Shown in pieces: positions 1 through 64,000 of a DNA stretch of 64,000 nt. This DNA is from Leishmania martiniquensis (Eukaryota; Euglenozoa; Kinetoplastea; Trypanosomatida; Trypanosomatidae). Location: assembly GCF_017916325.1 (NCBI RefSeq), contig NC_090170.1:1530001-1594000 (forward strand), written 5' to 3'. The notes beneath the pieces are model-generated. The model saw only the letters and a program-made list of their open reading frames with translations. It did no database searches and had not been told where the DNA came from. Position 1 is the first letter of the stretch; each line of letters starts with the position of its first letter. A program made the translations under genes and the position numbers.

Positions 1-589
1 TCCCTCGACCTGGGGTGGATGGGTGGGTGAGAGCCTTGGTGACTTGGCAAAGTCTTCCTTTGAATCTTTTGAGCTCCAAAGCGCCCGTGAACGTGGAGCT
101 GAGGCATGTGCCCGGGCTGCGCATGGGGGCTTTGGCTTCCCTTTTTGAGTGTGTGCTCTTTCTCTGTGCGCTTTACTGCGCCGATTTAGACTCTTGTCCT
201 CATGATGGCCTCTCCTGCTTCCGCTTTTGCACACCCTCTCACAACTTTGTAATTGTCTCCTGCTTCCTCCTTCGCTGGTACTCTCCTGCTTCATTGCGGC
301 TGCTGGTGCGCGTTGTCCTGCAACCATCGTCGGCTGCTCAGCAGGCGGCGCGGCTGAGGGGCGACGCCTGCACCGCAGAGGTCACCCAATGCCTCCCTTA
401 TCCGCCCCTATTCCGTTGTGCTCACCCTCTTTCTGTGTGTACCCGCTCCTTAGGCTCTCCTTTTTTCCGTCCACGCCTTTTTTTGCCGATTTCGAATCAA
501 CGCAAGCGCTATGATATACAGAAAAGTGCTGTCTACCCCAGTGCACAGCATCAGTGGGCCTAGGGATTCACTCTGTGAGGGAGCGCAGC

Positions 590-900
590 AGTTTATCTCG
601 TATTCCGCTGCCTCATGCCGAACACTACCTCTGGTGGTGACCGGGCCAAGTGCCCGCGGTGTGGGGAGGTCAGAGTGACCTGCGCCAAGGGACGTGCTCG
701 TGCCATCCACATGATGGCCTGAGCGCCATGGTGGCTCAAATGCGTCTCGCCCGATCCTCTCGCTGCCTGCTGGTGCAGCGTGCCTGAGCCGCCCTGCGGG
801 GTGCAACAGGCGGCGCGCGGCATGATGCGTGCGTGCCAGCCGCACCCTCTGAGGCGGGGGTGCGTAGCGTCGGCGGCAGAGGGGGTGCTGAACTCTGGCA
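590..900. mobile_element. Degenerate SIDER-like retroposon patch (tentative)
   Basis: This GC-rich patch stands out from the surrounding CT-rich UTR sequence. Its composition (repeated GCGTGC, GCCGCCC and CGGCGGC words) resembles the GC-rich element at 34690-35632. Leishmania SIDER elements are short degenerate relatives of ingi/L1Tc retroposons that often sit in 3' UTRs. The call rests on composition and general resemblance, not on an alignment, so it stays tentative. Confidence 0.35.
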
Positions 901-2400
901 GTATAGCGGAAAATGGTATACACAGAGGAGGAGAAAAAACGAAGCATCTCCTTTGCAGTTCCTATTCTTGACGCTTATCCCTTCTCGCGCCGAAGAGGGG
1001 AAAGGATATTTTAGGTTAGTTTTTCGTCTTGTGTCGGCTCTCTTCTCGCGCGTCCCGCGCGTACTCAGCAACGGAGATGCTGAACAGGGCCGGCGGGCCG
1101 CTTGTCACCGTTACCGTTTTGTGTGTGCGCATGTCCGTTTCTCTTGGAGACACAACGCTGAGTCGCTTCCATTGCCGCGCCCTTCACTTTGGGTGATTGC
1201 CTCTTGCGGAGAGGTCAGCAAAAAAAAAAAGTGGGCTTCTGCATGTGTGTCTCCCTGCGCGCCATGACGCTCTCAGGGGAAGAAAGGCATGGCACGGGAG
1301 AGGAAGAGGAGTGTGATGTACGTCTCTATCGACAGTTTCAGAAAGATGAGTGCACCTCATTTGTACATGCCCGTGGCCCCGCTCGTCAGCGCACAGGGTG
1401 GCGGTGAAGAAAAACAGGAATGCGCACATATACACTGGATGTGGGTCCAGTCCTCTTCAAGGGCAGCTCTTCAGCTTTTCTTCGTTCCTTTTCTGTGCAC
1501 TATGATCTCGGAGATGCGCACGGCGCATTCGCGCAGGACATCTGTCTCACCTCCTCACGCCCCTTCAACGACAGACAGAGGCCAAGAGGCGAGGGAGGGG
1601 GTGCAAACTCGAAGGCTCCGAGAGCGGGCGCCACATGGGTCCCCCCCCGGGAACCGCCGCGAACAAACCCTTACCTGACTACCGTAACGCTTTCATAGAG
1701 GTTAGAGACCCCCCCTCCCCCTCACCTCCCCACCTCCTTTTCTCGACCTTTACGGCGCCGCGTGTCGGTGTTGGCGCGCGCAGGTGCTCAACAGTGCTCG
1801 GTACCCTCTTTTTTTGCGTTTCGTTGCATCCCAAAGCAGTGGATCGCGTCTCTTCCGATAGAAAAAAGCGGAAGAAAACGGGCGTGCACGTTTACACGTA
1901 AAGGAAAGCGCGCGAGGTGCTGGCAAGCATACAGCTGCTCCCGCACCGCGAAGGCTCCCTCATACGATTCATAGACACGTGTTGTAGATGTCTACTACTC
2001 ATTCGGAACGCTATTTGCCTTCTTAGCACCGCGGGCATCTTTCCCATCACAGGGTCGCTGCCTCTCCCCTCGACAACTCGGCGTGCTGGCTCTTCTCCAT
2101 TCAATTTTTTTCTTTGCTGCAGCCCGCTGCAGAGAGAAGGCGCATGTGCGGACATTCATGTGTTGCTGCGCATCACGTTTGGTGCAACCATTGCCGAGCC
2201 GCAACGTAGTAAACTGCTCTTCCCTCGACTGCATTAGGTCGCTGCTCGCCTTGAATGTGGAGCATCAAAGGCGGCCGCGCACTTGTGAAAAGTTCACCGG
2301 AGGCACCCGGGCCGCATATTAGCATCGCTTTTTCTGTTTCGATCCTGACATATTCCCATCGCCGCGCTCCTTCGCCTGCCTGTCTCGGCCGCTCGAAGGC

Positions 2401-2431
2401 TTCCCCCTCCCCCTCCCCCCACCTAACGCAG
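2401..2431 (+). promoter_or_regulatory. Polypyrimidine tract and candidate spliced-leader acceptor
   Basis: A C-rich pyrimidine run at 2401-2420 is followed by the first AG at 2430-2431. The ATG at 2481 follows 49 bases later. This is the standard trypanosomatid trans-splicing layout and sets the start of the SP-RING gene. Confidence 0.6.
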
Positions 2432-2480
2432 AAGCGAAGGCGGGGTGTGTTTGAGTGTGGGCACGCTCCTGCGCACAGCT

Positions 2481-4619
2481 ATGGCTCATGCCCATGACAA
2501 CGGCTCGCTGCGGGGCATGACTGATAGTGACTGGCGGCGGTTGCACAGCCGCGTCGTTCCGAATCGTGTTCCTCTGCCAGAGTTCAAGAGCATCGTTTCG
2601 GACGGTACCGTGCACGACCACTATCTTGCGAGAGATCTTCATAAGATCATGCAAGAGCTTCGAGACCTCTTGTACGAGCACGGCGAGCTGCGCGAGGCCT
2701 CGGCGCTGCCCTTGAACGGGCGGAAACAGGAGCTTTCACGCGCGGCGGCGACAGCGGTTCGGCTGATGGACCCCAACCGAGACGGCATTCCTGCCAGCAT
2801 CGGCTCGGTGGAGACAGGGGCATCGGGTGATCGCCAACGCTCCAACTCGCCCACGTTCGGCAATACAAGCGACGCAGAAGGGCCCGATTGTCGACAAGGC
2901 GGTTCTGCGGACGCGCCCCCACCACCGTCGCCTCAAGCGACGGTGCCGATGCCCTCCATGAGCACTCGGCGTTCGTCGAGGGTGCTACCGCTCACCGACC
3001 ACATCCAAGAAGAGGGGCAACCACCACTTTCTGACCTCTCTCGCAGAGCGGTGCCGCAGCCTACGGCGCCACTTCTTCCGTCAGCGAAAGCCTCACCCGC
3101 TTCCTTGCCGTCTGCGACATGTGCGCAAGAGGCGTCAAAGTCTGGCGACGGCTGCACTCATGGCAAGCACGCATGCGCCGGCACAACATCGAAGCCGTCA
3201 ACGAGCTTGTCGACGTCGTGGAGAGCCACTACACGCGTCCCGTCGACAATTGCCCACAACGCTGCGACCTCTCACGCGGTAGTGACTGTGCTACCGACTC
3301 TTTCAGCGGCCTCCGAAGCACCACCCTCTCTGCTAACGCTGCCGCCCCAGACATCCTCGTCGAGCGAGATCGCTCAGTTGAACGAGTCGGCACCGCCGTT
3401 CTTCCGCATTTTGGGCGTACCGCGCAGGTTCCAGCTCCGCTTCGGCTCGTCGATGTTGCGGTTCGAAATTCCGGTGCAGTTCGTCGATGGCGTCAATAGC
3501 CGGCAGCTGCGCATCTACATGATTCCGCTGCGGCACCCGAATACGCCAGCGCGGTGGCCGACAGCAAAGGAGATTGTTGTGTATGTGAACAAGCAGTGCG
3601 TGATGGCGCCGTGGAAGCGGTCGTGGCCGGACCGTGAGCGTGCGGTGGCCGAGACGTTCTTGCCCCTGGACATCACTTACCTGCTGAGCCGCAACACCGA
3701 AATGCAGCACATCCAGGTGGACATACACAACAAGGATTACCAGACGCCGGCTATTCTGGCAGTGGTGCAGCTGCGCTCGCTGGAAGAGGTGACGGAGTTG
3801 ATGCTGTCCTCACGACTGGGCTGCCGGACTGCGGAGCAGGCAAAGCAAGTGCTCCTCGACAGTTCTTCTAGCGTCAATGCGTGTGTGTCGACATCGTCAG
3901 CAGCTCTGTTGCTCTCGAGCAACGCGGCGATCGACCGCACGTACGCGGCGATTATGGCAGACGACGAGGACGACGACGGCCTCGAGGTGGACGATCCGGT
4001 CATCACCACCAAGTGCCCCATTTCCCAGCTGCCCCTCTCCATCCCGGTGCGCGGCAGCCGGTGCACTCATCTGCAATGTGTTGATCTTGGCGCGTTTCTG
4101 GTGAGCAGCAGCAAGGCTTCCTACTGGAACTGCGCGCTGTGCGACGCTGAGATGAGACCACGAGACGTACGGGTGGATACGGTTCTGTGGCGCTACTTGT
4201 GCACCTTTCCCTCTGTGGACAACTACCCGCTGTATTTGCGCTTGTCGGCACGTGCTTCACCTAAAGAGGGTGAGACGAGATTCCAATGGCACCCCTCCAC
4301 CCGCACCGGTGACGACGCCGACGTTGTTTTGGATGAGAGCGAGAGCGATGGCGGAAGCGAACAAACAAAGGACTCGCCACCGGCCTCAGGTCCTCCAGCA
4401 GTTTCTGCGACCGCGCGCTCCATGGAGGACTCCGCACCGCGTACCGAGGCAACTTCGGTGTCGGCCCCGAACGGGGCGCGACCTCCGACACCCCCAGTGG
4501 TTTCTCACAGAGGCGAGTCTTGGGCAGAGGGTCCGGGGCACTGGCGCAAACGCAGCCGTGACGACGACACGCTAGCCGAAGAGCCGCGAGGCACCGCTAA
4601 CGATCCAATTGAGCTTTGA
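2481..4619 (+). CDS. SIZ1: SP-RING (MIZ) zinc-finger protein, probable SUMO E3 ligase (SIZ1/PIAS family)
   Basis: This 712-residue protein carries a clear SP-RING finger at about residues 512-554. It starts with a CPIS motif, continues with a CxHxxC segment, and closes with WNCALC; Cys512, Cys528, His530, Cys533, Cys551 and Cys554 line up with the family. Upstream, residues about 305-450 look like the PINIT domain that accompanies SP-RING in Siz/PIAS ligases. The rest is low-complexity Ser/Pro/Thr-rich. Near residue 613 a VVL triplet runs into an acidic DESESD stretch, a plausible SUMO-interacting motif. The family transfers SUMO from Ubc9 to nuclear substrates. A T. brucei SIZ1/PIAS ligase is known to influence surface-antigen gene expression. 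An N-terminal SAP domain is not evident. ATG 2481 is chosen because it is the first ATG after the candidate splice acceptor; the frame is open further upstream but without an ATG. Confidence 0.85.
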   Translation: MAHAHDNGSLRGMTDSDWRRLHSRVVPNRVPLPEFKSIVSDGTVHDHYLARDLHKIMQELRDLLYEHGELREASALPLNGRKQELSRAAATAVRLMDPNRDGIPASIGSVETGASGDRQRSNSPTFGNTSDAEGPDCRQGGSADAPPPPSPQATVPMPSMSTRRSSRVLPLTDHIQEEGQPPLSDLSRRAVPQPTAPLLPSAKASPASLPSATCAQEASKSGDGCTHGKHACAGTTSKPSTSLSTSWRATTRVPSTIAHNAATSHAVVTVLPTLSAASEAPPSLLTLPPQTSSSSEIAQLNESAPPFFRILGVPRRFQLRFGSSMLRFEIPVQFVDGVNSRQLRIYMIPLRHPNTPARWPTAKEIVVYVNKQCVMAPWKRSWPDRERAVAETFLPLDITYLLSRNTEMQHIQVDIHNKDYQTPAILAVVQLRSLEEVTELMLSSRLGCRTAEQAKQVLLDSSSSVNACVSTSSAALLLSSNAAIDRTYAAIMADDEDDDGLEVDDPVITTKCPISQLPLSIPVRGSRCTHLQCVDLGAFLVSSSKASYWNCALCDAEMRPRDVRVDTVLWRYLCTFPSVDNYPLYLRLSARASPKEGETRFQWHPSTRTGDDADVVLDESESDGGSEQTKDSPPASGPPAVSATARSMEDSAPRTEATSVSAPNGARPPTPPVVSHRGESWAEGPGHWRKRSRDDDTLAEEPRGTANDPIEL

Positions 4620-7600
4620 GCATCTTCACTCGTGTCCTTGCGCATGGCGCGTCCGCCTCTGTGTGCCTGTCGGCTAGTGGGATGCTCCTCTTCTCACGCT
4701 TCCTTCCTCTCTCTCGGCGCTTCGGTGGCGGACACCACCTTACCTGCAAGCGCGCTCGTCAGGGAGTGAGGCAGACGTGTCCACACACACGCACAACCAC
4801 AAGCTTCTCCTGCCCCTACGGCTCGATCCATTTCTTAATATCTCACCCGACCCAAAACGAAAAAAAGGCGATGCCAATCGAGGAGGCATTCTCACGCCAG
4901 TGATCGGCGGGGATGTGATCCGAGTGCGCCTGCTTAGCGGAAACTAAAGGTTTGCGCATCCCTTAACGTCTGTATTTCATTTTTTTCTTTTGGTCGGTGG
5001 ATGCCGATCCTATCACTCGTGAGCTGCCCCGATGGCAGCGCTTCGCAGCGTGGCGACTGTGAAGCCGTTCGCCTTTTTGGCATTTTTTGCCGGCTTTCGT
5101 ATTCGGGTCATGTGGTGTCTACCAGCTCGGCGCCTCTCTCCCCTTCTCGCCTCTCTGCCTCTTTCCACTTCCCTCCCCCTCGCCGCCTGCCTGAAATCTG
5201 CGACTGCCGTGCCTCCACCCCCTCCCCTTGCGCGGGTACGGCACGTGCAATCCCCAACGCCTCCACCCTTCCATGAACATTTCACACGCAACACACCCAC
5301 CCACCCACACACACACACGGCGGGCTGCCAAGAAGAACGGTTTCTATTTGCTCCACCACCACCACCACCACTACCTCCTCTCTCTCTTCGAATAGCATCT
5401 TAGCCTCCTTCCTCTCTTACCTCAGCACACCGTCATCATCAGCTCGTCTTATTTGTTTCCCCCCTCCTCCTCCCTCTCTCTCTTTCTCTTTTTTATTTCG
5501 TTTTCGATCTTATTGTCCCCCCTCTTTCCACTTTAGATTCTCTTGCCCGTTGTGCTTCATTTTTTGTTTTCCTTTTATCTCGCGCTTTCGTGTTGTTGTT
5601 GCTGTCCTTCTTGCTCTGTCTCTTGCCCTTTCCTTTGTCACCTTCCCCTGCCTCCCTCCCCCCACGATCACTCACTCCACCGACTGTGCGTATTTTCTCT
5701 GTTGCCTATTGTGTGTGTGTGTGCGTGTGTGCTTGCGCGCGGCGCAGTTCTTGCCTGGCCTGTTCTTTCTTTTCCCTCGTGTGCTCATTTGTTCTGTTTT
5801 GCTGCTTTATTTTGCCCGTTTTGTGACGACTGTGGGACTGTGCGAGCGGCTTGTACAGCCGGATTCGGTCTTGTGCGTGATCGCTCGTTTTTCCTTCGCT
5901 CCCTTTTTCCCTTCTTTCTTGCTGGTGGACGGTAGCGGTTGTGCGTTGTGCTTTGTTTTGGAGTCGCTCAGCGCTGAAGCCTGTGAATTGCTCTCTCCCT
6001 CCCGCCTCCCCCCACCTTCCCTCACTCGCTCTCGCCGGGGCCTTACTTTTCTCTCGCTGGCGCGCGTTTCTGAAGGAAGAAAGTAAATAATCCCTCTTCT
6101 TTTTCCCCGTTGGCTTTCTTCATTTTTCTTTTATCATCACCTGCGGTGCGTGTTCGAAAGTGAAGAGGGAACGCGTAACGGAAACCGCGCCTGCACGCAC
6201 GCACACGCACCGACACATACCCACACGCAAACGGGAAGCACTGACACTGACACACTTGACAAGAAAACGGAAGAAACAAAGAAACAGAGAAAAAAACAAG
6301 GAAAAGAGATTTCACCCCACTATTATTGTTCCCTACCCAGTACTATCGTTAACTGCATTCCCCCAACATCTTAGCCGGCTTTCCGTTCATAAGTGCCCAC
6401 CTCCGGTGTAGCAGTCCGCATACACAGGCGCTCTCTTGTTTTGTTTTCGTCTTCCGTTTTCTATCGCCTGCTTGCTCGCTGCCCTTCTCTCTCTCTTCTT
6501 TTTTTTGCTGTTTACCACTGTTGCGCGTTTGTGTGCGCACGGACGTCCCGTTGGCTTCGTTTATGACAAACAAATAACTACGTACACCACTGTGGCAGAA
6601 GCTTGTCTCAAATCTCAACCCTCCGCGTAATCGCCCCCTTTTTCGGGAGTGAAGTCAGCGGAAGGAGGAACGCGAGAAAACGCACACGAAAGAAGTTGAC
6701 TTACTTTATCAGTCTCTGTATCTTTTTTTTTTCACGTTTGTGGGCGCGTCTGCATCTGTTCAGTTTTTTTTGTGTGTTTCTTCTTCGGATTACGTTAACG
6801 TCTCAACTCATCTCTCTTTGCCGAGACGCTCTGTACGTACTACGACGGCTTCTCGTTCTTCTTCCCTCTTTTCCTGATCTTCACCCCCACCCCTTTTTTC
6901 CCGTTCGCGCTCCTCCTGTTGGAATTGCCACGAGAACTAATACCACCCGATTCTTTGTTTCTCTTGAGGTTTGCTGTGTGCCCGGCACTTCATTTTCTTT
7001 ACCTCCTCTACGGCCATCATCGGGGCACGTGCATAGTGCAGCACCAGAACCACCATCGCAACTCTGTTAATCTCACACCCGTTCGAAGAAGCAAACGAAC
7101 AAAGAAGCACAACTCAATCAAAACAACGTTACATCGACAGAGCTGCTGACAAGCTGTTCTACTCTTGACAGCCTGCCCTTTACTTCCCGTAGGCACCCAC
7201 AGAAGACAAGTGACCACCAGCTCTATCCCCTTTTTCTCACCCCTTCGAGCTCTTTTTTCCCCTTCGACTCCATTTTTTTCTAATTTCTGTTCGGCGCGTC
7301 ACGCAGTCAGGCTGCGTTGCATTGACTCCCCTCCTCCCATCAGTTCCTCTCTCCTTTTCTTTTTTTTTTCCGGTCGGGCCCTCCTCTCTTTCATTCTCTG
7401 TGCTTCTCTCCACCTCTTTTTTTTTCGTCTTTCGCTTGCCTTCCCTCTCGCTCTCGTCGCGGTCCTCTGTTTTGTGAGTGCGTCCCTCTTTTTCGTGTCT
7501 TTTTTTCTCCCGTGACCGCTGTTCAGATATCACATCGCCCCCTTTTCCGCTTGTCAAACCTTTGCACAGCTCCATAAGGGAAGAACCTTCTCTCTGCCCT

Positions 7601-9813
7601 TCCCCTTTCTCTCCCTCACTCACACTCACCCCCGCCCCCTCACCCCCCTCCCTTCGCCTTGACCCTTCCCTCCCTTTTGATTTCGTCGGTTTTTTCCGCT
7701 CTTTCAGCGTTTGAGGTTTCCTTCCCTCGAACTCTGTGGGTCATCTGTTTCTTTTTGTTTTTGCTTTGCTTTGCTTGCACTTCTTTCCGCCTTATTTCTG
7801 CCTCTTTGATCCTTTTTTGTTCGCTGTGTAGCAGTCCAAATCGGGCGTATTCTGACGCTCTGGCGTCTTCTATTGCAGCTTTCTTTATTTCTCTCTCTCC
7901 CTCTCTCGTTTTCGCTTGCGTATCTTCTGTGTCGCGTGTTGGCCCCTCCCCTGCTCCGCTTTTGTCCCTTTTCTCTTGAAGCTCGTGCTCTCTACCGCGC
8001 TCACTCTCGTTTTTTCTTGTTTTGTGCGCGTGTGTGCTCCCCGTAATCCTCTGGTGGTCTCCTCCTCCTCCTCCGTATCCTTCCCTTCTTTTTCTTTTCT
8101 TCGCTCCCCTCTCTCTTTCTCTCTCGCTCTCTTCGTTTCCATTTCTATCTGTCTGTCCCTTCCTTACCAGTGTGCTGCGAGGGTGCGACAGCGCGCATGG
8201 GTGGGGCGCCTCTGCATGTGAAGGAAAACGAAAAAAAAGTTCTGACATCATCTGTTGTGTGCGATTCCGTCCCATTGTACATAAAAGAAAAGAACGGCTC
8301 CGCTTATCGTCAACTCTTTGTCTGCCCGTGCCTCTATTTTTTCTTTTTTTTTCGTCTCTCCGTAGGGTTTTGTGCGGCCGACTTTGTCATCTTCGAGCTT
8401 GCCTTTCTGGTGTCTCATACACAGGCACGCGCACGCACACACTTTGGTGGAAGTGAAGACTTGCCTTGCCACCTCGTTTTATACCTTCGCTTGTAAGCCA
8501 CTACCACCTCCTCCACAACATCAAAGCTGTCTCTCGCTCGATCCCTCGGTGCCCCCCGTTTCCCTTTACCGCTTCTTTCTTTCCTCCTGTTTTTTTCCTG
8601 GTCACTTCAGTGCTGGGGTGCTTCTCGACGTGCAGGTCAAAGCGAAAAAGAAAAGACGCACGCACACACATCCCGCACCTGACCCCTTCCCTTACACCAC
8701 ACCCGCCGAAAGAAAAAAAACGAAGACCGACGAGCTTCAATAGGCGAAGAACAAAACAGAAAAACAAAAGGTAACGGGAACGCAAAGACTGACTAACAAA
8801 AGAAGGTGACGAACGGAACGCAAGCAGACAAGGGCGGATACTTACCCTTTTCTCCTCTTAACAATTCTTGGCGACTTCTTTTCTTTCCCCCTCTCCTTAT
8901 TATCCCCCCCTCGGCGACTAGTCTTCTCTTCTTTTTCTATACCCTTCCCCACTTTTTCGTTCTCTTGACTCAACTTAGCCCCCCTCCACGCCACTGTCCC
9001 GCATCATTGTGAAAGCCACTCGGTCCCCTTCCCCATTCCCTTTTTTCCCCTCTGCCACACCCAAAACTCAACGCCGAGGTTGGACGGGGTGACGAGAGGC
9101 CTACAGCCCAGCAGCAGGAGCCATCACACTCCCTGCTACAAACCTGCGAGGTTTTTTTAAAATTTCTATTGTCCTCATCTCCTTCCCTTTGTACGCATTT
9201 TCGGCTTTCCCCTTTCCGGTGCCGGCTTACGTTTGTCCCTCTTTCTCTTCATCACCTCTCTTTACATCGTTGAAGAGGTCGACCAAGCACACGATCCAAG
9301 CGCTCTCTCTCTAGTGAAGATCCCCTGTTTGGTCCCTGTCGCGCACGCACAGGTCAACAACAAGCGGGGCAGCGGGAGATTATTGGGCGAAGGTGCGACA
9401 GAGCAAGAGCGAGTAGGCGGGTGCGCATTTTCTGCTGAACAGAAAACGAAAGGCAATACGGCAAAAAAACAATAGAGCACTGCTTCCCTTTCTTCCCTTT
9501 TCCCTCTTGTGCCGTGCGGCTCAACTCTTTCCCTCTTTGCGTCTTCCCTCTCGCCGGCACGCCAGCGACGGCAGCCTGACAAAAGAGAAAAAGAAAACGA
9601 TACTTATCAGGCGAGACAGACAGACAAGAGAGAAACCGTAGATACGTAAAAAAATCACTTCTCTATCCAGAGCAACTTTGACAGAGAAACCCACTCCCCG
9701 CACCCCTCCCTAAAAGGATTCAAAAGCGTGACTGAGAACCTATTCTCTCTTCCCCCCCTGTACCCTCCCCTTTCTATTTTAAACGCCATCTAGTAAAAGC
9801 ACTGCCGCTGTAG

Positions 9814-9826
9814 TATATATATATAT
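9814..9826. repeat. Short TA microsatellite
   Basis: A short TA dinucleotide run, followed by a purine-rich segment, sits inside the pyrimidine-rich interval. No function is apparent. Confidence 0.8.
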
Positions 9827-12480
9827 AAAGGAAGGGGAAGGAAGGCAGCTGGCGTAAACCGAAGAGGAGGCAACACGCGCTGTACGATTGCCCTTCCCCC
9901 TCAAATAGTACGGTGATACCCCTCCCCCCTCTCTCCTACCTCTCCCTTTGAAACGTGCATCGCTCGCTTTCTTCCTTTTCTTCTGCTGTCTTCACTTTTT
10001 ATTCGACACCCCTCCCCCATCTTCCCTTTCCTGCGGTGTTCGCTGCGCCTGAAACAAGCAGAACACCAAAGAAATTCCCCTCTTCCGCAAGGGTTCCACT
10101 TCACCCACACGCACGCGCACAGCGGCTCCTCCTCCCCCTTCCCCCCTTCACCGCTGACGTTTGTCCTGTTGCATCTTCTCATCTGTTTCCTTTTCGCGCT
10201 TGTTTCGTCGTCTTCTTCCACCTCCACCCCCTCTATTGCTCTTGTCGTTTGGGCCTTTTGTTGGTTGGCTTTCTTTTAGCCTGAGCGAGTTTTCTTTTCT
10301 TTCCTCTGCCCATCTGCTTGCCCACAGTGAATCGCACGTGTGTAATCTTTGCTTCTCGTCTTGTCATCGTCGCTCTTTGTTTTTGCTCCGCTTAATATTG
10401 TTTGCCGAAGCTGGTTTTGCCTCCTCGAAACGTGTGCAAAGTCATCGCCTCTCCCCCATCTCATATTTTACTTGGGCTTTTTTTTGTTTCGCCCCTCTTT
10501 TCTTTTTGTTTCTTTTCGTATTTTGACGGTGGTGTCGCCTCTTCTGTGATTGTCTTCTGCCGCTTCTGACGTTTCTCTGGCGCGCGCCAAGTTGTGGCGT
10601 ACTCGATCCAAGTCAACAGCGCCCTTTCGGCTCGTTTGTGGAGACTCGTGATTCTCCTGTGCTTCTCTTACAAAGAAGGGCAAGAAGAAAAAAAAGAGCG
10701 AAGAAGGATTTTTCATTTGTCGCCCTCTCATTGCTCTCTCGATCGCTGTTGTTGTTTTGTTTTTTGCTCTCCGTTTCTTTCCCTTTGCCGAAGTTGGGTC
10801 GTATCTCTCCTTTGACGTTTGCCTTTTCTTCCCCCCCCGTTTGCTTCCACCCGATCCTCCACCGCTTTACGTTGCCCTATTTTTTTTTTTTGCTTCCTTC
10901 ATCTGTGAGGTTTCACTCCGATTTTTCAAAAAAAAAATAGTTGCACGTCGCCTTTGCCCCATTGTCTCCTGGTGTGCGGCTTCCTCCTTGGCAACGCAAC
11001 ACCCATACGCTTCGCGGCTGGGTATTACGTGGTAAAGCGGGGGCGATTACGGTGTGGGGAGACGCGGAGGGACGAGGAGCGCGGTGAAAAGCATACGAGT
11101 CAAAGAGGTTTAGGCGAGGCCACGAGTATACAGGGGGAAATACACCCAGAGGAGGACGTCGAGGAAGCGACTTCCTTCGCTCTTTCTCACACGAAGCAAC
11201 GAGTAGGTGCCACAAGAAACAACAAAGGCAGTGGGATCCTTCCTGCAAGTTTTTTTTTCTCTTTTAGTTTCGTCGCACTTTCGGCCACTGCCCTGAGCAC
11301 GAATTGAGGGCTCTCTGAGGCACACACACACACAAACCAAAGGAAAAAGCGAAGAAGGCTGCGTTTTCCTGGAAAGAGCTCCTTATAATCCTCTCTTTCA
11401 CAAGTGCACACATACACCCGAATAGCCCAACGGCTATTTTGCTGTCATTTCTTGCGGCCTCCTTCTCGCCTTTCCGTGTCTAAGCGCCACGAGTAGAAAA
11501 GAGAAAAGAAAAGGTATACATCTTAAGAAAAAAAAGCGCGAGTTAATACGCACGCACACGTACATACGCAGTCACGCACCCCAAAGAATACCTGCAGAAC
11601 ATCTCCACAGATTCGGCTCACTTTCACGCGTGCTGTCACCTCACCTACTGATTTGCGTTTTGTTATACAAAGAAAAAAACATTTCAACTGTTTTTTTTTC
11701 TGTTCTTTTTCGCTTCCTCGCGTCTTCCTTTGTCTCTCTCTTTCTGTGAGTGGACATTTCTGTTCTTTCGCTTGGCGCGCTCTCTCTGCTTCTATTTCCT
11801 TCTGTATACATTTCACTGTGCTATCTGTCATTTCCTCTTCGCTCGTCTTTTCTCGCCATCGCCTTTTCCCTTTTTTCTTTCTCGCTTTGCACGTCTACCA
11901 GCTCTCTGACATTCTCTCTACTCTCTCTCACACATATATATATATTAGCTCCTCAGCTAGCGCCCTTGCACAGGCACATACACATACACATCATCGGTGT
12001 CGCGAGGTGTGGCCTTTTGGCACGTGCTTCCTATCAAGGATAAGCGAGACGCTCTCCCCTCCCCTCCCCCTACCGCAAGAGAGTATTCTGAACAGCAGCA
12101 GAGGGATTTCAAACACAAGCAAGACGTAAGGCAGAAGGCAGAGAAGTGTGAAAAGCTGTAGCCAAAGGCATACAACTTTTTTTTCCCCTCTCCTGTCCCT
12201 TTCCCCCTCTCCTTTTCCTCTTTTTGGCTTCCCTTACGTGTTTGCTTGTGTGATTCTTTCTCTTCTTTTTCTTTTTTGGTTGCCGTTGTCCTTTCTTTGG
12301 CTTTTACGGTTGCACATCTCCGGTCGACACTTTGTGTACTCGTGCCGTTTTTCGCTTACATATATTTATTCGCGTGTCTTCGTGTGGCGGTCTTTTATAG
12401 GCTTTTTTGTGTGTATTTACGTGCCCGCTCTGCTTTCCTAGTCTCTCTCTTCTCTCTTTTTATCTTTTTTTCTCTTCTAG

Positions 12481-12527
12481 GCTCTCTCTTGCGCTCTTTT
12501 TTTCGCGCGTCTCTTCGATTTTCTCAG
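12481..12527 (+). promoter_or_regulatory. Polypyrimidine tract and candidate spliced-leader acceptor for 4E-IP
   Basis: A dense T/C tract ends in TTCTCAG, with the AG at 12526-12527. This leaves a 94-base 5' UTR before ATG 12622. Many earlier tracts could also be used. Confidence 0.55.
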
Positions 12528-12621
12528 CGTGTCTGTGCGTCAAACGCAGCAGCGTTATTATTACGAGCTTAGCAGCTCCCGTCTGCATACTTTCTTTGAC
12601 TTGGCGCATCGTCTCATCGTC

Positions 12622-14889
12622 ATGCCTTCGGTTCGCACCATGTATACCCGTGAAGAGCTGCTACGTATTGCAACGCTGGCCAGCGCGATGGACCTGGGCC
12701 CGGAGGTGCTGCGCAAGTTCGACGTCATCGAAGTCGCCGATCCAGCCCCTGCCCCGAAGCGCCGCGAGCCTGAGCCGAGCCTGAAGACCAGCGTGTTCAC
12801 AGACAACTTCAGTACCAGCACCACGGCCACTAACACTGCCCCCAATGGTGGCATCAACACCAGCGCGAAGTCGAACCACAGCAGTAGCAGTCCAGCGTAC
12901 AACGGCGGCGGCCGTCGCGGTGGTGGCGGTAATGGCGGGCGCGACGATAGCAACACCGGCGGCAATTTCAAGCATCCAGTGCACGACCGCTTTGCGCCGC
13001 CTGAGGGGCGCTTTACCCGCGGAAATCGCAATCAAGAGACCTTTGAGGAGGGCATCGAATACGAGTTGCGGCAGAGCGCGCTGCAGAAAAAGCGCGTTGC
13101 CGAGACGATGGAGCGGGAGGACCGCAAGGGAGAGCACCTGAGGCAGGCACTGGAGAAATTCAAACAGGAGGGCAACGACGCCGAGGCCGCCGAGGCGCAG
13201 AGGGAGACGGACGAAATCGAGCGGCTGTTGGCGGGAATCACAATGGTCGATGACGCACCGAAGACGGCTGTCCGCTCGCGCTTCTTCTCGACGCCGGGTC
13301 CGACGAGTGCCAGCGCCGAGGCCCCGGCCGTGGCGCAGTCACCGCCGTCGTCGTCATCAGCGGCGGCGCCGTCGTTCGCCGCCTCCGCGAGCAGCAGTGG
13401 GCTTCCCGCGACCGGCGCGCCACAGGCGAGCGTGCTCGCGACTCCCGCCAACAGTGGAACGCCGGGCTACGCGACGGGGCCGTGGTCGTCGATGAAAAGC
13501 GATCTTAATTTGTGGAGTACTGCGCCATCCATGGCAAGCGCGCTCAAGCAGTCTCTTCAGCGGCCCCTGTCGCCCATGTCTACGTCACCACAAACACACA
13601 TGAAGCCTCCGCAGCCCGTGTCACAGCAGCCGCAGCCACCCAGTCGCTCTCTGACCGCACCTCAGTCAGCAAAAAGCATGGCTGCCGCTGCCACGACCAC
13701 CCCGGCGAACACCGTGGGCGCGCATTCCGCAAGCGGCTCGGTGAGCCTCTCTGCTTCTCCGCAGAGCTCCGTACAGGGCCCCACCAACGGAAACTGCAGT
13801 AACGACATCACAGCCGCCATGGGGGTCAAGGCCGGCGCTTCGAGCAATGCTGGGCAGCTGCAGACGTCTCCACGCACACCTCTGCAGACTCCGCCTCACA
13901 GTCAGCAGCAGCAGTCTCGGCCTTCCCCGAACGCCATCGCCAAGGCCGCGCCGCGCAGTGGCGGGACCGCCGCCATTCCAGCAGGCGCCTGGTCAGCCGC
14001 GGATCTGGAGCTTCTTTTGAAGAAGGGTGCCACCGCGCTCTCAAGTGTCCCAGCACCCCAGTCAAGCGCTGCCACGGCGGCGACCAAGACGCAACCCATT
14101 ACAGCGGCTGAGCTTGAAAGCATGCTGATGCAGCGTGCTCGTCAGGGTAGCGGAGTGGCCGGCGCTGGCATGAATAACATGCCTCCCTCTCCTCCACAGT
14201 TTCACCAGCCACCCCCGCCGCAGCAGGCGCCGCTTCTTTTTGCGAACCCAGTGAAGGCACCACAAATACCGGCGAGCAGCAACTCTATAGCCGTACCGCT
14301 TTCCCCGTCACAGCAGCTACCTACTGGCATGAAGATGGCGCCGAACGGAGCGATGCTGCCGCCTAAGCAGCCGCATCCACAGCAGCAGCAGCAGCCTCTG
14401 CCTCCGCCGCCGCCACCAATGCCGCCGCAGATGCCTGCGCATACTCAGACGCAGCCGCAACTGCAGCCACACCCACAGCCGCAGCCGCAGCAGCAGCAGC
14501 AGCAGCCACCGTGGATGGCGATGCCGCGGCCGCTGCAGGCTCCGCCGTCGTCCCAGCCAAACGGTAATGGAAGCCCTATGCACAATACCCCGCCGCTGCA
14601 GCCGCTGGCTTCGAAGATGCCACAGCCTGCTGCAATGATACCGAATGGGCTTCAGATGCCCATGCAGATGAATGCCCAAGGGCAGTACTTCGTCGATCCG
14701 GCGCAGCTGCAGCGGGTCTACATGACTGGCCAGCCGATGATGTTCCGCCGCCCGGACGGGACCGTGTTCATGCAAGCACAGCCCATGCCTCAACCACCCC
14801 CGCAGCAGGTGCCTCCCCAGCCGCAGCCACCGTTCAACCCCTTCGGCACGAACGCGCAGTTCCTCTTTCAGCAGCAGCAACGCCGCTAG
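12622..14889 (+). CDS. 4E-IP1: eIF4E-interacting protein (Leishmania 4E-IP1 type)
   Basis: This 755-residue protein (roughly 80 kDa) has YTREELL at residues 8-14, a perfect YxxxxL-phi eIF4E-binding motif. It closely resembles the YTKEELL core that I recall for metazoan 4E-T. A 4E-interacting protein of about this size that binds LeishIF4E-1 through an N-terminal YxxxxL-phi motif is established in Leishmania. After the motif come a Gly-rich segment, a charged helical segment at about 135-210, and a long Ala/Ser/Pro/Gln-rich tail with polyglutamine runs, typical of a disordered translation repressor. ATG 12622 is the first after the splice acceptor and places the motif at the N-terminus; a second ATG at residue 7 directly abuts it. 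The gene is flanked by unusually long gene-free intervals, suggesting UTR-based control. Confidence 0.85.
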   Translation: MPSVRTMYTREELLRIATLASAMDLGPEVLRKFDVIEVADPAPAPKRREPEPSLKTSVFTDNFSTSTTATNTAPNGGINTSAKSNHSSSSPAYNGGGRRGGGGNGGRDDSNTGGNFKHPVHDRFAPPEGRFTRGNRNQETFEEGIEYELRQSALQKKRVAETMEREDRKGEHLRQALEKFKQEGNDAEAAEAQRETDEIERLLAGITMVDDAPKTAVRSRFFSTPGPTSASAEAPAVAQSPPSSSSAAAPSFAASASSSGLPATGAPQASVLATPANSGTPGYATGPWSSMKSDLNLWSTAPSMASALKQSLQRPLSPMSTSPQTHMKPPQPVSQQPQPPSRSLTAPQSAKSMAAAATTTPANTVGAHSASGSVSLSASPQSSVQGPTNGNCSNDITAAMGVKAGASSNAGQLQTSPRTPLQTPPHSQQQQSRPSPNAIAKAAPRSGGTAAIPAGAWSAADLELLLKKGATALSSVPAPQSSAATAATKTQPITAAELESMLMQRARQGSGVAGAGMNNMPPSPPQFHQPPPPQQAPLLFANPVKAPQIPASSNSIAVPLSPSQQLPTGMKMAPNGAMLPPKQPHPQQQQQPLPPPPPPMPPQMPAHTQTQPQLQPHPQPQPQQQQQQPPWMAMPRPLQAPPSSQPNGNGSPMHNTPPLQPLASKMPQPAAMIPNGLQMPMQMNAQGQYFVDPAQLQRVYMTGQPMMFRRPDGTVFMQAQPMPQPPPQQVPPQPQPPFNPFGTNAQFLFQQQQRR

Positions 14890-17800
14890 GCGAAGGGACA
14901 AGTTAAAAGGCCACCGCCTGCGCGCCTCTATATCCCACTCCTTCGCTTGTCGGGGAGGGCGTTCATCGCAAAGAAAATAGCATGGTACCATCGCGCCAAT
15001 AGCAATGTGGAGAGCGTTTGGCCACAATGAAAGCGGCCAAAAAGCAGAAGAGCCCCCAGACTCATCGCCGCGTGCACTTGGTGCTAAGTGCACCTGCGCC
15101 TAGCTAAACGACCGAGCTTTTCAAGTGACAAGTACACATGCAACGACACGAAGCGTACGAAGACACCCCTCCAACGGCTCACCCCCGCGGCTACTGCTTT
15201 TCTGCCCTCCATTAGCACAAATCTTCACTGCTGCCGTGCCACACGTTGTTTCGCCGTGACGTTCCTTTTTTTCTTTTCCTCAGCTTTCCTCCACCGTTTG
15301 CTTTACAGCTCTCTGCGCACCCCTGTTGCCCCTCTTTTTTCAGATATTAGAGCCTCTCTCTCTCTCTCGGGCCCCCTCGCCTTTGTCTCTGCTTCTCGAG
15401 GATCTCTTTCGCTTTTTGCCCCTTTTCTTCTTAAAAAAAAATTCACATCTGTTTTCCTTCTGCACGCACGCCTTGCCATGACATGGGTGTCCGACAGCTC
15501 GAATCGCTGGGCTGGTTGAGCAAGAGGAGTGAGTGAGGAGGCGATGAACACCAAAAAACGAATCTCAGCCGTCATTTGGAAAGGGGTGCAACCCATCTCC
15601 CCCACCTTCACACTGGCAAGGGTACCTTTCGTTGTTTCGCTTTGTGCGGCTTCTGCAAGTGAATGTGCGCTCGTACATCGCCGCACCTTGCGTGTCTTCA
15701 ATCTTGTGTATGGGTCTCCCGCTGTCTTTTTTTTCTTTTGGCGGAGGGACGGGAGGGAAGAGAGTAGGGATGCGGGGAGGACGAAAGGTTACACCGTGGC
15801 GGTGCACTTTAACGTAGAAAGTGGAAGAGGAGGTGCTGGTAATGGTGTCTGCGATGCGTTGGCAGAAGGCAGAGGCTGGTGGTACTGAAGGGAAGTACAC
15901 GCATAAATGACACAGGAAACACGCCGCGATCGTTGATACGCACAAAAACGCACACACAAACACAGGCACAAATTCTCGGTCGAAAAAAAAAGTAGCGTTG
16001 GAAGAGGAAGCTTCGTACAACGAATAATAATAATATAGAAATGAGTGTTAACGGCCATCCCCTGTTGTTTCTATCCGTCCCCTCGTCTCTCATGCGTTTC
16101 TTCCTTACCCGCCGCCCCCCTCCTCTCCCCATTCTTTTCGCCACTATGCGTAACGCAACTCCGCCCTCTTTCACATGTTTCTCCCCTTTTCGCCTCTGCG
16201 TGCGGTTTTTTCTTTGTGTGCTTTCCACACCTTTTCAGCCGTCTTTTTTCTTTTCTGGCTTGCTTAAATTGCATTTGTGCCTTGCCACTTACCCTTGCGC
16301 GTGCCCCTCTCTTCGCGTGTACGGGAGGGCTCGGCCGAACGAACCAAAGCAAACAGACCCGTGCACCTCTTCGGTTTTGTATGTATGTCGCTGTGCCGCG
16401 AATGCCGAATCAGGCAGGTGGGCTTCTGTGTATGCCCTATGTCGTGCTGCCTTCCGCTTGCTTCCTTCTGTTATCGTGGTTCCTTCTTTGCGCATGCGTA
16501 CATCGGTGTAGGTTAGGCCCCTGCTCACTTCTCCCTCCACGGCCTCCCCGTGGCTACGGCATACCTCCCCTCTCTCTGGGCGTCATCGCGGATAAGCGAA
16601 CGAGGCGCGAAAGAGCGGGCGTGCATGACTGATGCAGGGGACATGGACTGCATGCACGATGCCGTCTCACACACCCTTTGACGATGCCAGGTGCAGGCCC
16701 CCCACTATTTCCATTCCCCTTCGTCTGCCACTTCTCTGTTTCAGCTTTCCCTCCTCCTGTCCTCTCTACAGTGGCGTCGCTCCTCATCGCCAGCGCACCT
16801 CTTATCACGGCATCCGCTCTCCTGCCACCCGCTCATCTTGACTCGACGCTGCCTTGTCTGTGCCCGTTGATTGTCGTTCTCGTCTTGTGTGTTTTGCTGA
16901 CATGAGCGCCGTTTTTTTCTTTTCTTCTATGGTTGCTCTATTCTGTTCTTTTCTTGTACATTTCCTCTTTTACAAGAGCTCATGCTCTCGCCTTTTTTCT
17001 TCCTCTCCCTCACACATGTGCGCGTGCGTATGCGGACCGCTCTTTTTCGGCTCGTTTTTCAGTTTTGCGCGCCTCCCTCAGTGTTGACTTCGCATCCCCA
17101 TCCCCACCGCATTTATTAAAGTCGATCTGTTTGCGTGCTCTCTCTCTTTTATTATTATTGAGAGGGGTGTTTCTCCTCCCCGCCCCCCTGCCCCTCTCCT
17201 CCACATTTTGCTCACGAAAGTGAGTGATGTCAACTTTTCATTGCTCTTCCCTTTATTCTGTGTGCGTGTGTATGTATGTATGTATGTATGCGTATGTGTG
17301 TGCGTGGCCTTTGCTGGTGGCCGCATCTCCTCTTTCTTTTTTTTCTTCTCGTGTCTCTCCTGCTATGCACCGCGGATCTCTTCCCACCCTTGACGACTTT
17401 TCCTTTCTCTCTGTCGCATTTCTTTTCTTTGTTTGTTTCTTGAGTGCTTTGTACTTCTTCCCTTTTGCATCTTCCTGACGTTTTTGTTTTTGCGTGTGTG
17501 TCGCTCGACTACGGTGGGTCGGGACGGGTGCCTTTCCTTGACAAAGTGCGACGGATACGGTGCCGGCGCGTGCTCATGCTTGAAGTCTCCATCATCGGCT
17601 AGCGCAGCGATTTTCTCTTCTGTTTCTCATTTTCGGGCGCGTTACGCTTTTTTTTCTCCCCCTTCACTGCAACTAACTTCCGCGCACACGTGCATAGGCG
17701 CGGCAAAGCATATCCACACTCCAAGCAGCACTCCCTGCGCCGACACGAAGACATCCACATACACCAGACGCCAACGGTTTTCTCCTTTTTTTCGTCTGTC

Positions 17801-19218
17801 GCTATCTGTCTGTTCCTGTGAGCAACAGTAAGCGAGGGTGTTTGTATCGGCCGATTTTGCGCGTCTGCCGTTGCGAATGCTCACCTCATTCACCCTCCTC
17901 CTTCCCTGAGAGACTATTCTTTTTTTTTCGTTTCATCGTTTCAAGTGCCTGTTGCTGTCTGCTCATGTGCTGCGTTCCCGCTACCCTCCCTCATCTCCCC
18001 TGCTTGCAGGCCAACGTTGTCTCGGTGCCCCTTTTCTATCGACACTCTTCGCTCTCCCCCTCCAGCAATAACATTGAAACAAGAGAACAGCATAGCATCG
18101 CTCACCACCATGCTCCTTCCTCACTCCCTGTTCTGGTGTATCGACTGCGTTGGCGCTGATGCGTACGCCGCACGAGCAGCCAGCCTTCGGCCCTGCCTCT
18201 CTCACTTCCTCTTTTTTGTTTCAGACGCTCATGGGCCTTTTCCTCTCCCTCTCCTCTCTGTCCTTCCCTTTCAGGATTTTTTCTTTCGTTTTCTTTTTTT
18301 TGCCCCCCCCTCCTTTTTTGCGTTCTGCTCAGCGCGTTACCCACAAACTTCTTTTTGTGTGACGTTTATTCGTCTCCCTCTCTCTCTGAGTCAGCTGCTC
18401 TCTACCGTACCTTTTCTGCTGTCGACGCGGCTCTCGGCAAGGCATCTCCTTGCCCTGCTGCATGGCTTTGCATTATGCCACCTTCACGAAAGACGTGTCT
18501 GTGCACCTGCCCTCTTCTTCCGCCCGTAATGCCCTGCGCCTTTTTTTCTCTGCTCTGTAATGACTGCCATCCTTTGCTTCTTTTGCACACCATCGCAATG
18601 GCGAATAGGGGTCGCCCTTGACGAGGCGTAGGTGCACACACAGCTGCGTTTTCACCCCGCTCGCAGCTCTTTAGTGGATACCTAAGGCATGCCGGACGTG
18701 TGTGTGCGTGTGTGCTGGCAGGTTCTAAGCACTCGCTGCGCAGAGAGACCGTGATGGACAGAAAAGGGCGAGGGAAGCAGCCAAGGGCTTAACGTGTTGA
18801 ACGGAGAATACGGGGAGGGAGTGTCGTGGGCATAGAGACGTCAGCGGACAAAAGAGAGCGCTCCCGGTCGCTCTCAGCTTACCTCTCCAACATCGAGCGT
18901 CTTGGAGACCGGGTTTTTTTTTCGCCCATGCGCTCACTCGTTTTCATGTTTTCCTTGTGCGCACTCTTCCTCCCCTTTACGCTTTTCGGGTGTCTCTGTC
19001 TCAGCGCATGTGAGCCTCGCCGGGCGTTGTTTTTCCTTTTGCCACTCGCGCCGTGGCTGCTCGTGCGTCTCCTGCCGATAGTCTCAATCCAAAGGCGATG
19101 CACCATGAGCAGACAGCGCATTCCCCTCGTCCCTCCCCTCTCCCCCACACAGCAGCGCTATCCTAAAACAGGCCCTGGGACGCAAAGGCGCGGGCACTGC
19201 CGTCCGCTGCGGAGGTGG

Positions 19219-19558
19219 TGTGCGACATCCAAGCGAGGCGCGCAGAGGTGAGTAAGAACGGAGGACGAGAAGATGCGCGAAGAGCTCCGCCCCGGTCGAC
19301 CCCGAAGTGCATCTGTGCGCCGTGCGCGGCATCCGCTGCATCGCGGAGTGAAGCCCAGTCGTATCCGTCTGGCGTCGGCTGTGTTGCGCGTGCCCGAAGG
19401 AGGGGGCAGGGAAAGGGGCGAGCGGTGCCGGTCAGTCGCATCGCCCGCTTCGACGGCAGACGGGCGTTCCTAGGCGATGCGGGCTCAGACGTCGCGCAAG
19501 AGAGGCAGGTGGGGTGACGGGTCGCATGCGCCCACGCCCTCGCGTGCTCGCGGCGGAG
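19219..19558 (+). repeat. 340-bp perfect direct repeat, copy A (SIDER-like 3' portion)
   Basis: Read base by base, this block matches 35283-35622 without a mismatch, at a constant offset of 16064 bases. Weaker similarity continues for about ten bases beyond the right edge. Left of the block the two loci differ, so copy A corresponds only to the right-hand part of the larger GC-rich element at copy B. GC-rich composition inside a CT-rich UTR and occurrence at two loci fit a SIDER-type retroposon fragment. Confidence 0.95.
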
Positions 19559-19867
19559 CCGGTGCGCGGGCAGAAGCGAAAAGAAGATCTTCGTTCTCTC
19601 TACGCCGGATGCATCTGCTGCGCGGCCTTTTCTTCTCTATCGTCTCCTTCCTCCGCATCCATTGCTGTCTTCTGCGATCCTGCTGTACAGCTTTCCCCCT
19701 CCCAAAAAAAAGCCATACACTTCTCCTGACATACTCTTGTGCACGGGGGGTGGGCCGACGCCGCGCTTTAGCGCGCCCGTTTACACTGTACGTGGCTTTG
19801 TTTCACTGCTGTTCGCGTTCTTATTTTTTTCCGAAGCTATTTTTCCGGCTCCTCTGCGTTTGCTTTG

Positions 19868-20050
19868 ATGAGTAGCCCAAAGGAACACCTTTGCAGGGAG
19901 GGGGCGCCCGAGGCGAACTCGCGGCGGAACGAGCTGGTTGATAGCATTCACTATAACAGGCGGCTTCTCCTTGACAAGAGCGAGGATGCAACGAAGTGGC
20001 CTTGGGCTAGCCTGGGGAAACTCCGGGTTGCCATCGGATTGTGTTGCTGA
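19868..20050 (+). CDS. Possible small protein, 60 residues (unassigned)
   Basis: This short frame follows a T-rich tract ending in CCGAAG, with the AG at 19835-19836, so a 31-base 5' UTR would precede ATG 19868. The product is hydrophilic and balanced (Glu, Lys, Arg, Asp, Leu) with a Trp-Pro-Trp motif near residue 45. That differs from the Phe/Ser/Leu-rich translations that CT-bias produces nearby. No domain is recognised. It could be a genuine small gene, a remnant of an older one, or chance. Confidence 0.3.
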   Translation: MSSPKEHLCREGAPEANSRRNELVDSIHYNRRLLLDKSEDATKWPWASLGKLRVAIGLCC

Positions 20051-22593
20051 CAAGAGGCAGGTGCATTGCCGTTTGCTATTTACAATATTTATGCATCCTG
20101 TTCTTCTTGTTCCCGCTCGCATACCGTGTAGGTGTTGTCCTTTACCCCCCTTCTCTCTCTCTCAGCGATTGCCTTCTCTAGTCTCCGCCCCAAGTCGCTT
20201 CCCAGACGACTTCCGCTCGCGCAATCAGCGTCCTTACACACTCACGCATGCGTGGCTGTATTGCGAACCGTTTTCTTTTTATACGTGTGTCTCGCCTCCC
20301 ATGTGTGATGTGTGCTTGTTTGGCTCGACTGACGTCTTCTTTTTTTTATTTACCCTGCCCTTTGCCGAATGTTACCCTGTGCTCTGTGGCATCCAGTTTT
20401 CCACCTTTCTCTCCCTCTCCTCCTCATCGCTTACTCTTTCGCTTGCCGTTGTAGTCCATTTTGTCTTGCTGGTGATTCTTTTTGCTTTTCTTTTTGTTGT
20501 CGCTTCCTCCTCTTGAGTGCTTGTGTCGCGGCTGCCGGAGAGCCATTGCGTTTCCATGCCTCTTTTCTGCAACCTCGCATACCGCGCACAGAACGGGGGA
20601 AAACGGTGAGCGAGGAGACTACAATCAACAGCAGCTTTGCCTGCGCGACGCGAATTTCTTGTCAAACGTACCTGTGCAGATTGTCTGCACGCCTGCCGCG
20701 TGTGAAACGGTGCATGCCTCTGTGGTGCGTAGTGGCTGCCAGGCGTTTTTTTTTCTTATTTGCTTCGGCGAAACGGTCAAGACGATGCGGCGGCCTGTGA
20801 TGGTCCGTTGCCGGTCGGCGAAATAGACGTGACGGTGTGCGGGGGCTCCGTTTCGTTTGGTGAAAAAAGCAGAACGTTTCGTGCGCGCCTCCTGAGAACA
20901 CACGTTAAAGTTTGTGAGCACCGTGGAAATCCCCTTGTCGCGCATCTCACTGAAGTATCTTCACCCTTTTTCCCAGACTAGGTACAGCAACACTCTTCGG
21001 TGATGTTTTTTTCCCCCTTCTCTTGTCCTTCTATAGGTGGCCTTGCCTTCGCCTTCGCCCACAACGCCTTTTTTTAGGGTAGTGGTGTGCCCGTTTCGCT
21101 TGCGACCTCTCTTCGCTGTCTTCTGTGTTGCGCACCCTTTTGTTCTCTTTACTGTTGCTGCTGCTGTTGTTGTCTCTCTTTCTTTCGACTCAAAGGGAAT
21201 CGTAAACCGCATGAGAATGCGCCGCTCCGACAGAAAAAAAACACGGCCATCGCCTGACGTTCGCGCTTGTATCTTCGCCTTTGGTTTTTCTTCGTTTGCT
21301 TTCCTTGTATTCCTTACGCCCTGGCCCCTGCCATGTCAGCTTTCGTTTTTTTTTCTTGCTCCACCGACGTTGCCCAAATCTCTCCCCTCCCCGACAAGGC
21401 GCACCTTCGGGGCGCCTTGTCGCTTTCTGCACTGGTGCCCCTTTCTGTTCTGCTCTTCGCTGCACGGTGCGTCTTCTTATAATGATGTTCTCCCCCTTTT
21501 TTCTCCGCTTGTGACATCCTGCACACACGCGCGCATTCGCTTCACTGCGTCCACTTCGGTTAGACGACTTGGGACATTTGGCTCTCTTCGATTCCCCTCG
21601 CTGCGGCATTGCTTGTGTAAGTGTAAGGCTACGTGGCTGTGAGCCTATTGTGGACGCCAGAGAAGCCGCGGCAGCCTTTAGGCGCTCGCGCCTCTTTCCT
21701 CTCGAGCACCATGCGTGTGTGAGCAATTTCTTTTCCGCTTCTTTTTCCTTTCGGCCTCAGATCTCTGTCTCTCTCTCTCTATTCAACGTCCGCGTCTCTG
21801 TGCTGGCATGTCTGCCAGCGTGTGGTGCTATCTGTGTTGGTGCGTCGTGCTCGAGTTGCACAACAACTCAGATACCGCCCAGTACGTTTTGCTTCTTTGG
21901 CTTTCACGTTTTTTTTTTCTTCGGGTAAGTGTGTGCCGCACTGTGGCCGTTCCTTTGCTTTCTCGCTCTCGCGCGCGCCGTCGTCGTCGTCGATGGCTTG
22001 CGTGTGGATGCATTGTCGCCTATCATCTTCTGCTCTTTGACTTCCGTCTTCTCTCTCCCGCCCGCCCTCCGCATCTGCGCGTGCATGCGTGCGTGCGTTT
22101 GTGCGCTTGAAAGCATGTGGCGTGGCCAGGTGCACCCACGAACGCATGCACACACGCGCTCGTCTAGGGGCAAGACGATCCGGTGTGCGCCTCTTTGAAA
22201 CCACGAGATGGGCGCTACACGAAACGAAACACGGCCTAAAGAGAGGTGAGCCACTATGGGCATGCGAGCGGAAAGGGCGAGGGAAGGGGAGGCTGGGCAA
22301 GCACACAGACATGGTGCGGGGGCCGAGCGGAAGTGTGCCGGCCTCCAGCGTTTTACTCTTCGCGCCCCCGCTACCGTTGCTGGGCCGATCGCTCTTTCGA
22401 CTCCCCTCACCCCTGCACCTTTGCGGCTTCATCTCTTCCCTCTGTCCTTTCGCTCGCTTTCTTTGCTTCCTCTTCCTACGCGAGCGCCTTTGCCTGACCC
22501 CCTCACTTCATACAGCTGACTGGGGCTGATGGCGCGATGGCGCTTGCGTGGGAGCCGGGGCACGTAAGCGGAGATGTTCCTATACAGATTCTC

Positions 22594-22660
22594 TTTATAT
22601 ACGTACATATATATACATATGCACATAAATAAATAAATAATATATATATATATAGAAATA
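22594..22660. repeat. AT-rich microsatellite cluster
   Basis: TA runs and a TAAA tetranucleotide run occur together in about 65 bases within otherwise GC/CT-rich sequence. In an mRNA this would be an A/U-rich element in the region before the mitochondrial carrier. No function can be assigned. Confidence 0.8.
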
Positions 22661-23199
22661 TGCGCAAGCAGTCAGACCAGTTGCAGGCGCATGCCGACTC
22701 TTCTGTATGTGCGTTTTTAGGCAACGCCGCACAAGGGCTGAAAGCTCGCGCGCACCAAAGAAGAAAGGGTGAGTGCGCACTCACACAATCTCCTCAGGTG
22801 CGTCATGAAGGATGCCTGGACGCTGTGCGCCGCCAGGCTTTACCGACCGCCCCCCCTTATCTATCAAGGGGATCTTTGTGGCCGCTCACTACGCACCTCT
22901 GTGTCTGACGGCTCTCTCAGCGTAGCCCTGTGGCTTTCGAGATCCTCCTCTTTCCAAATGTTTTCCCTTTCCCTTTTCTTGCGTGTGGTGAGGAGTTCAT
23001 CGCCCTCCTCTTGCTCATTCGCTTTGCGCTGGAGCACCGCTTGCACTGCCTGAAAAGTGAGGAGGCGTCGCCGAATCGGCGGTCGCGACCCATTTCTCTC
23101 GCGCTTACACGCGCCCTCCTCTCTGCGAACGCCACTGCATTGCACTCCAGCCTCCCATCAATAGCATAGTCATAGGACTCGTGCAGACTCCTTGCTCCT

Positions 23200-24282
23200 A
23201 TGGAGGTGGCGTGCTCAGCACTAGCGGGCATCATTGCACGCCTGCTCTGCCATCCGCTGGATACGATCAAGGCGGTCACCTTCACCGGCTTTGCCGGCGA
23301 CCGCTTAGCATCCGCCGCCAGTCAAGGATCGCCCTGCCAGTCGGTGCCGCACGCGTCTTTTTTTCAGTCTGCGCGCTCGATTTGGGTGAGAGAAGGCGCC
23401 GCCGGATTTTACCGTGGGGTCGGGGTGGCTGCTGTCGGCTCTGCGCCCGGCGTTGCTCTCTACCTCGGCACCTACAACCGTTGCAGCACGGCGTGGAAGA
23501 GGTTTGCTGATGACGCTGCTGACGCAGCAGGGCCGACCGAGAAGAGCGACAGCACCTCAGGACTTGGTAGGACGAACCCCGTACTGCAGTCGCTTCGAGG
23601 TGCAGCAGCCGCGACTCCGTCCAGTGTGCGCTTCTTTGTGTGCGGACTGGCTGCTGAGGCGGTGAGCTGCACCGTATGGGTGCCGGTAGACGTAGCAAAA
23701 GAGCGGCTTCAGTCGCAGCCGCGATCCCTGACTGCCCGCTACACGAGCAGTTTTGATGCACTGCAACGCATCTTTGCGCATGAGGGGATAAGGGGTCTCT
23801 ACAAAGGCTACGCTTCCACTCTTGCCAGCTTCGGTCCGTTTTCGGCTGTATACTTTGTGTTCTACGAGTACTTCAGCAGTGCGCTGGCACGGTTGTACGG
23901 TGCGCCCTCACCTGTGCCGGTCCAGGGTGGCCGAAACGGCAGCAGCAAAGCAGAGCTGTTCTCTTCTGTGGCGTTCGTGGTGGCGCTTGGTGCTGGCGCC
24001 GGTGGCAACGTAGTGGCGTCTCTGCTCACGAATCCGTTGGAGCTGGTGAAGACACGAATGCAGGTACAGCGCGCAGTGCTGCATCCAAGTAGCGCGGGCA
24101 CGTCTACCCCGGCTCTTTTTTCGTACAACTATCGTGGCCTGCGGGACGGACTGGACACACTGGCAAGGGAGGAGGGGATACGAGGGCTATGGAGGGGCGT
24201 AGGCAGTCGCATCGCCTACACCGCGCCGAACGCGGCGTTGACCATGGGCTTCTTTGAGTTTTTGAGGACCCAACTCACATGA
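23200..24282 (+). CDS. Mitochondrial carrier family protein (SLC25), substrate unassigned
   Basis: This 360-residue protein shows the threefold carrier repeat of the mitochondrial inner membrane. Each repeat has the Px[D/E]xx[K/R] signature: P19-L-D21-T-I-K24, P162-V-D164-V-A-K167 and P279-L-E281-L-V-K284. Each is followed by a GxxGxxxG-like second half (GAAGFYRG, GIRGLYKG, GIRGLWRG). Length is slightly above the usual 300 because of Ser/Ala/Gly-rich loops near 110-145 and 235-255. The first signature is followed by A-V rather than the common R-x-Q, while repeats two and three have ERLQ and TRMQ. Substrate contact residues could not be assigned by eye. The start at 23200 is supported because the first transmembrane helix begins almost immediately. 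Confidence 0.88.
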   Translation: MEVACSALAGIIARLLCHPLDTIKAVTFTGFAGDRLASAASQGSPCQSVPHASFFQSARSIWVREGAAGFYRGVGVAAVGSAPGVALYLGTYNRCSTAWKRFADDAADAAGPTEKSDSTSGLGRTNPVLQSLRGAAAATPSSVRFFVCGLAAEAVSCTVWVPVDVAKERLQSQPRSLTARYTSSFDALQRIFAHEGIRGLYKGYASTLASFGPFSAVYFVFYEYFSSALARLYGAPSPVPVQGGRNGSSKAELFSSVAFVVALGAGAGGNVVASLLTNPLELVKTRMQVQRAVLHPSSAGTSTPALFSYNYRGLRDGLDTLAREEGIRGLWRGVGSRIAYTAPNAALTMGFFEFLRTQLT

Positions 24283-24475
24283 ACTGGGGGTGCTCGCTGG
24301 CATCGATGGCTTGCCATGCGCTGCAGCTGTCTCCGAAGCGGCTGGTGACACACGAACTCCGCCGCTTTGTCTTGCTGTGTCGCGGTGGAGTATTTCGCCC
24401 TTTCTTTTCGTTTGTTTCGTCATGCTTCATTTTCCCTTCTTCGCGCCGAGGCTGTCTGCTATTCCCCCTTCTTTG

Positions 24476-24496
24476 ATATATATATATATATATATT
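24476..24496. repeat. TA microsatellite
   Basis: About ten TA units lie roughly 200 bases downstream of the carrier stop, probably in its 3' UTR. Confidence 0.85.
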
Positions 24497-25509
24497 CTTC
24501 GCGATGCCCTTTATTGCACGCCAGTGCATGCGCATCCGTGCGCGTGTGGCCACGTCGTTCACTTTGGTGCACTTCCTTTGTCTCTCGATGCCGTACCGCC
24601 TTTGGGCAAATTTGTTTTGCTTATTTTCCCCTCTGTCTTTGCGTGATGGCTTGAAACCGCACGTGTGTGCCTGTGGCGTGGCGAGTCACACCGCCCATCC
24701 CTTTTTTCCACTTTTTTCCTCATAGTTGGTCGAGTTTAGAGAGCGACAGGAAAGGCAGGGAAGCGTGCGCGAGATGGGTGAGAGGGAGGGCGGGAGGCTT
24801 GGAGATGGCGAGCAGGTCTCAACGCGCTTCGGCATGGGGCTCCGCTTTTTTTTTTGAATATCAGTACGTCTTGCGCCATCGCCAGTGACGGGTGTTTCAT
24901 GATGGCAGTAATGTGCCCGCTTGACGTCTGAGCATCCCCCTTCCGCCGTCGAGCGTGCCTTCCAAAAAGTCTTCTGCTGCGTGCTGGCAATCGCGATTTC
25001 GCTCAACGCGGTTCGCGGGCCGTGCATTGGGCTATGCAGCCGACGAGCGACCATGACTGAAGGCTTCCAACTCCTCTCCCTGCTGTGCTCGTGAGGTATA
25101 CTCTTTTTCGTCCCCTGAAACGCGGCGGCTGTCACAGAAGAACCGGCTCCGAGGTTGCGGTTGGCGCACCACCCTCCGAAGACTCACCATTTCCCGGCGC
25201 GATTCTTCTCTCCTGACACCAAAGCCATCATCTGGTGCCTCGTGCTCTTCAATGAGCAATAAACCACCACCACCACCACAAGGGCAGGGAGGCGCCGTGA
25301 GGCACTGGAGTGCGCACGGATACGGAATGCCTTTGGGCTTCTCATCTCGCTTCTCTTCATTGTCTTCCCGCATGACTCTTTGCGTTCTTGTCCACACATC
25401 TCCCGCCTCTGTTGCCCCTTTCCGCATCGTCCTTTCTCACGCGCCCAAGCACCGTGCGGAGAACCTTCGCTAAACTCCCCACTTTCCTCCCACACTCTGC
25501 TCTCTCTGT

Positions 25510-25527
25510 AACACACACACACACACA
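25510..25527. repeat. CA microsatellite
   Basis: About nine CA units in intergenic sequence, common in trypanosomatid UTRs. Confidence 0.85.
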
Positions 25528-26345
25528 TACATCATTTGCAGCTTTCCCACTCGCTGCCTTCACGCCTGCCCGCTGCGCGCCCCCTTTTTTCTGTAAGCAC
25601 GCGTGTGTGCGTACCAGCCTCTTTCTCTGTCGTTGTCTTCAGCATCCTTATAATTGGGCAGACAACAGCTCCCAGCCATCTCTTCTCGAGAGGAGGTGAC
25701 AGCATCGGCTGCAGTAGCAGCAGTCGAGCTCGCTACATTGTCATCGCTGCTGCCACCTGCCTTGCAGAGTGTGGGGAGGCAGCCGATAGCTATAAACCGA
25801 TATGGAAGAAAAGCGAAGCAGAGCCAAAGGGAACACCTAACAGCGACAGCGGGCATCGAGGGGAGAGTGTCCACACCACCGATCTCAGTGCATTGCAGAG
25901 CCACCGTTGACTTCTCTGCCTTGCAGCCGTCGTCGTTGGCGTCATCAGCTCGGTCTTTTTGTGTCCTTTTTCGTGTTAATCTGCTTCGCTCTTTCTTACT
26001 GCCTTCCCCTTTTTCTGTCCAAAGCGGAGGACTTCAGAGTCATCCTTGCCCTCCTCCTCCTCTCTTACATTCTTCGTTCGGTGACTCGTTGTTTACATCC
26101 TTCCCGATACGGAGTCGTTGGAGTGGCGGCCTCCTCTCTCTCTATCTCTCTCTGTCTCCCTTTTCGCCTCTGTGCTGAGGCGTCTTTCTTTCCTTGTGTC
26201 CCTTTGTTCCCTTTTAATTGCCACCCGACTTCGATTTTTCGGAGGGTGCGATAGCTCGCTTCTGCCTGCGCTCCCGCTGTGTAGCAGGAGGGACTTCGGC
26301 TGTGCGTTGGTGGACGCAGTGCGGCTCTGTTTCTCTGTGACATCT

Positions 26346-26384
26346 CCCCCTCCCCCTTTTCGGTACTTTCCACCATCTTTGCAG
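26346..26384 (+). promoter_or_regulatory. Polypyrimidine tract and candidate spliced-leader acceptor for the kinase-HECT gene
   Basis: A C/T tract ends in CATCTTTGCAG, with the AG at 26383-26384, giving a 132-base 5' UTR before ATG 26517. A second weaker AG at 26506-26507 lies very close to the start. Confidence 0.55.
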
Positions 26385-26516
26385 CTGACTTTGCTTAGCG
26401 GCTGCTCTTGTCTTTTCGCTGTTGCTGTTTATTGTCTCTGACTGGCGTGGCCGCACTTCATACACGCGTACATTGACGGATACGTGACCGCTCCTCTTTT
26501 TCTCGAGCCTTCGAAG

Positions 26517-29500
26517 ATGAGCTTCAGCAACCCACTCGAGTCTCTGCTGCGGAGCATCATCCAAAGCGGTGGCCGCGGTGAGGGTGGGGTCGGAGGCGAC
26601 GGCAGCGGGCAGCCGACCATGGTCACCTTCAGCACGGACGACGCTTCCGGGATGCACCCGCTCTCCGTGCTGCACGCCATGGGGCCAAACTTGGTGTTCA
26701 GCCGTGGCCCAGGTGTCGGCGCGCTTGCGGATTCGAGTCGTCGCGGTGGTGACGCCTCAGCGGGGGCGGCAGACGCACATTCCTCCTCACCGGGCAGCGT
26801 GTACAGTGGAGGCGTGCCGCCCATGGTGTGGATACAGCGGGAGCAGCAGCGCATACCGCTTCAGTTCTCCGCCACCGGCAGCCCCAATCTGGACGTGACG
26901 CGGCTGCGTGAGGAGGGCAACGAAGCCTTCAAAGCAGGGCGCTACCATGAGGCGATTCGCTTCTACACCCAGGCAATCGAGTTGGACCCAGACTCGGAGT
27001 TCCTGTACACCAATCGCTCCTTCGCGTATTTCAACATCAAGGAGTTCGAGAAGTCCGCGGCCGACGCAGCGAAGGCGGTGGAGATCAACGCGAACTTCTT
27101 CAAGGGGCATTATCGACTGGGGCTCGCGCAGATGAGCTTGAACGACTTCGGCCGCGCCATGGAGAGCCTGCGCAAGGCCTGGGCGCTGGCACCCGATGCG
27201 AACAAAGAGCTCATTCGGGTAGCAATGGCCAAGTGCGAGTCGAAGATGGCACGAGCGCCGGCAACGCCGCTGCTGATGAGCCCAGGTGACAGCGCGTCCA
27301 TCTCCTACGCCGAGGGTAGAGGCGGAGCGTGCTCGTCATGGCCGGCGGCGCCGGCGCTCCTCACCGACGTGGCGTTTCAACACGGAGCCACGAAAGTGGA
27401 TCTCTGCGAGTTGGCAGCGGAGATTCAGCGCGCGGCGGCTGTTCGGGACCAGGCAGCGAAGTACACAGACACTTTCGATGCGCAGGAGGACATAGTTGAG
27501 TGCAGCAAGCGATCTGACAAGATTAGATCCCTCATGAGCATCGCGACCTCTAGCGAGCTCTCCACTCTCTCCAAGGAGGCTGACGAGAGGCAGTCGAAGC
27601 TGCGTCGTGCTGTGCGCGACCAGGACAGCAACGCCTATCACAAGGCGCGGTGTGACCGGGACGCTACACTCCACAAGCTGTGGGACACTGCTGCGCAGGC
27701 CGAAATGGCGATAGCGCAGCTTAAGAAAATCGCCAAGGAAGAGCAGCACTTTTTCAGTCGATTTGGTCCTGCTTCCAACCGCACGCCTTCCAGCGTTCCA
27801 GAGGAAGCGGCAAGTGAAGCAGTAGCGGCGGTGACGCCGACCCTCGCGGCTGAGTCGCCGCTGAACTCAGCGCCCGCTCCGCCAGAGGCAGTCTCGGCCG
27901 ATGCCGCCACCACTGCCGCACCTGCGGTGACCGATACCGGTGCTTCCCCAGTAAGCCCCGCACCATCCCCCGGGGCAGCGGCGCTGCACCAGCCGCCATC
28001 CACGCCGACGACGGACGCTAGCCGCTCTACTCAGGGCGCTGCGAGCGCCAGCTCTGAACTAGGCCAGCTGCTGCAACGCCGTGTCGAGATCAATGAGGCA
28101 GTTCGAAAGGCGCAGAAGTGCTTCGCCGCAACCGACGCGGCCGGGCAGGCGTTCTGGCACGCACTGAGGGCGGAGGCGGGGTCCATGAAAGAGGTGCGTT
28201 CGCTTCTCGCAGAGGCGATGGAGCTCGACGCACAGCTGGAGGCCCACGCGCGGCAGGTGGCACAAACTACGACGAAGGAGCTCTCGGATGTGCGGCTGCA
28301 GGCGTTGGACCAGATGAGCAGCATTGTCGAGCGTGTGAAGGCAGATAAAGAGGCTTTCGTCAAGACAATGCGCGAGGGCGACAGTTTGTTGGAGGAGGAG
28401 GCGAAGCTTGAGCAGCAACGCCTCTTGCATGAGCGCCAGCGTATTCAGCTGCAGGCCGAAATCGAATGGTTCAAGATTCGAGATGAGCCAGAAAATAAGA
28501 TCGAGTGTCTGCAGGTGCAGGTGAAGCGTCTGCACCAGCGTATCGCTGCCATTCATGAGAAGCAGAAGGGTGTGCAGACGCGCATCATGGAGCTGGTCGA
28601 GCGGGATCACCCTGAACTGGCGTGGAAGTCGATGGCGAACGGCTCACGAATTTTGCGGCTAGTGAAAGGCAGTGGACTCTGGCAAAACCTTTCCTTCTCA
28701 GACTTCCAGGTTGTGTCGACGTTGTCGTCCACAGTGAACAGCAAAGTGTACCACGCGCTGCGCCGCGGCGAGCACATTGCGGTGAAGGAGATCTCCATCG
28801 ATGACGATGCAGCGCGCCGGCGCTTCCAGCGTGAGGTGAACATCGTTTCCGCTTGCAACCACCCAAACATTATCCGTATCAAAGGCGTCTTCTTCGATGG
28901 TCCCTTCGCCTATATCCTCTTACCATATTACCACCGCGGCAGTCTGCGCGCACTGCTGTCAAAGCAGGAGCCAATGTCGTGGGTGGCAGTGCAGGATATG
29001 CTCCGTCAGCTCGCCAGCGGCGTCGCCTACCTGCACGAGCGTGGCATCGTCCACGCCGACCTGAAGCCGTCGAACGTACTCATCGCGGATGACGGGCGGC
29101 CAGTCATCTCCGACTTCGGCATCGCCAAGGACAACGGCGCCCTAGGGGTGGCTGACATGACGCTGACGACCACCTTGACGAGCACCAATGGTAGCTGTGG
29201 CAGCATCGTGGGCACGATGCAGTACATGGCGCCTGAGCAGCTATTGGGCGCTTCGGGCTCGCAGAAGGCGAAGTCTACCGGAATGTCAGACATGTGGGCG
29301 CTCGGTGTGACTATGCTAGAGGTGGCGCTGTACAACGCGTACTTCCATGATGCGTCGCTGGAAAAGCCAAGCCTGCCGCTGCTGCTTCCAGAGCAGCGGC
29401 GCATCGAGGTGCCAGCCAAGTCCGTGGGTGGTGACGAGAAGCTAGCCGAGGCCATTTCGTCAGTGCTCGTGGCCGACCCCGCGAGCCGGGCGACGGCCTA

Positions 29501-30788
29501 TGACCTTTTGGCGCACCCGTACTTCAGCTCGACTCTCAACTCCATCAACAGCAACCAAAACAGCAGTGCACTGGCGAAAAGTGACGAGCGCATCGACGCC
29601 GTTCGCTCGTACATCTACGCCGTCCGTCGCAGCCATCAACAGAAAGTGCTGGTGTCGGTGTCGCGCAATCAAATGGTGGAGTCCGTACGCGACATTTTTC
29701 AGCGCCTCGACAACGACGACCTGCTCTCTCCCATCATGGTTGTGTTCCAGGGCGAGGCCGGCATCGACGAGGGTGCTCTGACGACGGAGATGCTCAATCT
29801 CTTCTACGACCAGATGATTCTTGTGAAGAAGGCCCTCGTGTGCGCAGCTGCCGAGGACGCTGGCGCAGCATCGCCGCATTCTGCCAGCTCCCCTGTATCA
29901 TCTGGCACGGCAGCGAGCGCGGCAAATGAGCCTGGCATACGCTCGGCCCTCTTTTCTACCGTACCCTACCTTCCCGCTCCGGATGCGGATGGCATTGCGC
30001 CGGATTTGTTTGTGTTGCTCGGCAAGGTGCTTCTCAAGAGCGTTATCGAGAACCGACAGATTCCGCTGCAGCTGAGCTCTGCCGTGCTCAAGTTCTTCTC
30101 CGGTGCGGAGCCGTCGTTTGTCGACTTGGAAGAGTACGACGTGACTGTCGCAAACACACTGAAGCGGCTGCGCCTCCTCTCCGCCGCCGACCTCGAGGAC
30201 GCGGGGCTGGACTTTTCTCACTTTACCCCTGAGTTCTTGAAGGCTCAGACGGACGGTCGATACACAACGGACTCGCCCCTCACCCCCGAGAGCGTGAGCG
30301 ACTACATTGAACTTCGTGAGAAGTTCGACTTGGTGGAGCGCCGGCGCACGGCGCTGGAGGCGATGAAGAAAGGCTTCTTCTGCGAGCCGTCTCTCGAGCA
30401 TCACCTCAAGCTCCTCTCGCCGTCGGATTTGCTGCTACTTCTGTGCGGTCAGCTCCACGTCTCGGCGCAGGTCATCGTCGGCGCTTTAGAGTTCCAAGGC
30501 TTTGCCCGCACCTCCAACACACCGAAGTTCTTAAAGGAGGTGATACTGGACATGTCGCAAAATAATCTTCGGCGCTTCCTGCAGCTCTGCACGGCGACGG
30601 CGGCCGTGCCGGCAAACGGGGCCATGAAGAAGATCAAAGTGCTGCGCTGCGCCGACGAGACGCGGCTGCCGGTTGGCCACGGCTGCACAAATCAGCTGGA
30701 TCTCCCCGACTACAACGACAAGCAGATCATCAAAGAAAAGTTGGAGATTGCCTTGGCGCACGCTAGTGATGGCTTTCATGTCGTCTAA
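26517..30788 (+). CDS. TPR - coiled-coil - Ser/Thr protein kinase - HECT E3 ubiquitin ligase fusion protein
   Basis: This 1423-residue protein joins four modules in one frame. TPR repeats (about 126-235) start with REEGNEAFKAGRYHEA, typical of Hsp90/Hsp70-binding TPRs. Helical coiled-coil stretches (about 265-400 and 520-690) flank an Ala/Pro/Ser linker. A protein kinase domain (about 728-1010) has K757 in AVKEI, catalytic D848 in HADLKPSN, D866 in DFG, then MAPEQ and a DMWALG motif. Its glycine loop is degenerate and HRD is replaced by HAD. A HECT domain (about 1066-1423) begins with FQGEAGIDEGAL and has the C-lobe HGCTNQLDLP motif with likely catalytic Cys1390; it ends GFHVV, keeping the Phe four residues from the C-terminus that many HECT ligases need. 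Inference: phosphorylation and ubiquitin transfer are coupled, perhaps with TPR-chaperone recruitment. ATG 26517 is the first in frame after the main splice site. Confidence 0.85.
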   Translation: MSFSNPLESLLRSIIQSGGRGEGGVGGDGSGQPTMVTFSTDDASGMHPLSVLHAMGPNLVFSRGPGVGALADSSRRGGDASAGAADAHSSSPGSVYSGGVPPMVWIQREQQRIPLQFSATGSPNLDVTRLREEGNEAFKAGRYHEAIRFYTQAIELDPDSEFLYTNRSFAYFNIKEFEKSAADAAKAVEINANFFKGHYRLGLAQMSLNDFGRAMESLRKAWALAPDANKELIRVAMAKCESKMARAPATPLLMSPGDSASISYAEGRGGACSSWPAAPALLTDVAFQHGATKVDLCELAAEIQRAAAVRDQAAKYTDTFDAQEDIVECSKRSDKIRSLMSIATSSELSTLSKEADERQSKLRRAVRDQDSNAYHKARCDRDATLHKLWDTAAQAEMAIAQLKKIAKEEQHFFSRFGPASNRTPSSVPEEAASEAVAAVTPTLAAESPLNSAPAPPEAVSADAATTAAPAVTDTGASPVSPAPSPGAAALHQPPSTPTTDASRSTQGAASASSELGQLLQRRVEINEAVRKAQKCFAATDAAGQAFWHALRAEAGSMKEVRSLLAEAMELDAQLEAHARQVAQTTTKELSDVRLQALDQMSSIVERVKADKEAFVKTMREGDSLLEEEAKLEQQRLLHERQRIQLQAEIEWFKIRDEPENKIECLQVQVKRLHQRIAAIHEKQKGVQTRIMELVERDHPELAWKSMANGSRILRLVKGSGLWQNLSFSDFQVVSTLSSTVNSKVYHALRRGEHIAVKEISIDDDAARRRFQREVNIVSACNHPNIIRIKGVFFDGPFAYILLPYYHRGSLRALLSKQEPMSWVAVQDMLRQLASGVAYLHERGIVHADLKPSNVLIADDGRPVISDFGIAKDNGALGVADMTLTTTLTSTNGSCGSIVGTMQYMAPEQLLGASGSQKAKSTGMSDMWALGVTMLEVALYNAYFHDASLEKPSLPLLLPEQRRIEVPAKSVGGDEKLAEAISSVLVADPASRATAYDLLAHPYFSSTLNSINSNQNSSALAKSDERIDAVRSYIYAVRRSHQQKVLVSVSRNQMVESVRDIFQRLDNDDLLSPIMVVFQGEAGIDEGALTTEMLNLFYDQMILVKKALVCAAAEDAGAASPHSASSPVSSGTAASAANEPGIRSALFSTVPYLPAPDADGIAPDLFVLLGKVLLKSVIENRQIPLQLSSAVLKFFSGAEPSFVDLEEYDVTVANTLKRLRLLSAADLEDAGLDFSHFTPEFLKAQTDGRYTTDSPLTPESVSDYIELREKFDLVERRRTALEAMKKGFFCEPSLEHHLKLLSPSDLLLLLCGQLHVSAQVIVGALEFQGFARTSNTPKFLKEVILDMSQNNLRRFLQLCTATAAVPANGAMKKIKVLRCADETRLPVGHGCTNQLDLPDYNDKQIIKEKLEIALAHASDGFHVV

Positions 30789-32508
30789 GGTCAGCGCAGC
30801 GCTAGGAAAAGAGAGAGCGTCGCGGACATATATATATAGAGAGAGAAGGGTGCGGACAGACACATGCGGCCGCGAAAATTAGTGACACTCGTGCACAAGC
30901 GACTTTTTTTTTTCTGTTCACCTCGCTCACCTCCAGCACCGCACATGATGCCTCCTCACAGTCACAACCATTACACACACACACACATCTATACATTGCC
31001 AGTTCAGGCCCGAATGTTCTCATCACTTTTACTGGCCAATCATATGTGCTTCGTACGCTGCCTTTCGTTATTGTTGGTCTTTTTTTTCTTCTCGCGAGAG
31101 CAGCTGCTCCTTTCTTCCAGCACACACCTCCATAGGTGGGGCTCATTATCCCCACCTTCCTCGTGGTCTGGCAGTGCAACTCTGACTGGGCTTGCCAGCA
31201 GCGATTGCACTCCCTTCTCAGCTTGTCGCCCGCTTACGCGACAAGGCTTGTGGCTTTCATGAAAGCGCGAAATATGTGTGCGTCGTTCTCTCGTTGCCCT
31301 TCGCCAAGCTATATTGATCTCGGTCTGCGCTGTCCTTCGCGTCCTCGTCCTCTGTCCAACGGTGCATATGCGCCGACGCCTTTTCCTGTTTTTTTTCCAG
31401 TTTACTTTTTATTACTTATCCTGTCGGCGTGTTTGCAGTCAGCAGCACCGGTGCGTCACATATACGGCTATGACGTTCGTGTCTTGTTATCTGCCGACAG
31501 GTGCACTCTTGAAAGAAAAGGAGGAGGGCCCCTCCCGCCCAGGAACGAATCAAAGAGGCAGCAGGTACACATGAAGTGTGATGTCATCGTCTTGTAAAGG
31601 GCGAGCAGTGCGCCACGAGCGGCCAAACACGGGGGCGCGTGTCGTTCTATCACGCAAGGGTATTTTACCGCGTCTCTGCTGTTTCCTCAAGGTTTCGTCT
31701 TCCGCTTTGGTACCCTTCCCCCCTCATTCCCCCCACAGGCGAGAGGGGGAAGGGGTGCTTGACAGTTCGCAATCACACCACTCCCAACTCCTTGCCCTCC
31801 AACGTGCTGGTGCAGCACTCTGAGCGGCGCGCACCGACTGCAAGGCGCGAGCGGGATACCTGAAAGCGGACCGTTTTAGCCCTCTTTTTGCTGACTCGTC
31901 TCTCGAAGAGCCGATCTCTCCGCCTCCTCCTGGCTGTTGCTTCCGTCACCGCCGCCGTGTCTCTCCACCTTGCTCCATCCTCCACCCTTCTGGCATGCCC
32001 ATTCCAAGTACCGCCGCACTGTTCGCCGCGAAGTCGCAGGGACCCGCTTGCTTCCCCATACACACTCGAGAAGTCATTCCTGGCCTGTCTTAATTCTCCA
32101 CTTACGCTTCCCTCTTTCACTAGTCCTTTCTTGTTTCCATTTTAGTGCTCAACCCATCGCTGGCGCGTGCGCTAGCTCTCTTCTGCTGCTTCTGGCTCCT
32201 CTCGCTTCGCAGGCGCTTTTCCGTCTCTCTTTCTCACCCCCTTTTCTTTCCCCACCTCTTCCCACCAGAGACTGGCTGTCGCCATCGTCGGAGTGTGCGC
32301 CGAGTACAACGAGATTGCCAGATATCCATCAAAAGCCCTCACCGGAGCACCAACGTCCGAGTTCCACTGAGCGTTACCGCTTCCTGTCTTCCCTCTCCCC
32401 AATACACCGTTTCTCCTTCGACGGCCTCGAGAGCCCACTGCACCACCTTGTCGGTACGACATCGAACAAGGTCCTGCGCTTGATTGGATTCAGAAAAACA
32501 AGGACGAG
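30789..32508 (+). other. Intergenic/UTR stretch without a gene
   Basis: No gene-like frame is present. A short TA run (about 30827-30838) and a CA run (about 30973-30988) follow the kinase-HECT stop. Pyrimidine-rich sequence from about 31900 leads to the PKA gene; candidate acceptors are AGs at 32211-32212 and 32430-32431. Confidence 0.55.
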
Positions 32509-33627
32509 ATGGCGTCTGCTGCCAAGGAAAGCGATGCGGTGCAGCCATCGGAGCACCTGAAGAAGGAGGCGAAGGTGCAGTCGCCGAAGGGCGTCTCCGA
32601 TCGGCCCGATCCCTCAAAGCCAGCTAGCAAGACGGGCGCGAAGCCCGCCTATTTTTTCGAGAAGCCGGACACGTCCGAGTGGAAGCTCTCGGACTTTGAT
32701 ATGAAGAGCACCCTCGGCACCGGCTCCTTCGGCCGCGTCCGCGTCGCTCACCGCAAGGCCACGGACGAGTACTACGCGATCAAGTGCCTGAAAAAGCGCG
32801 AGATCATCAAGATGAAGCAGCAGCAGCACCTTGCCCAGGAGAAGGCCATCCTGATGGAGCTGAGCCACCCCTTCATCGTCAACATGATGTGTTCCTTTCA
32901 GGACGAGAAGAAGGTGTACTTTGTGCTGGAGTTCGTGATGGGGGGTGAGATGTTCACGCACCTGCGCACGGCGGGGCGGTTTCCCAATGACGTGGCGAAG
33001 TTTTACCATGCGGAGTTGGTGCTTGCGTTCGAGTACCTGCACTCGCTGGACATCATCTACCGTGACCTGAAGCCAGAGAACCTACTCTTGGACAACAAAG
33101 GGCACGTGAAGGTGACGGACTTTGGGTTTGCGAAGAAGGTTACGGACCGCACGTTCACACTTTGCGGAACCCCGGAGTACCTTGCGCCGGAGGTGATCCA
33201 GAGCAAGGGCCACGGAAAGGCGGTGGACTGGTGGACGATGGGGGTGCTTTTGTACGAATTCATTGCTGGATATCCTCCATTCTACGATGACACACCGTTC
33301 CGGATTTACGAGAAAATTCTTGCTGGCCGGCTCAAGTTCCCAAACTGGTTCGATGGCCGCGCTCGCGACCTCGTGAAGGGGCTGCTACAGACCGACCACA
33401 CAAAGCGCCTGGGAACGCTGAAAGGCGGGCCGGCAGACGTGAAGAATCACCCATACTTCCACGGCGCGAACTGGGAAAAGCTGTACGCACGCTACTATCC
33501 CGCGCCGATCCCGGTGAGGGTGAAGAGTCCCGGTGATACGAGCAACTTTGAGAAGTACCCGGACAGCCCAGTCGACCGCACACCTGCATTGACGTCGGCG
33601 CAGCAGGCGGAGTTCAAAGGCTTTTAA
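32509..33627 (+). CDS. PKAC1: Protein kinase A catalytic subunit
   Basis: This 372-residue AGC kinase has every catalytic landmark: the glycine loop GTGSFGRV (70-77), K92 in YAIK, D186 in RDLKPEN and D204 in DFG. The activation-loop Thr217 sits in TFTLCGTPEYLAPE, equivalent to mammalian Thr197. The protein ends exactly in FKGF, the terminal FxxF hydrophobic motif typical of PKA rather than of longer AGC kinases. The first about 60 residues are a Lys/Pro/Ser-rich extension with no obvious Gly2 myristoylation site. Trypanosomatid PKA is known to differ from mammalian PKA in its regulatory ligand. From memory, Leishmania has a second, closely linked PKA catalytic gene, consistent with this locus. 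Symbol confidence is lower than family confidence because isoforms are very similar. Confidence 0.93.
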   Translation: MASAAKESDAVQPSEHLKKEAKVQSPKGVSDRPDPSKPASKTGAKPAYFFEKPDTSEWKLSDFDMKSTLGTGSFGRVRVAHRKATDEYYAIKCLKKREIIKMKQQQHLAQEKAILMELSHPFIVNMMCSFQDEKKVYFVLEFVMGGEMFTHLRTAGRFPNDVAKFYHAELVLAFEYLHSLDIIYRDLKPENLLLDNKGHVKVTDFGFAKKVTDRTFTLCGTPEYLAPEVIQSKGHGKAVDWWTMGVLLYEFIAGYPPFYDDTPFRIYEKILAGRLKFPNWFDGRARDLVKGLLQTDHTKRLGTLKGGPADVKNHPYFHGANWEKLYARYYPAPIPVRVKSPGDTSNFEKYPDSPVDRTPALTSAQQAEFKGF

Positions 33628-33757
33628 ACTTCTCGTGCCGTCATTGTAGCGAGAAAGATGTCCAGAACAGCGATGGTGCCGCCTGCCTGCTGCGTCTCCA
33701 TTTGACAGCCAGAGAGTTGGCCCTTCTCCGCAGCCTTTTCAGCTCCTTCAAGTTTCT

Positions 33758-33801
33758 CACTCGCCCTCTCTCTCCGTCATGACGGAGAGAGAGGGCGAGT
33801 G
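33758..33801. repeat. Perfect 44-bp palindrome in the PKA 3' UTR
   Basis: Two 22-base arms (33758-33779 and 33780-33801) are exact reverse complements with no spacer. The symmetry breaks immediately outside. It lies about 130 bases after the PKA stop codon. As RNA it would fold into a very stable hairpin of up to 20 bp with a minimal loop. The arms are (CT)n/(GA)n-rich. Function is unknown; regulatory hairpin, recombination product or assembly fold-back are possible. Confidence 0.95.
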
Positions 33802-34689
33802 TGCGGGCCGCTATCTCCGTCCGCACCCCCTTCTCCCTTCATCTTTCGCTTATCCCCACCCACTTCACCCTGCAGCGCTCTCATTGTGTATAATTGTTAC
33901 GGTCGATGCCGTCTCGATGTAAAAAATGAAAGAACAGCGATGAGGCATTCGCGATCGGCTCTCTCTCTCTCGGATTTACTTCCTTTTCCGTTATTGTGTT
34001 TACGTTTTTTTTTTGTGTGTATCCTCTGCATTGCGCGCTCTCTTCGCCCTCCCCCTCCTCCGCGCCGCGGCCTCAGTCCTTTCGTTACGCACGTTGCGCG
34101 CGTCTTTAATGTTTTTTTTTTGCGTGTGTCTTGTGTTTTTTTCCTGTTTTGCTTCTGCTCCCTTTTCGTCCTGTGTGCGTTATTGGTTCACCTTCTCGCT
34201 GCTTATCTCAGCGTGTCAGTCTTCCTGGGCCATCGGGTGTGCCCTCAAGTCGGATCAACCACCGCCACCACCACAACAGCAAACAGCAAAGAAAAAACCA
34301 CTAGAGGTGTGCAGATCACGGCTCCGATGTTGTGGGGCACTTTCTTGCTCGCTGTCGGCAGGCGATGCGGTGAACTCAGGCATCCATTCCGAAGTGACGA
34401 GGCATGCTGTAACATACGCTCGCAGGTGCGACGGCAAAAGCGGGCGCTTTCCATTTGACTGCCGTGGTGGCGCCGCGTGCGAAGCACATGAGGGGGGAGG
34501 AACCGGGCCCCTCCTTCGGGCTGAACGAGAGACGCTCCTATACAGAGAAGCAAGCGTGGCTGCGGCCGCCAACTCCTTCTCGTTCGTTCAAGCGCACGGT
34601 ACCCACTCCACAGCGATGAGTACCGGCAAACAGCGGCGTAGTTGAGAATAAATACTGGCGCTGACAGCCTGTCGAGCACGCCTCACGCT

Positions 34690-35632
34690 TCTTTCCGCTG
34701 ACCATCGCGGGGTGCAGCTCATCGACAAGGGTAAGTTTGCGGAGCCGAGCCCATCACAGGCGCCGAGGTCCACCACCTCGATCAACAACTTGCACGCCGA
34801 CTTCCACCGTAACCGCTGTACACGGTGCGGCCCGCGTCACGAGAGCGGACGATCCTCACGGTGTGGCGCGCCGGCACCTCAAGCCGTGTCTCGGGTCCCT
34901 GCAGCGGCGGGTGACCGACGGCGACATCATGCAGTGCCGCTGGCGTGCCGTCCGCTTCTCCGCCTGGTGCTGCCGTGCGTGCGTGTGGGTAGGCGGCGCC
35001 CAACCAGGCGCCATGCACGACACACTCCGTGAATCTCGCGTACCGTCCGTGCTGCATGGCATGCTCCCCACCGAGTGCCTACACCGCTGCCCCCCATCCG
35101 GACGACAGGCTGTGGGCCCCTTTGTGCGCTGGCATACGCCCATCCGCGCGCCCGTCCCGCTTGGCACACCCCCACGCCCTCCAAAGGAGGGGGGGCGTGC
35201 CAGCGCCGGGGATCGCGCAATGCACCGGTGAGCTGCCCAGACACGTCCCCGGAGATCTCGACGGAAAGAAAGGGGTGGCGGCTGTGCGACATCCAAGCGA
35301 GGCGCGCAGAGGTGAGTAAGAACGGAGGACGAGAAGATGCGCGAAGAGCTCCGCCCCGGTCGACCCCGAAGTGCATCTGTGCGCCGTGCGCGGCATCCGC
35401 TGCATCGCGGAGTGAAGCCCAGTCGTATCCGTCTGGCGTCGGCTGTGTTGCGCGTGCCCGAAGGAGGGGGCAGGGAAAGGGGCGAGCGGTGCCGGTCAGT
35501 CGCATCGCCCGCTTCGACGGCAGACGGGCGTTCCTAGGCGATGCGGGCTCAGACGTCGCGCAAGAGAGGCAGGTGGGGTGACGGGTCGCATGCGCCCACG
35601 CCCTCGCGTGCTCGCGGCGGAGTCGGTTCGCT
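34690..35632. mobile_element. GC-rich SIDER-like retroposon element
   Basis: About 940 bases of GC-rich sequence sit abruptly within the CT/AT-richer PKA downstream region. Its right-hand 340 bases are identical to 19219-19558. It contains long overlapping frames on both strands, including a 244-codon antisense frame, none with a recognised domain. GC-rich degenerate, multi-copy elements in 3' UTRs match Leishmania SIDER/DIRE retroposons, which descend from ingi-type non-LTR elements and can affect mRNA stability or translation. The size exceeds the usual roughly 0.55-kb SIDER, so it may be a composite or tandem pair. The 79-bp ingi-clade signature could not be checked by eye. Confidence 0.5.
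35283..35622 (+). repeat. 340-bp perfect direct repeat, copy B
   Basis: This block is identical to 19219-19558. Copy B is preceded by about 590 further GC-rich bases that copy A lacks. The loci diverge on both sides (after CGGCGGAG on the right). Confidence 0.95.
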
Positions 35633-38600
35633 GAAGCGTAGAAATCGTTGTTACTCTGCACTGACGTTAGTTGCTTCCCGTCTTTTATCCCTTGTGTTGG
35701 TGTCGACTCCGGTGCGCGTCAGTGTCGCAGTTGCGCATGCAATATCAGCAGATGTACATATAAAAGGCTATATCTTTCCTCTATATCGGATGCCTTTGGT
35801 GGGTGTGTCTGTGCCCTGTGGTGCGATCTTGACAGTCTGAGAGTACCGGAGCTCCGTTCGGTCGGCGGCCGGGGTGAAAAGGTCCTCCGAATCTTCCGAA
35901 CGTACCGCTCTGCTTCCCTTTGCTTTTGTTTTTCGGTTGTCTATCTCATTGTGGTCGCTGCTCCTCACTACAGGGTTGTGGTCGGTTCTCGAGCGAGACT
36001 GGTGGGGAGGCTACTCCGCCAGAGCGTCTCGTCAGATGGCTGCCATGGTAGAAGAGGTCGCGGGTGCAGACGCGCCCCAAAAGATAGACAAAAGTCCGGA
36101 GGGAATCGAAAGGAGGAAGAGAAAGGAGCTGGATTCAGGGAGTTAGAGATGTGACATCGTAAAAAGACTGAGAAGAGGGGGGCGCCCCGACTGACCTCGT
36201 CTTCTGCGTAATGTGTCCGAGGTCGCTTCGCCCTCATCAACCATGCGCGACTCCTCGGCAGGAGCGGACTCACAAAGAAGTTTTCGCCTCTACTGTTCTC
36301 TTAACTTTGGCGTGCGCTGACGTCTTGAGTGAGTGGTATGCTCTGCAGCGGGGTGCTAATACCACGCGATGCACCCCCGAAATATAGTGGAAGGGGGAGC
36401 GCGTACGACCAAGGTCCTGTCAAGGCGTCCGATGCGAGAAGACTACGTCTTCCAGCGATAGACCAAAGACACAAAGTGGGTGAGTGCGCGCTTCTACTTT
36501 TAGAGCTCTCGCGTCTGTTTGTTTTCGTTTCTTTTTTTTTTTCGTTGTTGGCTGCGACCCTCTCCTCTGGCTCCCTGTGCTGCTGTTGCGCATTTCCCGC
36601 GCGAGACCTCATCTCCTTATTTCCACAAGACACTTCAAAACTTCAGCCGCTTCTTTGTGCGCCTTTTTTTTCGTATGAGTGTGTGTTTGTCAAAGGCGAA
36701 ATAACACAGAGACAGGCAGACTGAGAGACTAGAGAGAGGGAGAAAGAGAAAGGAAGAGACGCGGCGACAAAGAGCGCGAGAAGAGGGGAGGGGGAGGCGC
36801 TCTCTCAGGTATTCGTATTCTTGTATATTTGGAAACTTCTTCTTTGTGTGTGTGTGTGTATGAATGTCCGAAGAGCAGCTCGTATATCAGAATTTGTCTG
36901 CCTGCCTGTGTGTGTATGTGTGTGTGTGTCTGTGTACCCAATCATGCCTTTCAGTGCACGATTTTGTCGCATGCATGTGTATGCCATCAGCGCCCTCTGT
37001 ATCACTTTTTTTCTCTCTCTTTGCTTGCGAATATGGAGCGCGTCGTTTCAGACCTCTGACCTTTTCTGCCTCCTTCTCCTATGCTGTTGTTTGAGCTGAC
37101 GCGATTGGAATGTGTCTCGCCAGTTTTTTTTTCTTCCTCGCCCGTTTTCTACTGCGTGAGGCACTTGCTTCTGCCCAGCCGCGCTTCTACCTCTACGCGC
37201 ACTTGCACGTGTTTCTGTTGCGTTGCACTTCATCTTGTGCGCCTCTCAAAGGAAGGAGAGACGGGACTGCCCTCGTCTGTATCTTTCGTTGTTCCCTCTC
37301 TTTAGCTTTTCTTTGACTTGCTGAACTTTATTTTCCCTGGCAGAGCATCGTGCTGCAGAGCGAACTCGCGGCGGCAGCACTCCATCGCAGACAAACAGTG
37401 ACTCGCGCCTACTCTCAAGCAAGCTTAGTGGGATATGCTCACTCTCTGCTTTTCTTTGGGGCACTCGCACACGCACCCACACGCTCACTGGCACCCGTTC
37501 ATACATGCAACACACACACGTACATACAGCAGGAGGTAAAAACAAGAAGAGCCAGCATCATGCATGGGGTGTGTGACAGGCGGCACCAGTGATGGTGAGC
37601 CGATGGCACGGCAGTCAGGGTGGCGCCTGCCGCTACGGCGGCCCTCGTCACGGACACGGGAGAAAGTGGCGGTGCCGTTTCCTCCAATCCTGCAGGGCTT
37701 AGTTTCGCATACGCCGTCGTCTTCTGCATTTGGGTAGCGACGTGTGTTCTGGCGTGGGGGGCGGGGGCTACCTCTTGGCAACTGCCGAAAGCGGCGGCGG
37801 CCCGCAGAGGTGAAGGCCCTCTTCACGACGGATCTTTTTACCACGGAGAAACAGTGACGCATGGCGCCAGGGGAAGGGGGGAGGAGGAGGTTTGGGACGC
37901 GAGGTTGCTCTTGTGCTACCTGCTGTGCGCTCGATGCGACCCTCCCGTCACTTCAGAATAGCCTCACAGTGGCACCTGCAGACGATGTGTGAGCTGCCGC
38001 TCATCTTGCTCGCCTCTCCGTTTCTCCTCCACCTCTTATCTATGTGGCCCTCTAACTCGCTTCTCTGTTCCTCTTGGCGCTCGCCCGCATTGGCTGGGAC
38101 TCTGTACATATCGTGATGCTCTCGTCCGGCCGTTTTCTTCTGCCCTTCACTCACTAACTCACTCTCGTGGCGTTGTAGATCACCGCGAGAAAAAGAGGTG
38201 GATCGCCGTCTTCGTTCTGCCCACGCTTGCGCATGTGCGGTGGGTGCGTGCACCAAGGCCAGAGAGAGTTCCCTTTGGAAGACGGCTAGATTACGTTCGT
38301 TTCCTCGTCGACTAGGCGCAACTTCGACTTCACCTGCACAGACGCGACCTTCAGAAGGGGACAAAGCAGTGAGAGGTAAAAGGACGATCTCGGCAGCGTG
38401 CGAAGTACAACCCTCTGCGGGCGCTTGCTTCAAGCAGTGGTCGCACCCGCTCTTTGCCGCTCTCTGCTGCCCACTTTTTCGTTCCATAGTCAGCTTCACA
38501 CAGGCGCTGACGTGCCTCTCTTCCCAACCTCACCTCCTACAGCGCACCAACCTCCACCATAATACTTCCTATTTCACCATCGAGTCACGGCCGTGAGTGC

Positions 38601-38865
38601 TGACGTACCGTTGTCTCTAACTCTTTGCCCACGTCCTAATCTCTCTCCCTCTTCCGCTTCGCGCATCCACCCCCCTCCCCCCGGCGACATCTGCTGTCCA
38701 CTTCTTTTTGCTTCGTCCAGGATACAGAGAAGGTGTGGAGGGTGTCGGAGCCGCCACTCGAGGCACGGCGACGAGAGGGACGCCCCGCTGATGTGCTCTT
38801 ATTTTCCCTTTTGCTCCATTGCTTCGATTTGATACTCAGTGCTTTTCCCTCTCGTCGTCGCCCTC

Positions 38866-38901
38866 CCACACACATACGCACACACACACACACACACACA
38901 C
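38866..38901. repeat. CA microsatellite
   Basis: An interrupted CA run of about 36 bases, upstream of the hydrolase gene. Confidence 0.85.
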
Positions 38902-39190
38902 TTTCGCCCTCTCGCCCGTCGCCCCTTTTGCTCTCTCGTCCTGTTGACGCACTCTGTTTCGCGCTCGTTTGGACTCTGGACGATTCTACAGCCGCGCCGC
39001 GGTCAGCATTTTTTTGTTCTGCTTACTAGAGAAGCGCGACATTTTGCGACAGTCACTGGTCCGCATTCATTACCTTAGCGGCTTCCCCATCCAGCGTATT
39101 GGCTGCGTTTATGCGTGGGCGCTGAAGAGGCGCACCTCCCCGCTCGGGTCCGAAGTGGCTTTTGAACTCGGACTCCAGCGCTGGCAATTA

Positions 39191-39218
39191 CGCCCCCCCT
39201 CCCTTCTCACACCTCTAG
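39191..39218 (+). promoter_or_regulatory. Polypyrimidine tract and candidate spliced-leader acceptor for the hydrolase
   Basis: A C/T tract is followed by CTAG, with the AG at 39217-39218, only 12 bases before ATG 39231. If used, the 5' UTR is very short. Confidence 0.5.
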
Positions 39219-39230
39219 GAAACGGGTACG

Positions 39231-40415
39231 ATGAGCTTTGGAAGCTTTCTCCTCTCGGCCACACTCTACGTGGTGCTGGTCGCCGTCTTTGTGTCGCTGC
39301 TACTGCACATTATGAGTTACCGTTATCGCAGCCAGCAGAACCGCCTTCTCTACTACCCACAGATTCCCCCAGAGAGCCGCGAGGTCTGCGACGACCCGGT
39401 CGCGCTCGGCATCCCATACGCAGAGCGCGTGCGCGTTACCACCGTTGATAAAGTGAAATTGTGGGGCTACATGCTATGGCCAGCACCTGCGCCGTCGCTG
39501 GAAAAGGGCAGCAATGGAAGCAGCCACGACTCCGTTGGGAACGCATCTCCTAATGTGGCGACGGGACAGGGAGGCGTGCATGTAGAGGTGGATGCATCGG
39601 GTGGCGGCACAGACAGCGCCAGCCCTGGCAGTACCTTGTCTGGCAGCAGCAGAAGTATTACCCTATCGAGCGGGATGCCAAGCTTTGTGATGCTTTACTT
39701 CCACGGGAACGCCGGTAACGTCGGCCATCGCCTGCCTCTTGCGCAGGCCTTCGTTGCCCACCTGAAGTGCGCAGTGATGATGGTCGACTATCGCGGTTTT
39801 GGCCTCAGCGACGACGCGGAGCAGACGCAGGAGACATTGGAGCTGGATGCGCAGGCCTGCTTTGACTACCTGTGGCACGATCCGCGTGTGCCGCGCGATC
39901 GCATCGTTGTCATGGGCACCAGCCTTGGTGGCGCTGTTTCGATCCACTTGGCCGCTAACCAGCGTTACGCCCGCCGCATTTGTGCTGTAATCGTTGAGAA
40001 CTCCTTCAGCTCCATTGGTGACATGGCCTCTGCACTGAGCCGGCCGATCCTGACGAAACTGGTGAGTCAATGTCCTGGCCTGGCGGTGGGCCTTTTCGAG
40101 TATTACATCAAGCCCCTGGCGCTGCGGATTGATTGGAACAGCGCGCAGAAGGTGAGGAAGGTGGTGGTGCCGATGCTCTTCCTCTCTGGGATGCGTGATG
40201 AGATAGTGCCGCCGGAGCAGATGCGGACATTGTACAAGGCGGCGACCAAGTGTCTGCGCGATGGAAACGGCGGCGACCTCACCGTCCCGCTGCGTCGCTT
40301 TCTTGAGTTCGAGGACGGGCGGCACAACAATCTGTCGCTGATGCCCGGCTACATGAGTGCCCTGCAGGACTTCGTCGCAGACGTACGCAGCGCCGGGGCT
40401 GCTGCCGTCATTTGA
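39231..40415 (+). CDS. Membrane-anchored alpha/beta hydrolase (ABHD13/Bem46-like)
   Basis: This 394-residue protein begins with one hydrophobic segment (about 6-27), a likely signal anchor, as in ABHD13/Bem46 relatives. The oxyanion loop motif YFHGNAGNVGHR is characteristic of this subgroup. The nucleophile elbow is G-T-S231-L-G-G, with acid Asp323 in GMRDEIVPP and His365 in DGRHNN, giving an apparently complete Ser-Asp-His triad. A Gly/Ser-rich insert at about 90-140 separates the N-terminal strands from the core and looks disordered. The family includes thioesterases, depalmitoylases and serine-peptidase-like hydrolases, so the substrate is open. The site probably faces away from the membrane on one side of an internal compartment. 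Confidence 0.85.
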   Translation: MSFGSFLLSATLYVVLVAVFVSLLLHIMSYRYRSQQNRLLYYPQIPPESREVCDDPVALGIPYAERVRVTTVDKVKLWGYMLWPAPAPSLEKGSNGSSHDSVGNASPNVATGQGGVHVEVDASGGGTDSASPGSTLSGSSRSITLSSGMPSFVMLYFHGNAGNVGHRLPLAQAFVAHLKCAVMMVDYRGFGLSDDAEQTQETLELDAQACFDYLWHDPRVPRDRIVVMGTSLGGAVSIHLAANQRYARRICAVIVENSFSSIGDMASALSRPILTKLVSQCPGLAVGLFEYYIKPLALRIDWNSAQKVRKVVVPMLFLSGMRDEIVPPEQMRTLYKAATKCLRDGNGGDLTVPLRRFLEFEDGRHNNLSLMPGYMSALQDFVADVRSAGAAAVI

Positions 40416-42002
40416 GTTTAGCGCAGCAGCCCGAGCAGGGCAGAGGTCGCGAAAAGAGAAAGCATCGGAGGCGCATGCCCAGGGTGACGAAGCTGTGTGA
40501 GGCGGAGAAGAGGGGGGGTGAAGCAAGGAAGAGAGCTGCAGAGGCCCTGATGGCTCACTCACTCCCGCTGCTCTCGGGGGGAGGGGAGGGGGCTTGCGAC
40601 GGCGTCATTTCCTTCGCGTCGCTCTCTCTCTTTCTCCGCTCGTTTTTTTTCCTTCCTCTTCTTCACTCTTTCGTTGTTGGCGTTTGTGTGCGGTGCACCT
40701 GCTGCTGTCCCTCCACCCTTTCCGCCATCCCCAACGGCCGCGTTATCGTCGTTTACCCGGCTGCGCTGTTGTGCCTTCGCCGCATTGCCTGCATTTGCGT
40801 GGAGCTGTAGGCCCCTTCGCCTCTCATGGCAGGGGGCAGTCGACGATGCTCCCCATCTCTTTTGCTCTGTGCTGTAATATCTGCCGCCCTCGTGCCGAGC
40901 ATCTGTGCATATGCCCCGTTGCGTCAACGGTTGACTCGTATCGTCCCGATGTCGCGCTCTGCTTGGCACGCATTCTCGTCATCCAGCACTTAAACGAAGA
41001 TGGAAGGGATGGGGGTGGAAAGGGGAGGGCAAGGCGGCGTGGGGAGAAGGTGCGTGCATGGTGGAGCGTGCTCCCTGCCGACTGCTTCCTCACTCTCCCC
41101 CACGCCTCGCTTGCGTTTGCCTTCGGCGCGTTTTGGTTACGCCCCCTTGCTGTGCCCTTTCCTCTCGGAGGTTCACATCGTATATGATCGTTGCCGCATA
41201 TCCCTGTTTCGCTCTTGTACTCGTCTTTCCGCGGCCTCCGTGGATTCTGTCCTGTGGGTGAGACTCGCTTCGACGTTTACGATGAGCAGCCGAGTGCGCG
41301 GAAGCACCGGTACCGCGGCCGGTGCAACTCGCTGAGCCTTCGGGTCTGGTGCGCGTAGGTGCCTCTCTTTTTCGCATGCATATGCAAAAGTGCGCGTGCT
41401 TGAGTGGGTAGCTTGCTCGTGGGCTGAGCGAGCTCGTTGCAGCATCCATGCCCATGCTACCCTGGCTCTCGGATAGGTTTCGCAGGTACCGGAGAGAGCG
41501 TGGGGAGAGGGACTCTTGTCTGCGCCAGTGCACCGTGGTAGTCGCCTATGCCCTCGTTTGCCACGTGGTGCTCGCGCCATGGGTGGGCAACAACTATGCA
41601 TCCCCATAGTGTGTGTGACGCCTGCCGCCACATTGGTCCTCTCCATTTTTCCGGTCTCTTCGCTTTCTTTCCCTGCTGCGTCCGCGCGCTGCCTCTTCCC
41701 CCTCCCTTGCTTCCTCTCCCTTCATCCATTTCTTCTCTTGCCTGCTGTTATTGTGTGTGTGCGTCTGGGGTGAAGAGAGACGTGGAAAAGAACAGCAGCG
41801 ACGAAATCGCTGAACCCAAAGGGACAAAGTTGCTTCGCCTGCTGGCACCTCTCCAAGGGCGCCCTCCCGTCACCTCATCACACCTCTGGCCTCACTGCTT
41901 GCGTGTGCGTCATCGCTTCGCGCCACAGCCAATCAAGCTTCGGTGGCCTCAATCGCGATTGGGTGTACCGGCTCCTTGCTCTGCTGCGTCGCTGCCCTCG
42001 CC
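40416..42002 (+). other. Intergenic/UTR stretch without a gene
   Basis: No convincing frame. Pyrimidine-rich blocks at 40610-40740 and 41690-41755 could support trans-splicing of the helicase mRNA; the latter is followed by AGs near 41775. Nothing else is seen. Confidence 0.55.
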
Positions 42003-44087
42003 ATGGCCAATACATGGGAGTCGATGAAGGGGGCCAAGCTTAGTCCACCGACCTTGTCCTTCCTTCGCGAACATATGAAGTTCACAACCATGGCCCCTGT
42101 CCAGGCTCGCACCATCCCGCTCTTCCTGACGAACTACGATGTCGTTGTGGAGGCGATCACTGGTAGCGGGAAGACGTTCGCATACCTTATTCCGTGTCTG
42201 GAGATGCTGCTGCGCCCACGGTGCCGCGAAGTGGCGCAGGAGTACAGGAACGCCGTCTTTGCCGTTCTCGTGCTGCCATCGAGGGAGCTGGCGCAGCAGG
42301 TGTTTCAGCTTGTCAAGCGAATGCTGCACTATGTCACGAAGGAGTACAACAACGGCAGCCCCGCCAACGGTCTTCCCGCTTACTCGTACCAGTGTTACAT
42401 CGGCGGCCGCGACATCCAGCGCGACGTCGAGGACCTCAACAGGCATGGCGGCAACGTGCTCGTCGGAACACCGGGCCGTCTCTACGAGCTGCTCGTCTCC
42501 TCCAAGTACGCGAACCTCTTCCACCTCAGTCAGTTTGAGCTTCTCATTCTCGACGAGGCCGATAAACTGCTTGAGTTCGGCTTCAAGGCAAAGCTCGATG
42601 CGATTCTGAAACGGCTACCGAAGCAGCGGCGCACCGGTCTGTTCAGCGCGACGCAGACAAAGGAGCTGGCAGAGCTGGCACGGGCGGGCATGCGCAACCC
42701 AGTTTCCGTCACCGTCCGTATCGCCTCCCTCAACTCCGCCAATGCGGACGCTGCAAAGCCGCAGATACCAGAGCAGCTCTCCAACTTCTATGCCTTCACT
42801 CGGGCGTCAGAGAAGCTAGACCGCCTCGTCGAGTTCCTGGAATCGCACAAGGCCGAGAAGGTGCTCGTGTACGTCATGACCTGTGCCAGCGTGGAGTGGC
42901 TGTACGAAGCGCTGGCGGCGGTGCTGTGCAAAGACGATGCGGACAACATCTTTGCTCTCCACGGCCAAATGAAATTAGAGAAGCGACAGCGGGTGCACCG
43001 GCAGGTGACGAAGCGGTCACGTTGCGTGCTTGTCTGCACCGACGTCGCGGCACGTGGCCTGGATATCCCGGAGGTCGGGGTAGTGCTGCAGTACGACCCG
43101 CCGGTGGACCCCAACACGTTCATTCACCGCATCGGCCGCACAGCGCGCATGGGGCGCAGTGGGGCGAGTCTGGTCTTTCTCATGCCGCAGGAGCTTGAGT
43201 ACATCAACTTTATGCGACTACAGAACGTAGTGCTGCAGGCACTAGACGAGGAGCGCGACAGCATCGACGCTGCCGCAGATCTGGTGCGTAACATGAGCGC
43301 GCGGCGCACGATGCTGAGCTCCGAGCTGCCTGATAAGCGCAAGGCGATTCATCAGGCGCACCGTGAGAAGCAGCTAAGCCGGCAAGAGCGCCGCCAGCAG
43401 CTGCGCGAGGCGCATCAAGCGATGGTGGAAGGGAAGAGCAAGCGACTAGCAAAGAAAAAGGAGGTGATGGGCGATATGTGCGAGAGTCCCTCGATTCTCG
43501 CTCTGCGTCGAGAGGAGTGCCACAACCCAAAGCTACTGAACCTCGCCGCCCGCGCCTTCGTGTCGTTCCTGCGGGCGTACAAGGAGCATGAGTGCCGCTA
43601 CATCTTTCAACTGCAACTCATCGACCTTACCGACCTCACGCACAGCTTTGCGCTGTTTAAGATTCCCAGCTGCGGCGAGATCAAGAGGATGCGTGTGCTG
43701 CGTATTCCTCTGCAAGATGAATTCGCTGCGTTTGTGAAGCAGATGGCAACTGCCCTGCGAGAGAAGCGCCAGCGTGACGCCGAGCGGCAGGCGGCCAAGG
43801 ACGACGACGGCGATGAAGGCCCGGATGTGAAGAGGCACCGCACAGAGCGCAATGAGAAGCTGGAGGCGCTGAAGCTGCTGAAAATGTCCAAGTCAGAGCG
43901 CAGCCGCGCCTGGAAACAGGCGGAGCTTGACGAGCTACTCAAAGATAGCTACTACGTCAAGATGGAGCGGCGCGGAAAGGTGAAGCAGCACGTGGTGGAC
44001 GAGAAGATGGGCATGAACGCCATCGAAAACTCTTTCATGAGTGCGCGAGAGCGGAAGGAGGCGCAGCTTACCCGAAAGGCAAGCTGA
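42003..44087 (+). CDS. SPB4: DEAD-box RNA helicase, DDX55/Spb4 family
   Basis: This 694-residue protein carries a full DEAD-box core: a Q-motif region (APVQARTIP), motif I AITGSGKT with K57, PSRELAQQ, GG, TPGR, DEAD at 184-187, SAT near 214, VCTDVAARGLDIPEV and HRIGRTAR with H375. The C-terminal extension has the DUF4217-type segment found in the Spb4/DDX55 and DDX10/18 groups, with AFVSFLRAYKEHEC followed by an F-x-L-x-x-IDLTDL segment, closest to Spb4/DDX55. A Lys/Glu-rich tail (about 560-690) contains a likely nuclear or nucleolar localisation signal. Spb4 acts in 60S ribosomal subunit maturation. ATG 42003 is chosen over the open frame upstream because that extension has no ATG. Confidence 0.9.
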   Translation: MANTWESMKGAKLSPPTLSFLREHMKFTTMAPVQARTIPLFLTNYDVVVEAITGSGKTFAYLIPCLEMLLRPRCREVAQEYRNAVFAVLVLPSRELAQQVFQLVKRMLHYVTKEYNNGSPANGLPAYSYQCYIGGRDIQRDVEDLNRHGGNVLVGTPGRLYELLVSSKYANLFHLSQFELLILDEADKLLEFGFKAKLDAILKRLPKQRRTGLFSATQTKELAELARAGMRNPVSVTVRIASLNSANADAAKPQIPEQLSNFYAFTRASEKLDRLVEFLESHKAEKVLVYVMTCASVEWLYEALAAVLCKDDADNIFALHGQMKLEKRQRVHRQVTKRSRCVLVCTDVAARGLDIPEVGVVLQYDPPVDPNTFIHRIGRTARMGRSGASLVFLMPQELEYINFMRLQNVVLQALDEERDSIDAAADLVRNMSARRTMLSSELPDKRKAIHQAHREKQLSRQERRQQLREAHQAMVEGKSKRLAKKKEVMGDMCESPSILALRREECHNPKLLNLAARAFVSFLRAYKEHECRYIFQLQLIDLTDLTHSFALFKIPSCGEIKRMRVLRIPLQDEFAAFVKQMATALREKRQRDAERQAAKDDDGDEGPDVKRHRTERNEKLEALKLLKMSKSERSRAWKQAELDELLKDSYYVKMERRGKVKQHVVDEKMGMNAIENSFMSARERKEAQLTRKAS

Positions 44088-45328
44088 GTGGCACCCCGCA
44101 CTACATGAGGGTCAAATCGACGCGGAGAAGGCGGCGACATCTCAGGCGCAGCGAAAGATGGATTGTGCGAGTGCTGCTGCCTCTGCATGTCTTCCTCGCA
44201 TGCATCTCTCTCCGGGTATCTGAACGAAAGATGACACGTTGACTCGCCGCACACACGCACACACATCTGCTCATTGGCTTGCTACAGTGTCTTACGTCAT
44301 GGAGCCCTAATGGACCCCTTCTCCCCCTCCTCCACCTCAAGTGGTGGACGGCGTCGGTGGTGAGGTAACACTGCTCTACTGCTCCCCTCCACGGGAGGTG
44401 CCTTGCGCGTGCTCACAGAGCGGGAGAGCCAAGGAGGCTAACACACGATTAAGCAACTCAAAAGGAGCCCCCCAGAGACTTTTTTTTAGGGGGTGAAGGG
44501 GAGTGGGACGAATTGAAGATGAGGCATCTTGAAACGCGGCCCTGAGCGTCACAATAAGGACAAGCAATAGTGACGCAGGCCACAAAAAAGAGGAGGAGGA
44601 GTGGGGGCAAGGGAAGGGAGATGGGGTGGTGGTGGCCGCAATGCAGAGAGCAGCCATCCGCTGCTCAGCGGCAGCGATGGTCGATCGACATCTCACTTCT
44701 TACTTTTGCCAGAAGCGAGTGGCGCGCCATTCTGTTGGCGTGCGCGGTACCTTGCACATCTCTCGAGAGAAGAGCGCACGACGACTCATGTCGGCTGTCG
44801 TCGGCGCTTTTTTTTTGTTTTCCCTTTCCTGACCACCCTTGCGCACCCCCGCCCCTAAGGAGGGCCCACCATTTTTGACACTCGCTCTTCCCCCTTCTTC
44901 ACCGCTTGTACCTCGCCTCTTCTCTGGGCCTCTTTTCTTCTAGTGAATGTGTGCGCTGCGCGTCAGGCAATGGGGGGGAGAGGGAAGTTTGCCAGGGGAG
45001 CTGTACGCGCCGCCGAAACGAACGGCACATCAGACTTTTGCCCACGAGCGCTTGCTCTACGTCAACGTTATGCTATGATAAGCGCACCCTCCCAGCGGAA
45101 CCTCTCTCATTCTTTCTGGCCTGGGCGCGCGCTTCTGCGTAGACGAGCACAGTGCAGCGTCAGCCGGTGCCCCCCTTCTCCCTCCTCTGCTACAGACTTT
45201 TGATGCCCTTCTCTCCCTCCCTCTCTGCGCTCTGAACTGTTTTCACTTTCCTCGGCTGCTGCTGCACGCACGGAACGGCATTCCTTGCTTGTGAAGCTGT
45301 GGCCTCTCAAGAAGCGGAGGTCTGTGTG
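44088..45328 (+). other. Intergenic/UTR stretch without a gene
   Basis: No gene-like frame. The 3' UTR of the helicase and the promoterless spacer before the J-protein gene are expected here. A pyrimidine tract at 45169-45190 leads into the next acceptor. Confidence 0.55.
45169..45195 (+). promoter_or_regulatory. Polypyrimidine tract and spliced-leader acceptor for the J-protein
   Basis: A clean C/T tract ends CTGCTACAG, with the AG at 45194-45195, 133 bases before ATG 45329. Confidence 0.65.
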
Positions 45329-46498
45329 ATGCTGAAGGACTACTACGCCATTCTTGATGTTCTGCCGCGCGCCTCCGGCGAGGAGATTCGCCGCGCCTTC
45401 AAGCGTTTGGCACTCCAGTTTCATCCGGACAAGATTGGCGGTGACGCGGCGGCAGAGGTAGCTTCCACAGCACACACTGACGAGCACGGTCTCACCACAA
45501 GCAGAGCAGATACTTTATCGGCCACCGCTGAAACTGCCCGCTTAGATGCAGTGTCGACCTCGCGCCAATTGCGCGCGAGGGACTTCACGGACATTCAAGA
45601 GGCCTATGAGGTCCTGGGTGACGTCGCTCGGCGCTACCTATATGACATGAACTACAACGAGTTGTTGGCTCTTCAGCAGCAGCGTCAGGAGGAGGAGCAG
45701 CATCGCTGCGACGCCCACGCGCGAACTGTGGCCGAAGCAGTGAGGCGGGTTCAAGAGCGCGAGCGCTTGCGTCAGCAGCAGCAGCAGCAACAGAATCATC
45801 AGCCACACCACACCGACACATTTTCGGCAGCTGACTCTAGCAGCACCTCCGCGGGCCTTCGCACCAACGCCCTTGGTTCCTCTCTGCTCCAGTACACCCC
45901 GCTCCCCGCTCGGGGGAAAGAAGAGGAGGCCACAGGAGCTTCTTTGCTGCCCGTGCTGAGCGGCGATGCGGTGCAGAGCAAACAAGGGCGCCAAAAGCTA
46001 GAGCCAGCAGAGGAAAGGGGGGACAGCTGGTCGATAGAGGACCTTGAGGGTCGTGTGCGTGGCGACGGCCGAGCGTTGGGCGCTCGTTACTGTTCCACCA
46101 TGCCGACACGGCCGCGCGAGGATGGCAGCCGCGATGATGAAGTCCGATCACGAAGAGAGGGCGGTGACCGCGATACTAACGAGTTTGCAGCCTCATATCA
46201 ATACCAGACGCGCATCAGCTGCTCAGGCACCAAACACGCACGGCAGCGCATGGCGGCAACCGCGCCGCCCGCTTGTGTGCTTGCAGGCCCGGTAACGTTC
46301 AGCTGGGGTGATGCGGCCACCCAGACTTGCCCCTCTGTATCAGTGCGCGGCCGATCGCGAGAGAGACGGTGGCACCGTCACGCGCCGCCGCGCGACGGCG
46401 AAGAGACTGCGGAGCCCGAGCGGCCACTAGAGTACTACTATCAGCGCTCTATCGAACGCACACTGCGCGTCTTTTTCGGTGTACCCCATCTTGAGTGA
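45329..46498 (+). CDS. J-domain (DnaJ-like) protein with an interrupted J-domain
   Basis: This 389-residue protein starts almost directly with a J-domain. Helix I is DYYAILDVLP, helix II is EEIRRAFKRLALQFHPDK with the HPD triad at 32-34, and helices III/IV read FTDIQEAYEVLGDVARRYLYD. Between the HPD loop and helix III lies an insert of roughly 45 Ala/Thr/Ser-rich residues; the J-domain normally has only a few there. The remainder is Gln-rich and low-complexity, with no Cys-rich zinc centre and no clear C-terminal substrate domain, so it is a class C J-protein. Such proteins stimulate an Hsp70 partner; which one cannot be told. ATG 45329 is the first after the splice site. Confidence 0.85.
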   Translation: MLKDYYAILDVLPRASGEEIRRAFKRLALQFHPDKIGGDAAAEVASTAHTDEHGLTTSRADTLSATAETARLDAVSTSRQLRARDFTDIQEAYEVLGDVARRYLYDMNYNELLALQQQRQEEEQHRCDAHARTVAEAVRRVQERERLRQQQQQQQNHQPHHTDTFSAADSSSTSAGLRTNALGSSLLQYTPLPARGKEEEATGASLLPVLSGDAVQSKQGRQKLEPAEERGDSWSIEDLEGRVRGDGRALGARYCSTMPTRPREDGSRDDEVRSRREGGDRDTNEFAASYQYQTRISCSGTKHARQRMAATAPPACVLAGPVTFSWGDAATQTCPSVSVRGRSRERRWHRHAPPRDGEETAEPERPLEYYYQRSIERTLRVFFGVPHLE

Positions 46499-46826
46499 GA
46501 CATGGTGCTCCCTGCTTTTCATCTCTCAGACCCTCCCTGGGAACGCGTTTTGATAGTGTACGGACCACTTTTTTTTTCAACCACTGCGCTCTCTTGCCCC
46601 TTCACCGTGCGACCGTGAAGGGATGCGTCAACCTGTCTGTGTGTCTGTCTGTGTGTGTCTGTGTGTATTTTGGATTCGTTGGTGAACTGCCTCACCCCGC
46701 CCCCGCGTGTGCGCCACACGACCGCTTTATTCATAAAGCATTTTGATCTTCTCCTCCTCTTTTACTTCTGCCATTAGCGCGGGGCTCACAGAATGTACAA
46801 TAGCCCTCTTTTGCACGTGTGCGTAC

Positions 46827-46845
46827 GTGTGTGTGTGTGTGTGTG
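46827..46845. repeat. GT microsatellite
   Basis: About nine GT units in the spacer after the J-protein gene. Confidence 0.85.
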
Positions 46846-47449
46846 AGCGTTTCCTCTGCTTCTGCTATTATGAACTTGCCGGCCGGATGCCGCTCCTCCA
46901 CACCGCTTTCCCGCGTCACCTTTACTTCAATCGTTTCCTGTGATTGGGGCGCCGGATGGGCGCGCGTGCCTGCTGCGTTTCTATGCCATTGCAATGCCGC
47001 AGCAACAGACATGGTAACGTGGAGGGCGCGGCTATCCTCTCTTCTCGCTCAACAGGAGGGGGGCGCTCAGCGAAAGAGAACCACAGCGCGTGCTTTTACA
47101 AGTGGAAGACGCCCTCGCAGACAAAGAGGGTGAGGGACTCATATACTTACCTCTTGATGGCAGAGCAGAGACGTCTACTGTGCAGCCTGGTGGACCTCAG
47201 TATAGCACGTTGGGGCGCCAGGGCAACGAGCGCCTGCGCAGGTCGAGGTGGTGGGTGTGGCGGGATCGTAGAGGCTATGCGCCTTCCCCCTCTCGAAAAG
47301 AAGGGGGCACCGTTTCAACGGAAGTTAACGGCTGCTTGCGCTTATGCGAGCCGCTGACGGTTGCGGGCGGCGGTACCCTGCGCGCTCTCTCGAGCGCACG
47401 CGCCAACACAGACACCTCTTCCGATGATATTCATCTCTGCCAAATGATC

Positions 47450-47490
47450 TGCTTTCCTCTCTCTCTTGCTGTGACCTACGCGAATGATAG
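47450..47490 (+). promoter_or_regulatory. Polypyrimidine tract and candidate spliced-leader acceptor for the small gene
   Basis: A TTTCCTCTCTCTCTTGCT tract is followed by the first AG at 47489-47490, 16 bases before ATG 47507. Confidence 0.5.
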
Positions 47491-47506
47491 ACAATCGGCG
47501 AGTGCG

Positions 47507-47848
47507 ATGCTCACGCCGTCGGCCGCCGCGGCCGACGTGGGGGAAGTCACGGAGGCCGATCTGGCCCTTCGCTTTCTGAACCACTGCCTCAGTAATGCAG
47601 TGCAGGTGCATTACCTCGTCACTAGCTCTTTTCAAGGGGGTGACTGGCAAACCTCCACGCTTCTGGGAGCTGAGGTCCAAACGTATATGCGGGAACTTCT
47701 TGCTGCCTATGCAGCCAACAGCGCGCTTCGACGCCAACTCGTGTCCGGAGACTCTTTGTATTACCTTCAGTGTTTGACAGATGAGACAACACGGACAGAC
47801 TTCGTGCGTGTTGCGGCAGCACCGTCTTTTCCCTTTGCGTCTTCCTGA
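47507..47848 (+). CDS. Probable small hypothetical protein, 113 residues
   Basis: The frame uses GC-rich codons and encodes an Ala/Leu-rich, probably helical protein with balanced charge, unlike the shadow frames around it. A well-placed pyrimidine tract and AG precede ATG 47507. An in-frame ATG at 47444 would add 21 residues with a hydrophobic start (possible mitochondrial presequence) but would need a more upstream splice site. No domain is recognised. A longer frame of 317 codons on the opposite strand overlaps but looks like a shadow. Confidence 0.55.
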   Translation: MLTPSAAAADVGEVTEADLALRFLNHCLSNAVQVHYLVTSSFQGGDWQTSTLLGAEVQTYMRELLAAYAANSALRRQLVSGDSLYYLQCLTDETTRTDFVRVAAAPSFPFASS

Positions 47849-48281
47849 TAAGGAGGAAGGAGAGAGGGGGGGTACGCAGAAGCCGCGTGCCGGACAGCCT
47901 CCGCTTCTCCTGAGGCGGCTAGTGGCGGGGGGTGACTGTAACAACGGGTTGCATGAGCGGTCACCCCCTTCACGCATGATCTTTTCACAGGTTTGAAAGC
48001 ACATTGACAGAGAGGAGAGAGCACGCGTCCCCACAGAACCGCAGGTACCATTGCATACACGGTCGCCGATGGGATACGACGACGGCGCCCTGGGGCCTGT
48101 GGCTGGGGAAAAGAGGAAACTCGGATGAGGCCATCTCGCAGTGGATAGAGTGCATGCGCCTTTCACTTGAGCGCGGTGCTGCGTGGGCCGTTGCCGTGGG
48201 TTTACCAGTTCCACTTTCACGGTCTGTTGGGGAGTCTTAGCGTTGCTGAAGAAAGGGCTCCAACAGCCGCAGCCGCAACAA

Positions 48282-48300
48282 ACACACACACACACACACA
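48282..48300. repeat. CA microsatellite
   Basis: About nine CA units between the small gene and KKT3. Confidence 0.85.
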
Positions 48301-49205
48301 GACGCCAAAAAAAAAGGTAAAATATCGCTGCACGCTATTGTTGTGTATTCCAGTCGCGGCGTCGCGCATGTCTTTCTGCGACGCGTAAACCTCCTTCACC
48401 TCCCGCATCGCTACCCCATCCTCGACGCGAATCGGTTCCTCTTTTCCTCTCCCTCCGCTTCTCTTACTCTCAACTCGACGTCCCCAAATCACCCGGGGGG
48501 GGGGCAGGTGGGAAATTCAGAGGAAGCGCCGAGGCGCCCCAGCGAAACAAAAAAGACGCACACCACTGCGTAAAAACTCACAGAGCAAAAGAGGATAGAG
48601 AGAGAGAGAAGGTGCGCACCCACGCACACGAAGCACGCGGATAGCAGAAAGCCGCACATAGGGGTTCTCTCGCAGATACACTGTGCAACCGCAGAAGCAC
48701 AGAGGCTGCTGCTCACAGATTGGCCCTCACCCACCTCCTCTCCCTCTCCACACGATTTCGGATCTGTACGACTTCCTCGTTAACACCTCTCAGCCACACG
48801 CCACATACAAACGTCTTCAGGCTTCGTGGGCAAACGTTGTTGAACCGACACCTTCGCGTTTTTATTCACCCTTTTCATCTTCTCCCCCGCGCAGGAGCTT
48901 TATATTGACCCATAGAGAAGGATCTGCTTATCCATACAGTGGTCGTTTTCTTCTGCTGCCTCGACAGCGACGTCGTGCGCACGGCTAATTGGTCCCACCC
49001 CCTTTTTTGTTCCACACATTTTTGGTGGCGTTAATGGGATCGCTTAGGTATTCACTCACTCCCACCCCTGTGCCTCTCACGACGAAAAGCAGCAGCAGTA
49101 GCAGTAGCAACATATCCCATCTCAATGGGGAGTGCTGAAGGAATCTTTCGTCTCTTTGGTATTGCGAGTGCGTTTACGCCCCTTTCTCAGTGCCTCCATC
49201 CGCTC

Positions 49206-49256
49206 ATCTTTTTTTGATATATTGGCTTGCCTTCTTCTCCGTCACTCGCTCGACAG
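49206..49256 (+). promoter_or_regulatory. Polypyrimidine tract and candidate spliced-leader acceptor for KKT3
   Basis: T- and C-rich tracts end in CTCGCTCGACAG, with the AG at 49255-49256, giving a 236-base 5' UTR. Confidence 0.5.
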
Positions 49257-49492
49257 AAAAAGGGACCCGGGGGAGGGGGACGCGTTGCTGACGGGGCGTG
49301 AGGGGTGTCCGTTTGGCACTCTGGGATTAGCACTTGCCGCTGCGTTCAGCAGAGCCGGGCCGAAAAGTGTAGGAGGAAACGGACGCGAGAGGAGGCTGTG
49401 GAGAAAGCGGCTCCGGCGACTTTTTTTTTTGCATATCGCACGCACACTCTCCCAATTCATTCACTTGACACCATCGCCTGTGCAAGCCCGTA

Positions 49493-52400
49493 ATGCTCGG
49501 CACGGTCGATGCCATCGACTACGACGGAGACCGCGTGCGCACAGTGGTGCTGCGATTTCCTCCTTTGCGCAGCGGTGACTCGGAGATCATCAAGGAGGTG
49601 CGACCGTGCGAGCGCATTGGCCAGGGCTCCTTCGGCACTGTGTACCGCGCTGTCTGCGGTGACTATCCACGCCTTGCCCTCAAAATTTCAACAGGCAAGA
49701 GCACGCGGCTGCGCCAGGAGCTGGAGGTGCTTAGCCGCGTGTGCACAAAAGGCCGGCTGCTGCTCCCGCGCTTTGAGTTCGGTGCGCTTAACAGGACAGC
49801 GGATTTGATTGTTATCGGCATGGAGCTATGTGTGCCCAGCACGCTACACGACCTTCTCCTTAGCACGCGTATCACCAGCGAAGCGGAGATGCTTTTCATA
49901 GCGCACCAAGCGGTTCAGGCGGTCTCCTACGTGCACATGGAGGGCTGCATCCACCGTGATATCAAGCTGCAGAACTATGTGTTTGACCTCGATGGCAACC
50001 TGAAGCTGATCGACTTCGGCCTTGCATGCAACTCGCTCAAGCCACCGCCAGGCGATGTGGTGGCGGGCACGGTGTCTTTTATGTCTCCCGAGATGGCGCA
50101 TAATGCCCTTCACAAGGACAAACGCGTCAGCGTCGGCGTGGCTGCTGATGTGTGGTCGCTGGGCATTGTCCTCTTCTCCATTTTCACGCAGCGAAATCCG
50201 TACCCGTCGACAGAGACGCCAGCGCAGGCCGCCTGCAGCGCCTCTGGTGCGGCAGGCCATTCAGACGCCACGAGTGCTGTGGAGGGCGAAAAGGGCAACG
50301 CTGTGAGTCAGCGGCAGCGCATGAATGAGCGCCTGCTGCGCCGCGTGGCGGCGGGTGACTGGCAGTGGCCCGTCGGCATTACGGTGTCGCAAGACCTGAA
50401 GCAGCTTGTAAACTCCATTCTGGTCACGAACCCGGAGGAGCGACCCAGCGTGGACGCGATCCTGGCCAACAAACTTTGGAATTTACGGCGGCGCTATCCA
50501 CCTGCGGCTGTGGCGGCGTTTCTCGGCGTGCAAGATGACTTTCTGCTATCTCACGATGAGGCGCATCTGATGCGTGCGGTGGAGGAGCGTAGCGCTGGCG
50601 TGGCAGCTTCGCTGCTGAACAGTCGCTTAAACAGCCCCTCGTTGGGCTCCAGCGGGGAAGACGGCGAGACGGACGCGCAGCACAGCAGCGGCGGCAGCGC
50701 ACGCAACGGCGGCCTGCACGTGTCTGACACGGCAACACCTACAGCGCGCAGCTCACTCAAGGTGGTGCAGCGCTGCGGCGAGGGCGGTGTAGATGGGGCG
50801 GTCGCAGTGCAGGTATACGACGTTCGCGCGAGCACCCGCAAGCACAGCAAACCCATCCGCGAGATCTCTGTCGTCATGGCAGAGGAGACGGCCAAGACGC
50901 GCCGGTCCAAGTCCGCCCGACGAGCAAAAAGCGGGGTCTCGGCACCCTCATCGCGCGTTGCCTCGCGGGCATCGTCGACTGAGGGCAACGGGCGAAGCGC
51001 CTCCTCTGCTGGCGCTGCGCCGCAGCACCCTTCTGCGCATGCTCGTGCCGACAGCGGCAATGACGAATGCGAGGAGGGGGAGGTAGTGAGCCTCGGCATC
51101 AGCGCATCACAGCATGACCGCCAATGCAGGACGCCTGTGCGAGTGCAGCCTGCCCTGGACACCGCCGGCGCCAAAGCAGGCGAGCAGAGGAGTGGCGTAT
51201 GCCATCCCTACGCGGCAGCAGAGCCTTCCTGTGCGACGCCACCTCTGCTCGCGCCCGACATGCAGCAGGGTGCCAGCAAGTCGCCGTGCGGCGCTTCATG
51301 CAGTGGAAGGGGGCGCGAACAAAGCCGCCTGAGGAATCGGCGTAGCGCGAGCGTGGAGCTTCTAGAGGATGCCAAGGCGACCATTGCGACGAGCTCGAAG
51401 GCTACCTCGCACTCTAGAGCTGCATCCGGCAGCCCAAGAAAGCGTGACAGGTCGCTGCGCCAGCCTTCCTCGTCAATCTTAATCGGTGAGGTCCGCGACC
51501 TCCCCGCGAAAGCGCCGCCCAGCACGGCTACAACGGTGTCGGCGCTCAAATCTGCCTTTATGCCAAAGCACCCAATCGCATCCTCGCTTGCCGCCGAAGA
51601 CCTGTTGCCATCACCCTCGCGACAGGCATCGCTTTGGCGGCCGGGGCCCCAAAGGGCAGTCACTCCTTCCTCCACACCGAGGCGCGCGGGCCACACGGGG
51701 GCACCGGCGGCGATGAAGCGTGCACAGCGCGTTGCGCTCGAGCTTAGTGTGGGCGCTGTCTGGCAAGACGAGGCGGACAACCGCCGCATGCTCTCTGCGA
51801 TGCTGCTGATCGAGCACGCGTGGCTGCTCGCGAGCTTTCGGTTGACCATCGAGGAGGACCAGGAGCGCTACAACATAATGTGGCTCGCAGAGGAGCAGGA
51901 GAAGTCCGCCGCCCACCCACACCGCTTCAGGGAAGTGACGCAGGTCGTCAGCAAGAAGTATCAGTACGGCTTCGTTTGTGACATGTGCGACTACGAGTTC
52001 CTCCCCAGCGGGCCCGAGGAAAAAGACTTGCATTTCTTTCACTGCCCATGCGGCCGTGACCTGTGCCCAGACTGCTACAGCACCTATCAGCGACAGTGCA
52101 CCTGCCCCTGCTGCCTCGCGGTGCATCCAAACAGCTGTGTGCTGCGGGAGCACCTCCTGCAGACTGGCGGAACGCAGCACCGCAGCGGGTCGAGGAAGGC
52201 AAAGGCGGAGGTGCAGAGTGGGGCTCTGCCTTCCGCATCCCAAGCCGCTGCCAGCCTCAACGAGAAGGCTAGTGGATACGCGGCGCCGGCACCGCCTGTA
52301 CTGCCTCGCCGTCGTGGCAGGCCCCCCAAGCAAGACAAGAACTGCTCTCCTGTTAAGCTGAAGGGCAGCCGAGCTACCAAAGACACGGGTCGGCGGCGTC

Positions 52401-53353
52401 GTTGTGCGCAGGACGCCCTTGGCATCAATGAGGACGAAGTGGATGAGGTGGCACAGATTCCCGCACCTCGTGTTTCGATTGCTGCGTTGCAGCAGCGGGA
52501 GGGGCGCAGCAGCAGCAGCAACGGCCCTTGCCGCGGCGCAGTAGCGGTGTCACACCGGCCAGAGGACGTGGACGTGAAGCAGCGCCCGGTAGGGAGTGTA
52601 CCGGCGGGCCCATGGCGCCCCTTTGCGCGCTTCAAGAAGGACCGCCAGGATGAAGCAGCACGCCAACCGACGCCGGAGGAGCGCGATGCGTTGTTGAATG
52701 GAGAGTGGATTCGCCACTTTTATCTCTTTCCGCACCCCGAGTTGAGGCACGGTACAGCCTCCGGGACGAGAGCAGACGAGGAAGCGGAGGGGGAGGAGCC
52801 GTACGCGTTCGTCTATCACGCACAGCCGGGCCGCACCGGTGCCATTTTTCTGACAAGCGACTTTCCGATGCACTCGGCAGTGTTCTCCATGCTTGAGCGG
52901 CAGTTCTTTGTCGTGGATCAGGTGGACACGCTGGAGGGCGCCGATGCCACCCGCGCCACGTCGCTGCTGAGGGCAAAGGGCCACCCCGACCTCAGAATCG
53001 CTTTTCACGCGCTGCAAGACATTGTTGCGTATGACACGAACATGATGAAGCAGCAGCGCACTCCTGGTACTGTCTCGGTGTACCAGGCACCTCGCAGCGC
53101 CTACAGCTGCAACGGGGAGCCATTCCTGTACGTGCGGTGGTTCCGCTTTAACGAGAATCGCACCCTCAGCGCCTTTCTTCTCTCCCACGGGGGCGTTCAG
53201 GTTTTTGTGAACAACGAGTACGAGCTGCGCTGGTTTGACGAGCACCGCAAGTTCCTCATCCGCTACAACGGCGTATGTGAGCTAGTCGACGACAGTACCT
53301 TCGCATTGGCCCCGGCGATTAACCACCTCCTCTATGACTCGTTCGACGCGTAG
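49493..53353 (+). CDS. KKT3: Kinetoplastid kinetochore kinase KKT3 (or its paralogue KKT2)
   Basis: This 1286-residue protein has the three-part plan of KKT2/KKT3. The N-terminal kinase (about 30-335) has IGQGSFGTVY, K64, D156 in HRDIKLQN and D174 in DFG, then SPEM. A central Cys/His-rich zinc-binding region (about 829-885) begins CDMC at C829/C832 and continues with CPCGRDLC, CPDC and CPCC clusters, matching the centromere-localising domain. The C-terminal region (about 1060-1286) includes a divergent polo-box-like segment with YVRWFRFNENRTLSAFLL and GGVQVF. An AT-hook core, RRRGRPPK, sits near 938. A long Ser/Ala/Arg-rich linker with SPRK-type basic motifs joins kinase and zinc domain. KKT2/KKT3 are constitutive centromere proteins of the unconventional kinetoplastid kinetochore. 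KKT3 rather than KKT2 is preferred only from remembered gene order. Confidence 0.85.
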   Translation: MLGTVDAIDYDGDRVRTVVLRFPPLRSGDSEIIKEVRPCERIGQGSFGTVYRAVCGDYPRLALKISTGKSTRLRQELEVLSRVCTKGRLLLPRFEFGALNRTADLIVIGMELCVPSTLHDLLLSTRITSEAEMLFIAHQAVQAVSYVHMEGCIHRDIKLQNYVFDLDGNLKLIDFGLACNSLKPPPGDVVAGTVSFMSPEMAHNALHKDKRVSVGVAADVWSLGIVLFSIFTQRNPYPSTETPAQAACSASGAAGHSDATSAVEGEKGNAVSQRQRMNERLLRRVAAGDWQWPVGITVSQDLKQLVNSILVTNPEERPSVDAILANKLWNLRRRYPPAAVAAFLGVQDDFLLSHDEAHLMRAVEERSAGVAASLLNSRLNSPSLGSSGEDGETDAQHSSGGSARNGGLHVSDTATPTARSSLKVVQRCGEGGVDGAVAVQVYDVRASTRKHSKPIREISVVMAEETAKTRRSKSARRAKSGVSAPSSRVASRASSTEGNGRSASSAGAAPQHPSAHARADSGNDECEEGEVVSLGISASQHDRQCRTPVRVQPALDTAGAKAGEQRSGVCHPYAAAEPSCATPPLLAPDMQQGASKSPCGASCSGRGREQSRLRNRRSASVELLEDAKATIATSSKATSHSRAASGSPRKRDRSLRQPSSSILIGEVRDLPAKAPPSTATTVSALKSAFMPKHPIASSLAAEDLLPSPSRQASLWRPGPQRAVTPSSTPRRAGHTGAPAAMKRAQRVALELSVGAVWQDEADNRRMLSAMLLIEHAWLLASFRLTIEEDQERYNIMWLAEEQEKSAAHPHRFREVTQVVSKKYQYGFVCDMCDYEFLPSGPEEKDLHFFHCPCGRDLCPDCYSTYQRQCTCPCCLAVHPNSCVLREHLLQTGGTQHRSGSRKAKAEVQSGALPSASQAAASLNEKASGYAAPAPPVLPRRRGRPPKQDKNCSPVKLKGSRATKDTGRRRRCAQDALGINEDEVDEVAQIPAPRVSIAALQQREGRSSSSNGPCRGAVAVSHRPEDVDVKQRPVGSVPAGPWRPFARFKKDRQDEAARQPTPEERDALLNGEWIRHFYLFPHPELRHGTASGTRADEEAEGEEPYAFVYHAQPGRTGAIFLTSDFPMHSAVFSMLERQFFVVDQVDTLEGADATRATSLLRAKGHPDLRIAFHALQDIVAYDTNMMKQQRTPGTVSVYQAPRSAYSCNGEPFLYVRWFRFNENRTLSAFLLSHGGVQVFVNNEYELRWFDEHRKFLIRYNGVCELVDDSTFALAPAINHLLYDSFDA

Positions 53354-54375
53354 GTGTTTAGCTGTGCGCCTCTTTCTCTGTGTGAGTCTGTGCGTGTGTG
53401 TGTATGGTGTGCTGCGCATCATCTCCTCGTCTGTTAGCTCACTGTCGTAGAAATCGTCGGTACATACCCCGATACTGCAAATATCCGCGCCGCTGTGCGC
53501 TGTATCACATACGGGATGCCCCCCCCGCCCCCCGCCCTCTTCTTCTCTGCCTTTGCGCTTTCATTTGGCCTTCGCACGTCTGCTTTCTATTTTTGTCTTC
53601 GTTTCTGTCATGCGGCTGTTCTATGGCGCTTTCACTACGCTTCCTGACTTGCGTCTGCCCGTCTGTCTGTGTAGAATGGTGAGCTGCGTTGTGCTGCTCG
53701 CCGCAGTGCGTGTAGGCTGCGTGAGAGGAGGCGCGGCGGCGTTGCCGCTCTTTGGGCCTCCGTCGGGGTGTGTCGAAACTCTTTGGGAGGCGTACCTCAC
53801 ACACATACACACGCGGGGGGAGGAGCGTCTCCTAACATCATCTTAACACTCCACCCCCGAGGGAGGCAAGAGAAGACAACACCGCAGAGGCGGTGGTGCG
53901 CAGAAAAGCAAACTGCTGCTTGGCAGCTTTTCGCTTATTCCACGCACCGAGACGGCTGTCGAATTCCTGGCGAAAGGGGCTGGAGAGGAACGGAATGTCA
54001 TCTCTGCCTCTTCTCCAGCGCCAGACAGGACGGACTGGCCATGGTGGGCGCGAAAGAGAGGGAGGCGGACACATGCACAGTGCGCAATGTACCACGTTAG
54101 GGTGCGCTACGTCGACGCAGCCTCTCGCTCTTCCCATTCGCTTCTGTCTCTTTCTTGTCGTTTCCTCTTCGGATCTTTGCTAATGCTTAATCGCACCGAC
54201 TTCGGTGGCTTGCTGAGACGCGGATGCTCATTGCACGCGGCTTGTGGCAGTCCTTCAGGCTCCAGAGAAGGTGCCACGCTGCCTCTTTCCTTCTCCTGTC
54301 TTCTCTTCGTGAAGGGCGCATCGCTGCACTTCCCCGTCGGCACACGGCGAGTACACCGATTGGATTTCCGGGCAT
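53354..54375 (+). other. Intergenic/UTR stretch without a gene
   Basis: No gene-like frame. Pyrimidine-rich sequence at 53520-53640 and 54281-54310; nothing else notable. Confidence 0.55.
54281..54314 (+). promoter_or_regulatory. Polypyrimidine tract and candidate spliced-leader acceptor for the RIIa/EF-hand gene
   Basis: A long C/T tract ends in CTTCGTGAAG, with the AG at 54313-54314, 61 bases before ATG 54376. Confidence 0.55.
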
Positions 54376-55215
54376 ATGTCCATGGAGACGTTCCGCGAGC
54401 GCACGCTGGCAACGCAGTACCAGCCACGCCAGCACCTCCCGCCCAACTTTAGCAATGTACTGAAGGAGTACGCGCGTGAGGTGCTGCGCAATCAGCCATC
54501 GGACATTTTGGAGTGGAGCGCGGCGTATTTCAGGAAGCTCGCCCTAGAGACGGACCCGCTGCAGGCAAGGCAGCCGCCGCCGGACCACTACACCCCCCTT
54601 GTCGAGGACCCTGAGCGAGCGAAGCTGGCAAACAAGATGGTAAAGGTGTTCTCGACGATGGACTTGTCGGGGAGCGGGCGGCTGCGTGTCTCTGAGGTGC
54701 GGCGAGTGCTGACTGAGGCTTTTGAACTGACGGAGTCGCAGGCGCTTTACCTTCTTACAGCGCCATTCACCACGATCATCGAGGACGACGGCAAGGGTGT
54801 CGCGGGCGATTTCATCGAGTACGGCCCGTTCTCCCATGCAGCGGTGCGCACCATCCAGTACTTTCAGCAGCACCAGGGCTTCTGCTTCGACATAGACCCT
54901 ATCGATAGCTCCACAACGGTGCACGGCATGAACCGCTACGATGTCGAGCAAGGCTTTCTGCGCATCTTTCGCCTCCTGGACGGGGCAGGGACAGGCCGTC
55001 TGCTCCTCCACGACTACCAGGGGGCGTTGGAGAACGCACCTTACCACCTGACGCGCCGTGACATTCGCGTGCTGCGCATCGAGTGCGGGACATGCGGAGG
55101 CGAAGAGGACGGGGGCTTGCGAGAGGTAGAGTACGAGAAGGAGCTGCCGCACATGTTCGAACGCCTTCTTCTGGCCGAGGCATTCAACCTCTTCGACGAG
55201 GAGGGACAGAGCTGA
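54376..55215 (+). CDS. RIIa-domain plus EF-hand protein, radial-spoke RSP7-like
   Basis: This 279-residue protein opens with an RIIa dimerisation/docking domain (about 18-56): LPPNFSNVLKEYAREVL followed by QPSDILEWSAAYFRKLA fits the family consensus. An EF-hand loop follows at about 95-106 (DLSGSGRLRVSE, with acidic residues at positions 1 and 12). A second, degenerate loop (DGAGTGRLLLHD) lies near 200. RIIa plus EF-hands is the plan of radial-spoke protein RSP7 in flagella; RIIa domains bind AKAP-type helices such as that in RSP3. A role in the axoneme is the best inference. A close second ATG at 54382 gives nearly the same protein. Confidence 0.75.
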   Translation: MSMETFRERTLATQYQPRQHLPPNFSNVLKEYAREVLRNQPSDILEWSAAYFRKLALETDPLQARQPPPDHYTPLVEDPERAKLANKMVKVFSTMDLSGSGRLRVSEVRRVLTEAFELTESQALYLLTAPFTTIIEDDGKGVAGDFIEYGPFSHAAVRTIQYFQQHQGFCFDIDPIDSSTTVHGMNRYDVEQGFLRIFRLLDGAGTGRLLLHDYQGALENAPYHLTRRDIRVLRIECGTCGGEEDGGLREVEYEKELPHMFERLLLAEAFNLFDEEGQS

Positions 55216-56499
55216 GGAAGTGTGAGAAGGCTCTCAGCATACTGTTTTTGCCTTGGGCCACCTCCCTCTTTCTCGTCGCGCTCCACCCCGTTTCTCATGC
55301 TTTCCATATGCACGCTGCTCCACGCACTTCATACTCGCACGCAGCGAAGTGGACAAGGGGAGGACAGAGAAGCACACGCTGCTCACATGTAGAAAAAAAA
55401 GAGGCAAGAAAAAGAAACAGCGACGCAACGAAGAAGCTACAACCTCCACGCGCATCATCAACAGTGGGGAGGTGAGGGGCAGGGCACCAGCGGCAACAAC
55501 AGCAACAACGACAGAAATGAGCGGTAGATGAAGCCCGTTCACTCATCCGAACAGGAACGTGCAACGCACAGCCCTCTCTCCCCCCTCTTGTCGGGTGCAG
55601 CTGCTGTTGCGCGTGCGCCTGTGGGGTCGCCCCCCCCGCCCTTTTCTTTCTCTCGCTCTCTTCCTCTTTCTTCTCCCCTTTGGCGCTGGTCCTATATCTA
55701 TATGTATTCCGTTCAGAGTCGGGCATATGAACGCGGTCTCTTACGCCCCCCTCCTCCCCCCGCTTTATGGGCCCCTTCTCGTTATACACGCATTCGGTAG
55801 TGCGCTCTTTGCCGCTGTGGCGCGATGCCAAGCACAAATCAGCAGCATAACGAAAATCTGTAACGGCAAGGGTGGGTGGAGGGCGAATGGGCCTCTAGGG
55901 AGACTTCAAAGAGAAAAAATAAGATGAACGACACCCACAGAGATGCTCGATAAGCAGACCGAGGGAGTGACACCAATGATGGGGCTCGCACCAGCGGCCT
56001 ACACCTACCCTCGCCATGCAGCTGCCTCTCCCTCCTCGGTGCCCGCACATGTCGTTTGTGGGACTCCTCCAGGTCTCTTTCCTCTCTACTGAAATGGACG
56101 CGGTGGCCTTCGGGCGGAACAGCGACCCTGACCGCGTCGCAGCGTTCACGCTGGGGTTACATTGGCTGCAGAGTCCAAAGGAAAGTGACTTGATGCGAGC
56201 GGCGTGCGCCTTCCCACTTTTTCGCTTCGTTGCATACTCTCTGCCCCCCCCATAAACCTTAACGTTTCCTCTCCTTCCCTTACCCTACGTCTCCATCCGC
56301 TTCATCGTTAGCCACAGAAGCGTGTGCGGGTGCCGTGGGGTTCGCCGTACTTTTTGTTCTCTTGCGTCCGAGGCGCCTCCTGCCTTCGCCTGCGCTACTC
56401 CCGTTACAACTTCAGCTTGTCCAGCGCCGTGAGCACGCGCACAAATATCTGTATCGGCATCAATTCTTCTTGAGTTATCTTTAGTCGCGCTGAGAGAGG
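55216..56499 (+). other. Intergenic/UTR stretch without a gene
   Basis: No gene-like frame. A C/T-rich block at about 56246-56311 ends in TTAG (AG 56310-56311), a good candidate acceptor for the following gene. Confidence 0.55.
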
Positions 56500-57516
56500 A
56501 TGGACATCATCACACTGCTTGCTCTCGCTCAGAGTGCGGTAGACGCGGGTAATGTGAAGGCTGCCTGCGAGTTCTACGAGGTGGCTCTTTCCCAGGCTCC
56601 AAACAATGACGAGGTGCTGGAGGCCTATGCAGAAATCATGATTCACCACGCCCAGGATATTCCTCGCGCGCAGCAGATGCTTCGCCATGCGATCGACATC
56701 AACCCGAATCAGGGGTACGTCAAGTACCTGAACTTAGCGCAACTCTGTGAGGCCAAGGAGGCGCTCCAGTGCTACGAAAAGGCGTACGAGATCGCCAGTC
56801 TCATGCTACACGGTTGCCGAAAAAAGAAGATGAAGAGGGCACTTCAGGAGACCATGGCGACGATTTGCTGCGCCGTGGCGGAGCTCTACCTGACCGATCT
56901 CTGCTTCGAAGAAAACGCGGAGCAGCAGTGTGAGCAGGCGGTGGTCCGCGCGCTGGATCTCAACAGCGACATTGTTGAGCCGCACCAGCTGCAGGCGTCC
57001 CTTCGCCTCAGTCAATGTCGCCCAGACGAGGCGCTACAGTCGCTGCGTCGTGCCGTGGATGTGACGCATCGCCTCCCCGAGGAGCATCAGCCCACGTACG
57101 AATCCAAGATCGAGCTAGGCCGACTGTTGATGCAGGTCGACCCGGCCGAGGCTTTTCAATTTCTTCTTGAGGTGCTCCAATATGGCGACAATAATCCCTA
57201 CGTGTGGTTCCTGCTCGGAGAGAGTGCTCGCATGCGGGGTCGATACGCTGACGCCGCGCGCCTCCTGCGACGCGCGCGAGTCATGCTGGTAGTCTCAAGC
57301 GGCGACGCCGCGGCGCTGAAGGAGGTGGATGAGGCCATTAGCGTTCTGGTGCAGGAAATGGGCGGCCCGCAGGCCGCCGCGCAGGTGAAGGACCTGGACC
57401 ACCCCTACCCGCTCGAGCTGCTTCAGGCTGAAGATGAGCAGGGAGCGGAGGAGGATGGGGACGATGAACTGGCAGAGCCGGAGCGAGAGCCGTGGGATGC
57501 CGAAGACCATGCCTAG
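56500..57516 (+). CDS. TPR-repeat protein, Acl4-like ribosomal-protein chaperone
   Basis: This 338-residue protein is almost entirely tetratricopeptide-like helices from residue 3 to about 290, with recognisable units around 20-65 (AACEFYEVALSQAPNN), 75-105 and 165-195 (DEALQSLRRAV). It ends in a strongly acidic tail (about 305-338, rich in Glu and Asp). TPR array plus acidic tail at this length matches yeast Acl4, the dedicated chaperone of ribosomal protein uL4 (Rpl4). The Acl4 assignment is by architecture and general similarity; any acidic-tailed TPR protein remains possible. ATG 56500 starts the first helix directly. Confidence 0.7.
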   Translation: MDIITLLALAQSAVDAGNVKAACEFYEVALSQAPNNDEVLEAYAEIMIHHAQDIPRAQQMLRHAIDINPNQGYVKYLNLAQLCEAKEALQCYEKAYEIASLMLHGCRKKKMKRALQETMATICCAVAELYLTDLCFEENAEQQCEQAVVRALDLNSDIVEPHQLQASLRLSQCRPDEALQSLRRAVDVTHRLPEEHQPTYESKIELGRLLMQVDPAEAFQFLLEVLQYGDNNPYVWFLLGESARMRGRYADAARLLRRARVMLVVSSGDAAALKEVDEAISVLVQEMGGPQAAAQVKDLDHPYPLELLQAEDEQGAEEDGDDELAEPEREPWDAEDHA

Positions 57517-58802
57517 TGGTGACTTTTCCTTTTCGAGGGAAAAGGTCGCCCTCTGCTTTCTCCGCTACTGCGCGGTAGTACCATGCTACACAGGCGTGGC
57601 GCGTAGTGTGTCGTGGTGGGGGTCGTGTATGCCTCGCCCTTTGCGTCTTTGTCACTTCTATGGCGTCCCCCTTTTTCTCGAGGCTCACCTCCGCCCTGTC
57701 CTGCCCACCAGCGGCATTCTTTTCTGTTGTGTGCGAGTGTGTGCGTTTCGCGTGTAAATGTATACGAATAACATTCGATAAGGCCACTGAAACACGGACA
57801 AACCGGCCCCTCCCCCACCCCCAAAAAAAACACATCGCGAGTCCTTGCCCCCTCCCCTCCTCCCCCTACATACACACCGAACAAAAAGTGGCGGACTGGC
57901 GACACGGGCATGCAACTGCCACTCTCCTGCACGCAGGTGAGAGTTGTGCGTGACAAGTGATCTTGCGCTTGTCACCATTTTCACTAACTAGGGGCCTCTT
58001 TCGTGGTCAGCCATCGAGTTTGGTGTCCATGCAGCCGATCTCTTGAAGTGTGGGATAGGCGCGCCGGTGGTTCTCTCATCGTGCCACCTCTCCATGCCCA
58101 CGTCTCACTCTGCTGCACCACAGCTGCGGCATCTTTTAGGCGTGGCACCGCTCTGTTTCGTTGCTTCCTCTCTCTCTTATGCACCATTTATCCTCCTGCT
58201 GCATCTCCGTCTGCCACGCCGGCGCTCCTCTCGATTGGAGAAGACTGAGGCGGCTGAGCGCTACGCTGCACGCCACGAGTAACGGAGCAGAATAAAAGGA
58301 CGTCCCGCCAAGGACAAGAGGAAGAGTGGGGCAGAGGTTGTGCGCAACAGTGGCAATCAGAAGATTGGTGTGCTGTGAGCGTGACGTTGCCCCCCCCCCC
58401 TGCGCAGGTGCGTGTGTGTTTGTGCGTTCGTGGGAGGAGGAGGGGAGGAACGGACCAGGTGGAGCCGACTCACACGCCAACATACACTGGAAGCCACCCG
58501 CGCATAGAGGCACACTTCGCTTATAGAGGAGAGGAGGGCGGGAGGTTGTCAAAGGCCAGGTGAGCGGCAGAGAGACCCTCTTTCCACCTTTCCATTCTTT
58601 CGCCGCACACGCGCAGGCATTGCATTCACCAGACGTGCTGGCAACTATGACAGACGGCCAAGACCGGCACTTTCATCTCAACTTGCAAAAGACACACACC
58701 CACACACTCATATCGGCTCTCATTGGCAACTTCGTTAGGTGTGTGCGTGTGGCTCGCCCACTCACGCTCTTCTTGTAACGCTCTCTACGTTCTTATTTCG
58801 GC
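57517..58802 (+). other. Intergenic/UTR stretch without a gene
   Basis: No gene-like frame. Contains a C run near 58390-58401 and CA/CAC-rich sequence at about 58690-58710. Confidence 0.55.
58576..58616 (+). promoter_or_regulatory. Polypyrimidine tract and candidate spliced-leader acceptor
   Basis: A C/T-rich tract is followed by CGCGCAG, with the AG at 58615-58616, 186 bases before ATG 58803. A second AG at 58737-58738 is possible. Confidence 0.5.
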
Positions 58803-61800
58803 ATGAGTTTGTTCACGCATCCTGGCCGTGTCGAGGTCTCCTCCGGCGACAGCGAGCTAGACTCGATCGCTTCTAGCATCGCTGACTCTGCCGATGAGCT
58901 CATCGAAGAGCTCGCCCGAATGGCCTTGGCCGGGCACTACAGCGGCGCGCCACGTGCGTATGAAACTAATGAACTCCTCCAGGGTCGGGGAATGGTCCGT
59001 CGTCCACGCGACGTGGCATACCCACGACCCAGCGTAGGCCCGCCACGACAGCCGACCTCTTCGTCACCTGCAAGTTCTAGTGGTCCCCCTTCCTATCAGG
59101 GCCGTGAGCGGTCAAACACACGGGACGCTTCTTCTTGGCCTCAATGCGTCCCTTACGACGCGGACGAGGCGGAAAGGGACGCGTGCGCGCTGGAGAAGAT
59201 GTACCGGCGCCTCGCCCGTGAATATCGGGGAGGGGCGCGCAGCGTTGGCCCCGCTGCTAGTCCGACGAAAGCTGCCGGAACTGGCAAGCACCGTTATACT
59301 GTGGCCAACGGCGATAGCGCGTGGCCTCCTCTTTCCGATGCGGCCGCTGCGGCTCGCAGGACAAACCGCAGGTTGGATGAACGAGCTCAATTGCGACTTG
59401 CGGTGCTGAGCAAGGCTCCACTTGCGCGTCGAGCGGAGAAGTACGAGAGGCGTAAAGAGCGGGAGGCGGCGGCGCGAAGGCATCCAAAGCCTCTGCGTGT
59501 GTCTGCCAAGGCAGTCAAGCGCGGGACGCGACTTTTTCTTGAGGCGCAGGAGAGGGCAAACAACACGAGGAGGATGCAGGAGTCGCTGGCGCGGCAGAAA
59601 GCGGCGCAGGAAAAGAGGGAGTGCACCTTTCACCCTTCCGTCTCGAACTACGCAGCACAGCTGGCGGCGGACGGGGCATATTGCTCGTTGGAGAGCCGAC
59701 TGGCGAATCAGGCCGCGCACGACGAGAAGCGACTGCGGCTGCGGCTTGAGCGGGAGGTGGAGCTCGAGAAAGAGTGCACATTCAAACCGACTCTCTCTCC
59801 TGGTACTGAGGAGCTGCTGCCGATTTTGCGCTGCCGCCGCGAGCGACGCCATCTCCGCCGCACTTTGCGCACCTCAGGTTGCGAACGCTTGAGGAGGAGT
59901 CGCAGAGGCCGCGTGTCATCTCCGACACATGAGCCATTTGAGGCCGGCGAGCGACTGTACCGCGACGGCGGTGAGCGTCTGCTGCGTCAGCAGGTACGAC
60001 TGCAGAGAATGACGGCAAAAGAGCAGCGCCACGTCGTCGGAGGCGGGCTTCGGCTGTCCCATGCCGATGCGCAGCAGCTCGCCGATCGCCTCACAGCGTG
60101 GGCGGCGGCGTGTGCAATGAATCGGGAAGAACTGCGGCTTGCCTTGGAGCAGCAGGAGCGCGAACCCGCATACGCCGGTGCGAAACGGGAGGTGCCGACT
60201 GGGCAAGTAGACGGCCTTCCATTGAGGCGGGCTGCGTCGAATCTCAATGGCTCTGTCTTTGCACCGCCCCTCGCGAAACTGCCGGGGAGCGACCGGGGCA
60301 GCAGCGGGCCTGCAACATCTGCTGCCATGGTGCCGCCGCCACTTCGCAGCGGCCACTACTATGCTCCCTCTAAGACCTCAGCGAGGGGTTGTAGTGCGGC
60401 TCAACATCCAGAAGTGTCGCTCGAGGCATTGAATAGAGCACGCCCGGTGCGACTTCATGCAGACGCCGCCTTCGTGGCGACGGGCGCTGGTGCCATTCGC
60501 TCTCAGGCGTCGCCTTCGGCGCCGGCGAGAAGTCCGGCAGTGGACGTATCGGTGCAGAAAGAGCTGCTGCGCATTCACCTCGGCGCTCTCTTTTACAAGT
60601 ACGCCACCTTTCCCACTGCCACTGCTGTGTGCCTCGCGCAGATCAAGCAGCAGGTTCGCTGCTACTACCCAGAAGACTCTGGCATTGTGGCCGCACTCGC
60701 TTCCTCCTTCACGAAGGAACAGGAGCTCATCACCAAGACAGACTTCATGGCAGCGCTCGCGCGCTACGTGGTCGAGCATGGGATTCAGCCGTGGTGCCTG
60801 CCGCATCGCAGCGTCCCCAATGCATTTGTGAACGAGCCGTACAGCTCCAGGACGTCTTCTCATCCCAGTTCGGCGGCTGCCGTAGCGACGAGTGATTCGG
60901 TGAGCTCCAGTGACTTGTCGCATACGCTGAGCAATGATGCGGTGGTTTCTACACCGTCGTGGACGGGGACAAGAACCAGCAGCGGTGCACCTGATCTCCG
61001 AAACGAAGTTGACTGCTGGGCAGTCGCACTCGCAACGGAGGGCGCTTGTAAAAATGAAACCAAAGAAAAACCGCTTCGAACGCACATTTACGCGGCTCCT
61101 TTGTATCCCCACTGCTCCCCGCCAACACGGGCACAAGCTGTTCCCACGCCCAAGCTTGGTGAAGAGACAGGCGTAGGGACTGCTCTGACAGCGACGCGGC
61201 GTGGCGTCGCCGCTGACAAGCCGAAGGAGACCACCTGTGATGGCTCTCAAAGTCGCGCTCTCTCGAAGCGCACGCGGCCGTTGCTGACTTCGACCGTCAC
61301 TGCCGAACTAGTGCGCGGCTATGAGGACTACGTGCAGCGGCAGCGTCGCGCCATCGATCGAGCGCGTGCGGCAAGCGGCGAAGGTCGAAACAAGTTGGGG
61401 GAGATATGTACATTCCGCCCCACCTTGACTCCGCGCAGCGTGATGCTGAGTGACAGGAATCTCGAGAAGCGCATGGCGTACGCGCGTGAGCTGCACCTGC
61501 GAAAGCATCGTCTCCACTTACTCCACACTGCAGTGCTGGCGGAGCAAAGTGGTAAAGGGGGCTCCCCAGGAGCCGCTGGGTCAGGGGGCGGAGCCGCGAC
61601 GTGTGGCGCTCTCGCCTCTACGCAGACACCACCGCCGACGCCTTCCACACAGCATCCGTCGACGCCGCTCTCTAGTGCTTCGCCGCTGTCGTGCTGCAGC
61701 CCGTTGATCGAAGTGTCGAGTCTATCGTGCAGCACCCCACGGCACGAAAGTGGTAGCGCGCCGTCGAAACCTACACGAACACTGCCGTCTACTCACGAGG

Positions 61801-62129
61801 ATCGTGCCGCAGGGGATGCAGGCCTGAGTCAGGCAATGGCCGTGCTGGAGCAGCTGCTAAAGGATACGGCACGCAAAGAATGCTCAACGCAGACAGCGGA
61901 GGCTGCGGTGAGGGAGCTGCCGCCTTCTCTTTCAGTGCAGGGCGCGACTCTCAGTGCGGTTCATGACGCTGAGATGACTGCGAGGGACGTTCGTGATGCA
62001 ACACAGACGGTCGACACTGCGCCGCAGTATCAGTTTTGTGTAACGAGGCCGGCGCAGCCTATCTTGTCTGCGGAGGAGGAGCACCTTGCACCTCGGCACT
62101 CTGAGAAGACCTTACGCGCCGCTGATTAA
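58803..62129 (+). CDS. Large CTFxP-motif protein, predicted cytoskeletal/flagellar
   Basis: This 1108-residue protein has three copies of a short motif: ECTFHPSVS near 274, ECTFKPTLSP near 324, and ICTFRPTLTP near 869. Each lies next to charged helical, Arg/Lys/Glu-rich sequence. Such C-T-F-x-P motifs recur in kinetoplastid and other ciliate-lineage proteins often found on basal bodies or flagella, though the link is only correlative. A compact predicted helical domain lies at about 585-665. The rest is low-complexity, Ala/Ser/Arg-rich. No enzymatic domain is recognised. ATG 58803 is the first after the acceptor. Confidence 0.75.
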   Translation: MSLFTHPGRVEVSSGDSELDSIASSIADSADELIEELARMALAGHYSGAPRAYETNELLQGRGMVRRPRDVAYPRPSVGPPRQPTSSSPASSSGPPSYQGRERSNTRDASSWPQCVPYDADEAERDACALEKMYRRLAREYRGGARSVGPAASPTKAAGTGKHRYTVANGDSAWPPLSDAAAAARRTNRRLDERAQLRLAVLSKAPLARRAEKYERRKEREAAARRHPKPLRVSAKAVKRGTRLFLEAQERANNTRRMQESLARQKAAQEKRECTFHPSVSNYAAQLAADGAYCSLESRLANQAAHDEKRLRLRLEREVELEKECTFKPTLSPGTEELLPILRCRRERRHLRRTLRTSGCERLRRSRRGRVSSPTHEPFEAGERLYRDGGERLLRQQVRLQRMTAKEQRHVVGGGLRLSHADAQQLADRLTAWAAACAMNREELRLALEQQEREPAYAGAKREVPTGQVDGLPLRRAASNLNGSVFAPPLAKLPGSDRGSSGPATSAAMVPPPLRSGHYYAPSKTSARGCSAAQHPEVSLEALNRARPVRLHADAAFVATGAGAIRSQASPSAPARSPAVDVSVQKELLRIHLGALFYKYATFPTATAVCLAQIKQQVRCYYPEDSGIVAALASSFTKEQELITKTDFMAALARYVVEHGIQPWCLPHRSVPNAFVNEPYSSRTSSHPSSAAAVATSDSVSSSDLSHTLSNDAVVSTPSWTGTRTSSGAPDLRNEVDCWAVALATEGACKNETKEKPLRTHIYAAPLYPHCSPPTRAQAVPTPKLGEETGVGTALTATRRGVAADKPKETTCDGSQSRALSKRTRPLLTSTVTAELVRGYEDYVQRQRRAIDRARAASGEGRNKLGEICTFRPTLTPRSVMLSDRNLEKRMAYARELHLRKHRLHLLHTAVLAEQSGKGGSPGAAGSGGGAATCGALASTQTPPPTPSTQHPSTPLSSASPLSCCSPLIEVSSLSCSTPRHESGSAPSKPTRTLPSTHEDRAAGDAGLSQAMAVLEQLLKDTARKECSTQTAEAAVRELPPSLSVQGATLSAVHDAEMTARDVRDATQTVDTAPQYQFCVTRPAQPILSAEEEHLAPRHSEKTLRAAD

Positions 62130-63109
62130 GAGACAGCGAGTTCGTCGTGTGTGTGTGCTCGTGTGCTTGGCCCTAATTGCTTCTCTGCGAAGTCCCCTTG
62201 CAGCCCCCGGCTATGTACTCTGCACTCGTGTCTTGGAGACCGCTGATTGGTTCTCGTCGGGGGCAGGCCCGCCTGTGCCTTTCTGAGGAGGTTGGGCAGC
62301 GTGCGAGGAATGGAATCGGCCACACAGAGAGGAGGCTGAGGGAGAAAACGGAATAGGTGCGCGACCCGCCAGTGCAACGGCATTCCCCTCCCCCTCCAGG
62401 AGCAGAGATGAGCACAAAGATTCGCACCTGCACTGAGCGCGCGTTCTCCGAGGAGGCTCTTTACTGTTTCTCGTGCTCTCTGGCACTTTTTTTTACTCCT
62501 TGCTCTTTTCCTCATCGTCAAGCGGCTCCTCGGCCGATGAGAAGAGAAGGCGCTCTGCTTTCAAGGGCGACTCAGTAGATGACATCAACGCTACGAACCG
62601 GACGGCGCCTGGGAATGGTATTGTGGAGGAGGTGGAGCGGGAGGGCGGGGATGCATGTGTTTCAGGTCGGCTTCCTGCCTTCACCACGCTTCCGTCTCTG
62701 CAGGAGAGAGAGCGACATGCGGAAGGGGGTCCACTCGAGTGTATCGAGCCCACCCGTGCACACTGCAACCGCAGGAGAGGGCTGTGTGACGCGTTGTCCC
62801 TCTAAAAAGGCCCCTGCCCATTTGACCTCTCTCGTACGTGGCACACTAAGGCAACCTGTCGACAGGCTTCTTCCTCCGTCCCGGTAAATCGTCGTCCACT
62901 CTATTGCTTTCCATGTCCTCCTCCTCCTCATTGTTCGCGTTTGACCACCGATGACGCGCACCAACATCCCATCACGTGAGCGTGTGCGTGCGTTCTCACA
63001 TGCGCGCCCCGCCACATTCGAAACACAAAGATCTCGCATCGACTGCGGTGGCCTCTCTTTGCGCTCTACACGTCGACGTGCCAAACAAAGCGCTTTACAG
63101 GAGATCGCG
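62130..63109 (+). other. Intergenic/UTR stretch
   Basis: No independent gene is supported. The frame of the following gene is open back to an ATG at 62951, but the splice sites at 63089-63100 and the family length argue for the later start. Confidence 0.55.
63049..63100 (+). promoter_or_regulatory. Pyrimidine tract and candidate spliced-leader acceptors for SF3B5
   Basis: A short C/T tract is followed by AGs at 63089-63090 and, after GCTTTAC, at 63099-63100. The second lies nine bases before ATG 63110. These sites exclude the upstream in-frame ATG at 62951 from the mature mRNA. Confidence 0.45.
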
Positions 63110-63364
63110 ATGGGCGACCCCTTTGTGCGCCCTGGGCTGGAGTATGCCCCACATGTCGAGCAGGTGCTGCTGAAGCACGAGGGAACTATGACGCTGGAGA
63201 CCACCAAGGATGACTGGATTCGGTATCAGCACCGCGATACACTTGCGGCCCTCATTGAGCACCGCGACCAGCTCGAGTACCTGTGCATTGCCGAAAACGT
63301 ACCGCCGGCCAAGATGGAGAGGATTTTACTCGAACGCATGGTGGACCCGATCGCCAAACGCTGA
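63110..63364 (+). CDS. SF3B5: Splicing factor 3B subunit 5 (SF3b10/Ysf3) homologue
   Basis: This 84-residue protein matches the whole length of SF3b10, itself about 86 residues. Conserved points include the H-x-E-x-x-L-x-K-x-x-G-T segment near 15-27, the TTKxxW-x-x-x-QHRD block near 32-43, and the IAEN motif near 57-60. SF3b10 is a small subunit of the SF3b complex in the U2 snRNP, which recognises the branch site. In trypanosomatids this would serve mainly trans-splicing. An upstream in-frame ATG (62951) would add 53 low-complexity residues without family similarity. Confidence 0.85.
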   Translation: MGDPFVRPGLEYAPHVEQVLLKHEGTMTLETTKDDWIRYQHRDTLAALIEHRDQLEYLCIAENVPPAKMERILLERMVDPIAKR

Positions 63365-64000
63365 TGTGCGCTTGCATTTCAAGATGTTCACTCGCTCGAT
63401 GTGTGTGTGTGTGTGTGTTTATTCCAGAAAGCGCATGATGCACCGGTGCAAGTATGTCTGGCAAGCTCTTTTGCCCTCACCTCATCCGCCCAGCAGCTGC
63501 TTGCCGCTCCTCCTGGCTCTTCCTTTGGCGAGGGGGAGGGGAACACCTCAGTGCGTGGTGCCGCCGAGTCCAGTGCCCCACGCGTTGCGTATGGAAGTCA
63601 AGCAGCCCTCTTTATCTCCTGCCCGCGCTAAACCATTCATTGGGCGGTAGTAGGTTCCAGTGCCTACGACACGGGACCAGAGAGAGGAGGGGAGGGGCAG
63701 CGCGATGCAGTGATGCAAATCTCGGCTGTCAGTTCGTGGATGGCGTCGCGCCGCAACGACCTTTGCCAATCCTGATGACAGGCCCGGCGTCAGTGTGACG
63801 CGGCCGTATCGCATTCGCCCCTCGCACGCCTCGCCAAATTTCGGAGCCTAAGCCACATTGGCGGATGCAGGCAGTAATGCGCAGTCTAAGGGGCGCGGCT
63901 TCGATCTAACCTACGTAGTTGCATGGTGCGCTGAGTTGGTGGAAGGGGCCGTCGTCAGATGACTGAGCTGGATGCGTGGTCGAAACGACCGTTTCTTGGC
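63365..64000 (+). other. Downstream UTR/intergenic end of window
   Basis: A GT microsatellite (63401-63418) follows the SF3B5 stop closely. The last 200 bases are less pyrimidine-biased, but no gene, tRNA or snoRNA could be recognised. Confidence 0.5.
63401..63418. repeat. GT microsatellite
   Basis: Nine GT units about 37 bases after the SF3B5 stop codon, in its 3' UTR. Confidence 0.85.

Follow-up and report, generated by a model that had tools for sequence, protein, structure and literature searches.

The closest described gene to the one considered here is LmjF35.4000 of L. major. The available text of Parsons et al. (2005, PMC1266030) describes it as a Leishmania-specific gene whose unique kinase domain is accompanied by three TPR motifs and HECT, and Table 2 of that paper assigns HECT to a single L. 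major kinase and to no kinase of T. brucei or T. cruzi. Other points of comparison are provided by ubiquitin ligases of the E6AP/UBE3A kind, with which the protein has the catalytic cysteine and the phenylalanine at position -4 in common, and by CHIP/STUB1, in which a clamp-type TPR is likewise joined to a ubiquitin ligase domain. The protein differs from E6AP/UBE3A in that a kinase and a TPR domain are placed N-terminal to the HECT domain and the N-lobe carries approximately 35 extra residues. Where CHIP/STUB1 has a U-box it has HECT instead, plus the kinase, and the 20 Pfam families listed up to an E value of 1 include no U-box. The kinase domain has a close relative in the PDB, a 285-residue chain termed 'Map kinase kinase-like protein' (PDB code 9gmp), which consists of that domain only.

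The gene was studied in a window of 64,000 nucleotides, the whole stretch of Leishmania martiniquensis DNA analysed, which is located on contig 35 (1.53-1.59 Mb); the genome searched comprises 32.3 Mb in 41 contigs. A neighbouring gene at 32509-33627 encodes a PKA catalytic subunit (best E value 1.1e-115, against PKA chains) and a second, large kinase frame occupies 49493-53353, where KKT3 is expected. Table 1 in the available part of PMC7902614 gives the L. mexicana genes for PKAC1 and the kinetochore kinase KKT3 as LmxM.34.4010 and LmxM.34.4050, respectively. Since the PKA catalytic subunit and the putative KKT3 match the.4010 and.4050 numbering, the position fits LmjF35.4000, the number of which falls just before that of PKAC1. 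From these neighbours we infer that this is the LmjF35.4000 locus and that the two are apparently the same gene or direct orthologues, a judgement based on the locus.

The earlier note knew of no functional description of the architecture. The architecture itself is known and has been in print since 2005 (PMC1266030), and the interest now lies in the function of the protein. A literature search covering few subscription journals found no functional study among the titles listed. The gene is not named in the available parts of PMC8066228, PMC7618733, PMC10420020, PMC4327156 and PMC7706067. Baker et al. (2021, PMC7902614) report 17 Leishmaniinae-unique kinases with a mutant phenotype in just one, and 34.4000 is absent from the main text and the required-kinases table of that paper as available. 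The present analysis adds a glycine-less loop and an HAD motif in the kinase and a clamp-type TPR; the available text of Parsons et al. makes no mention of lost glycines or clamp residues.

The HECT profile matches 15 places in the genome, representing 14 distinct frames. Twelve of these have a match that extends to the C-lobe end of the profile, whereas the matches of the other two are short and span just 65-68 profile positions. Judged by the kinase matches listed, the TPR-kinase-HECT gene alone among the 14 combines HECT and kinase in one frame. For L. mexicana, the available part of Burge et al. (2020, PMC7647121) counts 14 HECT genes, of which two are partial and 12 carry the catalytic cysteine, and reports null mutants for the 12 complete genes, with HECT3 targeted in part only. 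The hect12 mutant displays a loss of fitness in promastigotes and axenic amastigotes, its account being deferred to another publication. We suspect that HECT12 is the TPR-kinase-HECT gene because such a gene would sit in a kinase library.

Our preferred reading, to which we assign about even odds (a probability near 0.5), is that the gene would encode a chaperone-linked HECT ligase to which an unusual and perhaps weak kinase is attached. The features on which it draws are listed in the table.

Features of the TPR-kinase-HECT gene and its upstream region, in window positions
Feature	Positions	Strand	Details or basis
Pyrimidine tract, AG 6 bases downstream; possible trans-splice acceptor region (inferred)	26130..26171	+	Tract scan; longest one upstream
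TPR-kinase-HECT protein CDS	26517..30788	+	1423 aa, about 154.6 kDa
TPR domain, residues about 130-240; clamp-type positions R131, N135, N166, K196, R200	26904..27236	+	Pfam, HOP alignment
Mostly helical linker, residues about 280-720, Ala/Pro-rich stretch mid-way; low confidence	27354..28676	+	Model mean pLDDT 53.9, single sequence; composition
Protein kinase domain, residues 727-1005	28695..29531	+	Pfam, alignment
Glycine-rich loop position, residues 736-745, no glycine (S737, T739, S742)	28722..28751	+	Alignment
HAD (846-848) replacing HRD: catalytic Asp kept, Arg lost (A847)	29052..29060	+	Alignment
DFG, residues 866-868	29112..29120	+	Sequence
Short kinase-HECT linker, residues about 1006-1040 (HECT start estimated)	29532..29636	+	Alignment
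HECT domain, residues about 1041-1423, about 35 residues more than E6AP in one N-lobe stretch	29637..30785	+	Pfam, E6AP alignment
Catalytic Cys1390 codon	30684..30686	+	Sequence, E6AP alignment
Phe1420, -4 phenylalanine	30774..30776	+	Sequence

The earlier note proposed a single uninterrupted frame encoding TPRs, kinase and HECT, and this is borne out by 1423 codons without a stop, starting from the ATG at 26517, and by Pfam matches to all three (TPR_2, E value 4e-13; PF00069, Pkinase, 5.9e-45; PF00632, HECT, 1.2e-50). The nearest in-frame stop on the 5' side of this ATG is at 26439 with no other ATG in between; the list of open reading frames starts the frame at a GTG at 26484. Chance origin is excluded because no stop-free run exceeds 399 codons in 20 Markov-1 sequences modelled on the whole window. 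The other five frames contain from 20 to 48 stops each across the same stretch. GC content at the third codon position stays within 0.63-0.83 over 18 windows, each 100 codons long, that span codons 1-1375, the kinase-HECT junction included.

In kinetoplastids a pyrimidine tract together with an AG acts as a trans-splice acceptor. Using a threshold of 18 bases or more, no such tract is found at the kinase-HECT junction, so the sequence gives no sign of two mRNAs; one short tract, at 30212-30230, lies within the part coding for HECT. Expression as two separate proteins was considered and is not supported by the sequence, given that there are no stops, the coding periodicity is kept and the junction carries no long pyrimidine tract. 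The coding pattern fits one mRNA.

The kinase domain belongs, by its profile match and residues, to the eukaryotic protein kinase fold. The lysine, catalytic aspartate and DFG that had been recognized previously are in place (K757, D848 and D866-F-G), accompanied by E773 and N853, and the APE motif is retained. It is not a canonical RD kinase. The GxGxxG motif is absent, the loop reading L-S-S-T-V-N-S-K-V-Y, and alanine replaces the arginine of HRD. The loss of all three loop glycines argues for a kinase that may have little or no activity; with this arginine also gone the kinase may be weak, and control of the usual RD type through the activation loop appears unlikely. The 9gmp chain is identical at 250 of 280 kinase-domain residues (89%), retains the equivalents of K757, E773, D848, N853 and D866, and differs in having HGD where HAD occurs here. 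It shares the glycine-less loop, which is thus not a sequencing error.

How unusual are these replacements? A comparison set of 91 kinase loci was assembled from the 30 best Pfam matches, 60 picked from a list of 136 matches, and one further locus, L018. The loop columns are readable in 89, of which 66 have three glycines, 22 have two, one has a single glycine and none has lost all three, in a set that leans towards intact loops because all loci except L018 were chosen for a match starting near the N-terminus. Glycine-less loops are also absent (0/69) from a smaller set limited to Pfam matches starting near the N-terminus. Twelve other matches begin no earlier than profile position 7 and lack an N-terminal neighbour in frame; one of these has three glycines, another is partial with at least one glycine, and the remaining ten, the likeliest to be divergent, lie outside the 89-locus count. 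The partial match is a row in L055, probably C27:1099845. Complete loss of the loop glycines is therefore seen in none of the 89 readable loci. The HRD motif was read in 92 rows and gives 77 HRD, four YRD, five HGD, four HCD, one YND, one HRA and no HAD. Absence of the arginine is not rare in the genome, since ten of the 92 readable rows are without it.

Such observations bear on an alternative in which a catalytically impaired kinase works as a scaffold, for binding or for sensing nucleotide, leaving a protein that is functionally just a chaperone-linked HECT ligase. All three loop glycines are replaced in the 9gmp chain as in the window sequence, the HRD motif is altered in both, and the fewest glycines seen in any of the 89 loci is one, which argues for impairment; the retention of K757, E773, D848, N853, D866 and APE argues against it, as does the bias of the 89 loci towards kinases with a complete N-terminus. 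The examples in Figure 8 of the available text of Parsons et al. (2005, PMC1266030), which may or may not include this kinase, are labelled predicted active. We judge this scaffold role to be possible but somewhat unlikely, and prefer the chaperone-linked ligase with a perhaps weak kinase.

At the C-terminus the evidence points to a HECT E3 ligase. The Pfam match covers residues 1161-1422, the protein ends F-H-V-V, and C1390 lies within a conserved H-x-C that aligns on the H-x-C of E6AP, the best PDB match of the domain; the C-lobe motif, Cys1390 and the -4 phenylalanine are all located where the earlier note had placed them. Only from profile position 36 onwards does the Pfam match run, and the stretch before it is some 35 residues longer than in E6AP, suggesting that the N-lobe is probably complete but interrupted. 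An N-lobe opening motif at residue 1075 aligns with E6AP, weakly on its own. With the kinase ending near residue 1005 and this motif at 1075, the two catalytic domains adjoin in the chain.

The adjacency invites a model of gating in cis, put forward in the earlier note, whereby autophosphorylation of HECT or the linker by the kinase turns ubiquitin transfer on or off. A short linker does join the two domains in a single chain, as the model would have it, but neither phosphosite nor structural support was found, the predicted structure of the kinase-HECT half being uninformative (pLDDT 35.3), and the ATP loop of the kinase is degenerate. We regard cis gating as decidedly improbable.

The TPR domain has sequence matches that include the TPRs of HOP, PP5, SGTA and CHIP. 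The clamp residues of HOP TPR1, K8, N12, N43, K73 and R77, provide a reference: relative to these positions four of the five are identical, and R131 occupies the K8 position, a change of lysine to arginine. Docking of Hsp70/Hsp90 through the TPRs, as envisaged previously, is therefore plausible on the basis of the aligned residues. The 8ye5 chain is identical to the TPR region at 120 of 127 residues and shares all five clamp-position residues. A Foldseek search with a partly confident model returns TPRs of the CHIP, SGT and RPAP3 kind at an rmsd near 16 Å and, given that value, adds little.

Clamp TPRs with ligands other than Hsp70 or Hsp90 exist. The arginine in place of K8 is compatible with such a case, for example a trypanosomatid-specific partner, in which event the ligase would serve one narrow substrate; the four remaining clamp positions are those of HOP TPR1 and we consider a different ligand very doubtful.

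The chaperone-linked HECT ligase that we favour would most likely operate as follows; the sequence itself shows one frame, three domains, the catalytic residues and clamp-like residues, whereas chaperone binding, the ligase and kinase activities and the order of events are our proposal. The N-terminal clamp-type TPR would bind Hsp70 and/or Hsp90 at their acidic C-terminal tails, so that the ligase reaches clients held by the chaperones. The HECT domain would load ubiquitin on Cys1390 and then transfer it to those clients. The kinase, with a degenerate ATP loop but its catalytic residues kept, would act in the same complex, most likely through slow phosphorylation of clients or of the ligase itself. 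The three lost glycines and the arginine at the K8 position count against this reading.

In a bolder version, which we think unlikely, the ligase makes its own degrons: the TPR would hold clients bound to Hsp70/Hsp90, the adjoining kinase would mark them despite its glycine-less ATP loop and HECT would ubiquitinate them. If true, folding triage, phosphorylation and ubiquitination would all reside on one chain. Leishmania has little transcriptional control.

Whether the kinase is active or a scaffold can be decided, because the closely related domain of 9gmp has been produced and its structure determined. If the kinase is inactive, the protein would clearly exemplify a kinase fold put to new use as a scaffold within a ligase. 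If it works, chaperone binding, phosphorylation and ubiquitin transfer would be coupled, to provide a compact form of client triage in the parasite.

In the list of open reading frames of the window, the first frame of at least 250 aa downstream of the TPR-kinase-HECT gene is that of the PKA catalytic subunit. The large kinase frame is, judged by its position, probably that of the kinetochore kinase KKT3. The product of the SP-RING frame is a possible SUMO ligase, and the DnaJ match covers 40 of the 63 profile positions.

Neighbouring frames and their matches
Feature	Position	Strand	Basis
SP-RING (zf-MIZ) domain frame	2445-4619	+	Profile match, E 5.7e-20
PKA catalytic subunit	32509-33627	+	Profile and PDB chain matches
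DnaJ domain frame	45299-46498	+	Profile match, E 7.5e-16
Large frame, kinase domain at N-terminus	49493-53353	+	Profile match

Comparison of the N-terminal TPR domain (window 26880-27260) with a chain of PDB entry 8ye5 reveals 120 identical residues out of 127. The title of that entry refers to the reductive dehalogenase TmrC and a cell-free expression system; the chain nonetheless matches the Leishmania domain to this extent. A likely explanation would be a contaminant carried over from a Leishmania tarentolae lysate. If so, the entry would show that the TPR-kinase-HECT protein is produced in Leishmania.
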